Shown one piece after another: positions 1 through 57,910 of a stretch of 57,910 nucleotides of DNA; position 1 is the stretch's first letter; every line of letters begins with the position of its first letter. Source of the DNA: Bacteroidaceae bacterium (GTDB lineage: Bacteria; Bacteroidota; Bacteroidia; Bacteroidales; Bacteroidaceae); assembly GCA_017507105.1 (NCBI GenBank), contig JAFWBM010000026.1, positions 1 to 57,910 of the forward strand, in the 5' to 3' direction. A program made the translations under genes and the position numbers. Below the pieces are notes generated by a model that saw nothing but the letters and a program-made list of their open reading frames with translations, was not told where the DNA came from and did not search any database.

Positions 1-591
1 ATCATCTGGAACGAAATAAACAACCGCCGCATTCCCCTACCGGCAGATGTGATAGAGTGGGCAGAGAAGAATATATCGACACCGGCTGCAATAAACACGG
101 TGGTGGAGATGCAGAACAGATATCTTGCTTTGCAACGTCGTGCACTATCAGGTAGCGAAAGCCTGAAAACCAACGACGAGGTTAAGGATATGAGCGACGG
201 AGAAAAAATACTTCGCAAGCTCATTGAACCATACAAAGGCAAGTTTGTATTGGTCGATGTGTGGGGTACCTGGTGCAGTCCATGCAAACGGGCTCTTTCG
301 CACAGTAAGGAACTGTATGAGAGAATGGCGCCGTATGATATGGTGTTCCTTTACCTTGCCAACCGTAGCGATGAGGATAGCTGGAAAAATGTAATAAAGG
401 AGTACAATGTCACAGGCGACAACGTGGTGCATTACAACTTGCCCGATGTTCAGCAGAGTGCAGTTGAGAATTTCCTGAAGGTAAATCAGTACCCGACCTA
501 CAGGCTCATCGACCGCAACGGAAATTTGCTCGATGTCAATGCCGACCCTCGTAACCTTGATGCTCTTGAAAACCTTATAAAAGCATTGTAA
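1..591 (+). CDS. TlpA-like thioredoxin-fold protein, 5' end outside window
   Basis: The reading frame is open from base 1, so the gene starts upstream; the GTG at 49 is only the first possible start inside the window. The visible ~196 residues are a C-terminal thioredoxin-like domain with the redox motif WCSPC (bases ~271-285) after VDVWGT, as in the TlpA/ResA/AhpC-TSA-like proteins of Bacteroidetes. These proteins normally sit in the periplasm on a lipid anchor or signal peptide and reduce disulfides; the anchor would be in the missing part. The Cys pair is intact, so an active oxidoreductase is expected. A promoter for the next gene overlaps the end of this one (585-616), so the two may be transcribed separately. 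Substrate unknown. Confidence 0.8.
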   Translation: MIWNEINNRRIPLPADVIEWAEKNISTPAAINTVVEMQNRYLALQRRALSGSESLKTNDEVKDMSDGEKILRKLIEPYKGKFVLVDVWGTWCSPCKRALSHSKELYERMAPYDMVFLYLANRSDEDSWKNVIKEYNVTGDNVVHYNLPDVQQSAVENFLKVNQYPTYRLIDRNGNLLDVNADPRNLDALENLIKAL

Positions 592-616
592 TTACAAGAA
601 AAACTGTTTATCTTTG
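585..616 (+). promoter_or_regulatory. Bacteroidetes-type promoter for the TonB-domain gene
   Basis: ATTG at 585-588, 20 bases, then TATCTTTG at 609-616, matching TTTG-N19-21-TAnnTTTG with one change. It predicts transcription from about 623, which favours the ATG at 643 over the TTG at 625 as start of the next gene. Confidence 0.6.
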
Positions 617-642
617 AAAATCACTTGAGAACTTTAACAGCT

Positions 643-1812
643 ATGAAACCAAACCGAATTATTGTATTTATTGCTATTGCAGCAATGGCTTTATCATTGT
701 TCTGTACTCCTTGCCACGCGCAGGATAAGTGTGATAAACCGTTTGAAATCGATCTTCCAGCAGAGGGGAAGGATGTCATGCTTGTTTGTGAACAACAACC
801 TGAGTTCCCCGGTGGAATGCGTGCTCTTATGGATTATTTGAAAAAAGAGATACGCTATCCCAAGAAGTGCAGTGCTTCGGGAATAGAGGGAAGGGCATTT
901 GTAAGATTCATTGTTGATAAAAACGGTAAAATCAAAAAAGTTGAACTCTTCAAGAGCAGCGGTAACCAACTGCTCGACAAAGAGGCTATTCGCGTGGTAA
1001 AGAAGATGCCTCGCTGGAACCCCGGCAAGAACAAAGGCGAAGCGGTGAATGTGATGTTTACATTGCCGGTGAACTTCAAATTGAATAAAAAGGAGAGCAA
1101 AGAAAATGATGAAATGGTTTTCAGTAATCCTGAATCACAACCCGAATTCCCAGGGGGATGGAATGCTATTAAGGAATATCTACAAATGAATATACGCTAT
1201 CCCAAAGAATGTGTAGAAAACAGAATCGAGGGAAAGGCATTTGTAAGATTCATTGTTGAGAAAAACGGTAAAATTAAAGAGGTTGAACTCGCTAGAAGTA
1301 GTGGCAACAGCCTTCTAGACAAAGAGGCTATTCGCGTGGTAAAGAAGATGCCTCGCTGGAACCCCGGTGCGATATATAACAAGCCTGAACGTATGGCAGT
1401 TACGATGCCTGTGGAATTCAGACTTGACACAATAGATAAAGTTGTGGAATGCCCAATCGTTGGCGTGTGGCAACAATGCGTTGTAAAGCAGAATGCTGCG
1501 GGCAAGTTGGATGTCAACGTAGGAGCTGCTATAAAGGTATATGATAATGATAATACCTATTACTCGTTATTCCCGTACAGGAATAATATTAGCGGATTCG
1601 TTGCACAGAAAGGATGCTATGATATTGTCGATGACAACACGTTTCGTGAGAAAATTTTAAGGCATTTCAACAAGCCATGGGAGGGTACAGTCTCTGTCAT
1701 GAATTATGAGTTCATTGATGAGGAAAAGATGATAATGAAAATAGTATATACAAACACAAGCAACAATTTCACAGACACTGAATTCTGGCTAAGAATAAAA
1801 CCACTGGAGTAG
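643..1812 (+). CDS. Energy-transducer-like protein with two TonB C-terminal domains and a lipocalin-like tail
   Basis: The protein begins with a signal peptide (MKPNRIIVFIAIAAMALSLF, cleavage near CHAQ). Two TonB C-terminal domains of about 95 residues follow, each opening with QPEFPGG and ending with the shared core KKMPRWNPG. In known TonB proteins this domain contacts outer-membrane receptors, but this protein lacks the usual N-terminal membrane anchor and Pro-rich spacer. It may therefore be a periplasmic adaptor rather than a true transducer. The last ~115 residues (from CPIVGVWQQC) resemble the DUF4488/lipocalin-like domains common in Bacteroides. The two TonB repeats are nearly identical at DNA level at a fixed 342-base offset, showing recent duplication. 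The ATG at 643 is preferred to the in-frame TTG at 625 because it begins the signal peptide and lies downstream of the predicted promoter. Confidence 0.75.
   Translation: MKPNRIIVFIAIAAMALSLFCTPCHAQDKCDKPFEIDLPAEGKDVMLVCEQQPEFPGGMRALMDYLKKEIRYPKKCSASGIEGRAFVRFIVDKNGKIKKVELFKSSGNQLLDKEAIRVVKKMPRWNPGKNKGEAVNVMFTLPVNFKLNKKESKENDEMVFSNPESQPEFPGGWNAIKEYLQMNIRYPKECVENRIEGKAFVRFIVEKNGKIKEVELARSSGNSLLDKEAIRVVKKMPRWNPGAIYNKPERMAVTMPVEFRLDTIDKVVECPIVGVWQQCVVKQNAAGKLDVNVGAAIKVYDNDNTYYSLFPYRNNISGFVAQKGCYDIVDDNTFREKILRHFNKPWEGTVSVMNYEFIDEEKMIMKIVYTNTSNNFTDTEFWLRIKPLE
976..1367 (+). repeat. Internal tandem duplication of the TonB domain (342-base offset)
   Basis: Bases 976-1025 and 1318-1367 are identical over 50 bases. 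A second matched block (from 895 and from 1237) has the same 342-base (114-codon) offset with very few changes. Identity at synonymous positions indicates a recent duplication or gene conversion rather than protein-level constraint alone. Confidence 0.85.
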
Positions 1813-2313
1813 GTTTCACCTACTCTATCCCGGACAAACCCCTGCAACCTGCGTTGTAGGGGTTTCTTTTGCATTATACCGTCCTCTTCGGATATCGTCT
1901 GCCGATGCGTGATGTGTCGGCACTTCTTATGCTATTGATGATAACAACACTGCCGGGCTTCCTGCTACGGCTTTTTTCGGTGCGAAGGTTGCAACACACG
2001 GATATTCACAAGGAGAGGCGGAGTGATAAGGAATAAATACTCCCTAAACAACCTATATAATTAGGTAGCCCCGGGGGTATTTGTGTTTAGTAGTTAGAAA
2101 GTTAAGCAATCATACGTTTCGAGTATATCCTCTTGCCGCAAGCCAAGATAGGTTTAGGCGTTACAATCCTTATAGTATATTCAAATCTAAATTTCTTAAA
2201 ATAGTTCTCAACAAATATGACTTTTTGTATAGGAGCAAAAACAAATTTTAATTAATTTTACATTCTGCATATTATCATTGGAAATTTCAGTAGAAAACTA
2301 ATACAATTCAGAT
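1813..2313. other. Intergenic stretch of 501 bases without a gene
   Basis: Apart from the terminator at its start I see no gene. There are short GC-rich imperfect hairpins around 1900-1985 and a CCCCGGGGG run near 2072, but no RNA family that I recognise. The final ~100 bases are AT-rich and presumably hold the promoter of the DUF3472 gene; the best -7 candidate is TATCATTG at 2273-2280 with no clear -33 partner. Confidence 0.5.
1836..1870 (+). terminator. Rho-independent terminator after the TonB-domain gene
   Basis: A 13-base stem (AAACCCCTGCAAC at 1836-1848 with GTTGTAGGGGTTT at 1853-1865, one G:T pair), a four-base loop and a TCTTTT tail. Confidence 0.85.
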
Positions 2314-3588
2314 ATGAGTAAGAGTGTCTTTTTACAATTAGCATCATTAGCTGTTACATTGTTTCTGTTTATGCCGGCAATTGCACAAAATGAGAGTGTT
2401 GTCACCTTGTCGGGAAATGCTTATATAACATCGGGGCAGACAGCATATATTGATGAGGGGCAATGTGCCATACGCAACTGGAACGAAAAGGAAACAGTGA
2501 TAAGTTTCTATTTCAGAGCAAAAAATAGCGGCAAGATGAACATTGCGCTACAGGCAAAAGGTAACTCTTGCATTGAAGTCTCTTTGTTGGGTAAGAAGAG
2601 AAAGGTTAAGCTTGAGAGCGATACCTTGTCGCGAGTTGAACTTGGAGTATTCAAGGTGAAAAAACCGGGATACATAAAGATGGATATTCGTGGTGTGAAG
2701 ATAAACAACGGTTCCGATTTCGGTTCTATTGCTGCTGTATTTGTGGGTGGCGATGCTACACCTATCGCATGTGTCAGCCCCGACTTCAGTACCCATTTCG
2801 GACGACGTGGACCATCGGTACATTTGGGTTACATTCTTCCTAATGAAGATATAGAATGGTTCTACAACGAAGTTGTTGTACCCGAAGATGGCGACATCCC
2901 CAGCAGTTACTACATGGCTTGTGGATTTGGAGAGGGTTATTTCGGCATACAGAATAACAGCCCGCAGAAAAGAAGAGTTCTATTCTCGGTGTGGAGTCCA
3001 TACCAAACCGACAATGCTGCCGAGATTCCCGATTCATTACGTATTACACTTGTCAAAAAAGGTGACGGTGTTACAGTCAAGGACTTTGGCAACGAAGGTT
3101 CCGGCGGACAGAGTTACATGCACTACGAATGGAAAGCAGGAGAACGTTGCCGTTTCCTTATGGGTGTAAGACCCGACGGCAATGGCAGTACTGTGTACAC
3201 TGCATATTTCTTTGACAACGCCAAGGGTAAATGGTCGCTTGTAGCATCTTTCCGTCGCCCCAAAATCACTACATGGTATACCAATGCATACTCATTCCTG
3301 GAGAACTTCAACCCCATAATGGGTTATATAAACAGAAAGGCATATTACGGCAATCAGTGGGCACGTACCACCGATGGCAGATGGATTCCTATTACTAAAG
3401 CACGTTTCACCTGTGACACGACGGGGCGACAAGAGATGCGTCTCGACTATACAGGTGGCAGGGATGGCGATGATTTCTTCCTCTCCATGGGAGGTTTCTT
3501 TGATGAGTACATGACATTCGGAACCTATTTCGACCGCAAAGGTAATACAACAGAGGCACCGGATATCGATTTTTCGACACTCGAATAA
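2314..3588 (+). CDS. Secreted DUF5077-DUF3472 protein
   Basis: A 424-residue protein with a signal peptide ending near MPAIAQ. The N-terminal ~110 residues form a beta-rich domain of the DUF5077 kind (VTLSGNAYITSG onward). The rest, from about residue 160 (FGRRGPSVHLGY) to the end, matches DUF3472, including the conserved WAR and YGNQW stretch. Such proteins are common in gut Bacteroidetes and probably act in the periplasm or at the cell surface, often near carbohydrate-use genes; their biochemical role is not established. There is no adjacent SusC/SusD pair or glycosidase here, so context adds little. It stands alone, followed by a strong terminator. I recognise the family but not a function. 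Confidence 0.75.
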   Translation: MSKSVFLQLASLAVTLFLFMPAIAQNESVVTLSGNAYITSGQTAYIDEGQCAIRNWNEKETVISFYFRAKNSGKMNIALQAKGNSCIEVSLLGKKRKVKLESDTLSRVELGVFKVKKPGYIKMDIRGVKINNGSDFGSIAAVFVGGDATPIACVSPDFSTHFGRRGPSVHLGYILPNEDIEWFYNEVVVPEDGDIPSSYYMACGFGEGYFGIQNNSPQKRRVLFSVWSPYQTDNAAEIPDSLRITLVKKGDGVTVKDFGNEGSGGQSYMHYEWKAGERCRFLMGVRPDGNGSTVYTAYFFDNAKGKWSLVASFRRPKITTWYTNAYSFLENFNPIMGYINRKAYYGNQWARTTDGRWIPITKARFTCDTTGRQEMRLDYTGGRDGDDFFLSMGGFFDEYMTFGTYFDRKGNTTEAPDIDFSTLE

Positions 3589-3625
3589 GATACCCTAAAT
3601 ACGTTATAATAACGAAAAAGAATCT

Positions 3626-3669
3626 AATAATCCAGTCTCCGGAGTTATCGGAGACTGGATTATTTTTAA
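3626..3669 (+). terminator. Rho-independent terminator after the DUF3472 gene
   Basis: A perfect 16-base stem (AATAATCCAGTCTCCG at 3626-3641 and its complement at 3649-3664), a seven-base loop and a T-rich tail. Confidence 0.9.
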
Positions 3670-3781
3670 TATTATCTATGCTTGTAGAAGGAGATTCATA
3701 TTCCATTTTAAATTGTAGTCTTTAACAACAGATGAACTCTAAAAAAAAGAAGGCATTGCATATTGTTCCGAAAAATATACC

Positions 3782-3789
3782 TACATTTG
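3782..3789 (+). promoter_or_regulatory. Probable -7 element of the hut operon
   Basis: TACATTTG fits the Bacteroidetes -7 consensus TAnnTTTG and lies 43 bases before the ftcD start. No TTTG stands at the right distance upstream (nearest ATTG gives a 23-base gap), which may mean weak basal activity or help from an activator. No hut repressor gene lies beside the operon. Confidence 0.5.
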
Positions 3790-3832
3790 TATAATCACAT
3801 AAAAACTGACTAAACAAACATATAATATATCT

Positions 3833-5539
3833 ATGCAAAAGAGAATCATTGAGTGCGTTCCAAACTTTTCAGAGGGACGCAACGCTGAGACAATCAAACA
3901 GATAACTGATGCGATAGAGAGCATCAGAGGGGTAAAGCTCCTGGATGTAGACCCAGGTGAGGCAACAAATCGCACTGTTGTAACATTTGTAGGTGAGCCC
4001 GAGGCTGTAATGGATGCTGCCGTTGCGTCAATAAAGCGTGCAACAGAACTTATCGACATGCGTCTGCATAAGGGTGCGCATCCTAGAATGGGTGCCTGCG
4101 ATGTCTGTCCGCTCATACCTGTTTCGGGTATAACAATGGAAGAGTGTACAGAGCTGGCACGTACACTTGCCAAGAGAGTTGCCGACGAGCTTAATGTGCC
4201 CACATATTGCTACGAAGCTGCTGCATTCACTCCCGAACGTCGCAACCTAGCCGTATGCCGCGAAGGTGAATATGAGGCTTTACCCGAGAAGATGGCTGCC
4301 AAGGAGAGACAGCCCGATTTCGGAGCACGCCCCTACGACGAGGGTATAGCACGTACCGGAGCTACAGCTGTAGGAGCAAGAGACTTTCTCATTGCAGTAA
4401 ACTATAATCTTAACACCACATCCACACGCAGAGCAAATGCTATCGCTTTTGACGTACGCGAAAAGGGGCGTCCAAAGCGTGAGGGCAACCCAATAGTAGG
4501 AAAGATTGTCAAGGACGAGAATGGTGAGCCTGTTATGATTCCGGGTACACTTAAAGATTGTAAAGCCATTGGCTGGTATATTCAGGAGTATGGTATTGCA
4601 CAAGTATCAATGAACATGACCAATCTCTCTGTAACCCCATTGCACGTTGCATTTGATGAGGTGTGCCGTGCTGCTGAAGCACGTGGAGTACGTGTTACAG
4701 GAACCGAAATCGTGGGTCTTGTACCCAAGAAGGCACTTGTTGATGCCGGCCGCTATTTTCTACATAAGCAACACCGTTCGACAGGAGTTCCCGAAAGAGA
4801 ACTAGTGCGCATAGCCATAGAGACAATGGGACTATCGAACCTAAAGGAGTTCAAGCCCGAAGAGAAGATTGTGGAATACATATTGGAGGCAGAAGAACAG
4901 AAGAGAGCAAACAAACTGGTTGATATGACCTGCACAGCTTTTGCCGAAGAGACAGCTAGTGAATCGCCTGCACCCGGTGGAGGTTCAATATCGGCATATA
5001 TGGGTGCGTTAGGTGCTGCCTTGGGTGCTATGGTTGCAAACCTATCATCGCACAAGGCTGGATGGGACGAGCGTTGGGAGTTCTTCTCGGAATGGGCCGA
5101 GAAAGGAATGAACATAATGAACGAATTACTTGCCCTTGTAGATGAAGATACAGCTGCATTTAATAAGATAATGGCAGTATTTTCAATGCCGAAGAATACA
5201 CCCGAAGAGAAAGCAGAGCGTGCACAAGCGATGCAAACAGCTACACTATATGCGACCCAAGTGCCTCTGCGTACAATGCAGACAGCATATAAGGTATTTG
5301 ACATTGTAAAGGCTATGGCTATGGAGGGTAATCCCAACTCAGTATCTGATGCAGGAGTAGGAGCGCTTGCAGCACGCTCGGCAGTGATGGGTGCTTGCCT
5401 GAACGTTAAGATAAACGCTGCCGGACTGAAAGACCGAGAAACAGCCGATAGGCTGATAAATGAGGCAGAAAAGATACAACAGCTCGCACAAAAATCCGAA
5501 CAGGAGATTCTTGCCATTGTAGAGAGCAAGATAAACTAA
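3833..5539 (+). CDS. ftcD: Bifunctional glutamate formimidoyltransferase / formimidoyl-THF cyclodeaminase
   Basis: This 568-residue cytoplasmic enzyme completes histidine breakdown. It moves the formimino group of N-formimino-glutamate to tetrahydrofolate and then deaminates it to 5,10-methenyl-THF, feeding one-carbon metabolism and releasing glutamate. Residues 1 to ~325 are the formiminotransferase domains (start IIECVPNFSEGRN; HKGAHPRMGACD contains the expected active-site His). Residues ~345-568 are the helical cyclodeaminase, with the glycine-rich SPAPGGGSISAYMGALGAAL. The length equals that of the fused animal-type FTCD, as usual in Bacteroidetes. It is the first gene of a four-gene operon, 43 bases before hutU, with a -7 promoter element upstream. 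Both domains look intact. Confidence 0.95.
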   Translation: MQKRIIECVPNFSEGRNAETIKQITDAIESIRGVKLLDVDPGEATNRTVVTFVGEPEAVMDAAVASIKRATELIDMRLHKGAHPRMGACDVCPLIPVSGITMEECTELARTLAKRVADELNVPTYCYEAAAFTPERRNLAVCREGEYEALPEKMAAKERQPDFGARPYDEGIARTGATAVGARDFLIAVNYNLNTTSTRRANAIAFDVREKGRPKREGNPIVGKIVKDENGEPVMIPGTLKDCKAIGWYIQEYGIAQVSMNMTNLSVTPLHVAFDEVCRAAEARGVRVTGTEIVGLVPKKALVDAGRYFLHKQHRSTGVPERELVRIAIETMGLSNLKEFKPEEKIVEYILEAEEQKRANKLVDMTCTAFAEETASESPAPGGGSISAYMGALGAALGAMVANLSSHKAGWDERWEFFSEWAEKGMNIMNELLALVDEDTAAFNKIMAVFSMPKNTPEEKAERAQAMQTATLYATQVPLRTMQTAYKVFDIVKAMAMEGNPNSVSDAGVGALAARSAVMGACLNVKINAAGLKDRETADRLINEAEKIQQLAQKSEQEILAIVESKIN

Positions 5540-5582
5540 GGCAGAGTCTAAAATATACCGAAAACCAGAAAAAGATATTATT

Positions 5583-7598
5583 ATGACCGATTTTCAGAAA
5601 GATATATTAGCAGGTATCCCCGATATCCTTCCCGAGAAAAAAGCATACGACACAACAGCCAATCATGCTCCGAAAAGGAAAGATATTCTTACTGATAGCG
5701 AAAAGAAGTTGGCACTTGCAAATGCACTGCGCTATTTTCCCGAAAAGCATCATGCCGAACTTGCCCCTGAGTTCCTGGAGGAACTAAAACAGTATGGACG
5801 CATATATATGTATCGTCTGCGTCCCGACTATGAGATGTATGCCCGTCCCATAGAGGAATATCCAGCTCGCTCACGTCAGGCTGCCGCCATAATGCTGATG
5901 ATACAGAACAACCTGGACAAGGCTGTTGCACAACATCCGCAGGAACTTATCACATACGGTGGCAACGGTGCTGTATTCCAGAATTGGGCACAGTATCGCC
6001 TTGCTATGAAATACCTTGCCGAGATGACCGATGAGCAGACGCTTGTAATGTACTCGGGACACCCATTGGGTTTATTCCCCTCACACAAGGATGCACCGCG
6101 AGTGATTGTGACAAACGGAATGGTTATTCCAAACCACTCGTCACAAGACGATTGGGAACGTTTCAACGCAATGGGTGTATCACAATATGGACAGATGACA
6201 GCCGGTTCATATATGTACATAGGCCCACAAGGAATAGTTCACGGCACCACTATTACAGTTATGAACGCAGCTCGTAAACGTATGAAGCCGGGACAGAGCG
6301 ACTTGAAAGGAATGTTATTCGTTACAGCCGGACTTGGAGGTATGTCGGGTGCCCAACCCAAAGCCGGTAACATTTCGGGAGTGGTAAGTGTTACAGCCGA
6401 GATTAATATCGCTGCTGCAGAGAAGCGTTACAATCAAGGATGGGTTGATGAACTTCACTCATCGCTCGACACTCTTATCCCCCGCATAAAAGAGGCTGTT
6501 GAGGAGAAAGAGGTGGTATCGTTTGCATATGTCGGCAATGTTGTGGATTTATGGGAACGCCTTGCCGATGAAGAGATAAATGTAGATCTAGGATCGGACC
6601 AGACATCGCTACATAATCCTTGGGCCGGAGGATACTATCCTGTAGGTTACAGCTACGAAGAGTCGAACCGTATGATGGCTGAAGAGCCTGAGCGTTTCCA
6701 CGAGTGTGTGCAGGCTTCGTTGCGTCGTCATGTATCGGCTATAAACCGACTTACAGCCCGAGGTATGTATTTCTTTGACTATGGCAATGCTTTCTTACTG
6801 GAATCGTCACGTGCAGGGGCCGATATTATGAAAAGTGACGGAACATTCCGCTATCCATCATACGTACAGGATATAATGGGACCAATGTTCTTTGACTATG
6901 GCTTTGGACCTTTCCGTTGGGTATGTACATCGGGTAATGAGAAAGACCTTGAGACAACCGACCGTCTTGCAGCCGAGGTTCTGCAACAGATGCTTACCGA
7001 AGCACCGGATGAAATTCGCGGACAGTTGGAAGATAACCTGCATTGGATACGCGAGGCCAAGCAAAACAAATTGGTAGTGGGTTCACAAGCACGTATCCTA
7101 TATGCCGATTCTGAGGGTCGTACACGTATAGCCCTTGCATTTAACGAGGCAATAGCAAAAGGTGAAATTTCGGCTCCGGTAGTGCTTGGACGCGATCACC
7201 ACGATGTATCAGGAACCGACTCGCCATATCGTGAAACATCAAACATATACGACGGCTCGCAGTTCTGTGCAGACATGGCAGTACATAATGTTATTGGCGA
7301 TTCATTCAGAGGCGCCACATGGGTATCGATACACAATGGCGGCGGTGTCGGTTGGGGCGAGGTTATGAACGGCGGTTTCGGAATGGTTATAGACGGTAGT
7401 GACGAATCGGCACGACATATCGAAGAGATGTTGCTATGGGATGTCAACAATGGAATTGCACGTCGCAGTTGGGCACGCAACAAAGGAGCCATATTTGCAA
7501 TCAAGCGCCAGATGGAGCGTACTCCCCTGCTAAATGTAACACTGCCGAATATTGCCGATGCGGAATTGATAGAGAGAGTATTTAACGAGAATAAATAA
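5583..7598 (+). CDS. hutU: Urocanate hydratase (long Bacteroidetes type)
   Basis: Urocanase adds water to urocanate to give 4-imidazolone-5-propionate, using tightly bound NAD+ as an electrophile. The protein shows family landmarks: YGGNGAVFQNW, YSGHPLGLFPSH, GGMSGAQPKAGNISG, DQTSLHNPWAGGYYPVGY and a C-terminal NGGGVGWGEVMNGGFG. At 671 residues it is longer than the ~555-residue enzyme of Pseudomonas or Bacillus; the extra residues lie mainly at the N-terminus and inside the middle domain, as in other Bacteroidetes. It sits second in the hut operon, 43 bases after ftcD and 12 before hutH, so the genes are almost certainly co-transcribed. Confidence 0.95.
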   Translation: MTDFQKDILAGIPDILPEKKAYDTTANHAPKRKDILTDSEKKLALANALRYFPEKHHAELAPEFLEELKQYGRIYMYRLRPDYEMYARPIEEYPARSRQAAAIMLMIQNNLDKAVAQHPQELITYGGNGAVFQNWAQYRLAMKYLAEMTDEQTLVMYSGHPLGLFPSHKDAPRVIVTNGMVIPNHSSQDDWERFNAMGVSQYGQMTAGSYMYIGPQGIVHGTTITVMNAARKRMKPGQSDLKGMLFVTAGLGGMSGAQPKAGNISGVVSVTAEINIAAAEKRYNQGWVDELHSSLDTLIPRIKEAVEEKEVVSFAYVGNVVDLWERLADEEINVDLGSDQTSLHNPWAGGYYPVGYSYEESNRMMAEEPERFHECVQASLRRHVSAINRLTARGMYFFDYGNAFLLESSRAGADIMKSDGTFRYPSYVQDIMGPMFFDYGFGPFRWVCTSGNEKDLETTDRLAAEVLQQMLTEAPDEIRGQLEDNLHWIREAKQNKLVVGSQARILYADSEGRTRIALAFNEAIAKGEISAPVVLGRDHHDVSGTDSPYRETSNIYDGSQFCADMAVHNVIGDSFRGATWVSIHNGGGVGWGEVMNGGFGMVIDGSDESARHIEEMLLWDVNNGIARRSWARNKGAIFAIKRQMERTPLLNVTLPNIADAELIERVFNENK

Positions 7599-7610
7599 AA
7601 TTGAGTTATT

Positions 7611-9101
7611 ATGATACATTACATAAGCACGCAACATCTTACTATTGCAAGAGTTGAGGAGATTCTTTCCAAAGACTACAAAATAGCGCTTAGCGACGAG
7701 GCTATACAACGCATTAATCACTGTCGCGAGTATCTAGACAAGAAGATGGAAGATACAAAGAATCCAATATATGGTGTTACAACCGGGTTCGGTTCCTTGT
7801 GTAATATTTCTGTAGATAAAGAAAACCTTTCACAACTACAGAAAAATCTGATGATGTCGCACGCATGCGGAACAGGCCAACGTGTTCCATCGGATATTGC
7901 ACGCCTGATGCTTCTTCTAAAGGTACAATCACTCTCATATGGCCATTCTGGTGTACAGCTTGTAACAGTAGAGCGCCTTGTCGATATGTTCAACAACAAC
8001 ATAATCCCGGTAGTATATGAACAGGGCTCGTTGGGAGCATCGGGCGATCTTTCGCCTCTTGCCCATATGTGTTTGCCTCTGCTTGGATTGGGAGAGGTTG
8101 AGATTGACGGCGAGGTTGTAGACGGCGAGACAATGATGAAGAGAATGGGATGGAGTCCCATCACCCTATGTTCAAAAGAGGGTCTTGCACTGTTGAACGG
8201 AACACAGTTCATGTCGGCCTACGGAGTGTACTCAATAATCAACGCAATGCGCCTGAGCCGTTGGGCCGATTATATAGGTGCCATGTCACTTGATGCATTT
8301 GATGGACGCATCGAGCCTTTTGAGAATAGCGTACATGCCATACGCCCACATAACGGACAAATAGAGACTGCAAAGGTTATAAGAGGTATACTGGATGGTA
8401 GTGAGATAATAAAACAGCCAAAAAAACATGTTCAGGACCCATACTCATTCCGCTGTATTCCCCAAGTACATGGTGCATCGAAAGATACTATTGCTTACGT
8501 AGCAAGTGTGCTTGAGACTGAAATAAACTCGGCAACAGATAACCCAACGATATTCCCCGATAGTGATGAGGTTATATCTGCTGGTAATTTTCACGGACAG
8601 CCTATTGCACTTGCTATGGATTTCCTTGCTATAGCAATAGCCGAGCTAGGCAACATCTCGGAACGTCGTGTATATAGAATCATATCGGGTGTACGCAATC
8701 TGCCGCACTTCCTTGTTGTAAATCCGGGACTGAACAGCGGCTTCATGATTCCACAATATACGGCTGCATCTATAGTGAGCCAGTCGAAAGGACTATGTTG
8801 GCCTGCATCGTGCGACTCAATTCCCTCTTCACAGGGACAAGAGGACCATGTGAGCATGGGCTCAAATGCTGCCACCAAGTTACTTAAGGTGGTACTGAAT
8901 ACCGAGCGTATACTTGCTATTGAGCTTATGAATGCAGCACAGGCACTTGAGTTCAGACGTCCTCTTAAATCGTCGCAGAGCATCGAGGCATTGCATAGTG
9001 CTTACCGCAAAGTTGTACCTTTTGTAGAAAATGACACTGTAATGTATCCACATATAGCCTCATCGGTAAAATTCCTGAACGAATATGAACTTGCTCGTTA
9101 A
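7611..9101 (+). CDS. hutH: Histidine ammonia-lyase
   Basis: HutH removes ammonia from L-histidine to give trans-urocanate, the first step of the pathway. The self-processing MIO cofactor triad Ala-Ser-Gly is at residues 143-145 in GSLGASGDLSPLAHM, the signature of this family. Other landmarks are YGVTTGFGSL near residue 55, TDNPTIFPD and SSQGQEDHVSMG. The length of 496 residues is normal. It overlaps hutI by 17 bases, so translation of the two is probably coupled. Catabolic context rules in HutH over the related phenylalanine or tyrosine lyases. Confidence 0.96.
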   Translation: MIHYISTQHLTIARVEEILSKDYKIALSDEAIQRINHCREYLDKKMEDTKNPIYGVTTGFGSLCNISVDKENLSQLQKNLMMSHACGTGQRVPSDIARLMLLLKVQSLSYGHSGVQLVTVERLVDMFNNNIIPVVYEQGSLGASGDLSPLAHMCLPLLGLGEVEIDGEVVDGETMMKRMGWSPITLCSKEGLALLNGTQFMSAYGVYSIINAMRLSRWADYIGAMSLDAFDGRIEPFENSVHAIRPHNGQIETAKVIRGILDGSEIIKQPKKHVQDPYSFRCIPQVHGASKDTIAYVASVLETEINSATDNPTIFPDSDEVISAGNFHGQPIALAMDFLAIAIAELGNISERRVYRIISGVRNLPHFLVVNPGLNSGFMIPQYTAASIVSQSKGLCWPASCDSIPSSQGQEDHVSMGSNAATKLLKVVLNTERILAIELMNAAQALEFRRPLKSSQSIEALHSAYRKVVPFVENDTVMYPHIASSVKFLNEYELAR

Positions 9102-10320
9102 GAATATAGGCACAATTGTAGGCATTGACGAGAGTGGGCACACATGCGTTGCAGGCAAGGAGATGAATAGCATTGCAACCCTCGAAGAGGCATGGTTACT
9201 GACTGAGGGCACACGCATAAAGGATTATGGTCCCATGAGCCAATTGCCAACAAGTGTAGAATGTGAAACTATAGACGCTCAAGGAGGATGGCTCTTTCCC
9301 TCTTTCTGCGATTCGCATACCCATATTGTATATGCCGGCAGCCGCGAACAGGAGTTCCTCGATAAGATAAAAGGACTCTCATACGAAGAGATTGCTGCAC
9401 ATGGAGGTGGTATACTTAACTCGGCTGACCGTCTGCACAACACCTCGGAAGAGGAGCTATATAAGCAGGCTATGGAGCGTATCGACGAGATTATTGCTAT
9501 GGGTACTGGGTTAGTGGAAATAAAGTCGGGCTATGGACTGACATTGGAATCGGAGCTTAAGATTCTGCGTGTAATACGTCGTATAAAGGAGACTGCTCCA
9601 CTTGAAGTGCGCTCTACATTTTTGGGTGCACACGCTGTTGGACGAGCCTTCAAAGGAAGACAAAGCGAGTATGTAGAGCATGTTTGCAATGAGATGATTC
9701 CGGCCGTTGCAGCAGAGAACCTTGCCGACTTTGTAGATATATTCTGCGATCGCGGTTTCTTCACTCCTGAGGAGACTGCAAAGATTATAGAGCGTGGAGC
9801 TACCTATGGACTACGTGCAAAAATTCATGCCAATGAACTTGCTGTCTCTGGTGGTGTCGAAGTCGGAGTAAAACATAGAGCCCTGTCGGTAGACCATCTC
9901 GAGTCTATGGGAGATGAACAGATTGAGGCCCTGAAAGATAGTAACACCATACCAACAATGCTACCCGGATGCGCTTTCTTTCTAGGCATAGGCTATCCCC
10001 CTGCACGTAAAATGATTGATGCAGGACTACCTGTTGCTCTTGCCTCGGACTACAATCCAGGCACTGCGCCATCGGGCAATATGCGTTTTGTTACCTCACT
10101 GGCAAGCATAAAAATGAAGATGACACCTGCAGAAGCTCTCAATGCTGCGACATTGAATAGTGCATGTGCAATGGGAGAAAGCAAAGATTATGGTTCAATA
10201 ACACGTGGCAAAATCGCCAATTTTTATATTACCAAACCTATACCCTCATTGGCATTTATGCCTTATGCACATCAGACACCTATTATAAAAAACATTATTC
10301 TGAAAGGAAAAGTGCAATAA
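9085..10320 (+). CDS. hutI: Imidazolonepropionase
   Basis: HutI hydrolyses 4-imidazolone-5-propionate to N-formimino-L-glutamate, the substrate of FtcD. It is a metal-dependent amidohydrolase: FCDSHTHIVYAGSR carries the HxH metal pair, KIHANEL supplies a further His, DHLE follows, and ASDYNPGTAPSGN carries the catalytic Asp and the substrate-binding loop. At 411 residues it has the expected length. The start ATG at 9085 lies inside the end of hutH, and the N-terminal beta segment MNLLVKNIGTIVGI is typical, so this start is secure. It is the last gene of the operon, followed by a bidirectional hairpin. Confidence 0.95.
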   Translation: MNLLVKNIGTIVGIDESGHTCVAGKEMNSIATLEEAWLLTEGTRIKDYGPMSQLPTSVECETIDAQGGWLFPSFCDSHTHIVYAGSREQEFLDKIKGLSYEEIAAHGGGILNSADRLHNTSEEELYKQAMERIDEIIAMGTGLVEIKSGYGLTLESELKILRVIRRIKETAPLEVRSTFLGAHAVGRAFKGRQSEYVEHVCNEMIPAVAAENLADFVDIFCDRGFFTPEETAKIIERGATYGLRAKIHANELAVSGGVEVGVKHRALSVDHLESMGDEQIEALKDSNTIPTMLPGCAFFLGIGYPPARKMIDAGLPVALASDYNPGTAPSGNMRFVTSLASIKMKMTPAEALNAATLNSACAMGESKDYGSITRGKIANFYITKPIPSLAFMPYAHQTPIIKNIILKGKVQ

Positions 10321-10344
10321 CCGTGCAGGTGCGTAAGGATATAA

Positions 10345-10377
10345 AAAAATGGGCAGACATACAATCTGCCCATTTTT
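10345..10377. terminator. Bidirectional terminator between hutI and the PepSY gene
   Basis: AAAAATGGGCAGA at 10345-10357 pairs with TCTGCCCATTTTT at 10365-10377. The A and T ends serve as U-tracts in both directions for the converging genes. Confidence 0.9.
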
Positions 10378-10412
10378 ACATCATATACTTACATCTGCCT
10401 ATATATCTTGTA

Positions 10413-10985
10413 TCAAAAGAATATGAACAACAGTGGTATTGCAATACCTACAATGAGTTCAACACCGCCCCTACCCCACAATCCTTTTGGCCCCTTATTC
10501 ATTATCATACCTGTAATAGTAATAAGAATAAGTGATATTGCAAAAATATCGGAGAAGTAGGTCCACCATCTCCCGGGATTATAGTGTAGCTTTGTCAGTG
10601 TACCTATAACAATACGTGGTGTCAGTTTCTCATATACCGCCTTGTTACTGCTCAAATCGACAACTAAATTAGATCCTCCCTTAAGAAATACCTTCATTGT
10701 ACTTTCACCAGGGAAATAGTGTTTGGTATAATTATTCTCTTCATCCAAAGTGCTTAGCAAACTTAACACATGCTCTTTCTTTATAAAATCTTTCGCAGGC
10801 AACTCCTTTTCCAATACAAAGTTCTTTACCTCAACCGAATAATTGGGATTGATAACGTTTCTATGATTCATTACAATACCGGAAACTGCATATATAAGAA
10901 TCATTCCCGAAAAGAAGAATGAGAGATCGCGATGTATCGTACGACTCCACTTGCGGATTTTTGTTGCTATATCATTTAATTTCAT
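10413..10985 (-). CDS. PepSY-associated transmembrane-helix protein
   Basis: A 190-residue inner-membrane protein. The first ~45 residues (KIRKWSRTIHRDLSFFFSGM onward) match the PepSY-associated transmembrane helix, a segment with a conserved RxxHR-like motif. A periplasmic domain of about 95 residues follows, then helices near residues 140-160 and 172-190. Such proteins often neighbour siderophore or haem uptake genes and some are thought to handle reductase-type electron transfer for iron; this one is shorter than the full PepSY reductases. It overlaps the upstream lipoprotein gene by 14 bases, indicating coupled translation and a shared job. Family assignment is fairly firm; function is inference. 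Confidence 0.7.
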   Translation of the reverse strand: MKLNDIATKIRKWSRTIHRDLSFFFSGMILIYAVSGIVMNHRNVINPNYSVEVKNFVLEKELPAKDFIKKEHVLSLLSTLDEENNYTKHYFPGESTMKVFLKGGSNLVVDLSSNKAVYEKLTPRIVIGTLTKLHYNPGRWWTYFSDIFAISLILITITGMIMNKGPKGLWGRGGVELIVGIAIPLLFIFF

Positions 10986-11553
10986 ATGAAAGTGCCTCTA
11001 CAAAATAGAACGACAAGTATGCTTTGCCACACTCTTCCTGACGCTTTGCAATCTTGGTGCGGAAATCGGCTATACGTTCTGCCACTGTATTGGCTGTTTC
11101 GCCACGAGCATTTTTCTCGGTGCTGCATCCACCCTCTCCTTCACCATGATTATCGCCACACTCAGCTTTCTCTTTTGCTTCCCACTGCTGCAGATACCCC
11201 TCATCTATGCGCTCTTCTTTAAGCACACCTTTAACTTTCACGATGCTATTGATACATTTGGTATCGAACGAGCCAAGTTTAGCTGCCTCTACACGAATGG
11301 TCTTTGTATCATCGCTACCCATGATAAATATTTTTGTTGCACCATGTTTACATGCATGTGTACACACTCCATCAAAAACCACTTCTTTATCTACAAGCGA
11401 CTCTGCATTGGCTAGCAAACCATCTACATCCATTACCTGTACTACAGCTGTTTGCTCCGCGTTTTGCGATACCGGCTGTTGCTGTTTATTCCCACATGAT
11501 ATTAGCATAGAGATGAAAGCCATTGCTACAATAGTAAATCTGATTGTTTTCAT
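10972..11553 (-). CDS. Lipoprotein with OB-like domain and Cys/His clusters
   Basis: A signal peptide ends in a lipobox (SMLISC), so the mature protein should be lipid-anchored on the periplasmic side. The middle ~90 residues (DVDGLLANAESLVDKEVVF to KVKGVLKEER) have the pattern of a small OB-type beta barrel and contain CTHACKHG, which could bind a metal or form a disulfide. A second cluster, CGDNHGEGEGGC, follows. The C-terminal ~45 residues are predicted helical and include one more Cys. It is the first gene of a two-gene operon with the PepSY-type membrane protein. I do not recognise a named family; a role in metal or redox handling is suggested only by the Cys/His content and the partner. 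Confidence 0.65.
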   Translation of the reverse strand: MKTIRFTIVAMAFISMLISCGNKQQQPVSQNAEQTAVVQVMDVDGLLANAESLVDKEVVFDGVCTHACKHGATKIFIMGSDDTKTIRVEAAKLGSFDTKCINSIVKVKGVLKEERIDEGYLQQWEAKEKAECGDNHGEGEGGCSTEKNARGETANTVAERIADFRTKIAKRQEECGKAYLSFYFVEALSYEIK

Positions 11554-11710
11554 TTCTTGTTCTTGTGTTTTTTATTAATAATACATTTACGTTTACCTAT
11601 AAATCCTCTGAAGAAATAGATGAATTTTCTTTTACAGAAGAATATCAGTTGCAATAATATAAAAAGATAACAACAGATGCAAGATATATAAATAATAATA
11701 TTAAACAGAA

Positions 11711-14215
11711 TTATCGGTATAGTCTACCATAATTAAACTCAAAACCGACTGCTTTATATCCGTTGTCCTTGAATTTCTTGTAAAAATCCTTATACTCGGA
11801 ACATTCTTCTGTATCCGGAAGGGTATTTAAGAATAGTTCAAAATCGTTCCAGTCGGGCCACATCTGAGATATAAGATTATGAGGTACAAAAGTTACAGGA
11901 CCGTCTATATGAGAATGGAGCTGACCAATAAGGTAAAAAAGGTATTTCATAGGATGTTTGGCAACTCCATCCTTTAGAAATCCTAGAGCCTTAGATGAAC
12001 ATACATACTTGACATCTGTATTATTACCATTCTTATAGAATACTCTCTTTGATGTCAACCAGAATATACTAAATATCTCATTTAAGGGTATATTCTCATT
12101 AATTGCATTCCTTAGAATATCCAACTGTATAGATTCGTATTCTTCATTACTCATAAGTAGATTCCAATCATATATATTATTTTTTATCTCATTAATAAGT
12201 AAACAGACATAATATGATACTCCATTCTCGTACATTAAACTACGTAAAATCTGTGCTTTCTCTTCATTTGTTGCATTAAAACCTGTTATAAGATTAAAGA
12301 TAATATCCTGTGAACAGAAAAACCTTTCACCAACTGCACAAGTATAGAATATTATTCGTAACAACTTTAATCTTTCAGAATCATCTAACGGTTTATAATA
12401 TCTATAATGTTTAAGCAAAGCTATTTTTCTACCATCAATATATTCCTTTGTAAGGGTATTTCTCATCTCATTAGACTCCATTGCTACATATTTGTCAAAC
12501 TCATCGGTATAGATATCCGAATACTGTAATATTCTATAAAAATAGCGTGACGTATAGAATGAGTCGTTGAACTGTTTGTCTTTAGGAAAGGATACATAAT
12601 CAGGCAATAAACGGGATAGAATATTTTTCAATTTTACCTTATCATTCTCTTTTAGTTTATCTACAGCCTCACTTTTCCATATCACTTTTTTATTATGGCT
12701 ATATAGTTTATCAATCTTGTCACTATCTGTCCAAAGCCTGTAATAGCCCGATTCGTTTTTAAAATACTTTTCATAATCGCAACTTAACATATTATACACT
12801 GTCGGAAGATAGAGTTTAAGCATAGAGACATCTGCAAGGTCACATATACGCACTTCGTTTCTAAGAAGTTTATATTCCATTCTTATGGAATTTATCCATC
12901 TTTTGGCATCACGTATATTCTTTATATAGTCCTCATGTGGTTTTTCGCGATATATAAGGCCTTTAGACTCCACATAATTATCTTTAAAATCAATATAATC
13001 GTCATCACTCATAAACTCTTTAACCTTGGCCAGAATATACTCGCTTACCTTTTCAGATGAAAACTTCGGGAGATAGAATTCGGCCTGAAAGAATTTCTCA
13101 ATAAATCGTTCATTATCTATATTGCGAACACTATTTATTGCATTTATTACATACTCCTTGTCGTATGCTGCAATAAAAATCATATTCGGGAAATTAGCAC
13201 TGCCTCTGATTATTTTAAATATCTCGAGTATCTCCTCTCCATTGAGTCTGTCTAAATCATCTATAATCACTACTATACGTTCGTTACGGGCCAAAAGGAT
13301 TTTTGAGATATTATCAAATAATTCATCGGGTTGAGGTTCGCTACCAAGCAGTGAAAATCCAATGGAACCGAACTCTCCTATTACATGTTTCGAATACTCT
13401 CTGATGAGATTGAAAAGCACTCTGTTCTCATTTGCCACATATTTTAGCAGCTGAGTGAAAAATGCCGAACATACATCGCGGCTCGAAGAGTGATGCCATG
13501 GAGAAAAATGGATTATTCCAAGGTTACAGTTCATACTCTTCACTTCGTTTACAAACAGTTTCAGGAATGAGGTTTTACCCTCTCCCCAAGGAGCAACAAC
13601 CCCAATTGAATATGCACTTTTTCCGGTATCGCAATCAACGACTGTTTTAACAAATTCCTTAACAAATGGTAATCGACCAAGTATATCCTCCTTGCTATCG
13701 GTAATTGCATCATCTATCAACAGATTATCCCCACTTACATTTTCGGCCGACACAGTAGATGCATACCTGACACATTCCGTAATATACAGAATGAGTATAG
13801 CAGCAGATAGGAGACCTGCAACATCGAAGTAGGTGAGATATCCTTCTACAATATATTCCCATGTAATGGAACTATCGCACCATCTAATATATATATAAAA
13901 CAAGAGCACATAAAAAGATAATGCCAATATCATATCGGGCATCCTTTTTCTATAGAATTTCTTTACAATAAGGCATAATGCGGATATGAGGAAAAATAGA
14001 GTTGTAATCCTTGTCGCAACTGAATTGTTGAATTTATTATGCATATAAAGTGATACATCCATCACTATATCGTGAATTGCCGGAAGAAATGCATGAAACA
14101 GGATTATTGTAAGCAGAAATGCGCATAAGCCCAGCCAACCACACCTAAGAGATATATCCTTGAGGAAGGATACAAGAAGATTATTAAGAGATTTTTTATA
14201 ATTGATTCGTTTCAT
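11711..14215 (-). CDS. KAP-family membrane P-loop NTPase
   Basis: An 834-residue protein. The N-terminal ~150 residues contain about four hydrophobic helices. The P-loop reads GVVAPWGEGKTSFLKLF near residues 203-219, and a Walker B strand IVVIIDDLDRL lies near 313-323, followed by the conserved stretch ending in IFIAAYDKEYV. This arrangement, with membrane helices next to the P-loop domain, is typical of KAP NTPases (Kidins220/ARMS and PifA relatives). PifA blocks phage T7 growth, and other KAP genes occur in defence islands. The C-terminal ~400 residues are helical and unassigned. The gene stands alone and appears more AT-rich than its neighbours, which is compatible with acquisition. The molecular role is unknown; phage exclusion is the leading guess. 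Confidence 0.82.
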   Translation of the reverse strand: MKRINYKKSLNNLLVSFLKDISLRCGWLGLCAFLLTIILFHAFLPAIHDIVMDVSLYMHNKFNNSVATRITTLFFLISALCLIVKKFYRKRMPDMILALSFYVLLFYIYIRWCDSSITWEYIVEGYLTYFDVAGLLSAAILILYITECVRYASTVSAENVSGDNLLIDDAITDSKEDILGRLPFVKEFVKTVVDCDTGKSAYSIGVVAPWGEGKTSFLKLFVNEVKSMNCNLGIIHFSPWHHSSSRDVCSAFFTQLLKYVANENRVLFNLIREYSKHVIGEFGSIGFSLLGSEPQPDELFDNISKILLARNERIVVIIDDLDRLNGEEILEIFKIIRGSANFPNMIFIAAYDKEYVINAINSVRNIDNERFIEKFFQAEFYLPKFSSEKVSEYILAKVKEFMSDDDYIDFKDNYVESKGLIYREKPHEDYIKNIRDAKRWINSIRMEYKLLRNEVRICDLADVSMLKLYLPTVYNMLSCDYEKYFKNESGYYRLWTDSDKIDKLYSHNKKVIWKSEAVDKLKENDKVKLKNILSRLLPDYVSFPKDKQFNDSFYTSRYFYRILQYSDIYTDEFDKYVAMESNEMRNTLTKEYIDGRKIALLKHYRYYKPLDDSERLKLLRIIFYTCAVGERFFCSQDIIFNLITGFNATNEEKAQILRSLMYENGVSYYVCLLINEIKNNIYDWNLLMSNEEYESIQLDILRNAINENIPLNEIFSIFWLTSKRVFYKNGNNTDVKYVCSSKALGFLKDGVAKHPMKYLFYLIGQLHSHIDGPVTFVPHNLISQMWPDWNDFELFLNTLPDTEECSEYKDFYKKFKDNGYKAVGFEFNYGRLYR

Positions 14216-14350
14216 ACCGAGATATCATTTGAAAAAACAAATGCGAATATATTTAAAATCCAACAAACAGAGGTTAAATATTTTGCTATATAAATAGTTC
14301 TGGTTATAAATAACAGAGCAGCACACTTCAATATTATATAATACAAATAT

Positions 14351-14380
14351 TTGGAGCAACCTTTTTACGGGTTGCTCCAA
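14351..14380 (-). terminator. Hairpin downstream of the rubrerythrin gene
   Basis: TTGGAGCAACC at 14351-14361 pairs with GGTTGCTCCAA at 14370-14380 around an eight-base loop. It follows the rubrerythrin gene in its direction of transcription; the T-tract is weak. Confidence 0.65.
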
Positions 14381-14434
14381 AGCAATTAATTAAACCATTA
14401 TTTAACTTCAAATCAACATTATGTGTAACCAATC

Positions 14435-14977
14435 TTACTTGAAGTAGCGATTGAACAGACCTTCGAAACCTTTTCCATGACGTGCCTCATCCTTAGCCAT
14501 CTCGTGAACTGTATCGTGTATTGCATCAAGATTAAGTTCCTTAGCACGTTTAGCAATTCTGTATTTATCGGCACATGCACCAGATTCTGCATTCATACGT
14601 TTGTCAAGGTTTGTCTTTGTATCCCATACAACATCGCCCAAAAGTTCTGCAAACTTAGCAGCGTGCTCGGCCTCTTCCCATGCATAACGTTTGAAAGCCT
14701 CTGCAATCTCGGGATAACCTTCACGATCGGCCTGACGGCTCATAGCCAGATACATACCTACCTCGGTACACTCACCAATGAAGTGCGCATTCAAGTCCTT
14801 TATCATCTCATCGTCACAACCCTTTGCAACGCCTATTACATGCTCTTGTACAAATTCAAGCTTACCCTCTACTACCTCGTTAAACTTATCGGCAGGAACC
14901 TTACACATTGGACATCTCTCGGGAGCTGAATCACCATCATGAACGTAACCACATACTGAACAAATAAATCTTTTCAT
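14435..14977 (-). CDS. Reverse rubrerythrin (rubredoxin domain first)
   Basis: A cytoplasmic peroxide-reducing iron protein. Unlike classical rubrerythrin, the rubredoxin-like domain comes first (C6, C9, C22 and C25 in [11 protein letters not shown] and CPMCKVP), followed by a ferritin-like four-helix domain that supplies the di-iron site ([28 protein letters not shown]). Its 180 residues match the reverse rubrerythrins that protect anaerobes, which take electrons from NADH-linked reductases and detoxify hydrogen peroxide. It lies 44 bases after the PerR-like regulator on the same strand and probably shares its promoter. PerR-family repressors commonly control such genes, so peroxide induction is expected; the frameshift in the regulator may alter that here. 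Confidence 0.9.
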
Positions 14978-15021
14978 AGTCGTAATTTTTTTTATGTTAT
15001 CTATTTAAGCTAATTATCTTT

Positions 15022-15434
15022 TTAGTTTCTACATTTTACACATATACCTTTTAAGTATAGCTGAGCATCTGTAATCTGTAACATTTCTGCACCATTGAGC
15101 CAACTGTTGTAATCTCCTTTTATTGGTAAATCAAGGACAGCTCCGCAACAAGTACATTTAAAATGTGCGTGAACAGAAACATCACCATCATACCTTAAGA
15201 AATTTTCATCTACATGCAACATCAAAACAAGACCAGCATCAACATACAGCTTAAGCGTATTATACACTGTTGTTAGTGACAAAGAGCCAAGTTCTTCTTT
15301 CAAGGCCTCATAAACCGTTCAGCGGTAGGATGCATACGACTATTCTTAACATATTCGTATATTGCAAGCCTTTGCACCGAAGGTCTGATACCGGCATCAA
15401 TGAGTTGTTTTTTCAATTCGGCTCGCACAAACAT
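15022..15434 (-). pseudogene. PerR/Fur-family regulator interrupted by a one-base frameshift
   Basis: The N-terminal part runs from the ATG at 15434 (MFVRAELKKQLIDAGIRPSV onward) to HPTAER, then shifts and ends at a TGA at 15300-15302 after 44 residues. The rest, in another frame, reads VYEALKEELGSLSLTTVYNT and continues through the dimerisation domain to CVKCRN. Joined, they make a normal ~137-residue Fur-family protein with the winged helix, the PerR-like metal ligands (HPTAE His, DVSVHAHF) and two zinc CxxC pairs (CTCC, CVKC). Restoring one A at about 15318-15320, so that GCTGAACGG becomes GCTGAAACGG, gives HPTAETVYEALKEEL. The loss of one A from a short A-run may be a sequencing or assembly error or a real null mutation. 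The second part alone could start at a TTG (15303) but would lack most of the DNA-binding domain. Confidence 0.85.
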
Positions 15435-15481
15435 TTTGTCTTAGTTTTAATTTTGTAATTTTTTCAATTCTTAGGTCACTG

Positions 15482-15513
15482 CAAATATAGTACTGTTTTA
15501 AATATTACGCAAA
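15482..15513 (-). promoter_or_regulatory. Promoter of the perR-like/rubrerythrin operon
   Basis: On the reverse strand TTTG (15513-15510), 20 bases, then TATATTTG (15489-15482): a perfect match to the Bacteroidetes consensus, about 50 bases before the regulator start at 15434. Confidence 0.75.
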
Positions 15514-15658
15514 TTTTTTCGGGATTTTTTTTATTTTTTTTTTGAAAAAAACAGAAGGAGTTAACAAACAGGATTCTACACAAGAAATTACTATATTAAT
15601 TATCAAGAATTTACCCAAAAGCATATGATATACCGAAAAACTTTGAATCATTAATATT

Positions 15659-15688
15659 TTTGTATCTTGAAATTTATTAATACATTTG
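15659..15688 (+). promoter_or_regulatory. Promoter of nadE
   Basis: TTTG at 15659-15662, 18 bases, then TACATTTG at 15681-15688, placing the transcript start about 30 bases before the ATG at 15726. Confidence 0.7.
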
Positions 15689-15725
15689 AAGATATTAATG
15701 TGAAACGTAAACTAAACATATTGTT

Positions 15726-17654
15726 ATGGATTATGGTTTTGTAAAAGTAGCATCTGCTATACCTTCAGTAAGGGTTGCCGACTGTAGATACAATGTCGAA
15801 CAGATGCTACCAATAATAAAAGAGGCTGAAGAGAAGAATATAGAAATTCTTGCATTTCCTGAACTGAGTATAACATCTTACAGTTGCGCCGACCTATTCC
15901 AGCAACAACTGCTGCTGAAAGAGGCCGAAAAGGGTGTTGCACGTTTACTTAAGGAGACACTCAATTACAATATTATTATAATAATAGGTATACCTATTCC
16001 TTTTGCAGGAACTTTGCTTAATTGTGCAGTCGTAATACACAATGGGGAAATAATGGGTGCAGTACCTAAAAGTTTCCTTCCTGGCTATAGCGAGTTCAAC
16101 GAAGAACGTTGGTTTACATCGGGCAAAGAGGTTGCAGAAGGAACCAAAATAAAACTATGCGAACAAGAGATAGAATTACATCAACTTCAATTGTTCCGCA
16201 CGCCATCATGCACATTCGGAATAGAGATATGCGAGGATATATGGGGACCTAACCCTCCAGGAATACAACTCGCACTACAGGGAGCAGAGATTCTTTTCAA
16301 TTTATCGGCAAGCAACGAACTTGCAGGAAAGCACAAAAACCTCGTAGAGATGTGCCGACAGCATAGTATAAGATGTATAGCCGGATATATATACTCCAGC
16401 TGCGGATTTGGCGAGTCTTCAACAGACCTTGTATTTGCCGGAAATGCTATGATATTCGAAAAGGGCGCTATACTTGAGAAAAGCAAACGTTTTTGCATGG
16501 AGAGCCAACTGATGATTTCGGAAATAGATGTCGACTATCTTCGCCATTGCAGAATGGTAAATACCACATTTGCAGCATCGCGAAATGACTTCCTGAGCCG
16601 CACGGTTGCTATCACCAATATAGAGCAGAAAATAAACAACACTTGCGAACTTACGCGTAAATTCATACAGAACCCATTTATACCTTCAGCAGATGTTCTG
16701 GACGAAATATGCGAAGAGATATTCTCAATACAGACTGCCGGTCTTGCCAAACGCTTGCAACACACAAACTCACAAAACTGCGTGATAGGAATATCGGGAG
16801 GACTAGACTCAACGCTTGCTCTGCTTGTGGCCGTACACACCTGCGACCTTCTAAAAAAAGAGCGTTCAACCATCACCGGTGTAACAATGCCAGGATTTGG
16901 CACTACCGACCGTACATACCGCAATGCTATTAGATTGATGGAGGAACTTGGCATAACTCTAATGGAAGTACCAATAAAGAATGCATGTATACAACATTTC
17001 AAAGATATTGACCATGATATCAATGTACATGATGTTACATACGAGAACGCACAGGCAAGAGAACGCACACAGATATTGATGGACATATCAAACAAGAAAA
17101 ACGGATTGGTAATAGGAACAGGAGACCTCTCTGAGCTTGCGCTCGGATGGGCAACATACAATGGTGACCATATGAGCATGTATAGTGTAAACGCATCGGT
17201 ACCAAAGACCTTGGTACAACATCTAGTAAGATGGTATGCCAAGAATATTGCAAGCGAAACCGTACGTACCACCCTGCTAGACATTGTAGAGACACCTATA
17301 TCACCCGAACTTATACCAGCCGATAAAAACGGGAATATAAAGCAGAAGACCGAAGATCTTGTTGGACCATACGAACTACACGACTTCTTCCTTTACCACT
17401 TTATCAACAATGGATACACTCCACGCAAATTGTATTTCATTGCAAGAAACACATTCAAGGAGAAGTACGACAACGAAACTATAAAAAAGTGGCTTACAAC
17501 ATTTATAAGACGTTTCTTCACACAACAGTTCAAGCGCTCATGTATGCCCGATGGCCCAAAAGTATGCAATTGCAGCCTTAGTCCACGAGGAGATTGGAAA
17601 ATGCCATCCGATGCAAGCTACGCACTATGGATAAATGAATGTAATGAACTATAA
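15726..17654 (+). CDS. nadE: Glutamine-dependent NAD+ synthetase
   Basis: The last step of NAD+ synthesis: nicotinic acid adenine dinucleotide is amidated with ammonia released from glutamine, with ATP cleavage. The N-terminal nitrilase-type glutaminase domain (~1-280) has its triad in place: E46 (AFPELS), K115 (AVPKSFLPGY) and C169 (EICEDIWGP). The C-terminal synthetase domain has the PP-loop GISGGLDST near residues 355-363 and the acceptor region TGDLSELALGWATYNGDHMS. At 642 residues it is the full two-domain form, so it does not depend on free ammonia. It has its own promoter and a strong hairpin that overlaps the stop codon. nadC, an earlier enzyme of the de novo pathway, lies about 20 kb away in the same window but is not linked in an operon. 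Confidence 0.95.
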   Translation: MDYGFVKVASAIPSVRVADCRYNVEQMLPIIKEAEEKNIEILAFPELSITSYSCADLFQQQLLLKEAEKGVARLLKETLNYNIIIIIGIPIPFAGTLLNCAVVIHNGEIMGAVPKSFLPGYSEFNEERWFTSGKEVAEGTKIKLCEQEIELHQLQLFRTPSCTFGIEICEDIWGPNPPGIQLALQGAEILFNLSASNELAGKHKNLVEMCRQHSIRCIAGYIYSSCGFGESSTDLVFAGNAMIFEKGAILEKSKRFCMESQLMISEIDVDYLRHCRMVNTTFAASRNDFLSRTVAITNIEQKINNTCELTRKFIQNPFIPSADVLDEICEEIFSIQTAGLAKRLQHTNSQNCVIGISGGLDSTLALLVAVHTCDLLKKERSTITGVTMPGFGTTDRTYRNAIRLMEELGITLMEVPIKNACIQHFKDIDHDINVHDVTYENAQARERTQILMDISNKKNGLVIGTGDLSELALGWATYNGDHMSMYSVNASVPKTLVQHLVRWYAKNIASETVRTTLLDIVETPISPELIPADKNGNIKQKTEDLVGPYELHDFFLYHFINNGYTPRKLYFIARNTFKEKYDNETIKKWLTTFIRRFFTQQFKRSCMPDGPKVCNCSLSPRGDWKMPSDASYALWINECNEL

Positions 17655-17691
17655 GACAAAATGACACCCCTGGGTGTCATTTTGTCTTATA
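17650..17691 (+). terminator. Long perfect hairpin overlapping the nadE stop codon
   Basis: Twenty bases at 17650-17669 pair perfectly with 17672-17691 around a two-base loop. The left arm contains the nadE stop codon (17652-17654). It probably ends the nadE transcript and protects its 3' end; a separate U-tract is lacking, but the right arm is T-rich. Confidence 0.75.
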
Positions 17692-17759
17692 AACCCCATT
17701 GGCGCAAAATTTGTTGAATATCATGCAGCAAACATTATTAACATTAAAAGACAGAGAAC

Positions 17760-20351
17760 ATGAATTTCAACAAATTTACCATTAAAGGTCAAGAGGCTGT
17801 CCAGGAAGCGGTGAAACGCACTGAGGCATTAGGACAGCAGGCTATAGAGCCTATTCATCTGCTGTATGGCATACTTAAGGTCAGCGACCAGATAGCATCG
17901 TTCCTGTTACAGAAATGTGGAACCAACATACAACAGGTAAAACAAGAAGTTGAGAGGGAGGAACAAAAGCTACCGAAAGTAACAGGCGGAGAACCATACC
18001 TGAGCCGTTTAAGTAACGAGGTATTGAATACAGCAATAGTGATAGCACAAAAAATGGGCGATGAGTTTGTATCAATAGAACCCATAATGCTAGCACTACT
18101 TCAGGTAAACAGCAATGCCGCAACACTACTACGTAACGCTGGGATAACAGAAGAGAATCTTAGAGCTGCTATAATGGAACTAAGAAACGGCAACAAAGTG
18201 AGTTCACAATCAGCAGAAGAGAGTTATCAGGCTTTATCAAAATATGCAATAAATCTAAACGAAGCTGCACTTAATGGCAAACTTGATCCGGTTATCGGAC
18301 GAGACGATGAGATTAGACGTATCCTGCAAATATTAAGCAGGCGCACAAAGAATAATCCCATACTCATAGGTGAACCCGGCACAGGAAAGACAGCTATCGT
18401 TGAGGGGCTTGCACACCGTATAGTACGCAGTGATGTTCCCGAGAACCTGCGCAACAAACAAATATTCTCACTGGATATGGGCGCACTTATTGCCGGTGCC
18501 AAATATAAAGGAGAGTTCGAAGAGCGACTCAAAGCGGTCATTAACGAGGTTATAAAATCGGAAGGTAACATCATACTGTTTATCGATGAAATACACACAC
18601 TCGTAGGTGCAGGAAAAAGTGAAGGGGCAATGGATGCAGCCAATATTTTAAAGCCTGCTTTAGCACGTGGTGAGTTACGCTCAATTGGTGCCACTACTCT
18701 TGATGAATATCAAAAGTATTTTGAAAAAGACAAGGCACTTGAACGCCGTTTCCAGAGTGTACTTATAGAGGAGCCAGATACAGCAAGCACAATCTCAATA
18801 TTACGTGGACTGAAAGAGAGATACGAGAATCATCACAAAGTGCGCATACAAGACAATGCAATCATTGCGGCTGTCAGCCTTAGTGACAGATATATAACGG
18901 AACGTTTCCTGCCCGACAAAGCTATTGACCTAATAGACGAGGCTGCAGCGAAACTCAGAATGGAACGTGATTCACTACCCGAAGAACTTGACGAGATATC
19001 ACGCCATATAAAACAATTGGAGATTGAGCGGGAGGCCATAAAACGCGAAAAAGATAACGAGAAACTAGAGCACCTAAACCGTGCCATATCTACACTTAAG
19101 GAGCAGGAAAAGAGCATGCTTGCCCAGTGGCAACATGAACGCGAGTATGTCAACCTAATACAAAACACAAAGCTTGAAATTGAAAAGTTGAAGCACGAAG
19201 CCGAGAAAGCTGAACGTGAAGGAGACTATGGACGAGTGGCCGAGATACGATATGGCAAGATCAAAGAGCTGAACGACAAGATTATTGAGACAGGTAACAA
19301 GTTGCATGATGCACAAGGCAGCAATGCAATGATAAAAGAGGAGGTTACTGCAGAAGATATAGCCGACGTTGTATCACGATGGACCGGGATACCTGTAAGC
19401 AAGATGTTACAGAGCGAAAAAGAGAAACTATTGAATCTAGAGGATGAATTACACAAACGCATTATAGGGCAGGAAGAGGCCATCAGTGCTGTCAGCAATG
19501 CAGTAAGACGCAGTCGTGCAGGACTTCAGGACCCTAAAAGACCAATAGGTTCTTTCATATTCCTTGGGACAACTGGCGTAGGAAAGACTGAATTGGCAAA
19601 GGCGCTTGCATCTTATCTATTCAACGATGAATCACTCATGACTAGAATAGACATGAGTGAATACCAAGAAAAATTCTCGGTATCACGTCTCATAGGAGCA
19701 CCTCCGGGATATGTCGGATATGACGAAGGCGGACAACTTACCGAAGCAGTAAGACGCAAGCCTTACTCGGTTGTTCTATTTGACGAGATAGAGAAAGCAC
19801 ATCCCGACGTATTCAATATCCTTTTGCAGGTTCTTGACGACGGACGCCTAACCGACAATAAAGGACGTACAGTAAACTTCAAGAATACCATAATAATAAT
19901 GACAAGTAACTTGGGTAGTAGCTACATACAGGAACAGTTCGCAAAAATAAATCCTAAGAACAGAGAAGATATTATCGAAGAGACTAAGGAACAGATAATG
20001 GAGTTGTTAAAGAAGAGCATACGTCCCGAGTTTCTTAACCGAATAGATGAAACAATAATGTTCACTCCGCTTGAAGAAAACGAGATTGAAAAAATTGTCC
20101 GTTTGCAAATTAAAAGTGTGGCAGAGATGCTTAAAGAAAACAATACAGAACTTAAAGTTACAGAAGAGGCCATCAAATTCATAACAAAGGCCGGCTATGA
20201 CCCCGAGTTCGGTGCACGTCCCATTAAGCGCGCCATACGAAAATATTTATTGAACGATTTGTCAAAACAGATTCTTGCCGGAAACATCAATAAGGATGAT
20301 ATAATCACTGTTGGGGCATCAGCTGAGGGATTAGAGTTCCGCAATAGCTAA
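17760..20351 (+). CDS. clpB: ClpB disaggregase
   Basis: A cytoplasmic AAA+ hexamer that, with DnaK, pulls aggregated proteins apart after heat or other stress. Domains in order: Clp N-domain (~1-145), first AAA+ module (Walker A GEPGTGKT at 204-211), the long coiled-coil middle domain (~400-525) that separates ClpB from ClpA/ClpX, second AAA+ module (Walker A GTTGVGKT at 603-610, followed by the pore loop GYVGYDEGG) and a C-terminal small domain. The length of 863 residues is standard. No ClpP-binding loop is expected in this class. It is a single-gene unit ending at a 70-base palindrome. I did not identify a clear promoter or CIRCE element in the 105 bases upstream. Confidence 0.97.
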   Translation: MNFNKFTIKGQEAVQEAVKRTEALGQQAIEPIHLLYGILKVSDQIASFLLQKCGTNIQQVKQEVEREEQKLPKVTGGEPYLSRLSNEVLNTAIVIAQKMGDEFVSIEPIMLALLQVNSNAATLLRNAGITEENLRAAIMELRNGNKVSSQSAEESYQALSKYAINLNEAALNGKLDPVIGRDDEIRRILQILSRRTKNNPILIGEPGTGKTAIVEGLAHRIVRSDVPENLRNKQIFSLDMGALIAGAKYKGEFEERLKAVINEVIKSEGNIILFIDEIHTLVGAGKSEGAMDAANILKPALARGELRSIGATTLDEYQKYFEKDKALERRFQSVLIEEPDTASTISILRGLKERYENHHKVRIQDNAIIAAVSLSDRYITERFLPDKAIDLIDEAAAKLRMERDSLPEELDEISRHIKQLEIEREAIKREKDNEKLEHLNRAISTLKEQEKSMLAQWQHEREYVNLIQNTKLEIEKLKHEAEKAEREGDYGRVAEIRYGKIKELNDKIIETGNKLHDAQGSNAMIKEEVTAEDIADVVSRWTGIPVSKMLQSEKEKLLNLEDELHKRIIGQEEAISAVSNAVRRSRAGLQDPKRPIGSFIFLGTTGVGKTELAKALASYLFNDESLMTRIDMSEYQEKFSVSRLIGAPPGYVGYDEGGQLTEAVRRKPYSVVLFDEIEKAHPDVFNILLQVLDDGRLTDNKGRTVNFKNTIIIMTSNLGSSYIQEQFAKINPKNREDIIEETKEQIMELLKKSIRPEFLNRIDETIMFTPLEENEIEKIVRLQIKSVAEMLKENNTELKVTEEAIKFITKAGYDPEFGARPIKRAIRKYLLNDLSKQILAGNINKDDIITVGASAEGLEFRNS

Positions 20352-20357
20352 TGATGA

Positions 20358-20427
20358 TTATCTCATATATTATATACAGCAATGGGAGCCAATTGGCTCC
20401 CATTGCTGTATATAATATATGAGATAA
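20358..20427. terminator. 70-base perfect palindrome between clpB and the DUF4923 gene
   Basis: Both arms of 35 bases match exactly with no spacer, centred between 20392 and 20393 on GGAGCCAATTGGCTCC. It lies between two converging genes and should work as a terminator in both directions. Confidence 0.85.
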
Positions 20428-20434
20428 ATAGAAG

Positions 20435-21160
20435 TTATTTCTTCAACTCCACTCCAAGCATCATACCTTGATAGTTCGACAAGAGCGACGAGAGTGTACC
20501 TAATGAAGCAGAACTTGAACCAAGGAGTGAGCCTAGTTTACTCTCTCCACTTTCACCCTCCGATGAAGATGTGGTTGCAGCCTTAGATGTTATCGTTTGG
20601 ATAAGCGAGAGCAATCTATCTGCATTAAATACAATGTCCATAGATGTAACATTATATGCCACATGAGTATTAAACTTAAGATGTTTGTAAAACTTAAATT
20701 CAATGGTTTTCTCCTCGGCATCAAGCTTATAATTACCTGAAATTTCCTTTTCTCCAATCTTAACTACACAACTGTCGCTACCTATGAATGTAAAGGTACA
20801 ACTACCCTCTTTGAGTCCAACCTTAGCCAGATATCCATCCATCTTCTCTTCAATCTTTTCAGTAGCAACAGTTCCACCGATATTGGCAAGAGCTGCTTCA
20901 CTCTCAAGTACACATGCTGTTCCTGTATAGTTCCATGTACCCTCTAGTGTACCTTCGGAAAGAGGCATTGCACCTCCAAGCAATGAACCCAAAATATTAC
21001 CCAAAAGATCTGATGCAGCATCTGAGGTTTGCGTATTTTCGGTTTTCTCGGTCTTGTCCCCCTTCTTGCCGAACAGTCCTCCCAAGAAATTAGAAAAACC
21101 TTGAGCTGACACTCCCGATACAAAGACAAACATCATTAATGTCAAAAATATCTTTTTCAT
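20435..21160 (-). CDS. Secreted DUF4923-type lipocalin-like protein
   Basis: The ATG at 21160 is chosen as start because it begins a clear signal peptide (MKKIFLTLMMFVFVSGVSA); an upstream in-frame ATG at 21211 would put 17 odd residues before it. The mature protein has a low-complexity linker (KKGDKTEKTENTQTSDAASD), then SDLLGNILGSLLGG and a beta-rich domain with LEGTWNYTGTACVLESEAAL, the pattern of the Bacteroidetes family DUF4923, likely lipocalin-like. It probably sits in the periplasm or outer membrane; function is not known. It follows the DUF5606 gene on the same strand, at the end of the nusB-yajC-ybbR-coaE run, and may be co-transcribed. Confidence 0.7.
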   Translation of the reverse strand: MKKIFLTLMMFVFVSGVSAQGFSNFLGGLFGKKGDKTEKTENTQTSDAASDLLGNILGSLLGGAMPLSEGTLEGTWNYTGTACVLESEAALANIGGTVATEKIEEKMDGYLAKVGLKEGSCTFTFIGSDSCVVKIGEKEISGNYKLDAEEKTIEFKFYKHLKFNTHVAYNVTSMDIVFNADRLLSLIQTITSKAATTSSSEGESGESKLGSLLGSSSASLGTLSSLLSNYQGMMLGVELKK

Positions 21161-21226
21161 AACAATTCCCGTTAATATACAGTTTCTACCATTATCTATT
21201 ACTATCGACATGCGATTGCAAGGTCA

Positions 21227-21655
21227 TTACTCTGCATCTACATTCTCTTCTGCTGCTTCCTCGGGGTCTGAAAAGTCTGTAATGCCGTTCGATACAAGAA
21301 TATTATACCATGTATACATCTTTTTGATATGTGTAAGATATACACGTTCACGATCGTAATTAGGCATTACTGTTTCGAAATATTCGACAAGTTCTTCTGG
21401 TGTAGACAACTTGAGGTCGAAAGGCAGCACAGCCTGCTCTTTCTCGTATATAGCTGCAAAGACATTACGCAGAGGTACCTCCTCTGTATCTGTATATATT
21501 GCAATATCATCAAGCATCACAATCTTATCACTATTATAAACCGGCATACGTTTGTGAGTTGAATCTATCATCTCTACAACAAACATGTTACGACCACTCG
21601 ATACGAGACGAAATAGTCCGGGTTTACCCGAAACTGTCATTATTCTTTCAAACAT
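21227..21655 (-). CDS. DUF5606 protein
   Basis: A 142-residue cytoplasmic protein found across Bacteroidetes. The N-terminal ~55 residues look like a small beta-barrel domain (MTVSGKPGLFRLVSSGRNMF and VVEMIDSTHKRMPV), and the remainder is helical with an acidic tail (EEAAEENVDAE). It lacks a signal peptide and membrane segments. It lies 104 bases after coaE on the same strand, in a gene neighbourhood (NusB, YajC, YbbR, CoaE) that recurs in this phylum. Function unknown; the barrel-like N-terminus could contact nucleic acid or protein, but this is speculation. Confidence 0.7.
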   Translation of the reverse strand: MFERIMTVSGKPGLFRLVSSGRNMFVVEMIDSTHKRMPVYNSDKIVMLDDIAIYTDTEEVPLRNVFAAIYEKEQAVLPFDLKLSTPEELVEYFETVMPNYDRERVYLTHIKKMYTWYNILVSNGITDFSDPEEAAEENVDAE

Positions 21656-21759
21656 ATTAAATAAGTATTAAATTCATTTATCTATATAAACTGCATATAT
21701 CCGATGGAGTACATACAACACGACTGCGAAGATAATAAAAGTTACTAAAAAATGTGTCA

Positions 21760-22377
21760 CTAATTCAATTTATCTGCACATTTATCCAGATTTCTTTTAA
21801 GCAATTGTAGGAATTCCTGCACCTGTGGTATCACTGACTCTTTACCATCATTATGCACCGCATAATCGCACAAGAGTAATAAATCGTCCAGAGGCATTTG
21901 GTTGTTCATCCTGCTCAAAACTCCTTGTCTGTTCATTCCGTCACGCCCCTCAACTCTTGATATACATGTCTCAACATCGGCCCAAACAAGAAGTACTCTA
22001 TCAACAACCTCGTTCATACCGGATTCAAACAATATGGCAGTCTCAACTGCCACCATAGAGCATTGCTGTCTCTCGGCCCACAATGAGAAATCTTCTTTTA
22101 CACGAGGATGCACCAGTTCATTCACACGCTCTATTGCCGACTTGTCGACAAAAATCCGGGATGCCAGCCACTTGCGATTCAGTTTTCCTGCCACATCGTA
22201 ACATTCCTCACCGAACATGCGTATAAGTCCTTGACGTATAAGCATATCACTCTCCATCAGTTGCTTGGCACGACTATCACAATCATACACAGGAATACCC
22301 ATGATAGATAGCAATTTCGACACCACAGATTTTCCACTACCTATTCCACCGGTTACAGCTATTCTAACTTTTGTCAT
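21760..22377 (-). CDS. coaE: Dephospho-CoA kinase
   Basis: The last step of coenzyme A synthesis: ATP-dependent phosphorylation of the 3'-hydroxyl of dephospho-CoA's ribose. The P-loop GGIGSGKS covers residues 10-17, and YDCDSRAKQLM carries the conserved substrate-binding Asp. LVHPRVKEDF and VAVETAILFESGM are further family motifs. The length of 205 residues is normal. Its start overlaps the stop of the ybbR-like gene by four bases (ATGA), so the two are translationally coupled. Confidence 0.95.
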   Translation of the reverse strand: MTKVRIAVTGGIGSGKSVVSKLLSIMGIPVYDCDSRAKQLMESDMLIRQGLIRMFGEECYDVAGKLNRKWLASRIFVDKSAIERVNELVHPRVKEDFSLWAERQQCSMVAVETAILFESGMNEVVDRVLLVWADVETCISRVEGRDGMNRQGVLSRMNNQMPLDDLLLLCDYAVHNDGKESVIPQVQEFLQLLKRNLDKCADKLN

Positions 22378-23321
22378 TGCTTCTCTATAAGGAACTCAAC
22401 TTCATCAGGTATTATACGGATATCATGTACACCTTCGGGGGCGCTAACAATATGTACTTTAGCTCTCACACTTGAGCCATCCTCTATCTCGTCATAATTC
22501 ACCGCAACCTCAAAATCCTCGGGAGAGAGCGTATCATACTGCGACATATTGACATTCATTACAAGTTTTACACGCGAAGGGAATGTCTTTAACCTATAAT
22601 TCATAGGTAAACCTATACCATATATGGGTACATCATAACTCTTCTCGGCATATGGTGAAACAGGAATTACAACTGTCACGCTTTGTGGATGACAACTGAC
22701 ATTGTCGGGCACAGAAAGTTCCAATTGTAATTTGGCTGAATCACGCAATTCACCTATCTCAAACAGTTGTGTTGATATGTACTGCAATGTATCTGCAATT
22801 CGCAGCGGTGCATACACCCACACTGAGTCGGGCAACGAATATGGCTTTTCGGCTATATACTGTTTTGCCGGTGAAAATACGCCCCGTATATTGATAGGAA
22901 GGCGCATTGCGCTCTCGCGTGTATAATAAACCAATGTATCGGGATATGCAGTCAACAATGTTGTTGACGATTGCAACTGTGACTCGACACGCCTTCTTAT
23001 CAAAGAGATAGGAAGTGTAAGTCTGCCACGATTGTTTCCAAACTCTTTATAACTTATGTTCACCGGCACAAATGAGGAGAATTTATAGTTCATGAGAGTA
23101 GTACCTCTGTCGCGTACACGAAATACCACCGACTCATCATCAGGCGAGAAACCCACATTCTCAGGAACATCCTTTACAGAGATTGGTATCTGTATCTCTG
23201 TCTCATAATCCTGATTCAGTGTCAGCATAAGCCAAAGACAGCACGACACCAACAGGAAAAACAGGAAGAGAAGAAATTCACTTCCTGTAAAAAACTTAAG
23301 ATTCAATCTTTTATAAATCAT
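22374..23321 (-). CDS. YbbR-like (CdaR-type) membrane-anchored protein
   Basis: A 315-residue protein with one N-terminal membrane helix (residues ~14-33, FLLFLFFLLVSCCLWLML) followed by periplasmic YbbR-type beta domains, recognised by the spaced segments with IQIPISVKDVPENV, VYAPLRIADTLQYI and VIPVSPYAEKSYDVPIYGIG. In Firmicutes YbbR (CdaR) modulates the cyclic-di-AMP synthase CdaA; in Bacteroidetes the same domains occur beside coaE and yajC, and their partner is less clear. The gene lies in the middle of an operon and overlaps coaE by four bases. Confidence 0.85.
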   Translation of the reverse strand: MIYKRLNLKFFTGSEFLLFLFFLLVSCCLWLMLTLNQDYETEIQIPISVKDVPENVGFSPDDESVVFRVRDRGTTLMNYKFSSFVPVNISYKEFGNNRGRLTLPISLIRRRVESQLQSSTTLLTAYPDTLVYYTRESAMRLPINIRGVFSPAKQYIAEKPYSLPDSVWVYAPLRIADTLQYISTQLFEIGELRDSAKLQLELSVPDNVSCHPQSVTVVIPVSPYAEKSYDVPIYGIGLPMNYRLKTFPSRVKLVMNVNMSQYDTLSPEDFEVAVNYDEIEDGSSVRAKVHIVSAPEGVHDIRIIPDEVEFLIEKQ

Positions 23322-23382
23322 AAAGTTTTATCATGTGACTGCAATTCAATGCATATACCCACAAAGGTATATTCTTACATTC

Positions 23383-23682
23383 TTACTGCTGCGCAGATAC
23401 GGGATTAGCAAAAACAGCCGATTTATCTATACGAAGTACAACGCCATGCGCAACCTCGATGTTTACAATATTAGCATCAACACTCTTTACCTTTCCATAT
23501 ATACCTCCACTTGTTACTACCTCCTGACCGGGCTGCAAACCGTTACGGAAAGCCTCTAGTTCTTTCTGACGTTTGCGTTGCGGACGAATCATCATAAAAT
23601 ACATTATGAGGATTATGATAATGAACATAAATATTGGACTGCCCAAAAACTGGGCCACTGATGAATTAAGTAGAATACTCAT
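23383..23682 (-). CDS. yajC: Preprotein translocase subunit YajC
   Basis: A 99-residue membrane protein with one N-terminal helix (FMFIIIILIMYFMMIRPQRKR) followed by a short cytoplasmic domain (GLQPGQEVVTSGGIYGKVKS), the standard YajC layout. YajC associates with SecDF and assists SecYEG-mediated export and the interplay with YidC. It lies 40 bases after nusB and 61 before the ybbR-like gene. Confidence 0.95.
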   Translation of the reverse strand: MSILLNSSVAQFLGSPIFMFIIIILIMYFMMIRPQRKRQKELEAFRNGLQPGQEVVTSGGIYGKVKSVDANIVNIEVAHGVVLRIDKSAVFANPVSAQQ

Positions 23683-23722
23683 GATTTTTTATTTTTTTAT
23701 TTATAATTATTTTAATAACCAA

Positions 23723-24643
23723 TTACTGTATGCGATTCTCTTCACGTAGCTTCTTTACAATGCTGTCGAGCATTCCGTTTACAAACGAACTACTCTTCTG
23801 TGTACTATAATATTTAGCAATCTCGACATACTCGTTAAGTGTCACACTTGCCGGAATATCCTCAAAAGTGAGCAATTCGGCAAGCGCAGCCTGCATTATT
23901 ATCACATCCATAAAAGCCAGACGCGACAAGTCCCAATTCTTGGTACTGCTACTCATAAGCGAACGGTACTCCTCGGCATTCGCAATAGTTGCACGCAACA
24001 ATTTACGGGCATAATCCATATCGTCAAGATCTTTATATTCAGGGAGCAGTTCCTGATCGGCACCGTTTTGCTCCTCAAAACGCTTTATAGTCTTGACAAC
24101 AAATGTATCGACAATTGGTTTATCATCGTTCCAATAGAGACTTACCTCCTCGAGAAGGGCATCCAGCTCTTCATTGTCAAAAATAAACGCCTTATACAAT
24201 TTACGCCATAATTCGCGATCCTCGGCATACGAGATATCCTCGGCAGACATATAACTATTATAGATATCGCTCTTCTCTATTTTGTCGAGCATGCGACGCA
24301 AGAAGTCGGAATGATCTACCCAATTAAACTTACTCTTGCCTGCAAATTTCACTAGCTGCTCGTTTACCTGCAGTTGTGCTATAAAACTGTTATTTACGAA
24401 CTTGAGATTAGGGTTAAGATCGCTCTCTGTAGGACGCAACTTTGTTTTGTTGAATTCTATACGATCTGACGCATAATGTGTAATTGCCGGCATAAGCAAC
24501 AACAAATGAAGGTATAGGTCATATGCCTTCGATAAACTGAAAAAAACCTCGTCTTCAGCAGCTTTAAGACTTTTGCCACTGTTTTTGTAATAGGCATATA
24601 CTATCTGTATAACCTTAAGACGGATAAGAACTCTATTAATCAT
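23723..24643 (-). CDS. nusB: Transcription antitermination factor NusB (long Bacteroidetes form)
   Basis: NusB binds boxA RNA with NusE (S10) to suppress termination in rRNA operons. The C-terminal ~130 residues carry the NusB fold and motifs: NWDLSRLAFMDVIIMQAALA, then PASVTLNEYVEIAKYYSTQK and FVNGMLDSIVKKL. The protein has 306 residues, about twice the E. coli length, with an N-terminal helical half that is typical of Bacteroidetes NusB. It is the first gene of the reverse-strand run leading to yajC, ybbR and coaE. I saw only a weak promoter candidate (GACCTTTG near 24758-24765, reverse strand). Confidence 0.9.
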   Translation of the reverse strand: MINRVLIRLKVIQIVYAYYKNSGKSLKAAEDEVFFSLSKAYDLYLHLLLLMPAITHYASDRIEFNKTKLRPTESDLNPNLKFVNNSFIAQLQVNEQLVKFAGKSKFNWVDHSDFLRRMLDKIEKSDIYNSYMSAEDISYAEDRELWRKLYKAFIFDNEELDALLEEVSLYWNDDKPIVDTFVVKTIKRFEEQNGADQELLPEYKDLDDMDYARKLLRATIANAEEYRSLMSSSTKNWDLSRLAFMDVIIMQAALAELLTFEDIPASVTLNEYVEIAKYYSTQKSSSFVNGMLDSIVKKLREENRIQ

Positions 24644-24862
24644 AAAACGCTTTTTGTGATTTGTTTAGGAACCCCTCCTTGACTTCAGTAAGACGAACAA
24701 CAATGTATAAAAATGAGTTGTTAACACACTTAAATAGGCCATAAAGGAATTCAGATGCAAAGGTCGCACTTTATTGTGACACAAACAAGAAAAAACCATT
24801 TCTTTTTCATAAATTATCATAAACAGAAGATACTGTGTTGATAAACTAAAAAAGAGTAGACA

Positions 24863-26302
24863 TTAGAGTTCCTTTCTAAGTTCAAGGGTATTAGTCACTG
24901 TCGACGGTACATCTTCATCATAATGCGATACAAATATAACACTTTTACCTTTACGGAGCGAGAAAGCCTCTATAACAGCTTTTACCCTTGCTTTGTTGTA
25001 ATCATCTAATCCATGCATAGGTTCGTCCAATATCAGGAGCTCCGGGTCTTTAACAAAGGCACGAGCCAAAAGAGCCAGACGCTGTTCGCCACTAGATACA
25101 CGCATAAAAGAAGAGTCGGCTAGTTCTCCTATACCGAAGATATCCATCCAGAATCGACACGCATCTATCTGTGAAGCAGAGGGACGACGATAAAGCCCTA
25201 TTGTATCAAATAGTCCCGATGCAACAATCTCTTTAATAGGCAAATTACGAAGGTACGAGCGATGCATCTCGGGACTTACATAACCGATGCGTTTCTTTAT
25301 ATCCCATATACTCTCACCTGTTCCTCTCTTTCGTCCGAATAGAGTTATATCACATGCATAAGATTGAAGATTATCGGCACACACAAGACTTAGAAGTGTC
25401 GACTTCCCCGAGCCGTTAGCTCCTCTCAGAAGCCACACATCACCACGTCGCACACACCACGAAAGATTACGCAAAATAGTACGATTTCCATACTTCACAG
25501 TAATATCATTAAATTTGAGAATCGCACCTGATGATGCAGTCACATTGTCCGGAAGCGAGAGTATACTTTTCCTTAAGGCTGCAGTATCCAGCTCTACCTT
25601 ATTACAACGAAAATCATTTAGCTTATATTCGCCACGTAGCGACATTGAGTCAACAAAGATAACCTTATTTATAAATGGAGGAATCTCTTTACACGAAGAT
25701 AGCAACAACATCATCTGTATTTTTTTATCGACGGCAAGAGACGACAGCAGATCAACAAGCATACATCGAGCCTCGACATCAAGGCCTATAAAAGGATTAT
25801 CAAGCACCAAAAGAGATGGTTTCTCGAAGAGGGCTTTGACTATTTGCAGCTTACGAAGCTCACCACTACTGAGTGCTACTACAAGTTCATCGAGAAGAGT
25901 ATCAATAGCAAAACTAGAAAGTAATAGTCTGTTTTCCTCTTTATCGATATCATTGCCAAGAATATGACGTACAGTCGGAATACCATCCTGCTCATGTATA
26001 TTCCATCTCAACTGATAGCAATAATTCGCTTCTGATGAGCCATATATATCACGAAAAGATATATATTGTACATTCTTATAAACGAGGTTATCGGAAGGAA
26101 ATGAGGAGAAACCATACTTCACGCCTCCTTTACACAATGGATAATACCCCAACAATGTATCTGCAAGCAGACTCTTTCCTGCACCATTGTTACCTATGAT
26201 TGCGACATGTTCACCTCTAACAACTGTTACATTCAAAGGCTCCCTGAACTGCACATTTTTATTCCGAGAGACTCCATCAATCATTTTTATAAGAATACAC
26301 AT
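24863..26302 (-). CDS. Tandem ABC ATPase (ModF-like)
   Basis: Two complete ATP-binding cassettes in one chain and no membrane segments. Cassette 1 has Walker A GNNGAGKS and signature SSGELRKLQI; cassette 2 has Walker A GANGSGKS, signature SSGEQRLALLARAF and Walker B LLILDEPMHGLD. This layout matches ModF/PhrA-like proteins, first noted near molybdate uptake genes, but their role is poorly defined and no permease or binding protein is nearby. I use the ATG at 26302 (MCILIKMIDGVS, the first strand of the cassette). The longer frame from 26323 would begin within the -7 box of the predicted promoter and so could not be translated from that transcript. Confidence 0.82.
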   Translation of the reverse strand: MCILIKMIDGVSRNKNVQFREPLNVTVVRGEHVAIIGNNGAGKSLLADTLLGYYPLCKGGVKYGFSSFPSDNLVYKNVQYISFRDIYGSSEANYCYQLRWNIHEQDGIPTVRHILGNDIDKEENRLLLSSFAIDTLLDELVVALSSGELRKLQIVKALFEKPSLLVLDNPFIGLDVEARCMLVDLLSSLAVDKKIQMMLLLSSCKEIPPFINKVIFVDSMSLRGEYKLNDFRCNKVELDTAALRKSILSLPDNVTASSGAILKFNDITVKYGNRTILRNLSWCVRRGDVWLLRGANGSGKSTLLSLVCADNLQSYACDITLFGRKRGTGESIWDIKKRIGYVSPEMHRSYLRNLPIKEIVASGLFDTIGLYRRPSASQIDACRFWMDIFGIGELADSSFMRVSSGEQRLALLARAFVKDPELLILDEPMHGLDDYNKARVKAVIEAFSLRKGKSVIFVSHYDEDVPSTVTNTLELRKEL

Positions 26303-26324
26303 AATGTCCATCAAAAATTGCATG

Positions 26325-26356
26325 CAAAGTTACAAAAAATACATTCTTTAAGCAAA
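26325..26356 (-). promoter_or_regulatory. Promoter of the tandem ABC ATPase gene
   Basis: On the reverse strand TTTG (26356-26353), 20 bases, then TAACTTTG (26332-26325): a perfect consensus match. Transcription should begin near 26318, so the start codon must lie downstream (26311, 26302 or 26284). Confidence 0.75.
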
Positions 26357-26459
26357 ATATCACGCTTAAACACATTTTTTTTGTTTTTTTCATTGATTTT
26401 TGATTTTTTTTATTCAAATTTGAAAAATTAATCACAAACACAGAATAAACATCTAAAGC

Positions 26460-26822
26460 ATGGAAGAGTACAAAAAATACAACGAGAATGAGAAGGAGAT
26501 AGTATTTTCCCAAGCCATCAAAGCAGGCAAGAGAATATATTACATCGATGTCAAGAAGAATAGAAAAGATGAGATGTACCTTTCAATTACAGAGAGTAAG
26601 AAAATTGTAAACGGCGAAGGAGAAGATGCACAAGTCTCTTTCGAAAAGCATAAAATATTCCTTTACCGTGAAGACTTCGAAAAATTTGCAGTAAGCCTTC
26701 AGAAGGCTATAGACTTTGTTGTTGCCGAGCAGGGAGAGTACCAACCACGCAACTACGAACAAGCGACAGAAGAGAAATCGGAGAGCAACGAGAATGCCCT
26801 TAAAATAGACATCGATTTCTAA
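26460..26822 (+). CDS. PUR-family nucleic-acid-binding protein (DUF3276)
   Basis: A 120-residue protein. Residues 8-95 (KEIVFSQAIKAGKRIYYIDV, MYLSITESKK, KHKIFLYREDFEKFAVSL) form one PUR repeat, the whirly-like fold of Pur-alpha seen in spirochaete and Bacteroidetes proteins that bind single-stranded DNA or RNA. Two repeats, probably from two subunits, are needed for a full binding unit. The last ~25 residues are acidic and likely disordered. It is monocistronic and widely conserved in Bacteroidetes; a general nucleoid or RNA-binding role is likely but unproven. Confidence 0.85.
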   Translation: MEEYKKYNENEKEIVFSQAIKAGKRIYYIDVKKNRKDEMYLSITESKKIVNGEGEDAQVSFEKHKIFLYREDFEKFAVSLQKAIDFVVAEQGEYQPRNYEQATEEKSESNENALKIDIDF

Positions 26823-26924
26823 GTAGTGCAGAATTGCAGATTAGAGATTATTTACTCTTTATATAGAGCAAAGCTCAAAACTGCTTAAAAAGCAATATAT
26901 AAAAAGCAAAAAACTTATTGTAAA

Positions 26925-26956
26925 TTTGCATATTACCATATAAAAGCGTACCTTTG
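26925..26956 (+). promoter_or_regulatory. Promoter of the rplY-pth-hslR operon
   Basis: TTTG at 26925-26928, 20 bases, then TACCTTTG at 26949-26956, a perfect consensus. The transcript would start near 26963, giving a leader of about 75 bases before rplY. Confidence 0.8.
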
Positions 26957-27039
26957 TGCCCGCTTTTAAGACATCGTGTGATGGCGAATTAAGCAAAAAA
27001 ACAAACAACTTAATTTAGAGTAACACAAATTTTAACAAC

Positions 27040-27633
27040 ATGAAATCATTAAGCATCAGCGGTACTTCAAGAACAGAAGTTGGCAAGAAGTCAACAACCG
27101 CACTCCGCAATCAGGGATTGGTTCCCTGCTGTATCTATGGTGAGGCAAAGGACGAGAACGGCAACCCCGTAAGCAAGGCTTTCAGCGTAACAACAGAGAG
27201 TCTTCGTAAACTCGTTTACACACCCGACATCCACGTAGTAGACCTTACAATCGACGGCGTAACTGTTAAGGCCGTAATGAAAGATATTCAGTTCCACCCT
27301 GTTAAGGATACAATCCTTCACGTAGATTTCTACGAGGTGACAGAGACTAAGCCTATCGTAATGGCAGTTCCCGTTAAACTCGAGGGTCTTGCAGAAGGTG
27401 TACGCGCCGGTGGTAAGTTGGTTCAGTTGCAGCGTACTCTCAAGGTTAAAGCCGTTTACAGCCTTATCCCCGAGAAGCTTTTTATCGACGTCACATCACT
27501 TGGTTTGGGCAAGTCAATAAAGGTTGGCGAGCTCTCATTCGAGAACCTCGAGCTTACAACTGCTAAGGAGGCACTTGTATGTGCAGTGAAGACAACACGT
27601 GCATCACAGGCAGCAGCTGCAGCAGCTAAGTAA
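27040..27633 (+). CDS. rplY: 50S ribosomal protein L25 (general stress protein Ctc type)
   Basis: L25 binds 5S rRNA in the large ribosomal subunit. The N-terminal ~95 residues are the L25 domain (RNQGLVPCCIYGE, PVKDTILHVDFYEV) and the following ~85 are the TL5/Ctc beta domain (PVKLEGLAEGVRAGGKL), so this is the long form linked to stress resistance in Bacillus and Thermus. The C-terminus is an Ala-rich tail (SQAAAAAAK). It leads a three-gene operon with pth and hslR, all concerned with translation, and lies 16 bases before pth. Confidence 0.96.
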   Translation: MKSLSISGTSRTEVGKKSTTALRNQGLVPCCIYGEAKDENGNPVSKAFSVTTESLRKLVYTPDIHVVDLTIDGVTVKAVMKDIQFHPVKDTILHVDFYEVTETKPIVMAVPVKLEGLAEGVRAGGKLVQLQRTLKVKAVYSLIPEKLFIDVTSLGLGKSIKVGELSFENLELTTAKEALVCAVKTTRASQAAAAAAK

Positions 27634-27649
27634 TTATTAAAACAAAGAA

Positions 27650-28228
27650 ATGAAATATTTGATTGTCGGTTTGGGTAACATCGGCTATGAATACGAAGGA
27701 ACCCGCCACAATATAGGATTTACAGTATTGGATGCTTTTGCAAAAGCATCCAATACTGTTTTTGCAGACAGACGCTACGGATTTGTCGCCGAGACATCAT
27801 GTCGTGGGCGAAAGCTTATACTGCTCAAACCTTCGACATACATGAACCTAAGCGGCAATGCAGTACGCTACTGGATGCAACAAGAGAAAATCCCATTGGA
27901 GAATGTACTTGTAATAGTAGACGACCTTGCACTTCCGGTTGGCGCACTACGCCTTAAAGGACAAGGCAGCGACGGAGGTCACAATGGATTAAAGCATATA
28001 GCAGCCACACTGGGCACAACCAACTATGCACGTCTGCGTTTCGGTATAGGCAATGACTTTGGCAAGGGGCACCAGGTAGATTTTGTGCTTGGGACCTTTG
28101 ACATCGAAGAACAGAAGGCTGTCGATGCTCAGATAGAGACCGTAGGAGAAATAATCAAGAGTTTCTGTTTTGCAGGTCTTGCCCGTACCATGAACCAATT
28201 TAACAAAAGAGGAGCCGGCAAGGAATGA
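27650..28228 (+). CDS. pth: Peptidyl-tRNA hydrolase
   Basis: Pth cuts the ester bond between a stalled peptide and its tRNA and so recycles tRNA. The catalytic His is H20 (GTRHNIGF) with the conserved Asn 10 (GLGNIG); the partner Asp lies in IVDDLALP (D91-D92). [12 protein letters not shown] and [13 protein letters not shown] are further family motifs. The length of 192 residues is normal. rplY-pth is a common pairing in bacteria. The stop overlaps the hslR start by four bases (ATGA). Confidence 0.97.
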
Positions 28229-28644
28229 GTGAACAGGCAAGAATAGATAAATGGTTATGGGCAGTAAGAATATACAAGACACGTAGCATTGCTGCCGAAG
28301 CTTGCAAGAAGGGGCATGTAGCTATTGGTGAAAGAAGCGTAAAGCCGGCACACACCGTACATGTTGGCGATATAGTAAATGTTAAGAAAAGCCCTATTAC
28401 CTACTCATTCCGTGTACTGAAAGCAGCCGAAAACAGGGTAGGTGCAAAATTGGTACCCGAGTTGATGGAGAACGTAACTCCACAAGAACAGTACGAGATA
28501 CTGGAGATGAGCAAGATAAGCGGATTTGTAGACCGTATGCGAGGAACCGGCCGCCCCACAAAGAAAGAACGACGAGAGATTGACACATTCATTGAGAGCG
28601 GATACGACTACAATCCAGATGAATTCGATTTCGACGAACTATAA
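28225..28644 (+). CDS. hslR: S4-domain heat-shock RNA-binding protein (Hsp15/RqcP-like)
   Basis: A 139-residue protein whose first ~65 residues are an S4 RNA-binding domain ([20 protein letters not shown] followed by [15 protein letters not shown]). E. coli Hsp15 binds stalled 50S subunits that carry nascent peptidyl-tRNA, and its Firmicutes relative RqcP works in ribosome quality control. Placement directly behind pth with a four-base overlap fits ribosome rescue. The C-terminal region ([20 protein letters not shown]) is basic and typical of Bacteroidetes members; the tail is acidic. Confidence 0.88.
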
Positions 28645-28680
28645 GATAGGCTGTCGCAAATTTCTGCGACAGCCTATCTT
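28643..28680. terminator. Bidirectional terminator between hslR and blaR1-like gene
   Basis: AAGATAGGCTGTCGCA at 28643-28658 pairs perfectly with 28665-28680 around a six-base loop, and its outer ends are A- and T-rich. It lies between converging genes. Confidence 0.9.
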
Positions 28681-28692
28681 TAATACAACCAA

Positions 28693-30129
28693 CTATTGTA
28701 ACTTAAATGCTACCGGCAACATATAACGCACCTGTATAGCATTACCATTCTTATCCAAGCCCGGTATAAATGCAGGCATAGACTTCACAATACGTACTGC
28801 CTCTTCATCCAACAAATTATTACCGGATGTCTTTGCTATATTCACATCCTTCAGAGAACCATCAGTAGCCACATTAAACATTACATATGTCTTGCCCTCC
28901 ACTCTATTTTTTACACAATCTTGCGGATAAATGATATTAGTTGAAATATAGGCAAGCATGGCTGTTGCACCACCTTTGAATTCAGGCATTCTCTCGACAG
29001 AACTGCTCTCATCAGAACTATTCGAAGAACCATTACCCCGTATCTTCAACGTTACAACTTCCTTTGTTCTCTCTACATTAGCACTATCAAGATATTTTTC
29101 TTGATTTACATTTTCACTAATTTCAACTTTTTCATTAACTTTGACAAGCGGTTCGCTATTAGCCGAAGAAGAGAAAGTACATGCGGCGATAACCGCCAAA
29201 GGCACAATATACAAAGCTTTTGCACAGTGCCACAGACTTGATTTTTCTTTACACATCATAGTGATACGTTTTTTGGTTAAACTGTGATTAAAGCTGTTGG
29301 CAATAGAGTAGAGCCTTGCGCCAACGGCTTTTTTTATAATAAGCAACTGATATTGCTTGGCATTGACGCCGGCAGCCAACACTGCACTATCAGCTTCATA
29401 TTCATGTATATCTTTAAGCAGATTCTTCATAACCCAAGCCATAGGATTAAACCATTGGAGTATTATCAGTAAATCGGCAAATAAAATGTCCAAAGAGTGA
29501 CAATAACGAATGTGCGCAGCCTCGTGAATAATAATTTCCCGACCACCATCTTCCAAATCGAAACGTGATATAGCAATATATCCCAGCCAGCTGAAAGGTT
29601 TGTAACTGCCGTCATGCACCACTAACCTTGCATTACAAGATATATATCCCGAAATATCCTCATCGACACCGTTTCTTAATATTCTTGCAACCTGTATATA
29701 CATATATAACAGCCTAATTATTAATAGAGCAACCACTGTAAAATAGAGAACTGTCACATACTCCATTATTCTATATGATGAGATTGCTGTTTGTGTTTCA
29801 TAAGCATTATCCGTTATCGGTTGCAATACTGCCGACATATCATATACCCTATCCGAATTAACCAAATTCATAGCATTACCTTTTACAACTGATTCTATAA
29901 CAGAAGATAAAGCTGCCATAGGAGAATCTACATTTAACGGTACTGTCGGCAATACAATAGCCATAAATGCAACTAATAGCAGTAGCCATCTATTCAAGCG
30001 ATGCATCGTTTCACTACTCATAAGCAACATAAACAATGCAACACCTACAGATAGCAACAGCGACGATTCTATCAGATATATAAGAAATCTATCCATACGA
30101 ACAACATTACTGTTTTTGTACCTTATCAA
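28693..30129 (-). CDS. BlaR1/MecR1-type M56 metallopeptidase with TonB C-terminal domain
   Basis: A membrane protease expected to cut its partner repressor on receiving a signal. Helices lie near residues 13-32, 38-58 and 123-145. The zinc motif HEAAH is at residues 202-206, with EYEAD downstream as the third-ligand region. A further helix near 300-320 leads to a periplasmic tail that carries a TonB C-terminal domain (MPEFKGGATAMLAYIS to MLPVAFKLQ). There is no penicillin-binding sensor domain, so beta-lactams are unlikely to be the signal; the TonB-type domain may sense an envelope protein or peptide. The domain resembles the duplicated ones in the gene at 643-1812. The start overlaps blaI by 23 bases. 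No beta-lactamase gene is nearby. Confidence 0.85.
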   Translation of the reverse strand: MIRYKNSNVVRMDRFLIYLIESSLLLSVGVALFMLLMSSETMHRLNRWLLLLVAFMAIVLPTVPLNVDSPMAALSSVIESVVKGNAMNLVNSDRVYDMSAVLQPITDNAYETQTAISSYRIMEYVTVLYFTVVALLIIRLLYMYIQVARILRNGVDEDISGYISCNARLVVHDGSYKPFSWLGYIAISRFDLEDGGREIIIHEAAHIRYCHSLDILFADLLIILQWFNPMAWVMKNLLKDIHEYEADSAVLAAGVNAKQYQLLIIKKAVGARLYSIANSFNHSLTKKRITMMCKEKSSLWHCAKALYIVPLAVIAACTFSSSANSEPLVKVNEKVEISENVNQEKYLDSANVERTKEVVTLKIRGNGSSNSSDESSSVERMPEFKGGATAMLAYISTNIIYPQDCVKNRVEGKTYVMFNVATDGSLKDVNIAKTSGNNLLDEEAVRIVKSMPAFIPGLDKNGNAIQVRYMLPVAFKLQ

Positions 30130-30463
30130 TCAACTCCCTGAGTTCTTCTATTGATATCTGTTCCTCCTCTACAAGCGAAGATACAGCATTAAGATATGAG
30201 TTCTTGAAAAACCTCCCGACTACACTTTTTATAGTACGCCTTCCATACTCCTCTTCTGTTACTACAGCATAATACTTATATGTCGGGCCATATGACTTAT
30301 GTGAAACATATCCACGTTTCTCGAGTCCACGCACGATAGTAGATATTGTATTGAAATGAGGTTTTGGTTCGTCGAAGAACTCTATCATTTCATTTACAAA
30401 GAGTGCTCCTTTTTCCCAAAATAATTTCATCACCTCCTCTTCGCGTCTTGTTAATCCTTTCAT
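30107..30463 (-). CDS. BlaI/MecI/CopY-family repressor
   Basis: A 118-residue winged-helix repressor. The DNA-binding region covers residues 1-70 (LTRREEEVMKLFWEKGALFV, then PHFNTISTIVRGLEKRGYV), and the C-terminal helices form the dimer (FFKNSYLNAVSSLVEEEQIS). In this family the M56 partner, here the overlapping downstream gene, cleaves the repressor between the two parts to relieve repression. Two AACTA-N7-TAGTT dyads lie in and just after its own promoter (30497-30513 and 30527-30543), as expected for an autoregulated operon. The wider regulon is unknown. Confidence 0.92.
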   Translation of the reverse strand: MKGLTRREEEVMKLFWEKGALFVNEMIEFFDEPKPHFNTISTIVRGLEKRGYVSHKSYGPTYKYYAVVTEEEYGRRTIKSVVGRFFKNSYLNAVSSLVEEEQISIEELRELIDKVQKQ

Positions 30464-30496
30464 TATAACTATTATTATGATTATTGATAAAACCAG

Positions 30497-30513
30497 AACT
30501 ATATTTTATAGTT
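30497..30513. promoter_or_regulatory. Operator-like dyad 1 for the BlaI-type repressor
   Basis: AACTA-TATTTTA-TAGTT, a 17-base dyad with exact five-base arms, placed about where transcription of blaI should begin. Same arms and spacing as the dyad at 30527-30543. Confidence 0.65.
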
Positions 30514-30520
30514 CACTATG

Positions 30521-30552
30521 CAAATAAACTATTAATTTTAGTTACACGCAAA
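30521..30552 (-). promoter_or_regulatory. Promoter of the blaI-blaR1-like operon
   Basis: On the reverse strand TTTG (30552-30549), 20 bases, then TTTATTTG (30528-30521), one change from the -7 consensus. The second dyad fills the spacer, so bound repressor would block RNA polymerase. Confidence 0.6.
30527..30543. promoter_or_regulatory. Operator-like dyad 2 for the BlaI-type repressor
   Basis: AACTA-TTAATTT-TAGTT, 17 bases, centred 30 bases (about three helical turns) from dyad 1 and lying between the -33 and -7 elements. Confidence 0.65.
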
Positions 30553-30651
30553 TATTTTCCAGTTTATTTCTGAATAAATATCAAAATTTCTGAGTAACAA
30601 GATAAAACATGGAGGTGAAGATATCCCTCAGTAATCATTACCTGATAAAAG

Positions 30652-30691
30652 AATATGCAACCGGTAACAAGAATCTATCCGATTGCATATT
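30652..30691 (-). terminator. Hairpin after the signalling-operon membrane gene
   Basis: AATATGCAA at 30652-30660 pairs with TTGCATATT at 30683-30691; an inner CGG/CCG pair (30662-30664, 30679-30681) extends the stem. It follows the gene ending at 30720 on the reverse strand. Confidence 0.55.
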
Positions 30692-30719
30692 TCTATAATA
30701 TAGTGATAAGAACTGGTAC

Positions 30720-31439
30720 TTACTTACTATTTGATTTATTGCATAATAAGCAAACAGTTACATATATAAATGGAGATGCATATAGCATTGACTCTATAAT
30801 TGCATGATAGGGCACATCTATTCCCACATATGCTACTGTAGGCAGCAACCCGGAAGCCGGCAACATTGCCATATATGCCGGAATATAGATACTAAATACA
30901 TCAACCACCCCATCTAACATATCATATATATTACGATAGCTGCCGTAAACAGCACCATGCATAGCTGATACAAGGATGATTATAAGAAGAAGTAAAAGTA
31001 TCCAGCCTATATACAAAGGTGATGATGTAATAGTATTTGTAACACTCATTAGTATACCGTCGGCCGAGATAGAAAAGATGAATAATAGCAGTATTAGGCA
31101 CGAAAGAAGGGATATTGACATCCACAATGCTCTACTGCGGTTATGCGACAACGAGCAACCACTTATCATGAGGGAAAAAGAATGTATGAAACCCGAACCA
31201 CGAAGCAGACCTATACATAGTACACCAAATATAGCTGTCGCCCAAGGAGCCGAATCAACAAAGCCGACTGCATTGCGTAGGGTCCAACGTATACCGGTAG
31301 CAGAAAGCAAGTTGTGCAGTTCGAAGTCGTTACCGGACAATAGCCCGACAACACCTACCACCCATGATGCCAACCAAACCAACAAGAGCAACAATATATA
31401 CAACAGCAAAGGGTAGTAATAACGTTTGTCTCTATTCAT
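30720..31439 (-). CDS. Polytopic membrane protein of the signalling operon, family unknown
   Basis: A 239-residue protein when started at the ATG at 31439. That start overlaps the response-regulator stop by eight bases (ATGAATAG), the usual sign of coupling, and is preferred to an in-frame ATG at 31493 deeper inside the regulator gene. I count six or seven hydrophobic helices (for example YYYPLLLYILLLLLVWLASW, LWMSISLLSCLILLLFIFSI and GWILLLLLIIILVSAMHGAV). There is no ATPase, kinase or obvious transporter motif. It is the last gene of a three-gene operon behind a double sensor kinase and a response regulator, so it may be a signal input, an output or an accessory component. I do not recognise the family. 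Confidence 0.7.
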   Translation of the reverse strand: MNRDKRYYYPLLLYILLLLLVWLASWVVGVVGLLSGNDFELHNLLSATGIRWTLRNAVGFVDSAPWATAIFGVLCIGLLRGSGFIHSFSLMISGCSLSHNRSRALWMSISLLSCLILLLFIFSISADGILMSVTNTITSSPLYIGWILLLLLIIILVSAMHGAVYGSYRNIYDMLDGVVDVFSIYIPAYMAMLPASGLLPTVAYVGIDVPYHAIIESMLYASPFIYVTVCLLCNKSNSK

Positions 31440-32154
31440 CTGGTTCAAGATTATCAACATCAATAATTCTAAGTTCAATAGCACGTACAACAAGACGCGT
31501 CACGTTGACGCCTCGTTGTTCTTCTTGCGGGAAGAGGCGCGATACAAGGTCGGACTGTCTTTTCTCGAGCGACTTTACACCAAATGGCATTGTTCTTAAA
31601 TTTGCAATCATATCCTTCGTATATCCCAAAGCTAGATGACGTAAGAAACATTCATCGTAGCGGTCTATCTCATATGTAATAAGAGATTTCCTACGGATTG
31701 CGTCACGCATTACACACTCACGAAATCGCTCGGTTATTTTTTCCAAAATAGGTTGATTAAATACATATTGACGTCCTGACATCACACTGTACACCTCATT
31801 CTTTGTCAGCAACTCACCTGTCTTGAGAACAATACCATCGGCACCGGCATCAAGCACATCTACCCATAATTTTTCATTGGTAAGTTCACCTGTAAATATC
31901 AACACCTTAACATGCGGATAATCTTTTTTAACCTTGGCACATATAGAGACTCCTGCTGTAGTTGAGCCACCTAATCCAAGGTCGAGCAACAGAAGATGAG
32001 GTTGCTCTTTTTCCATCAATGGATATAGTTCCTCTTCGTTCGTTGCAACACCTATAATATCAGCATCGGGTATATCACTTCTGAAGATTTCCTCGGTACC
32101 CTTCAATTCCAATTTTGCATCCTCTACAATTATAACACTGAATTTATTATCCAT
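31432..32154 (-). CDS. Response regulator with helix-turn-helix output
   Basis: The receiver domain (residues 1-~125) has the acidic pocket E11-D12, the phospho-acceptor D58 (LLLLDLGLGG), the switch Thr in LIFTGEL and the conserved Lys in GIVLKTGE. The output region (~165-240, FLRHLALGYTKDMIANLRTM and onward) has the spacing of a LuxR-type helix-turn-helix, though with unusual sequence. It directly follows the 1,415-residue sensor (11-base gap) and overlaps the following membrane gene, so the three form one operon. The kinase is the obvious phosphate donor. Target genes are unknown; autoregulation is possible. Confidence 0.88.
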   Translation of the reverse strand: MDNKFSVIIVEDAKLELKGTEEIFRSDIPDADIIGVATNEEELYPLMEKEQPHLLLLDLGLGGSTTAGVSICAKVKKDYPHVKVLIFTGELTNEKLWVDVLDAGADGIVLKTGELLTKNEVYSVMSGRQYVFNQPILEKITERFRECVMRDAIRRKSLITYEIDRYDECFLRHLALGYTKDMIANLRTMPFGVKSLEKRQSDLVSRLFPQEEQRGVNVTRLVVRAIELRIIDVDNLEPDE

Positions 32155-32165
32155 ATATAATACTT

Positions 32166-35100
32166 TTATTTACTTGGTAAAGTAAGGAAAATTTTTGTTC
32201 CTTCATCACATTTGCGCATCTCTAAACGACAACCTCTTATATTCATATAATCTTCATGCATACGTACAATCTCCTTTGCGATAAGAAACTCCAAAGCAAC
32301 AGCGTCACCCTCTCCGGGTGTAAAAAGAGAAGTTGTATCATATGTAGATGCATCTTCACGCACATCCATTATCTCTATTTCGACTACACTACCACCACGC
32401 TCTACAGCAGAAATAACTATAGTTCCATCACCTCCAACAGCCATTAGTCCGTCCAAAATAGACTCGAACAAGAACTCAACAAGTACAGCATCTGCATATA
32501 TAATGGCTGTTGTCTTATCATATTGCAAGAAAATATCTTTCTTAAGACGAGCTGCTCTACGTTTAACATAGAACTGCAGCTCGGCAAACAGTAGATTTAA
32601 ATCAATGGCGGAAAGTCTGAAGCTGAGATCATCGAGTTGACGAGTTGCACAATCCACAAGCATACCAAGTACCTGATTGTAATAGTCAATAAGCTCTTTT
32701 ATTGTTGCCGACTGCTCTTTATCTTCCAAACCAGAATTGCGCAATTCCTCTATAAGATGGCGTATACGACTGGGGTAATATATTGTCTCATGTTTAATCA
32801 TAGAGAGACAATTATCCATAACCATATTGCGTACATGAAGATGATTTTCCTCGAACCGCATCCTCTCTGTCTCCTCTTCTACATCATCATATGAACGATA
32901 TGTCTCGGCCAGACATGCTATTGAATAATAGGCAGCCGATGATGCATAACTTACCATGAGTTCCAGTGTAGAAGTCTCACTTGTTGTAAGTTTTCTCTCA
33001 ACCTCTATCTGCATTGCGCCTATATAGTGTTCATTTCCTGAAGAGACTGCTACAAGCGGAAAGACAATGATTGCACAATCAGGAGATATATAGGAGTTAT
33101 GACTCTCGCATAGTCTCTGCAGAAATACGCCGGTGAGCTCATCGACCCCATTTGGAAATGATGCGAGTTGTACTGTATCATCATAATCGAGCATGACAAC
33201 CACATTCCTAACACGTAGATACTCGTGTGTACCATCATATATCTCGCAAGAGAGATTGGCTGCTAGATTATCAAGAGATTCGCGCCCACCCCTGGCAAGC
33301 CTTAGCAAACGTGCATTTACATGCAACAACATATTGGTATTCATCTTCTCAATTACTACACGACGCATATACATTACAGATGCAACAATAAACAAAACCA
33401 CCAGCAACGCAACACACAATGCTATTGCAGCTTCCCTATAGTTAGATATATTACGCATCTGCTCATAGTACTTTATAAGTTCTTTATCCTCGTGCACCAG
33501 ACGATATAGCTGCGTATATATTGAGTTATTATATCGATACAATTGCCACTTATGGAGAGCCAATGCAGCAATAGCAGTCTCATTTCGTAAGTCGAGGAGA
33601 TTATGGTAAATATCTTCGGTTAACGAATCGGGGTATATAGCACTACGCCACCAATCAAGCTCGGCCATATTGCCAGTTACAAATGTGAGTGTGTCACCAC
33701 CGCCAATGGTTGATGAATAATATCTGTTAAGCTCATCTATAGCCATTGCCGAATATCCGAGAGCTTTTTCGTAGTCACCATATACATTACTATTGTAGAC
33801 AGAATCTGCCAATGCAGATATTCTTATAAAAGAGCTATCGGCATATCCTATAGCGGAAATGGGAATGAGAATAAACAGTAACGAAACCATTGCACGTATA
33901 ATCCCTTTGGGCAAACGGAAAGAGAAACGGCTACCCTCATCTTTCTTACTCTCTATATTTAGGCAACACACTGCAAAAAGTTCATCACTCTTACGATATT
34001 TTTCTATTATACCCTTGCAGTTCATAAGCCCAAAGCCACTCCCTTTATTAGCCTCAGAAACAGAGCCTCTACCTATAGAAGAGGCATCGTATACCTTATT
34101 ATTAAGTATTTTATCAATCTCTTCCGGAGTGAGACCGCAACCGTTGTCTTTCACAGAAATCTCGACATATGTATCTGTTTCAACTGCCTCTACCTCTACC
34201 TCACCACCACATGGAGTAAATTTCCCCGCATTATCAGCAAGAGTATTGAGCATAAACAGAGTTAAAGCCTTATCTGCCTTCACAACAGAGTTGCTTGATT
34301 TTACATCCAATCTTACTCCTCTCAAGGCAAAGGCTTGCGCACTCTTCGATATTATATCCAACACATCTGATATAGGAAAACTCTCTATGTTAAGATTAAG
34401 CTCGCCCCGACGCATCTTTATCCATTTATCGAGAATTGCATTATGCCTATCCAATGCATCGGTCAATTCTATAAGGTAGTCGAGTCGCCGCTGTCGGTTC
34501 TCGCATGTCCCATTCGAGTGCAACAGCCTTTGTACCTCATTGAGCATACGATTAATATAAGGTACCATACCAGTAACGACAGACAATGATACACGTTTTA
34601 TTACATTCTCGCGTTTATGAGCAGCCAGATACATTTTGTATGACTCATGTAACTGTTCAAGACGCAGACGTTCGTCATCTATTGCAGATATACGCATACC
34701 CTCGTCCAGTGCAACCGAGACATATGGCAATAGCACACCGAGCAGACCTCTTTTTGAACTGTCAGCTTCTCTTTCTGCAACTACACGCAACACCCACTCT
34801 TGGTTATCATCCATCTTTAGTAACGGAAAAAGATACAGATATCTGCCGTCAGTGCTGTTCTCACCTTTTCTCTCAATGCCGAATTGGGTGTTTCCCAAGA
34901 AATTACTCAACGACCCATTCAATATACCACAAACCACCTTATGTACCTCCTCGGTACCTTGGACATCTTGTGGTATCACAACCATCAATTGTCGACAGAC
35001 TCTAAGTATAGCATCCAGATCTCTACTATATGCAACATTGCGCTTACGCCATCGTGCTGCAAGCAATATTGTCGAACAAACTACTGCAATTGTTACTACA

Positions 35101-36413
35101 AGAGCAAAAGCAAGCCATAGATAGAGACGCGATGCATTTTCGGAAGCCTCCTCTACCCTGCTCTCCATCTGTTTGTTAAGACGTGTGGTCTGCAACAAAT
35201 CAAGATAACTGTTACGATTCATATCCGATGCATATTTATCACCCAATCCTGCATAGGCACAGCTAGCCTCACGTCTAACGCTTAGCAACGGTTCGTATAT
35301 ATTTATTATAGAATCATTATCCATACGGAGTTTCTCGGACTCATCATCAACGAAAGACAAGGTAAAAGGTATCAGTGCCGCATGGGGATAGTTGCGGTTG
35401 TAATATGAATTTATATGTTTTATTGCATCTGCAAGCAGTACAAGAGCCTCGTCAAAGCAGGAGCTATATACCAGCGATGAGGCAGCAACAGACAAAGCCT
35501 CAACCATCATATATTCATCGCCATAACTTGCGAGCGAATCGGCAGCCTCCATAGCAAGAGTAAAAGAGAGCCTGTCTAAAGGTATTGAATCACTTTTCAA
35601 CCTGGAAACTCTCTCCGGAAGCGCATCCAATACAGCAATACAAGCATCATCATTACGCAGAAGAATAGCCAACATAAGCCTGCAATTTGCATTCAGCCAC
35701 TTGAGCCCTCTTCTCTCTGTTCGCTCAATAAGAGTACATAGCAATTCTGCATCCTCGACATAAGACAGAGAGGAACTGTAATTAAGGATCATTCGGCCAT
35801 ATATATGCATAGGGACCTCTTTGACCTGTGAAATATTCATCTCTAGGTAGGAGGCAGCACGCTCCATCTCATCTTTCATCCCCAGATTGGCAAAGTAACA
35901 CAAAGAGACTGCCGAGAGTTCCATCTTGGCAGCAAGAAAACGTTGAATATCATCGTCGGGTAGCAAATGAATCTCCTCATTTATCCTTTGCACTCTACGA
36001 AGTGCCCGAGAACGATAATCAAAAAACTTGCGGTTGGCCGATGTACGAAAACTTATAGTCATCAACCCCACATCGGCAACAAGACGTTCAATCTCACTTA
36101 CAGAGTTCTCTATAACATCTATATATATTTGCTCAGCACCTCTGTAATCCATATTCATAAAAGCAATGTATGCTTCTATGTTTTGTGCCACAGAATAGTA
36201 TTTATCATCATTATCGCACAAAGCGTAAAGTTCACCTGCAATCTCCTGATATTCACTTAACGAGCTATATCGAGTAGCAGTAAGTTTACCATACAAAGAT
36301 TGGATATCAGGTGCCGTTTCCGTTGTGTCACAATGCGAATTGCACAACACAACAATGCCTGCAATAACAAAAATAACAGCAAGTGACAACAGAAAACGCT
36401 TCATTGTAAACAC
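32166..36413 (-). CDS. Double sensor histidine kinase (two TPR-like sensor/kinase halves fused)
   Basis: At 1,415 residues it reads as two sensor kinases in tandem. Half 1: N-terminal signal segment (start at 36413, or the ATG at 36404), helical TPR-like periplasmic repeats, a membrane helix at ~430-452, a GAF-like stretch and an intact HATPase at ~700-830 (N box NTLADNAGKFTP, G1 VKDNGCGLT, G2 GSGFGLMNCKG). Half 2: a second hydrophobic segment at ~838-858, a short helical periplasmic part, a membrane helix at ~995-1017, an H-box-like motif IKHETIYYPSRI with H1208, then an ATPase-like domain lacking the N-box Asn and the G1 DxG. In half 1 the H-box position reads VVTGMVPYINR, with no His. Architecture resembles Bacteroides proteins annotated DUF5112/DUF5113. 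The partner regulator follows 11 bases downstream. Confidence 0.85.
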   Translation of the reverse strand: MFTMKRFLLSLAVIFVIAGIVVLCNSHCDTTETAPDIQSLYGKLTATRYSSLSEYQEIAGELYALCDNDDKYYSVAQNIEAYIAFMNMDYRGAEQIYIDVIENSVSEIERLVADVGLMTISFRTSANRKFFDYRSRALRRVQRINEEIHLLPDDDIQRFLAAKMELSAVSLCYFANLGMKDEMERAASYLEMNISQVKEVPMHIYGRMILNYSSSLSYVEDAELLCTLIERTERRGLKWLNANCRLMLAILLRNDDACIAVLDALPERVSRLKSDSIPLDRLSFTLAMEAADSLASYGDEYMMVEALSVAASSLVYSSCFDEALVLLADAIKHINSYYNRNYPHAALIPFTLSFVDDESEKLRMDNDSIINIYEPLLSVRREASCAYAGLGDKYASDMNRNSYLDLLQTTRLNKQMESRVEEASENASRLYLWLAFALVVTIAVVCSTILLAARWRKRNVAYSRDLDAILRVCRQLMVVIPQDVQGTEEVHKVVCGILNGSLSNFLGNTQFGIERKGENSTDGRYLYLFPLLKMDDNQEWVLRVVAEREADSSKRGLLGVLLPYVSVALDEGMRISAIDDERLRLEQLHESYKMYLAAHKRENVIKRVSLSVVTGMVPYINRMLNEVQRLLHSNGTCENRQRRLDYLIELTDALDRHNAILDKWIKMRRGELNLNIESFPISDVLDIISKSAQAFALRGVRLDVKSSNSVVKADKALTLFMLNTLADNAGKFTPCGGEVEVEAVETDTYVEISVKDNGCGLTPEEIDKILNNKVYDASSIGRGSVSEANKGSGFGLMNCKGIIEKYRKSDELFAVCCLNIESKKDEGSRFSFRLPKGIIRAMVSLLFILIPISAIGYADSSFIRISALADSVYNSNVYGDYEKALGYSAMAIDELNRYYSSTIGGGDTLTFVTGNMAELDWWRSAIYPDSLTEDIYHNLLDLRNETAIAALALHKWQLYRYNNSIYTQLYRLVHEDKELIKYYEQMRNISNYREAAIALCVALLVVLFIVASVMYMRRVVIEKMNTNMLLHVNARLLRLARGGRESLDNLAANLSCEIYDGTHEYLRVRNVVVMLDYDDTVQLASFPNGVDELTGVFLQRLCESHNSYISPDCAIIVFPLVAVSSGNEHYIGAMQIEVERKLTTSETSTLELMVSYASSAAYYSIACLAETYRSYDDVEEETERMRFEENHLHVRNMVMDNCLSMIKHETIYYPSRIRHLIEELRNSGLEDKEQSATIKELIDYYNQVLGMLVDCATRQLDDLSFRLSAIDLNLLFAELQFYVKRRAARLKKDIFLQYDKTTAIIYADAVLVEFLFESILDGLMAVGGDGTIVISAVERGGSVVEIEIMDVREDASTYDTTSLFTPGEGDAVALEFLIAKEIVRMHEDYMNIRGCRLEMRKCDEGTKIFLTLPSK

Positions 36414-36447
36414 TCTTTCTACGATGATATAGGATGATAGTATCAGT

Positions 36448-36455
36448 CAAAGATA
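36448..36455 (-). promoter_or_regulatory. Probable -7 element of the sensor-kinase operon
   Basis: TATCTTTG on the reverse strand, 35 bases before the kinase start. No clear -33 TTTG stands at the right distance. Confidence 0.45.
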
Positions 36456-36979
36456 TAACAAAGAAACGAAAACCAGGACATTAAACGAGAAAAGAATAGC
36501 ACGTATTAACATTATATATATAAAGATGCAGCCCCGCGTATCACTACGGGGGACTGCCGGGGGAATTGAATGATTAAGAAAAAGTATTCAGTAATGGAAG
36601 TCTTTCGGTCTGTAATAATAACAGAGCTGATATTACTTTTGTTTTCGAAATGCATATTTTTATGAAAAACATAGGTGATATAATTATTGGATATGACGGT
36701 AAGCCTATATATACATATCAATCGTAGAAGGTTCCGTCACCTAAAAATAAAGAAGATTCATTTAATTTGTTAAGTCTCGGAAATGGAGCTAAAATAAATT
36801 GCATTTGACATACTACAATGAGATGAGATAATAGGTTTTTATAGATTATATTAAAAATTTACAAATACAAGCGTTCGCCATCTTGTTACCAATATTTCAA
36901 GCAATAGCGCCAACAGATTTATTCTAAACAAGCTATATTTCTTGAGAAGTCAATAAATAGTAATAGACTATATAAAATA

Positions 36980-37014
36980 TATAGTCTCCAAAGTATGCGG
37001 CTTTGGAGACTATA
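36980..37014 (-). terminator. Terminator after nadC
   Basis: TATAGTCTCCAAAG at 36980-36993 pairs perfectly with 37001-37014 around a seven-base loop, 40 bases after the nadC stop on the reverse strand. Confidence 0.8.
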
Positions 37015-37053
37015 AAATGGAACTAGTTATCTTATATAGCTTATGTACGTATA

Positions 37054-37905
37054 TTATTTAACTGCTTTAAAACTCATATCCAGACCTTTAACCGAGTGTG
37101 TGAGGGCACCTACAGATATATAGTCCACTCCACACAATGCATAGTCACGTAAAGTATCGAATGTTATACCACCGGACGATTCTGTCTCATACCTACCAGC
37201 AACCATCTCCACGGCCTTGCGAGTAACTTCGGGAGTAAAGTTATCGAACATTATACGGTGAACGCCACCCAAATCGAGAACCTGCTGCAATTCAACGAGG
37301 CTGCGCACCTCAATCTCAATCTTCAAATCCTTGCCATGCTCTTTGCAATACTCCTGCGCGCGCAATATCGCTTTCTGTATACCTCCGGCAAAATCCACGT
37401 GGTTATCTTTAAGCAATATCATGTCGAACAAACCTATACGATGATTTGTACCACCACCTATACGTACAGCTTCTTTCTCCATTATACGCATACCCGGTGT
37501 TGTCTTACGAGTATCAAGAACGCGTGTATTTGTACCTTCAAGCTGCTTGACATAGCGACGTGTCATTGTAGCAATACCGCTCATTCGTTGCATTACATTA
37601 AGCATCAAACGTTCAGTCTGTAACAGAGAGCGTACGCTGCCGCTTACATACATAGCTATATCGCCTTTCTTAACATCTGCACCATCCTCAATGAGAACCT
37701 CTACCTGCAGCGAAGGATCGAAACGATGAAATATCTTCAATGCCATCTCTACACCGGCAAGCACTCCATCTTCTTTTATAAGTAACATATTCTTTCCCAT
37801 TGCATCGGCAGGAATAGAAGAGAGGGTTGTATGATCGCCATCACCGATATCTTCGGCAAAGGCCAAGTCAATCAATTTTTCAATAAGCTCGTCCTTAATA
37901 TTCAT
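37054..37905 (-). CDS. nadC: Quinolinate phosphoribosyltransferase
   Basis: NadC condenses quinolinate with PRPP, releasing CO2, to give nicotinate mononucleotide in de novo NAD+ synthesis. Family motifs are visible: AEDIGDGDHTT at the N-terminus, MQRMSGIATMTRRYV, the substrate-binding DTRKTTPGMRIMEKEAVRIG, GGTNHRIGLFDMILLKDNH and a C-terminal SSGGITFDT and ISVGALTHSVKGLDMS. The length of 283 residues is typical. It stands alone with its own promoter, divergent from rlmH; nadA and nadB are not in the window. Confidence 0.97.
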   Translation of the reverse strand: MNIKDELIEKLIDLAFAEDIGDGDHTTLSSIPADAMGKNMLLIKEDGVLAGVEMALKIFHRFDPSLQVEVLIEDGADVKKGDIAMYVSGSVRSLLQTERLMLNVMQRMSGIATMTRRYVKQLEGTNTRVLDTRKTTPGMRIMEKEAVRIGGGTNHRIGLFDMILLKDNHVDFAGGIQKAILRAQEYCKEHGKDLKIEIEVRSLVELQQVLDLGGVHRIMFDNFTPEVTRKAVEMVAGRYETESSGGITFDTLRDYALCGVDYISVGALTHSVKGLDMSFKAVK

Positions 37906-37926
37906 AGTAGTATAGTTTATTTTGTG

Positions 37927-37958
37927 CGAAGATATATAAAACTATAAATCAAAACAAA
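37927..37958 (-). promoter_or_regulatory. Promoter of nadC
   Basis: On the reverse strand TTTG (37958-37955), 20 bases, then TATCTTCG (37934-37927). The 12-base segment holding the -7 box (37923-37934) is an exact inverted copy of 37978-37989 in front of rlmH. Confidence 0.65.
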
Positions 37959-37977
37959 CAGAATAGGTGTTTTTTAC

Positions 37978-37985
37978 TATCTTCG
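37978..37985 (+). promoter_or_regulatory. Probable -7 element of rlmH
   Basis: TATCTTCG, 34 bases before the rlmH start and facing away from the nadC promoter. No clear -33 TTTG is present. Confidence 0.5.
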
Positions 37986-38011
37986 CACACTGATAAGAAA
38001 GATTATATACG

Positions 38012-38485
38012 ATGAGAATTACACTATTAGTGGTGGGACGCACCGTAGACAACAACATTATTTCTGGTATAGAGGATTATGTGAAACGACTGCGATATTT
38101 CGTCCAGTTTGATACCGAAATAATACCCGAACTAAAAAATGCACGCAAGCTGAGTGAGGCACAACAAAAGGAACAAGAGGGAGAATATATCCTGAAATCT
38201 ATACAACAAGGCGACCACATAGTATTACTTGATGAAGGGGGCAAAGAGTTCCGCTCCACCGAGTTTGCATCATGGATTGAACATAAGCAGAACATATCTG
38301 TCAAGAGACTGGTTTTTGTTGTAGGTGGTCCTTATGGATTCTCACAGAGAGTATATAATGCCGCCAACGAAAAACTTTCATTATCACGAATGACATTCTC
38401 ACACCAGATGATACGTTTGCTATTTGTGGAACAGTTATACAGAGCATACACCATAATCAACCATTTGCCATATCACCATGAATAA
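38012..38485 (+). CDS. rlmH: 23S rRNA (pseudouridine-1915-N3)-methyltransferase
   Basis: RlmH methylates pseudouridine 1915 in helix 69 of 23S rRNA on assembled ribosomes. The 157-residue SPOUT-family protein shows the knotted AdoMet site in LVFVVGGPYGFS and the C-terminal LSRMTFSHQMIRLLFVEQLY with RAYTIINHLPYHHE, the end expected of the family. Start and length agree with E. coli RlmH. It is monocistronic and converges with the lipoprotein gene that begins 15 bases beyond its stop. Confidence 0.97.
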   Translation: MRITLLVVGRTVDNNIISGIEDYVKRLRYFVQFDTEIIPELKNARKLSEAQQKEQEGEYILKSIQQGDHIVLLDEGGKEFRSTEFASWIEHKQNISVKRLVFVVGGPYGFSQRVYNAANEKLSLSRMTFSHQMIRLLFVEQLYRAYTIINHLPYHHE

Positions 38486-38500
38486 GTGAAAACGGGATAG

Positions 38501-39943
38501 CTATTCCATATCTAACGGCACATATTGAAAGCAACCTGCATCAGCATTTTCCAAAGGTCTTTCAACACCGTCAAGATCGTATCTTAATTGCTGCGAGTAA
38601 TGACTGTCAGCTATTCCGCGAGCCGACGTTGAATCGGAGAGATGAAAATCGTACCTGAATTCTTCGTTATCGATAAGACGGAAGTGCTCCTTTGCAAATG
38701 GTCGGACACTCTTATCATCATATACTATATCTGCAAAACGTTCATTCTCTTCATCGGCAATCGTATTTATTAATGATGAACAGAATCGGTAGTTTGCAAT
38801 ATTGGACAAGGTATCGCCAAACTGCGTAAGATAACCCATAAGTTCATCTGTGCGAGAACCTGTTATTATACAATTAGCAAACAAAGCATTACGTAAAGGA
38901 GCCGGCTTACCATCTATAGAGTTATGAAGGGCAAGAGCGACATCCCTCTGTTTCCAAATATAAAAATTGGCTATTGTGCAATGCACGAACTCTACACTCC
39001 CCCCCACAACCTTAACACAATTACCACGAGCATTTGCAATCAGCGAGTTACTGACATTAACACGCGCCATTAGGGTTTCCAATGCATTACCATCGAAATT
39101 CTCTATGATAGAAGATTCTATTGTCAGACGTTGTGCCGATGTATCGCCACGTTGTACCAATATTCCATATTTGGCACTATGTATATCGCAATGCTTGAGT
39201 ATATTATTGTTGCTTAATGAATCGAATGTAACTCCACCCCACTGCCCCGGGATATTATCATATGGAAGATAATCGAACATGTTATCGGTACGATCACCTC
39301 GCATTACAATTGGAGAGCCATGCTCGCCTATCGCTTTTAGAGTTCCGCGCACATTAATCACAGCATCCTTATGAAAATATAGTATTGTACCGGCATCTAT
39401 TGTCAACTCTACCCCATTGGATACAACAAGACTATCATATATAATATAATGCCCTCGGGCTATATTGGAGTTTGTTTCAAACACCTTACCCTTCATAAAC
39501 TCTACATCGCGTCCAAAGGCGAGCAAAGTAATGCCCTGCTGCACACCACTCTCAAGTGTAAAAAGCAATGAGTCGGAAACAAACAATGGGACATCAGAAC
39601 TGTTTTTATCGAGTGTAGCCTCAACAAAAATATATATACTATCATTCTTGCGTATCTCTATGTCACTTATGATGTTTGACGACTGTCCATCTATATTCAT
39701 GCGGAACCCAGAGGAGCCTCCACTGGCTAGTCGTACATTGCTTATACGCAAAGAAGAGCTATTTCTGTTATATACCTTCATCTTGGCTGTAGGCGAACCT
39801 ACAGCTGTAAAAAGAGTGTCAAACATTAGCGTGTCGCATGAAAACTGCAACCTCAACGATGGATTGGACGAAAAATCAGCCTCCTCACTGCACGACGCAG
39901 CGAGGAGTACCGACAATAATAGGGCATATACTATTTTTTTCAT
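38501..39943 (-). CDS. Lipoprotein with right-handed beta-helix
   Basis: A signal peptide ends in a lipobox (SVLLAASC), so the protein should be lipid-anchored, possibly on the surface. The first ~150 residues form a beta-rich domain (LRLQFSCDTLMFDTLFTAVG). From about residue 175 to 390 it has short imperfect repeats such as LTIDAGTILYFHKDAVINVR, GGVTFDSLSNNNILKHCDIH and LTIESSIIENFDGNALE. These have the rung spacing of a right-handed parallel beta-helix, a fold common in polysaccharide-active or adhesive proteins, but I see no catalytic signature. Homologues seem common in Bacteroidales. Function unknown; not obviously linked to either neighbour. Confidence 0.72.
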   Translation of the reverse strand: MKKIVYALLLSVLLAASCSEEADFSSNPSLRLQFSCDTLMFDTLFTAVGSPTAKMKVYNRNSSSLRISNVRLASGGSSGFRMNIDGQSSNIISDIEIRKNDSIYIFVEATLDKNSSDVPLFVSDSLLFTLESGVQQGITLLAFGRDVEFMKGKVFETNSNIARGHYIIYDSLVVSNGVELTIDAGTILYFHKDAVINVRGTLKAIGEHGSPIVMRGDRTDNMFDYLPYDNIPGQWGGVTFDSLSNNNILKHCDIHSAKYGILVQRGDTSAQRLTIESSIIENFDGNALETLMARVNVSNSLIANARGNCVKVVGGSVEFVHCTIANFYIWKQRDVALALHNSIDGKPAPLRNALFANCIITGSRTDELMGYLTQFGDTLSNIANYRFCSSLINTIADEENERFADIVYDDKSVRPFAKEHFRLIDNEEFRYDFHLSDSTSARGIADSHYSQQLRYDLDGVERPLENADAGCFQYVPLDME

Positions 39944-39995
39944 TTTTCTCTTCGCAACAGATTTTTAACTATATAACGAAGATTTTACAATATTA

Positions 39996-41450
39996 TTATT
40001 TTTCAGGAACATTTGCCAGAATAGCAACAAGATGATGCCAGAAACGTTCGGTAGAAGCAATGCTAAGCCTCTCGTCGGGCGAGTGTACACCACGCATTGT
40101 TGGTCCAAATGAAATCATATCCAAATGCGGTGCTTTCTCAAGGAAAAGGCCACACTCTAAACCGGCATGAATAGCTTTTATCTTGGCATCGACTCCAAAC
40201 AGTTGTTTATGCTGTTCGCAAGCAACCTTCAAAATCTGCGAGTTCACATTGGGTTTCCATCCCGGATAATGTCCTTTGGTAACAACCTTTGCTCCACCCA
40301 ATGCAAATGCGGCACTGACAGTTGCAGCAATATCATCACGCGCCGATTCTATTGAGCTGCGCTGACTTGTCACAACCTTGACCGTATTGTCCTCTACACG
40401 AACAGACGCGAAGTTACTAGAGGTCTCGACAAGACCTTCCACATCCTGACTCATTGCATACACACCATTATACAATGCATGTAGCGATTTTAACAATTTA
40501 GAAGTTGTATCCTTATCTATTACACGCGATACCGGATCTGTACTCTGCAACACAAGTTTCATATCGGGTTCAGTAGTTGCAAATTCGTTGCGCACTTCTG
40601 CTGCAAATATATTGAATTCTACACGTATACTCTCCTTATCGGATGATTGTACAGCAAACACTGCTGATGCCTCACGAGGAATCACATTGTGCATACTACC
40701 TCCACTGATATCGCAAAGATAAAATTCATATTTCTCAGCAATGCGGCACAAGAAACGGTTTAGCAACTTATTGGCATTAGCACGACCTTTATTGATATCA
40801 TCACCAGAATGTCCTCCTACAAGATTTGATATATCGGCACGCATATAGAACATATCACCAGCAATACGCTCCCATATAAAACGGTAATCGGCATATGTAC
40901 ATACACCTCCGGCGCATCCTATAAAAATCTCACCCTCATCCTCCGAGTCAAGATTCAGAAGAATATCTCCATCCAACATATCTCCATTGAGTGCCTGTGC
41001 ACCTGTCAATCCGGTCTCTTCGTCTATTGTGAAAAGACAATTTACCGGACCATGAACAAGAGTATCATCGGCCAATACTGCCATTGCAGCGGCAACGCCT
41101 ATTCCATTATCTGCACCCAAAGTTGTACCATCGGCCTTGAGCCAATCGCCATCCACTACCAAACGTATAGGATCGGTGAGAAAATCGTGCTCGACATCCT
41201 TTCGTTTGTCACAGACCATATCCATGTGGCTTTGCAATATGACTGTCTTGCGATTCTCATATCCGGCTGTGGCAGGTTTCTTTATCAACACATTACCAAG
41301 CTCATCGGCAATGGTTACCAATCCTAATCTATTACCGAAATCCTGAAGGAACCTTGATATCTGTGCCTCATTCTTAGAACCATGAGGTATTTTACATATC
41401 TCGGCGAAGAAATCGAATACCAATTGAGGGTTTAAATTCAGTTTTTCCAT
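39996..41450 (-). CDS. pepD: Aminoacyl-histidine dipeptidase (peptidase D)
   Basis: A cytosolic M20-family metallodipeptidase that cleaves Xaa-His dipeptides (carnosinase-like). Two-zinc ligands are evident in order: LQSHMDMVCDKR (His with following Asp), LGADNGIGVAA (bridging Asp), DEETGLTGA (catalytic and ligand Glu), NLDSEDEGEI and AIHAGLECGLF (C-terminal His-Glu pair). The length of 484 residues is typical. It could supply histidine to the hut pathway at 3.8-10.3 kb, although the two are not linked. Monocistronic. Confidence 0.95.
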   Translation of the reverse strand: MEKLNLNPQLVFDFFAEICKIPHGSKNEAQISRFLQDFGNRLGLVTIADELGNVLIKKPATAGYENRKTVILQSHMDMVCDKRKDVEHDFLTDPIRLVVDGDWLKADGTTLGADNGIGVAAAMAVLADDTLVHGPVNCLFTIDEETGLTGAQALNGDMLDGDILLNLDSEDEGEIFIGCAGGVCTYADYRFIWERIAGDMFYMRADISNLVGGHSGDDINKGRANANKLLNRFLCRIAEKYEFYLCDISGGSMHNVIPREASAVFAVQSSDKESIRVEFNIFAAEVRNEFATTEPDMKLVLQSTDPVSRVIDKDTTSKLLKSLHALYNGVYAMSQDVEGLVETSSNFASVRVEDNTVKVVTSQRSSIESARDDIAATVSAAFALGGAKVVTKGHYPGWKPNVNSQILKVACEQHKQLFGVDAKIKAIHAGLECGLFLEKAPHLDMISFGPTMRGVHSPDERLSIASTERFWHHLVAILANVPEK

Positions 41451-41563
41451 AAGACTATTTATATTCTAATTTTATTAAAACTTGTTAATTAATAATTTAA
41501 CATCACAAAAAATATTAAAACAGGACCTAACAAAAGCCCTTTTTGCAATATTTTACTCTTATC

Positions 41564-41596
41564 TTAGTAAAAAAGGAAGATAATGTTGTATATTTG
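41564..41596 (+). promoter_or_regulatory. Promoter of the small membrane protein/Skp-like pair
   Basis: TTAG at 41564-41567 (one change from TTTG), 21 bases, then TATATTTG at 41589-41596. Confidence 0.55.
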
Positions 41597-41668
41597 CATC
41601 AATTTTTACGGACACCTATATTACAATACTGCAAGGTTCCGAATTAATTTGTAGCAAAAATAGTAAAA

Positions 41669-41890
41669 ATGTTCAAGACTTTGATATTGGCAACGTTAAT
41701 AATTGCTATAAGTTTTGTATTACTGGCCATAACCATAATATTAAAGAAGAACGGTCGTTTCCCTAACACACATGTCAGCGGAAACAAGGGACTCAGAAAA
41801 AGAGGTATAAAGTGTGCACAATCACAGGACAGAGATGCACGCCGGGACAACCCTATGGCAGTGAGCGAGAGCAATAGAAACAAAAAATAA
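41669..41890 (+). CDS. Small single-helix membrane protein, conserved in Bacteroidetes
   Basis: A 73-residue protein with one N-terminal membrane helix (residues ~4-25, TLILATLIIAISFVLLAITI) and a short polar tail containing RFPNTHVSGNKGLRKRGIKC. That NTHVSGNK...GI.C segment, with a single Cys and an adjacent AQSQD, is in my recollection a conserved mark of small Bacteroidetes membrane proteins. It lies 14 bases before the Skp-like lipoprotein gene, so a shared transcript and an envelope role are likely. Function unknown. The recognisable motif and the promoter upstream support it as a real gene despite its size. Confidence 0.7.
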   Translation: MFKTLILATLIIAISFVLLAITIILKKNGRFPNTHVSGNKGLRKRGIKCAQSQDRDARRDNPMAVSESNRNKK

Positions 41891-41904
41891 TAACAACATA
41901 AACT

Positions 41905-42504
41905 ATGAAAAAAATCAATGTACTTACAGCAGCTGCAGCCGTTATTGCAGCACTCACATTTACACAATGCACCACAAAAAGCGATTCTCAACCCGCTCAA
42001 GCTGTACCACAATCAACATCGGTTGCTCCCGGCAGCAGTCTGAGAATTGCATATGTAGATATTGATTCTCTTTTGAACAACTACGATTTCTCCATCACTT
42101 TGCGTAACGAAATGCTACGCAAGACAGAGAATGTACGCATGACACTTAGTGAAAAAGCCAAAGCAATACAGGCAGATATGGCCGATTTCCAGAACAAACT
42201 CGAGAACAATGTATACGCCACACGTCAACGTGCAGAAGAGGAGCAGGCACGCATAATAAAGAGCCAGGAAGACTACGCACGTCTTGAGCAGCGTCTTGCA
42301 AGTGAGTTATCGGCTGAAGAGCAGAAAAACAACATCGCATTGCGCGACTCTATAAACAACTTCTTGAAAGACTATAATGCAACTCATAGCTACGACATGA
42401 TTCTTAGCCGTATGGCTGACAATATTCTTTTTGCAAATGAGTCTCTTGACATAACAAAGGATGTCATTGACGGACTTAACAAAAGATACAAAGGAAATAA
42501 ATAA
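41905..42504 (+). CDS. OmpH/Skp-like periplasmic chaperone with lipobox
   Basis: A 199-residue protein with a signal peptide that ends in LTFTQC, a probable lipid attachment site. It has the Skp/OmpH plan: a short strand (LRIAYVDIDSLLNNYDF) followed by two long helices forming a coiled-coil arm (about residues 70-160, rich in Glu, Lys, Arg and Gln), then a final strand and helix. Skp-type chaperones hold unfolded outer-membrane proteins in the periplasm. E. coli Skp is soluble, so a lipid-anchored form differs. It is followed by a strong terminator. Confidence 0.85.
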   Translation: MKKINVLTAAAAVIAALTFTQCTTKSDSQPAQAVPQSTSVAPGSSLRIAYVDIDSLLNNYDFSITLRNEMLRKTENVRMTLSEKAKAIQADMADFQNKLENNVYATRQRAEEEQARIIKSQEDYARLEQRLASELSAEEQKNNIALRDSINNFLKDYNATHSYDMILSRMADNILFANESLDITKDVIDGLNKRYKGNK

Positions 42505-42522
42505 ATACTTTAAGAATATGAC

Positions 42523-42557
42523 AAAAGCAGGGGCCTAAAAAGGCCCCTGCTTTTGTT
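42523..42557 (+). terminator. Rho-independent terminator after the Skp-like gene
   Basis: AAAAGCAGGGGCC at 42523-42535 pairs perfectly with GGCCCCTGCTTTT at 42542-42554, with further Ts after. It may also serve the converging LuxR-type gene. Confidence 0.92.
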
Positions 42558-42606
42558 TATCTCTGTTTAAATAGCAATGTTCCAACCGTAAATGTATATT
42601 ACACTC

Positions 42607-43332
42607 CTATAACATTCTTAATATTTTAGCCCTCGTACATGCATGGGATGAGTTCTTAGCACGTAACTTCTCCAATATATTCTGCCTATGGCGGCTGACT
42701 GTATATATACTGATATTCAGTTTCGTGGAGATTTCCTTGCTGGACATACCCTCATCAATCATCTTCAATATCTCTTTCTCTCTTGCTGAAAGTATCTGTC
42801 CTGAACCTATCTGTTCAAGCGAAACAGTCTCCCCTGTCAATGAATTAACAATAGCAGATATATGTTCGGTTGCAGTAGGAGTATAAAGACATAATGCATA
42901 TCTGACAGCATTACCCTCATGAAAATAGAAAATGCGATGCAGCACCTTAAGCATAACGCCATCTACAGTTTGCATAGAGATTGTATCTTCCATATAATAA
43001 TTATCACTCTTTCCATTTCGTCTCACAAATTCAAAGAATTGCAATTCATCCAATTGTTTTTTTTCCATATCATTCGGAAAGATACGACTCAGTATATCAT
43101 TCTCCCATATTGTATCTATTATTTTGGATTCTCCCTTTCTTGCTACTCCCAGAATCTCGCCAAAACCACCATAAAAGATATGACTACGATGACTCTTCAT
43201 ATCACTCAATACCGATACAGCATTCTCTGTTACAGCATAGCTTGCAGCTATTTCACGGTAGGAATCCAAATTAAGCTCTGCGCTATTGTTAAATTCCTGA
43301 CATAACAGTTGCATATCTAAAGTATTATTCAT
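42607..43332 (-). CDS. LuxR-type transcription regulator with PAS-like sensor
   Basis: A 241-residue protein. The C-terminal ~62 residues are a LuxR helix-turn-helix (SAREKEILKMIDEGMSSKEI and TKLNISIYTVSRHRQNIL). The N-terminal ~165 residues lack a receiver domain; the pattern (FYGGFGEILGVARKGESKII to RYALCLYTPTATEH) suggests a PAS-like ligand or redox sensor. It diverges from the DUF1349 gene across a 79-base gap that holds a 16-base palindrome flanked by 13-base direct repeats, so it probably regulates that gene, itself, or both. Signal unknown. Confidence 0.82.
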   Translation of the reverse strand: MNNTLDMQLLCQEFNNSAELNLDSYREIAASYAVTENAVSVLSDMKSHRSHIFYGGFGEILGVARKGESKIIDTIWENDILSRIFPNDMEKKQLDELQFFEFVRRNGKSDNYYMEDTISMQTVDGVMLKVLHRIFYFHEGNAVRYALCLYTPTATEHISAIVNSLTGETVSLEQIGSGQILSAREKEILKMIDEGMSSKEISTKLNISIYTVSRHRQNILEKLRAKNSSHACTRAKILRML

Positions 43333-43408
43333 AATGGTTATTTTTAACTATTGTATAATGTTTATTGGCTTTATACCTTTGCAAAGGTAATACTTATAAT
43401 GGTTATTT
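43331..43408. repeat. 13-base direct repeat flanking the luxR/DUF1349 intergenic palindrome
   Basis: ATAATGGTTATTT occurs at 43331-43343, overlapping the luxR-type start codon, and again at 43396-43408, just before the DUF1349 start. The centres are 65 bases apart, a possible regulator-binding pair. Confidence 0.7.
43374..43389. promoter_or_regulatory. Palindrome made of two face-to-face -7 elements
   Basis: TACCTTTGCAAAGGTA is a perfect 16-base palindrome that reads TACCTTTG, a -7 consensus box, on both strands. Forward transcription has an ATTG at 43350-43353, 20 bases upstream, as -33. The reverse strand has no good -33, so the forward promoter is better supported. Confidence 0.6.
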
Positions 43409-43411
43409 AAT

Positions 43412-44062
43412 ATGAAAAACTTTTTATTCACACTTATTTTTGGCATGACAGTTACAAGCATACCGGCACAAACTCTGGAGTGTATGCAATGGTTCAACGA
43501 GCCTGAGAGCTGGAAGATAGAGGATGGAAGAGTAACAATGGAGGTGACACCACATAGTGACTATTGGCGTATATCGCACTATGGATTTACTGTTGATGAT
43601 GCGCCATTTTTATATACTTTACGTGGAGGCGAGTTTGAGGTTAAGGTCAAGATTTCAGGAGAGTACAAAGTACGTTTCGACCAAGCAGGCCTTATGCTAA
43701 GAATTGATAAAGAGAATTATATCAAGACCGGAATAGAATTTGTCGATGGGAAATACAACCTTAGCACAGTTGTCACTCACAAAACAAGTGATTGGAGTGT
43801 TATTGAATTGGAGAAGCCGGTAGAGTACGTGTGGATTAAAGCTGTAAGAAGATTGGATGCTGTAGAGATTTTCTACTCTTTCGATGACAAAGAATATACA
43901 ATGATGCGCAACTGTTGGCTCAACGACAACACTCCTGTAATGGTTGGAATGATGGCGGCTTGCCCCGATGGTGAGGGATTCAAGGCTATATTCGAGGGAT
44001 TCAAAATAAAACACTTGCCCGACATGCGCCGCCTAAAATGGTTGGAAAACAACAAGGAATGA
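43412..44062 (+). CDS. Secreted DUF1349 (concanavalin-like) protein
   Basis: A 216-residue protein with a signal peptide (MKNFLFTLIFGMTVTSIPAQ) and a single DUF1349 domain, a beta-sandwich of the concanavalin/glucanase type (WFNEPESWKIEDGRVTMEVT, YWRISHYGFTVDDAPFLY, VRFDQAGLMLRIDKENYI). Such domains are often found with carbohydrate-active enzymes; in yeast YLR-type relatives they were linked to enolase regulation, but no catalytic role is established. It stands opposite a LuxR-type regulator that probably controls it. Not linked to the fucose genes by operon structure. Confidence 0.78.
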   Translation: MKNFLFTLIFGMTVTSIPAQTLECMQWFNEPESWKIEDGRVTMEVTPHSDYWRISHYGFTVDDAPFLYTLRGGEFEVKVKISGEYKVRFDQAGLMLRIDKENYIKTGIEFVDGKYNLSTVVTHKTSDWSVIELEKPVEYVWIKAVRRLDAVEIFYSFDDKEYTMMRNCWLNDNTPVMVGMMAACPDGEGFKAIFEGFKIKHLPDMRRLKWLENNKE

Positions 44063-44075
44063 CAAGAAATATAAA

Positions 44076-44139
44076 TGCATAGAATATCAGTTCATGAAAG
44101 ATGAGGGCCCAATCAGCCTTCATCTTTTCTTTCTATGCA
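44076..44139. terminator. Two-part hairpin between DUF1349 gene and trmO
   Basis: An inner stem (44097-44108 with 44116-44127, one G:T pair) is enclosed by an outer stem (TGCATAGAA at 44076-44084 with TTCTATGCA at 44131-44139). The outer right arm overlaps the trmO stop. A T-rich stretch follows the inner stem. Confidence 0.7.
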
Positions 44140-44825
44140 GGCTGTAGTTTCACAACATCGACAACAGTAAGTATCCTGTCTGAAACTTTAAATCGGATAT
44201 CAAACCCTCCATACGACATTCCATAGACCTTCTCTTTATCATCTTTATATTGTGGGCGCGGATCTAGTTCTAGAACCTTAATGAGAGATCGGCGCATATC
44301 CGCCGAAATTCTTTCCAATAAATTTGATGGAAAATCCACATCAAGCAACTCCCACTCATAATCGTCTACGAAGCCACTTCGTACATCCACATGAGAGTCG
44401 GCATACTCTACATATGGTTTTATATCATAAATTGGGGTCCCATCCATCAGATCGGCACCAAGTACATATATCACAGGAGCGTTTTTAGTCTCAAAATCAA
44501 TTCTCTCTATCCTAACAGAGGAAAGCCCTAATGGATTGGGACGAAAGGGGGAGCGTGTAGCAAACAGACCAACGGCCTTATTTCCACCAAGCAGAGGAGG
44601 ACGAACTGTTGCATGCCATGACTCATCGTCTTTTCTATTGGCCGAGAACTCCCATATGAGCCATATATAATCATATCCTTCAAGACCTCTCAAAGCCTCT
44701 CGCACACGATACTTGGGTTCAAATATTATATACCCGCGCAGTTCATTTATGATACCGCTTTGACGTGGGACTCCAAACTTTGTTGGAAAATGAGAATGGA
44801 AATAAGCTATTGGTTCTATTATCAT
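44133..44825 (-). CDS. trmO: tRNA (t6A37)-N6-methyltransferase TrmO (TsaA family)
   Basis: TrmO uses AdoMet to methylate N6-threonylcarbamoyladenosine at position 37 of certain tRNAs. The N-terminal ~140 residues are the TsaA/TrmO beta-barrel: PIAYFHSHFPTKFGVPRQSG, then LEGYDYIWLIWEF, the AdoMet-binding ATRSPFRPNPLGLSSVRIER and GTPIYDIKPYVEYAD. The C-terminal ~75 residues form the accessory domain seen in the E. coli protein, ending in a strand-rich segment (VYGMSYGGFDIRFKVSDRIL). The length of 230 residues fits. A -7-like TATCTTCG at 44838-44831 (reverse strand) would leave almost no leader before the ATG at 44825. Confidence 0.92.
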   Translation of the reverse strand: MIIEPIAYFHSHFPTKFGVPRQSGIINELRGYIIFEPKYRVREALRGLEGYDYIWLIWEFSANRKDDESWHATVRPPLLGGNKAVGLFATRSPFRPNPLGLSSVRIERIDFETKNAPVIYVLGADLMDGTPIYDIKPYVEYADSHVDVRSGFVDDYEWELLDVDFPSNLLERISADMRRSLIKVLELDPRPQYKDDKEKVYGMSYGGFDIRFKVSDRILTVVDVVKLQPA

Positions 44826-44991
44826 ACATGCGAAGATACAACAAATAATCAGTTAAGAAACTGTAATACTGAATAATAATTCTTTTTTGGAGGAAATAAG
44901 ATGTTTTGCCGTTATTTTTATTTAGGTATTGAATATTTTTTATAACTTGGCGCAATGTTTGAATTCTATTAACAATTTAATTAAACACTAT

Positions 44992-46767
44992 ATGAGTAAA
45001 TATCCAAAAATAGGCATCCGCCCCACTATAGATGGACGTCAAGGTGGAGTACGTGAGAGTTTGGAAGAGAAGACTATAAATCTGGCAAAGGCTGTTGCAG
45101 AACTTATTACTACAAATCTTAAGCATCCCGACGGCACTCCTGTCGAGTGTGTAATTGCAGACGGCACAATTGGCAGAGTGGCTGAAACCGCAGCATGTCA
45201 GGCAAAATTTGAGCGTGAAGGAGTTGGTGCCACAATATCAGTAACATCATGCTGGTGTTATGGTAGCGAGACTATGGATATGCATCCACATTGGCCGAAA
45301 GCCGTATGGGGTTTCAATGGAACCGAGCGTCCAGGAGCAGTATACCTTGCAGCAGTGCTGGCTGGTCATGCACAGAAAGGTCTGCCCGCATTTGGCATAT
45401 ACGGACACGATGTACAAGACCTTGCCGACAACACAATTCCTGCTGATGTTGCTGAGAAGATTTTGCGTTGGGGACGTGCTGCAGTGGCTGTAGCATCAAT
45501 GCGTGGCGAAAGTTATCTCTCTGTTGGTAGCCAATGTATGGGTATTGCCGGCAGTATTGTAGACCAAAATTTCTTCCAAGAGTATCTTGGAATGCGCAAC
45601 GAAAGTGTTGACGAGACAGAGATACTACGCCGCATGGACGAAGGCATATACGATCATGAAGAGTTTGATAAGGCAATGGCATGGACAGAGAGATACTGCA
45701 AGGTAAATGAAGGATGGGACAAGAACCGCCCCGAGAAGCAGAAAGACCGCGCAGGCAAGGATGCCGATTGGGAGTTTGTTGTAAAGATGACTCTTATCAT
45801 ACGCGACCTTATGCATGGCAATCCCAAACTACGTGAGATGGGATTTAAAGAAGAGGCCATAGGTCACAATGCTATTGCTGCAGGATTCCAAGGACAGCGT
45901 CAATGGACCGACTGGAAACCAAATGGAGACTTTACTGAAGCCCTCATGTGCAGTACATTTGATTGGAATGGTATACGCGAGGCATATGTAGTAGCAACAG
46001 AGAATGACGCTTGTAACGCTGTTGCAATGTTATTTGGAAAATTGCTTACCGGTTGCGGACAGATGTTCTCGGATGTTAGAACATATTGGTCAGCCGAAGC
46101 AGTAAAACGCGTCACAGGAAAAGAACTTACAGGTTTGGCCAAGGGAGGCATGATTCACCTTATTAACTCTGGTGCCACCACACTGGATGCAACAGGAGCA
46201 AGCAGAAATGCAGCAGGTGAGCCATGCATGAAACCGGCATGGGAGATGACAGATGCCGATGCCGAAGCTTGTCTTAAAAATACGAATTGGATGCCGGCCG
46301 ACCGAGACTATTTTCGCGGCGGAGGTTTCTCATCGAACTTCCTTTCAAAAGGCGGTATGCCTGTTACAATGAGCCGTCTGAACCTTATAAAAGGATTAGG
46401 CCCCGTACTTCAGATTGCGGAAGGCTGGACTGCAGATGTAGACCCCGAAATTCACGATGTTCTAAACATGCGTACAGACCCCACATGGCCTACTACATGG
46501 TTTGTTCCACGTCTGGATGAGAACAAGGCTCCATTCAAAGATGTATATTCAGTGATGAACTATTGGGGAGCAAATCATGGTGCAATAAGCTATGGTCACA
46601 TTGGAGCAGACCTTATAACATTGGCTTCTATGTTACGTATACCGGTTTGTATGCATAATGTACCGGAAGAAAATATTTTCCGTCCCGCAGCATGGAACGC
46701 ATTTGGAATGGATAAGGAGGGCGCCGACTACAGAGCATGTCAGAATTATGGTCCAATATATAAATAA
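44992..46767 (+). CDS. fucI: L-fucose isomerase
   Basis: FucI converts L-fucose to L-fuculose, the first step of fucose catabolism, using Mn2+. The 591-residue length (from the ATG at 44992) matches the E. coli enzyme, and identity is evident throughout: [20 protein letters not shown] at the start, [54 protein letters not shown] and [15 protein letters not shown] near the end. A longer frame from a TTG at 44929 adds 21 residues ([17 protein letters not shown]) not expected in the family, so it is rejected. It is the first gene of the fucI-fucA-fucK-fucP operon. A fucR regulator gene is not directly upstream. Confidence 0.97.
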
Positions 46768-46776
46768 TAAGTATCT

Positions 46777-47415
46777 ATGATAACAAAAGAACATATACAG
46801 GAATTTTTATCACAGGCTCACCGTTACGGCAATGAAAAGCTGATGCTATGTAGCAGTGGTAATCTGTCGTGGCGCATTGGTGAAGAGGCACTCGTATCGG
46901 GTACAGGTTCATGGGTTCCTAATTTAAGAGAAGAAAAAGTATCCATATGCAACATCGAGAGTGGAACACCAGTCAATGGGGTTAAGCCATCAATGGAGAG
47001 CACATTTCATTTGGGTATACTCCGCTCACGCCCCGATGTGAATGTAGTTCTACATTTTCAATCGGAGTATGCAACAGCTGTCGCATGCATGAAAAACAAA
47101 CCTACAAACTTCAATGTTACAGCAGAGGTTCCATGTCATGTAGGTAAAGAGATACCGATTGTCCCCTACTACCGTCCCGGCTCACCCGAACTCGCAGCAG
47201 CGGTTGTCGAGGCTATGAGAGAACACAACTCTATCCTGCTTACGAATCATGGCCAGGTGGTATGCGGCAAGGACTTCGATCAGGTGTTTGAGCGTGCAAC
47301 ATTCTTTGAGATGGCATGTCGCATCATTGTGCAAAGCGGAGGAGACTACAGTGTACTGACTCCTGAGGAAATTGACGACCTTGAGATATACGTATTAGGT
47401 AAGAAAACAAAATAA
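46777..47415 (+). CDS. fucA: L-fuculose-1-phosphate aldolase
   Basis: A class II aldolase that splits L-fuculose-1-phosphate into dihydroxyacetone phosphate and L-lactaldehyde. At 212 residues it has the family length, with SSGNLSWRI (phosphate-binding region), PSMESTFHLGIL (the Glu acting as acid/base) and LLTNHGQVVCG (a zinc His). The position normally occupied by the HxH zinc pair reads VVLHFQSEY, so the second His is Gln here. Bacteroides homologues that I recall share this change, so it probably reflects a subfamily rather than damage. It lies nine bases after fucI and eight before fucK. Confidence 0.92.
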   Translation: MITKEHIQEFLSQAHRYGNEKLMLCSSGNLSWRIGEEALVSGTGSWVPNLREEKVSICNIESGTPVNGVKPSMESTFHLGILRSRPDVNVVLHFQSEYATAVACMKNKPTNFNVTAEVPCHVGKEIPIVPYYRPGSPELAAAVVEAMREHNSILLTNHGQVVCGKDFDQVFERATFFEMACRIIVQSGGDYSVLTPEEIDDLEIYVLGKKTK

Positions 47416-47423
47416 CACCTATA

Positions 47424-48848
47424 ATGAATAATGCATACATAGCAGTTGACTTTGGTGGTGGAAGCGGACGTCTCATAGCCGGTTCCATCACTGAAGGCAA
47501 ATTGCAACTTGAAGAGATATATCGTTTCGGCAACCGACAAATAAAACTAGGCAATCATCTATATTGGGACTTTCTATCACTTTTTCAAGAGATGAAGAAC
47601 GGACTCAAGATTGCTGCACAGAAAGGATATAATGTCAAGAGTATCGGCATTGACACATGGGGAGTTGACTTTGGTTTTATTGACAAGAAAGGGAATTTAC
47701 TTGGCAACCCTGTCTGCTATAGAGACAGTCGTACAGAAGGAATACCCGAAGAGGTCTTCTCTTTAATAGACAGGAAAGAGCATTATGCCGAGACAGGAAC
47801 ACAGGTAATAAATATCAATACCCTCTTTCAACTATACAGTATGAAGAAAGAGAATGACCCTCTATTATCTGTTGCCGACAAGATACTCTTCATGCCCGAC
47901 CTTTTCAGTTATTTCCTGACAGGAACAGCCAACAACGAATATAGTATTGCATCCACATCAGAACTATTGGATGCAAAGAAACGAAATTGGTCATATAGCC
48001 TGATTGACAAATTAGGATTACCACGCCATCTCTTCGGAGATATTGTAATGCCGGGTACAATTCGTGGTAAATTAAAGAGAGAGATTGCAGAAGAGACCGG
48101 ACTAGGCGAGATTGATGTGATTGCCGTTGGCTCACACGATACAGCCAGTGCTGTATTTGCAGTACCTTCAATACAGAAAGCGACAGCTTTTCTAAGTTCC
48201 GGAACATGGTCGCTATTAGGTACAGAGGTAGATGAGCCTGTATTGACAGAAGAGGCGCGCCTTTGTGGACTCACCAACGAAGGAAGTGTTGGAGGTAAGA
48301 TACGTCTGTTACAGAATATAACCGGCCTGTGGTTTATCCAACGTCTCTTTGCCGAATGGCAAGAACGTGGCGAGAGAACCGATTATAATGAAATAATAGA
48401 GGAGGCGAAGAACTCGCCGATACGTTCAGTAGTCCCTGTTGATGATGAGCTATTTACAAACCCTGCTAGCATGGAAAAAGCAATAATGGAGTATTGCGAG
48501 AAGCACAACATGCAGATACCATGTTCTAAAGGAGATTTCATGCGCTGTATTACAGAATCATTAGCATTCCGCTACAAACAAGGCATTGAGCAGATTAACA
48601 GATGTATACCTGAACCAATAAAACAATTGCATATAATTGGTGGCGGTAGTCAGAATGGATTACTAAACCAATTGACAGCAAATGCAATTGGTATTCCAGT
48701 ATCTGCAGGTCCTGTAGAGGCTACAGCAATCGGTAATATACTTATGCAAGTAAATGCTATGGGAGAAATCAACGACATAAAAGAACTGAAAAAAATTATA
48801 ATTAACAGTGTGGAACCAAAATTGTACACACCAAACAACGCATTATGA
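47424..48848 (+). CDS. fucK: L-fuculokinase (rhamnulokinase-like FGGY kinase)
   Basis: An FGGY-family sugar kinase of 474 residues. VDFGGGSGRLIAG is the N-terminal phosphate loop, SIGIDTWGVDFGFIDKKG the substrate-binding region, VGSHDTASAVFAVPS and FLSSGTWSLLGTE the hinge, and HIIGGGSQNGLLNQLTANAI the C-terminal ATP site. The sequence is closer to rhamnulokinase (RhaB) than to E. coli FucK, but its position between fucA and fucP with no rhamnose genes argues for L-fuculose as substrate, as in Bacteroides fucose operons. Its stop overlaps fucP by four bases. Confidence 0.88.
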   Translation: MNNAYIAVDFGGGSGRLIAGSITEGKLQLEEIYRFGNRQIKLGNHLYWDFLSLFQEMKNGLKIAAQKGYNVKSIGIDTWGVDFGFIDKKGNLLGNPVCYRDSRTEGIPEEVFSLIDRKEHYAETGTQVININTLFQLYSMKKENDPLLSVADKILFMPDLFSYFLTGTANNEYSIASTSELLDAKKRNWSYSLIDKLGLPRHLFGDIVMPGTIRGKLKREIAEETGLGEIDVIAVGSHDTASAVFAVPSIQKATAFLSSGTWSLLGTEVDEPVLTEEARLCGLTNEGSVGGKIRLLQNITGLWFIQRLFAEWQERGERTDYNEIIEEAKNSPIRSVVPVDDELFTNPASMEKAIMEYCEKHNMQIPCSKGDFMRCITESLAFRYKQGIEQINRCIPEPIKQLHIIGGGSQNGLLNQLTANAIGIPVSAGPVEATAIGNILMQVNAMGEINDIKELKKIIINSVEPKLYTPNNAL

Positions 48849-50158
48849 GTAAAACAAAAAATGAATCAATCATCAGCAAAGATGGAGTAAGTTATCTTAT
48901 CCCGTTTATTCTTATTACTTCTTGCTTTGCGCTTTGGGGATTTGCCAACGACATTACCAATCCTATGGTAAAGGCTTTCTCCAAAATTTTCCGCATGAGT
49001 GTAACTGACGGTGCTTTAGTACAGGTAGCTTTTTATGGCGGTTATTTTGCAATGGCGTTCCCTGCAGCAATGTTCATCAGAAGATACTCATATAAAGCGG
49101 GTATACTTTTGGGATTAGGACTTTATGCCGTTGGAGCATTACTGTTTTTCCCTGCAAAAATGACAGGAGAATACTATCCGTTCCTTTTGGCATATTTTAT
49201 TCTAACCTGCGGGCTTTCATTCCTTGAAACAAGTGCCAACCCTTACATTCTGACTATGGGTACAGAGGAGACAGCCACTCGTCGACTCAACCTTGCCCAA
49301 TCGTTTAACCCTATGGGCTCACTGCTCGGCATGTATGTAGCAATGAACTTCATACAGGCCAAACTTAACCCGATGGATACTGAAGAACGCGCGACATTAT
49401 CGGGAGAAGAATTTGAAATCCTGAAACAATCGGATTTGAGCGTACTCATTGGACCTTACCTTGCAATAGGTCTTGTCATAATTGCCATTTTTCTGATAAT
49501 ACTATTTGTAAAGATGCCAAAAAATGGTGACAAGTCAAAGGATATAAATTTCATACCTACACTAAAACGCATCTTTAGAGTAGCACACTACCGCGAAGGT
49601 GTCATTGCACAGTTCTTCTATGTAGGTGCGCAGATTATGTGTTGGACATTTATTATACAATATGGAACAAGGCTATTCATGGAAGGTGGCATGGATGAAA
49701 AAGCTGCAGAGGTTCTTTCGCAAAGATATAATATCATTGCCATGATTATCTTCTGTTGCAGCCGTTTTATATGCACTTTCATCCTTAGATATCTTAACTC
49801 GGGAATGCTTCTTGCAATCTTAGCTGTAGCGGCATGCTGTTTCACAAGCGGAGTAATTCTACTACAAAACATATGGGGATTATATTGCCTTGTAGCTGTT
49901 TCGGCATGTATGTCGCTAATGTTTCCAACCATATACGGAATTGCACTTTCCGGAATGGGAGATGATGCAAAATTTGGAGCAGCCGGACTTATTATGGCCA
50001 TCCTTGGTGGTTCAGTAATGCCTCCGGTACAGGCCGCAATAATAGATATGGGGACTGTTGCAGGAGTGCCTGCTGTAAACATATCATTCATCTTGCCATT
50101 GATTTGCTTCGTTGTAATTACAGTCTACGGATACCGCTCATATATACGCAGCTTGTAG
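48845..50158 (+). CDS. fucP: L-fucose:proton symporter
   Basis: A 437-residue inner-membrane MFS transporter with 12 helices. CFALWGFANDITNPMVKAF is the hallmark N-terminal motif of FucP-type sugar/proton symporters (its Asn-Asp pair lies in the proton path), and GLSFLETSANPYIL is the second conserved region. It is the last gene of the fucose operon; the overlap with fucK (ATGA) implies coupled translation. A strong hairpin follows. Hexose transporters of the same family exist, but the operon makes fucose the likely substrate. Confidence 0.93.
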   Translation: MSKTKNESIISKDGVSYLIPFILITSCFALWGFANDITNPMVKAFSKIFRMSVTDGALVQVAFYGGYFAMAFPAAMFIRRYSYKAGILLGLGLYAVGALLFFPAKMTGEYYPFLLAYFILTCGLSFLETSANPYILTMGTEETATRRLNLAQSFNPMGSLLGMYVAMNFIQAKLNPMDTEERATLSGEEFEILKQSDLSVLIGPYLAIGLVIIAIFLIILFVKMPKNGDKSKDINFIPTLKRIFRVAHYREGVIAQFFYVGAQIMCWTFIIQYGTRLFMEGGMDEKAAEVLSQRYNIIAMIIFCCSRFICTFILRYLNSGMLLAILAVAACCFTSGVILLQNIWGLYCLVAVSACMSLMFPTIYGIALSGMGDDAKFGAAGLIMAILGGSVMPPVQAAIIDMGTVAGVPAVNISFILPLICFVVITVYGYRSYIRSL

Positions 50159-50182
50159 AAAGAAATAGACCTATTAATGTAC

Positions 50183-50220
50183 TAAGATGCTATGCTTTGG
50201 CATAGCATCTTATCTTTTTA
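50183..50220 (+). terminator. Terminator of the fucose operon
   Basis: TAAGATGCTATGC at 50183-50195 pairs perfectly with GCATAGCATCTTA at 50200-50212 around TTTG, followed by TCTTTTTA. Confidence 0.92.
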
Positions 50221-50333
50221 TATATATTATTTTGTTATTTTAGTAATTTTATCATATATTGCAGAAATTTTCAAAAGAGAGCATGTAAATATTTTACAAA
50301 ATAACGCGTCAAGCATATAACACGTAACAGATT

Positions 50334-51794
50334 ATGAAAAACGTCATTGCAATATTACTAATAATAGTATGTGCGTCTGATTATATTACCGCACAGACAA
50401 ACAATGCAATTCAATCGTCAATGGATTCGTTAAGAATGAAATTTGAACAAGATGCGGAACAATCTGTTGCTGAATTCGAGGAATATAGCAAAAAAGCACG
50501 TGAGGAGTATGAACAATACGAAGCACAGATGCGCAAAGAGTATTTCAACTATGTAGAGTCTATCAAAGGTGTATGGGGCAATGACACTATTATCGATGAC
50601 ACCAAAACAAAATGGGTTGAATATAGTGATAACTATAAAGACCGTTCTATTGTAGATTTTGAAAATGGAGAAGTATCGATAGAAGTTGCATTGCAGGATG
50701 AAGATGAAGATAATCCCGAAAAAGTAGAAGAACGTTTGACTGAAGCTATAGAGAGAGCATTAAATAGTCGTGGAACAACTTGTCCATATAGCTCTAAAGT
50801 GGATGCATCAGAACACCTTACCAAAGAGCCTATTCTGGACGGTTTGTTGGATTTATCACAATTTGACCTTAGCAGATTGCAAACAGAAGAAAAAGATGAA
50901 CAGGTAGTCAAGAATGTCCGTCCTGTACCCGTAGCACCAAAAGTAAAAAGTAAAGAACTAAACATAAAAGATACAGAAAAGGTTATACCCAAGCCACAGA
51001 ACAGAAATGGTGAGACAATGGCTAGTCTGGCTATGCAGGGTAAAGGCAAAAAAGAGATATCAGAACAACAAGAAAAAGCACGCCAGCTAGAGCAGAAGAA
51101 TAATGAGAGAGCAAAAGCTATTGCCAAGCAGAAGAATTACAACACAAGAGATCTAGCCAAAGCTATTGCTAAACAAAGCGTAAAGAAAACCACTCAGGTA
51201 AAGGGAGATGACGGAAAGAAGCGTACAGTTGTTGCAATAGAGATGAGCCTTGTTACTGACAACCTATCGAAGAATGCAGCACTATATAAGGACTACATAG
51301 CAAAATACTCTCAGACATTCCAAATAGAGCAGCCGTTAATCTATGCTGTTATGGAACAAGAATCACGTTTTAATCCCGAAGCCACAAGTTGGGTCCCTGC
51401 ATATGGCTTAATGCAATTGGTACCTAAATCGGGAGGATTCGATGCTTACAGATATGTATACAAGCGTGAATGGGCTCCATCAAAGAGCTACTTGTATGTA
51501 CCTCACCAAAATATTGAATTAGGAACTGCATATCTTAGAATATTGATGAACCAATTTGCATCAGTAACTGATCCAGATTGTCGTCGACTATGCGTGATAG
51601 CCAGTTACAACACTGGTGCAGGAAATGTGAGCAGAGCATTTACAGGAAACACAAATATAAAGAAAGCAATTCCTCTTATAAACAAATATAATTACACCCA
51701 ATTGTACAACCACCTTACCACAAATCTCAATACAGAAGAGGCGCGTAACTATGTAAGCGGTGTAAGCAAACGTAGAGAGAAGTATTTGAAATAG
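50334..51794 (+). CDS. MltC-like lytic transglycosylase
   Basis: A 486-residue protein with a signal peptide (through YITAQT), an N-terminal domain (~25-170) resembling that of murein transglycosylase MltC (EFEEYSKKAREEYEQYEAQM, then GVWGNDTIIDDTKTKWVEYS), a low-complexity Lys/Glu/Gln linker (~210-290) and a C-terminal SLT domain (~325-480). The catalytic Glu is in VMEQESRFNP, with AYGLMQLVP and ASYNTGAGN as the other SLT motifs. It would cut peptidoglycan in the periplasm with formation of 1,6-anhydro ends. Unlike E. coli MltC I see no lipobox. It ends 40 bases before the zinc-ribbon peptidase gene, so it may share a transcript with the zinc-ribbon cluster. Confidence 0.9.
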   Translation: MKNVIAILLIIVCASDYITAQTNNAIQSSMDSLRMKFEQDAEQSVAEFEEYSKKAREEYEQYEAQMRKEYFNYVESIKGVWGNDTIIDDTKTKWVEYSDNYKDRSIVDFENGEVSIEVALQDEDEDNPEKVEERLTEAIERALNSRGTTCPYSSKVDASEHLTKEPILDGLLDLSQFDLSRLQTEEKDEQVVKNVRPVPVAPKVKSKELNIKDTEKVIPKPQNRNGETMASLAMQGKGKKEISEQQEKARQLEQKNNERAKAIAKQKNYNTRDLAKAIAKQSVKKTTQVKGDDGKKRTVVAIEMSLVTDNLSKNAALYKDYIAKYSQTFQIEQPLIYAVMEQESRFNPEATSWVPAYGLMQLVPKSGGFDAYRYVYKREWAPSKSYLYVPHQNIELGTAYLRILMNQFASVTDPDCRRLCVIASYNTGAGNVSRAFTGNTNIKKAIPLINKYNYTQLYNHLTTNLNTEEARNYVSGVSKRREKYLK

Positions 51795-51834
51795 AAGGTC
51801 CCGATATTATAAAACAGATAAAACACTACAGAAT

Positions 51835-53586
51835 ATGTTTTGCCCTGAATGTGGAACTAAAATAGAAGATAACAACCGTTTTTGTCCCGAGTGTGGAACA
51901 AAGATAGAGGAGGTTAAGGTGAATGAGCAGATTGTGACTACCCAGGAAGAACTGCCTACAAATTCTAATGAAGAAGATAAAAGCGACAGTGAGGTTTTTG
52001 CAAGAGGTATTCTTTTCACTAATACAAATCTGCTTGCAAAAAGTATGGAATGCAGTACAGACGACATCACTACTCTACTCCATAAATTTATCGAGATTAA
52101 GGCTGAAGCCGGCATAAAGTACCATCTGCTTGATGCAGCAGACTATACGTATCAGAAAGAGGGATTCTTCAGCAAAGCAAGAAGAGTCTCATTGAACGAA
52201 AAAAGCGATGTATGGGACTACACCGATATCCTTTATGATTTTTACAAGAGACTATCCAAGAAGAAAGGAAACGAGCCAAACTATCTGTTTATAATAGGAG
52301 GTGACGATGTTATACCAATGCCTTGCGTAAAGCACTACATTGCAGATGACAAGCACGACGACTCCATAGACACTGATATTCTATATGCCTATCCATACGG
52401 AAAACAGATGCTGCCATTATTGGAGAATCAGGAGATTTTCAAATACGATCAGTTGTTTTTCATTGGCCGATTACCTTTTGGAACAGATGCCTCAATAAAT
52501 GACTTGAGTAGTTATCTGCAACGAGATATTAACAACACATATGGTATACCATTTAACGAAGCTTACGGACAGTGCGATCCGAACTGGAAGAACACATCGT
52601 CTAAAGTAGCAAAGGGTATATATAGGTATTTCCGCAACTTTGATGGCAGACTATCGAACGAATACTATTTCAACAGAATTATACTGTCGCCAATGGTACA
52701 TGCCGGCAATGTCGCAGAAATATTCCATAAAGACGCATCACTATTCTACTTTAACCTTCATGGTGGTAAGGCACTGCAATCCCGAGGATATGCCGGTGCC
52801 GAGCAAGGTGGTAGCCGCACATTCTCTGTAATTGTACCCGAGCACATGGCAACCTGCGAACAATCTAACATAGTTGTAAGTGAAGCCTGCTACGGAGGAC
52901 GTTTTATTGGATTCGATAAACACCACAGCATGCTCCTATCTTCGATACATACAAATAGCATGGCATTTGTAGGCTCATCACGTGTAGCATGGGGTGGATG
53001 TGACAGACCTACAACCACACCTCAGAATGCATATATTGGCAATGCCGACATAATAGCACAGAGTTTTATAGATGCTATGTTACAAGGCTACACTACAGGT
53101 CAAGCAATGTTCATTGCACGCAGCCAGGTGCTTCAACAGCATCAGGAGGGCGACCCAAGGGCAGCACTAACCGTTGTTGAATTTAACCTTTATGGTGATC
53201 CTATCATCTTCTTTGATATAGATTCCGAAGATAACAAGAGCGCAAAAGAGGTAGAACTGGTACCATACGCAGACAAAGATGCCACACTAGGATGCAAAAC
53301 AAGCGAAATACAAAGCAGCAACAGCGGTTCTATACTTGACCAGGTACGCAACGCTGTAAATGCAAACATCATGCAGATACACCAGACAATAGGAACCTAC
53401 CTATATAAGAATTATGGTTTAGAGCCACGACAACCGCAAAGCATTATCCGCATGCAATATAACAATGGCAAGGAAGAGTATAGTTTTAACTATGCTACGA
53501 GCGACAAGGATTCAGAAACACCTATGTATATGAGCGTTACAACGTCTGTAAACGGAGATATACTAAGTGTAGAATCAAGCAAGTAA
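51835..53586 (+). CDS. Zinc-ribbon C25/gingipain-like cysteine peptidase, cytoplasmic
   Basis: A 583-residue protein with no signal peptide. It opens with a zinc ribbon (C3, C6, C17 and C20; MFCPECGTKIEDNNRFCPEC), followed by an acidic linker and, from about residue 60 to 460, a caspase-like alpha/beta domain. YLFIIGGDDVIPMP and LFFIGRLPFG are core strands. Candidate catalytic residues are H309 (FNLHGG) and C352 (SEACYGG). The GSSRVAWGG segment and the closing VEFNLYGDPIIFF match clan CD family C25 (gingipain) proteins. Gingipains are secreted and have C-terminal sorting domains; this one has neither. The last ~120 residues are unassigned. It leads a cluster of zinc-ribbon proteins, 44 bases before the SPFH gene. 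Protease fold and catalytic pair are inferred from motifs; substrate unknown. Confidence 0.8.
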   Translation: MFCPECGTKIEDNNRFCPECGTKIEEVKVNEQIVTTQEELPTNSNEEDKSDSEVFARGILFTNTNLLAKSMECSTDDITTLLHKFIEIKAEAGIKYHLLDAADYTYQKEGFFSKARRVSLNEKSDVWDYTDILYDFYKRLSKKKGNEPNYLFIIGGDDVIPMPCVKHYIADDKHDDSIDTDILYAYPYGKQMLPLLENQEIFKYDQLFFIGRLPFGTDASINDLSSYLQRDINNTYGIPFNEAYGQCDPNWKNTSSKVAKGIYRYFRNFDGRLSNEYYFNRIILSPMVHAGNVAEIFHKDASLFYFNLHGGKALQSRGYAGAEQGGSRTFSVIVPEHMATCEQSNIVVSEACYGGRFIGFDKHHSMLLSSIHTNSMAFVGSSRVAWGGCDRPTTTPQNAYIGNADIIAQSFIDAMLQGYTTGQAMFIARSQVLQQHQEGDPRAALTVVEFNLYGDPIIFFDIDSEDNKSAKEVELVPYADKDATLGCKTSEIQSSNSGSILDQVRNAVNANIMQIHQTIGTYLYKNYGLEPRQPQSIIRMQYNNGKEEYSFNYATSDKDSETPMYMSVTTSVNGDILSVESSK

Positions 53587-53630
53587 AAATATAATAAGAA
53601 AGGAATATAACAACATTAAAATAGAACACC

Positions 53631-55916
53631 ATGAAATGTCCATTCTGCAACGAAGAGATTAAGCAAGGAGCCAAGTTCTGTGTACACTGTGGCAAGAAAC
53701 TTGAAGTCGCCAATACATGTCCACAATGCAACTCTCCACTGAAAGAGGGTGCCAAGTTCTGTACAAAGTGCGGCACTAAGATATCAAGCGGTAAGCTTAA
53801 TGACAAAACACCGTTACCTGCAGACATAGAGAGTGCAACAGAACGCATCTATTGGAACATACAGCCGGGACAAGTTGCACGTGTAATAAGCGAAGCCGAG
53901 TTTGAATCTTATAATAAGGTAAAAGGAGTTATTATCTCCGAAGGTACCACAGCCTACATACGTGCCAACGGACATACAATTGCAAGTATCAGCGGTGGAA
54001 CATACGACTTTATACAAAGCGCAATAGTACAACAGAACGAAAGCAGCAGCCCCTTACGAAAAGGATGGCAGTTTATAACCAACCTTTTCAAGAGCAAGAA
54101 AAAAGAGGAAGAGAAAAAGGAGGAACAAAATACTCCCGAAGCACTATTCATGCAACAGCAGAATGCCATACTGGAAAATGCAAAACGCGGTGCTGCCTTC
54201 TCGGTTGTTGTAATATTGAACAAAGCATTCCCATTACTAATCGGTGCCAAACAGAGTAGTCTTGATGCATATAAGGAGTTTAAGCCTATGCAGATAAAGA
54301 CACGTAATGCAACAATGAACATGGGTGTAAATGCTTATTTCAGCATACAGGACCACGAACGTTTCATAAGCCATTACCTTACCGACCGCCAAATTCTAAA
54401 CACTACACTTATTGTTGATGAGATATCTGACAGCATACGAGTAGCACTGCAAGATGTTTTATATAATACAGAATTTGCCGAGAACCACGTGCCAAAGGAG
54501 ATGCATCAAAGCATCAAGGAGGCGATAAATGAAATCGCTGTTGATACATTCTTTGGAATATCAATGGTACGACTTGTCGAGGTATCGGCATCAAATGATG
54601 ATATTGAGCGTTTCAACGCACTAAGCCGCGAATTGTATCTGTCAGAGCAAGAACTTGACTACTTGCGTCGTACAAATGATTTCAAGAACCGCTTGGCAGA
54701 CACACAGAACAGTCAACGCCTACACGAAGCACGCAGCGAAGCTGAATTGCGCCGCGAACTTGATAACATCAACCGTGACAATATCCTGCACGAGGACGAA
54801 CTGAAGAAGTTTGAATACCTGCTGGCCAATGAACGTATAATACGTGAAGCACGAAGTGACGACGAACGCAATGCGGCATTAGATGAAATTGCCAGAACAG
54901 GACTTATACGTCAAGAGGAGATGAACGCTCTACGCGACAATCTCAAGACCGAAGAGTACAAGCGAGGTACAGCATTGGCTATGATGCAGTTGCGTGACAG
55001 TATTGAGTTTGAACGCATACGTCTTGAGGGTGAAGCAGACAAAGCCGTTACTATTGCCAAAAAACAGATTGAGCTGAATATGATAAACGACGAATATAAT
55101 GATAGCCGTTATTATAAAGAGCTCGAGAAAGAGAGTGCAGCAGCAAACGCTACTCTCGACATTGAACAGCGCAAACGCGACATGGATTTCAATGACGAGA
55201 AACGCCGCAGTGAGCTTGAGCGTGAAGAAAACGATGCACAGTTCAAACAATTCATGGAAATGCAACGTGCCCAGGAAGAAGCTAGACAGAATGAGCGCCG
55301 TCATGAGGCTGAATTGGAGCAGGCACGCATGAGAAACGCACAAGAGACCGAACGTTTGAAATGGGAAAATGCACAAAATCTTACAGAAGAGCAAGTATGG
55401 GCTCTTACCGGAGGTGAAAATGCACGTGCCTATGCCGAAAGTAAATATAATATGGAGGCTGAACGCAGAGCTATGGAAGAGGCCAACAGACGCGTCGATG
55501 CAGAACGCGCAGCTCGTGACGCCGATAACAAGGAGACTAAAGAGATGATGCTCAGAATGATGGAGATGGCAATCACCGGCAAGAACGAGACACAACGTGT
55601 ACAAGAGGAGGCACGAAGAGCCAATGAACAATTGGCCGATAAAGAACGTCAAATACGTGAAAGAGACGAACGCATACGTCGCCAAGAGGGACGCATGGAC
55701 ACTGCATATGACAGAGCTCTAGACTACACGACACGTAACAATGTTGCACAACAGCATGCTCCCGCACAACAGCAGCACATACAGCAGCCCGTGCAGCAAC
55801 CCATACAGCAAGCTGTAGCAGAGAAGACTGTAGTGACATCTAATATCTGTCCCGAATGTGGTGCCGAGGTTGAGGCTGGCAGTCGTTTCTGCGACCAGTG
55901 CGGAGCAAACTTGTAA
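53631..55916 (+). CDS. SPFH/band-7 protein with N- and C-terminal zinc ribbons and long coiled coil
   Basis: A 761-residue protein. Two N-terminal zinc ribbons (C3, C6, C17, C20 and C30, C33, C44, C47) are followed by an SPFH-type domain (~80-330; IYWNIQPGQVARVISEAEFE, KTRNATMNMGVNAYFSIQDH). It is of the kind in which B. subtilis YdjI and so-called virion-core-like proteins belong. Next comes a charged coiled coil (~330-680; many EARREAE-like heptads), a Gln-rich stretch (~700-730) and a final ribbon starting at C740 (CPECGAEVEAGSRFCDQCG). SPFH proteins form ring-like scaffolds on membranes. In B. subtilis ydjFGHI the relative works with zinc-ribbon membrane proteins and PspA. No transmembrane helix is seen; recruitment could be by the membrane protein encoded at 56343. 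Confidence 0.85.
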   Translation: MKCPFCNEEIKQGAKFCVHCGKKLEVANTCPQCNSPLKEGAKFCTKCGTKISSGKLNDKTPLPADIESATERIYWNIQPGQVARVISEAEFESYNKVKGVIISEGTTAYIRANGHTIASISGGTYDFIQSAIVQQNESSSPLRKGWQFITNLFKSKKKEEEKKEEQNTPEALFMQQQNAILENAKRGAAFSVVVILNKAFPLLIGAKQSSLDAYKEFKPMQIKTRNATMNMGVNAYFSIQDHERFISHYLTDRQILNTTLIVDEISDSIRVALQDVLYNTEFAENHVPKEMHQSIKEAINEIAVDTFFGISMVRLVEVSASNDDIERFNALSRELYLSEQELDYLRRTNDFKNRLADTQNSQRLHEARSEAELRRELDNINRDNILHEDELKKFEYLLANERIIREARSDDERNAALDEIARTGLIRQEEMNALRDNLKTEEYKRGTALAMMQLRDSIEFERIRLEGEADKAVTIAKKQIELNMINDEYNDSRYYKELEKESAAANATLDIEQRKRDMDFNDEKRRSELEREENDAQFKQFMEMQRAQEEARQNERRHEAELEQARMRNAQETERLKWENAQNLTEEQVWALTGGENARAYAESKYNMEAERRAMEEANRRVDAERAARDADNKETKEMMLRMMEMAITGKNETQRVQEEARRANEQLADKERQIRERDERIRRQEGRMDTAYDRALDYTTRNNVAQQHAPAQQQHIQQPVQQPIQQAVAEKTVVTSNICPECGAEVEAGSRFCDQCGANL

Positions 55917-55938
55917 AACAATTTTCAGGCAAAGACAG

Positions 55939-56340
55939 ATGGAAAGGATAGAAGGCATAATAAAAATAGAAGAGCGTACAAACGGTTCCAAATCCCAAGG
56001 TGCCGTTGCTATTATAACTACAGGAGATAGTAAAGAGTATATTCTGTACCGTAGCGAGATGTTGCCCGAGAACGACCCGTTCTTTACACAATTCAATAAT
56101 CAAAATGTGGTTATAAACGGTGAAACAGAGACTAGCGGATACATCTGTGTAGCATCTGTAGAGAGTGAGAATGGAGTTATAATGACACCCGAGTTCCCTG
56201 AATACCCTATTGCTTCTGCCCCACTGTTCATTGGAGACTTACCCATAAAGATGAGCGAAGAGTCAAAACCTCTTAAAGGTAAACGTCTGCCAAGAAAACT
56301 TAAAAAGCTATTGAAAAAGAAACTAATAAATAATAAATAA
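55939..56340 (+). CDS. Small protein of the zinc-ribbon cluster, beta-rich with basic tail
   Basis: A 133-residue protein starting at the ATG at 55939, 22 bases after the SPFH stop. An earlier in-frame start at 55858 is rejected because it would read the ribbon codons of the SPFH gene in another frame. The first ~90 residues have alternating strand-like segments (MERIEGIIKIEERTNGSKSQ, AVAIITTGDSKEYILY, NVVINGETETSGYICVASVE), suggesting a small barrel. The last ~25 residues are strongly basic (RLPRKLKKLLKKKL), able to bind acidic membrane lipids or nucleic acid. It ends two bases before the next gene. No family recognised; the only lead is its constant place within the cluster. Confidence 0.7.
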   Translation: MERIEGIIKIEERTNGSKSQGAVAIITTGDSKEYILYRSEMLPENDPFFTQFNNQNVVINGETETSGYICVASVESENGVIMTPEFPEYPIASAPLFIGDLPIKMSEESKPLKGKRLPRKLKKLLKKKLINNK

Positions 56341-56342
56341 AG

Positions 56343-57707
56343 ATGAGCGAAAAACTATTCTGTCCCGAGTGTAATGCTCCATTAAATGGAGATGAGCAGT
56401 TCTGCGACAATTGCGGAGCAAAGCTGAACTCAATAAAGAAAGAAGATAAAAAAGCCCCTGTAGAGCCAAGCAGTGGAACTATTGCCAGAAATAAAAAAGA
56501 TGATGGCAATGATATTTCACGCAACAATGTGATGGGTAACATAAACAAGAGCACCACCACAAACACAAGCAATAGTCTGACCAACAACAAAGTTGACAAC
56601 TCTACAAGTAACGTAAGCAACAACATGTCGAGTATTGACAACTCTACAAGTACTGTACATAACAACACTACAATTGTTATGGGTGGTAAAACTGAATCGG
56701 AGTTCTGTCAAGTATGCGGTAATCCAATAGAGGAGAAACATGCAAGATGTCCTAAATGTGGAAAGAGCATTTGTTTCGATTGTAAGGTAAAAGGTAAGAA
56801 CCGTTGTATTGAGTGCGAGAAAAAAGCTGTAAACGAATACCGTATGGCATTTCAGGAACTTTTGTTTACCACACAGGGCAATATTGGAATAGCCGGACGT
56901 CAGATGATGAATAGAAAAGCACAAGAGCTAGATGTGGAGGATAAGAAAAAAGCCATAGAGGATGAACTTAATGAGGTCTACAAAGAGCAGACAAAGGCTC
57001 AACAGCCTACAATAGTCCCGACAGCCCCGACTAAACCTGTCCCTCCCCAGGAACCACAAGTTAGGCAACAGCAAACTACTGCTACTGCACCAGAAACAAG
57101 AGACGAAGAAAAAGGTGTTGGAGCAATAGATGGACGCAAGCCCCTTAAAGCACCAATAACAGAGAGTAGCAAGAATTCGGGTAAAGGCAGTGGTTCTAAA
57201 GTGTGGTTATTTACAGCAACAGCTGTAGCCGTAATTTTGCTTGTATATGTGCTCATGGGAGGAAAAGAGACTGACAACAAAGAGGTTACCCCTAAAACAA
57301 AAACCGAACAGGAAACACCCAAAGCACAACCTGTTGTTAAAGAGAACAAAGAGCAGAACAAAGAGCAGAAAAACGATAAGAAAGAGGATACAGTGAAAGC
57401 GACTGCAGACACACAAAAGCAGGAGCCTAAGATTGCAGAGAAACAAGAGGTAAAACCTATTGAGAAACCAGTAGAGCCACAAAAAGTAGATGCAGACTAC
57501 GATGCCGGAATGAAAGCATACGAAGCAAAAGATGGTTTAAAAGCTATAAAACACTTCAAATCTTCGGGTAGCGCTGAATCGCTATACATGTTAGGTATTA
57601 TTTATGAGAAAGGTTGTGGAAGAGTTCCCAAGAATCCTTTGATGGCACGTCAGAACTTCAAAAAGGCAGCCGAGATGGGCCACGAAGATGCAAAAGCAAA
57701 ACTTTAA
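56343..57707 (+). CDS. Zinc-ribbon membrane protein with Sel1/TPR-like repeats
   Basis: A 454-residue protein, in order: zinc ribbon (from C7, FCPECNAPLNGDEQFCDNCG), an Asn/Ser/Thr-rich linker (~55-115), an eight-Cys region (C122-~158: CQVCGNPIEEKHARCPKCGK, CFDCKVKGKNRCIEC) that would bind two zinc ions, a helical segment, a Pro/Gln stretch, one membrane helix (~285-305, VWLFTATAVAVILLVYVLMG), a Lys/Glu-rich linker and a C-terminal Sel1-type repeat (~385-454; YDAGMKAYEAKDGLKAIKHF, MLGIIYEKGCGRVPKNPLMA). I expect cytoplasmic zinc modules and a periplasmic Sel1 end. It could anchor the SPFH scaffold to the membrane. No single named family fits the whole chain. Confidence 0.78.
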   Translation: MSEKLFCPECNAPLNGDEQFCDNCGAKLNSIKKEDKKAPVEPSSGTIARNKKDDGNDISRNNVMGNINKSTTTNTSNSLTNNKVDNSTSNVSNNMSSIDNSTSTVHNNTTIVMGGKTESEFCQVCGNPIEEKHARCPKCGKSICFDCKVKGKNRCIECEKKAVNEYRMAFQELLFTTQGNIGIAGRQMMNRKAQELDVEDKKKAIEDELNEVYKEQTKAQQPTIVPTAPTKPVPPQEPQVRQQQTTATAPETRDEEKGVGAIDGRKPLKAPITESSKNSGKGSGSKVWLFTATAVAVILLVYVLMGGKETDNKEVTPKTKTEQETPKAQPVVKENKEQNKEQKNDKKEDTVKATADTQKQEPKIAEKQEVKPIEKPVEPQKVDADYDAGMKAYEAKDGLKAIKHFKSSGSAESLYMLGIIYEKGCGRVPKNPLMARQNFKKAAEMGHEDAKAKL

Positions 57708-57775
57708 GAATCACACCTGAAACAGTTTATATAATATAGAATAAATAATTGAAATAATATTTAAAACATGACATT

Positions 57776-57910
57776 ATGATTAAGAAACTATTATTTGTAC
57801 TTATTGCTGCTTGGGCAATTGGTATTAACGCACAAGAGTCTAAGAAAGATCGCCTATTCATCGATTGGTTCACAGAAACTGAGAATGTATCGGAAGATGA
57901 TAGCGACAAG
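57776..57910 (+). CDS. Secreted protein, 3' end outside window
   Basis: The ATG at 57776 opens a frame that runs to the window end (45 codons). It begins with a signal peptide (MIKKLLFVLIAAWAIGINAQ) followed by the charged ESKKDRLFIDWFTETENVSE. Only the N-terminus is present, so no family can be assigned. It lies 68 bases after the zinc-ribbon/Sel1 gene on the same strand and might belong to the same operon. Confidence 0.65.
   Translation, partial: MIKKLLFVLIAAWAIGINAQESKKDRLFIDWFTETENVSEDDSDK

Follow-up and report, generated by a model that had tools for sequence, protein, structure and literature searches.

A conserved Bacteroidales gene cluster joining a cytosolic gingipain-fold peptidase and a small partner protein with an SPFH/zinc-ribbon protein and exported wall and outer-membrane proteins

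Clan CD proteases, including caspases, separase, gingipains and CHAT proteases, are regulated cutters. In the C25 enzymes the cut site is preceded by Arg or Lys (PMC4357240). Operons pairing SPFH genes with genes for proteases are documented (PMC3795559; PMC2636767). In Bacillus subtilis, the related protein YdjI works together with the membrane proteins YdjG/H, and wall synthesis under stress is disturbed when these are lost (PMC8581546). We found no description of an internal gingipain/caspase relative clustered with a membrane scaffold and with wall and outer-membrane proteins. Here, we describe such a cluster at the end of a 57,910-nucleotide contig of a Bacteroidaceae bacterium (the window), and suggest that in some gut bacteria it may provide a protease-based response to cell-envelope damage.

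The first-pass annotation of the window had described four adjacent genes, encoding a C25-type peptidase, an SPFH coiled-coil protein, a small basic-tailed protein and a membrane protein with a Sel1 end, separated by gaps of 44, 22 and 2 bases. The open reading frame list reproduced this arrangement exactly, with all four genes on the + strand. The features of the locus are as follows:

50183..50212, + strand: terminator-like hairpin of 13 pairs with a T tract, from a pattern scan
50334..51794, + strand: lytic murein transglycosylase gene (secreted, SLT domain, MltC-like), which opens the conserved cluster
51835..53586, + strand: C25 peptidase gene (583 aa; gingipain-fold, cytosolic, N-terminal zinc ribbon, H309/C352)
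53631..55916, + strand: SPFH-domain coiled-coil gene (761 aa; two N-terminal zinc ribbons and one C-terminal)
55939..56340, + strand: small partner gene (133 aa from ATG; [ST]KS[EQD] motif)
56343..57707, + strand: Sel1 membrane-protein gene (454 aa; zinc ribbons, transmembrane segment, stalk, Sel1 repeat)
57776..57910, + strand: start of c4, an LpoB/FlgT/CsgG-like exported protein (45 codons, then contig end)

The unit is larger than the four genes, and a four-gene-only unit was ruled out by the genes accompanying it in related clusters: in 17 of the 21 clusters that could be judged, the transglycosylase is the gene immediately before the peptidase, the families c4 and c5 are both present in 19 of 19 (on the opposite side of the peptidase in two, L111 and L112), and c6 in 17 of 19. 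The hairpin sits 3′ of the sugar-transporter gene that precedes the cluster and is likely the upstream limit of the operon; a Bacteroides-type promoter pattern had no match near 50.2 kb. In relatives, the run extends downstream with LpoB/FlgT-like (c4), DUF6175 and LPP20 genes. The window contig breaks inside c4, the fragment scoring 20.7 bits over positions 1–45 of the c4 profile, and another contig of the same genome (C47) opens with a matching C-terminal part (positions 209–300 of 308), followed by DUF6175, LPP20 and lipoprotein-like genes. The Pfam LPP20 domain was found above cut-off in an own-genome gene (L148:1610-2947; 33.6 bits against 25.9). The transglycosylase itself carries PF01464 (1.8e-26) and Mltc_N (2.2e-8) domains. 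At E ≤ 1e-20 it was found in five of 151 genomes of the family, all of them among the eight peptidase-bearing genomes; it adjoins the peptidase in four, and the fifth (G329) has a transglycosylase-adjoining cluster without peptidase and a divergent peptidase elsewhere.

Conservation of the neighbourhood in relatives, as the four-gene proposal had anticipated, was borne out: among the 22 clusters whose downstream side could be seen, SPFH and peptidase genes are neighbours in 21, the small gene accompanies the cluster in 21, and the Sel1 gene is present in all. One search contributed 17 of its 41 matched loci (L063–L079), the other 24 matching solely within query residues 1–67. The carriers include the cultured Butyricimonas sp. 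Marseille-P3923, with its cluster on L067. Duplicates were counted once (L041/L117 with L069; L212, L213 and L214 with L066, L063 and L064, respectively), and L116, about 95% alike to L110, was excluded from the downstream counts since its contig stops after the peptidase. Single genes are missing here and there: L188 lacks both peptidase and small protein, L064 lacks SPFH, and L039 has the peptidase without the small gene; on present gene content, L188 and L064 leave no cluster part shown to be obligatory. In five of eleven divergent peptidase loci an SPFH neighbour was not seen in the stretch covered, and a small homologue was not found in the divergent loci L079 and L113–L115. The close form is patchy, occurring in 8 of 44 genomes of the genus. 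A phylum-wide spread was rejected: 60 of 395 genomes gave matches, but among the matches listed only the own gene and that of G595 extend beyond the first 80 profile positions, which form the ribbon end. With scoring limited to at most three candidates per genome, true relatives with weak scores may have lost their place to zinc-ribbon proteins.

At E ≤ 0.1, Pfam C25 missed the window peptidase itself and matched 20 of 26 family members. Of four members scanned singly, two exceeded the cut-off of 23 bits, at 48.4 and 39.9 bits, and the other two, which are divergent, had no match. The five best PDB matches of the predicted fold are all gingipains (best E 2.9e-12; TM 0.42–0.43 on the query and 0.53–0.58 on the target, with an overall rmsd of about 21–22 Å), and CRISPR-/SAVED-linked CHAT proteases and separase are among the next best. 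The residues N307, H309, G310, C352 and G354 are invariant in all 26 aligned peptidases, and their equivalents are invariant in a 25-sequence set including eight distant relatives. H309 and C352 are placed just past strands 303–307 and 345–349, and fold, invariance and strand placement fit a putative clan CD pair. As had been noted, the protein has no signal peptide visible by eye (it starts MFCPECG), and it has no transmembrane-like stretch (best 19-residue hydropathy 1.14). Five peptidase pairs gave dN/dS values of 0.08–0.13 (NG86), which are rough, with dS > 1 in four. A sequence-based placement of the S1 pocket on gingipain was set aside, as the hmmsearch alignment covered too little.

Six ribbon modules in three proteins had been counted, and Pfam Zn_Ribbon_1 returned the same number: one in the peptidase, three in the SPFH protein and two in the Sel1 protein. 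At least two CxxC knuckles lie within the first 110 residues in 26/26 Bacteroidales peptidases and in 0/8 free-standing relatives, one of which, ribbon-free, scores 43 bits against Pfam C25. In all eight distant loci examined, comprising seven alphaproteobacterial plasmids (seven of ten records fetched: H1, H2, H3, H5, H7, H8 and H9) and one further genome, the peptidase stands with the small protein and without zinc ribbons. The recurring pair of a peptidase and a small [ST]KS[EQD] protein is new here. The motif is conserved in the small proteins, reading GSKSQ in the window protein, which had no Pfam match. The basic tail, part of the original description, is present here and is not conserved, nine or more K/R occurring among the final 30 residues in 8 of 26 homologues, and the idea that it matters was rejected. 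A fold could not be assigned to the small protein from sequence, the sole PDB match being repetitive and without a significant single stretch.

Pfam Band_7/Band_7_1 did not match the window SPFH protein and matched one of 19 SPFH members (E 0.012). Alignment of the cluster SPFH protein against two classical members with hhalign gave probabilities of 0.9 and 2.0%, too weak to decide, and a structure model was therefore made (residues 63–440; pLDDT 81.5, pTM 0.68). The 23 best PDB matches comprise HflK/C, SPFH family, stomatin, erlin, flotillin and QmcA entries (best E 2.3e-5; TM 0.20–0.33 on the query and up to 0.67 on the stomatin domain), with HflK/C and stomatin as the closest folds. The predicted structure thus agrees with the annotated SPFH fold followed by a coiled coil, and it is on this fold that the label rests, as Pfam barely detects the domain. 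The Sel1 protein is a single-pass protein with N-terminal ribbons, a transmembrane segment around 287–305, a charged, proline-rich stalk and a C-terminal Sel1 repeat; domain scan and transmembrane stretch agree with its earlier description, and the C-terminal end is predicted to be periplasmic.

The explanation that we tentatively prefer, and hold a little short of probable, is a PspA-free, YdjGHI-like scaffold for envelope stress or maintenance that spans the whole envelope and carries a docked Lys/Arg-type protease under the control of the small partner. The gene organisation is conserved, and we infer the function and the complex from it: organisation in 22 judgeable clusters and c4 with c5 in every judgeable case, together with the gingipain and SPFH folds, the peptidase knuckles, the peptidase–small protein pairing and the low dN/dS, argue for an envelope system. 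The envelope-stress role suggested earlier is strengthened by the transglycosylase, LpoB/FlgT-like, DUF6175 and LPP20 genes. In the proposed mechanism, the SPFH protein would oligomerise on the cytoplasmic side of the inner membrane, where the Sel1 protein would hold it via zinc ribbons. The periplasmic Sel1 end, on its proline-rich stalk, would read the peptidoglycan/outer-membrane state via the LpoB-like, DUF6175 and LPP20 proteins, with the transglycosylase opening or remodelling the wall in the same place. Docking of the peptidase on the scaffold would rely on the peptidase's ribbon, and the small partner would restrain it; the conserved Lys-Ser of this partner would make a fitting site for a Lys/Arg-specific C25 enzyme to bind or cut. 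Damage would lift the restraint, and the peptidase would cut local targets, either the scaffold itself or wall/membrane regulators, thereby resetting or dismantling the assembly. A bolder version, which we consider unlikely, is that the peptidase and small protein constitute a mobile protease/pseudosubstrate-inhibitor pair that is old, occurs in two phyla and was hooked by zinc ribbons onto SPFH in Bacteroidales; the result would be a caspase-like executor switched from the periplasm, with outer-membrane/wall sensors pulling the inhibitor's Lys loop from the active site on envelope failure.

Envelope-spanning machines are often accompanied by lytic transglycosylases, and such company would fit the assembly or export of a surface structure, in which an outer-membrane ring is built from the LPP20, LpoB/FlgT/CsgG-like and DUF6175 proteins, the transglycosylase clears the wall, and SPFH and peptidase control assembly or process a component. 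The LPP20 domain above cut-off speaks for this account, as do c4/c5(/c6) genes occurring without the cytosolic genes in the fetched stretches of L149, L150 and L151. Among 16 c4 members, matches at E ≤ 0.1 were obtained to LpoB (nine; best 2.2e-7), FlgT_C (six), CsgG (two) and FlgT_M (two), but the likeness is weak: LpoB scored 19.5 bits against a cut-off of 22.3 in one member, the FlgT_C match shown 17.3 against 27, and the PDB match to FlgT reached only E 0.03. Nothing in the cluster could be recognised as an outer-membrane channel, an export ATPase or an obvious substrate gene. We regard this account as unlikely. Membrane-protein quality control as in stomatin/STOPP or HflKC/FtsH, with the usual protease replaced by a C25 enzyme and the envelope genes merely co-regulated, would suit the nearest SPFH folds and the known SPFH–protease operons; the protease here, however, is cytosolic and of another clan, and the envelope genes stay together despite the changed gene order in L111 and L112. 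We consider this explanation unlikely.

The phage-defence reading was left unsupported by the searches. An abortive-infection system, in which SPFH/Sel1 senses phage membrane damage and the gingipain-fold protease kills the cell, could draw on the likeness to CHAT proteases and separase, on the patchy distribution within the genus, and on the closely related operon pair L076/L078, in which divergence is far higher in the central part of the peptidase and in c4 than in the neighbours. However, PADLOC gave no credible match among the cluster genes: none for the peptidase and small protein at E ≤ 1, none for c4–c6, the lipoprotein-like gene and ribbon-free peptidases at E ≤ 0.001, weak ones for the SPFH and transglycosylase proteins (E 0.059 or worse), and for the Sel1 protein PD-T4-6 (3.8e-5, in the linker region), PDC-M43A (0.0031) and weaker ones. 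The peptidase matched none of 50,697 phage records at E ≤ 1e-5, and we know of no defence system with a place for such envelope genes; we consider this reading distinctly improbable. Least credible of all, and in our judgement very improbable, is a catalytically dead, structural C25 domain, for which the C25-free cluster L188 could be cited, against which stand the invariant residues and the low dN/dS.

A cytosolic clan CD protease placed in an SPFH/zinc-ribbon scaffold with wall/outer-membrane proteins would newly couple envelope state to proteolysis in Bacteroidales, and the peptidase/small-protein pair is a two-gene unit open to immediate in vitro testing. Compared with the gingipains RgpB and Kgp, the cluster peptidase is alike in catalytic fold and conserved His/Cys, and the Pfam C25 model spans nearly the whole domain in its relatives; it is cytosolic, however, a zinc-ribbon N-terminus replaces signal peptide and prodomain, and a separate small partner gene is present. 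The exported LPP20 and LpoB/FlgT-like proteins recall the Vibrio FlgO/FlgP/FlgT ring and the LpoB/CsgG superfamily, the LPP20 protein being of FlgP type, but the similarity is weak, the partners are unlike, and no flagellar gene was recognised in the cluster. As in stomatin–STOPP (PH1511/PH1510) and HflKC–FtsH, a protease is encoded or acts beside an SPFH scaffold, although the cluster protease belongs to clan CD where theirs are serine or AAA+ enzymes, and no NfeD protein was recognised in the cluster. The comparison with YdjFGHI made at the outset is apt for the SPFH/zinc-ribbon part and fails for PspA, which was found above cut-off in none of ten carrier genomes, several of them incomplete (84–99%), with one sub-threshold match (G278; 19.8 bits against 33.9) and nine of 14 control genomes positive. 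No TPM domain matched among the cluster proteins scanned, and the SPFH domain is too divergent for Pfam. The cluster and the B. subtilis pspA-ydjGHI system (PMC8581546, PMC11237479) both combine an SPFH protein without membrane anchor, a zinc ribbon, membrane partners of which one bears ribbons, and a suspected tie to wall synthesis under stress, to which the present cluster adds a C25 peptidase, its small partner, a Sel1 protein and exported wall/outer-membrane proteins.

The four open reading frames of the cluster and their gaps of 44, 22 and 2 bases proved to be as described in the first-pass annotation, and Pfam searches confirmed the zinc ribbons claimed for three of the four products and the Sel1 repeat claimed for the end of the fourth. 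The cluster and its borders comprise the following features.

50183-50212: terminator-like hairpin (13 pairs) separating the transglycosylase gene from the transporter gene before it
50334-51794: secreted lytic transglycosylase gene, directly upstream of the peptidase gene with a 40-base gap (Pfam SLT, 1.8e-26; Mltc_N, 2.2e-8)
51835-53586: C25 peptidase gene
53631-55916: SPFH gene
55939-56340: small-protein gene
56343-57707: Sel1 protein gene
From 57776: first 45 codons of c4, a gene for an exported protein, cut at the window end (c4 profile positions 1-45, 20.7 bits)

With the hairpin separating it from the transporter gene, the transglycosylase gene probably opens the operon. The source genome comprises 2.1 Mb in 52 contigs, and the window is all of contig C13. 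Another of its contigs, C47, opens with the end of a c4 gene (profile positions 209-300 of 308), followed by a DUF6175 gene (c5), an LPP20 gene (c6) and a gene for a 182-aa lipoprotein-like product. There is no overlap between the two contigs; gene order in relatives leads us to infer that they belong together.

Relatives were collected by genome searches and a one-genome-per-species scan (17 of the 41 loci of the latter were used), and family profiles were run over 23 loci with a close-form peptidase, the window counted in; the downstream side is visible in 22. The results showed that the neighbourhood is conserved and includes more genes than had been claimed: the Sel1 gene is present in 22/22 loci, an SPFH gene follows the peptidase gene in 21/22 (all except L064), and the small gene is found in 21/22 (all except L039). 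The transglycosylase gene lies directly upstream in 17 of the 21 judgeable loci (absent there from L076, L078, L111 and L112; L065 and L075 are truncated), both c4 and c5 occur in all 19 judgeable loci, and c6 is found in 17/19. In L111 and L112, c4 and c5 are located upstream of the peptidase gene, not downstream, which implies that this company is kept despite rearrangement. Among 151 genomes of the family, a close transglycosylase (E <= 1e-20) was detected in five, all of them among the eight with a peptidase at the same level; the chance of this 5-in-5 co-occurrence is about 1e-7 by our own arithmetic, which ignores relatedness. The two genes adjoin in four of the five, the exception being genome G329.

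The distribution of the system is patchy, and the names of carriers include Bacteroidaceae, Muribaculaceae, Cryptobacteroides and Butyricimonas sp. Marseille-P3923. At the genus level, 8 of 44 genomes hold the close form and 13 hold any form; at the order level, 3/198 match beyond the ribbon, the source genome counted in. In a phylum sample of 395 genomes, the catalytic part was matched, among the matches listed, in the source genome and G595 only, a lower bound given that at most three candidates per genome were scored. The peptidases and transglycosylases of L110 (G236) and L116 (G288) are about 95% identical across two different genera, suggesting a recent transfer or a binning artefact. 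In the closely related operons L076 and L078, the SPFH, small, Sel1, c5 and c6 proteins share 94-99% identity, and c4, at 80% amino acid identity, is far more divergent than its neighbours; nucleotide identity of the peptidase genes is 60-79% per comparison window from residues ~150 to 550 and 91-93% before that. In this one pair, the peptidase middle and c4 look as if exchanged by recombination.

The annotation's author knew of no account of this combination, and none of SPFH with gingipain, caspase or C25 and zinc ribbons was found in the open-access journal literature searched. In a survey of PSP systems, associations with Band-7, zinc ribbons and TPM are described, and the main text does not contain "caspase" (PMC11237479); band-7 genes are reported beside pspA in Bacteroidota among other phyla (PMC9239133); and SPFH operons were classified in a study whose main text contains neither "cysteine protease" nor "caspase" (PMC2636767). 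Passages of two further papers mention SPFH or zinc ribbons, not the combination found here (PMC3581485; PMC7159879). The gene combination is conserved, larger than first reported and, by these searches, undescribed.

In the peptidase, residues N307, H309, G310, C352 and G354 are invariant in 26/26 members, and their equivalents are kept in every one of 25 sequences from a set that also takes in eight relatives without zinc ribbons. Twenty of the 26 are hit by Pfam C25 at E <= 0.1; the window peptidase is not matched at this level. The first fold matches of its AlphaFold2 model (pLDDT 85.1, pTM 0.86) are gingipains R and K (E 2.9e-12 to 1.7e-10; TM 0.42-0.43 on query and 0.53-0.58 on target, with an overall rmsd of about 21-22 A), followed by CHAT proteases and separase. 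The invariant residues, the gingipain fold and low dN/dS (0.08-0.13 in five pairs, with dS > 1 in four of them) make it likely that the window peptidase is an active enzyme. At least two CxxC knuckles near the N-terminus were found in 26/26 Bacteroidales peptidases versus 0/8 free-standing ones; judged from these sequences, the ribbons go with the Bacteroidales setting.

The small protein has no Pfam match, and its best-conserved feature, [ST]KS[EQD], is present in 26/26 homologues compared (SKSE in L074). Its homologue also directly follows the peptidase of G595 (L189), which has no zinc ribbons. A plasmid search with this peptidase gave hits in 10 records (six from Rhizobium, two from Bradyrhizobium, and one each from Novosphingobium and Sinorhizobium), and the window peptidase as query also finds seven of them. 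Of the 10, seven were fetched, and in each of these a small-protein homologue follows the peptidase (E 5.5e-9 to 8.2e-5). The peptidase/small-protein pair is the most testable new element. L190-L192, L194 and L196 are large rhizobial plasmids with a ribbon-free C25 peptidase and the small gene; among these annotated records (genes are not annotated in L193 and L195), neighbours include ferritin-like and radical SAM genes in L190 and L192, a ferritin-like gene in L196, and chitosanase and L,D-transpeptidase genes in L191 and L194.

The SPFH label stands on the predicted fold, since sequence profiles barely support it: Pfam Band_7_1 hits a single member out of 19 (E 0.012) and the hhalign comparison with two classical SPFH members is weak, while the 23 best PDB rows for a model of residues 63-440 (pLDDT 81.5) are all SPFH proteins (HflK/C, stomatin, erlin, flotillin, QmcA; best E 2.3e-5). 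Incomplete clusters suggest two linked sub-units, a putative one of peptidase and small protein and another of SPFH and ribbon-bearing Sel1 protein. In L188 (G329:C33, 4721-14042), the peptidase and small genes are both missing from a locus with transglycosylase, SPFH, Sel1, c4, c5 and c6; L064 (7001-10050) has peptidase and small gene and no SPFH. The Sel1 protein of L064 has no N-terminal zinc ribbons, a hint that these ribbons may serve SPFH contact. L039, with a peptidase and no small gene, is an exception to this pattern.

G329 has, on another contig (L114), a peptidase of a second, more distant zinc-ribbon C25 set (L079, L113-L115 and, from the genus search, L205-L211), whose members mostly have further zinc-ribbon genes around them. 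An SPFH homologue can be seen at L079, L113, L115, L209, L210 and L211 (in L211 a fragment at the edge only), and was not seen at L114 and L205-L208, some of these latter loci being truncated by a contig end or the fetched stretch; L208 and L211 hold the same genes. No small-protein homologue was found in L079 and L113-L115. The divergent peptidases of L205-L208 and L211 lie near a large, similar-looking protein of about 1150 aa with MK(D/E)(L/I)N near its start. In L079, the protein at 10665-11873, two genes from the peptidase, matches the PADLOC candidate PDC-S26 (2e-8).

Regarding the exported proteins, the 16 c4 members match LpoB (9, best 2.2e-7), FlgT_C (6), CsgG (2) and FlgT_M (2) at E <= 0.1, c5 of the source genome is DUF6175 (2.8e-52), and c6 is LPP20 (33.6 bits, cut-off 25.9). 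DUF6175, not found by name in the same open-access literature, occurs in 48/198 genomes of the order and is thus not specific to this system; L149-L151 hold c4/c5 pairs with no cytosolic genes within the stretch fetched. In L155 (G288:C26, 2188-7734), another DUF6175 gene is separated by two genes from that of a classical Band_7_1 protein, one intervening product starts with CxxC knuckles, and no C25 was recognised; this is a second, different kind of SPFH/DUF6175 neighbourhood.

The Sel1 protein is single-pass, with a transmembrane segment around residues 287-305. By the positive-inside rule used for orienting such proteins, its N-terminal ribbons are expected on the cytosolic side and its Sel1 end in the periplasm. 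Genes for an SPFH scaffold and a cytosolic protease thus lie beside those for a single-pass protein and for exported wall and outer-membrane proteins. This gene company, the likeness to YdjI, the lack of a visible prodomain and the Lys-Ser partner point to a peptidase that would be docked and restrained by its small partner, and that envelope damage might release. Of the two roles first proposed, envelope stress and phage defence, the former is favoured. In Bacillus subtilis, the relative YdjI, predicted to be soluble, brings PspA to the membrane together with YdjG/H; cell-wall synthesis under stress is disturbed in the absence of YdjG or YdjH, a phenotype not seen when YdjI or PspA is lost (PMC8581546). 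In 10 carrier genomes, several of them incomplete, no PspA scored above the cut-off. For gingipains, cleavage takes place after Arg or Lys, and a linked N-terminal prodomain is described (PMC4357240); in contrast, the enzymes of this cluster are predicted to be cytosolic, with no prodomain in view, and have instead a partner with a conserved Lys-Ser.
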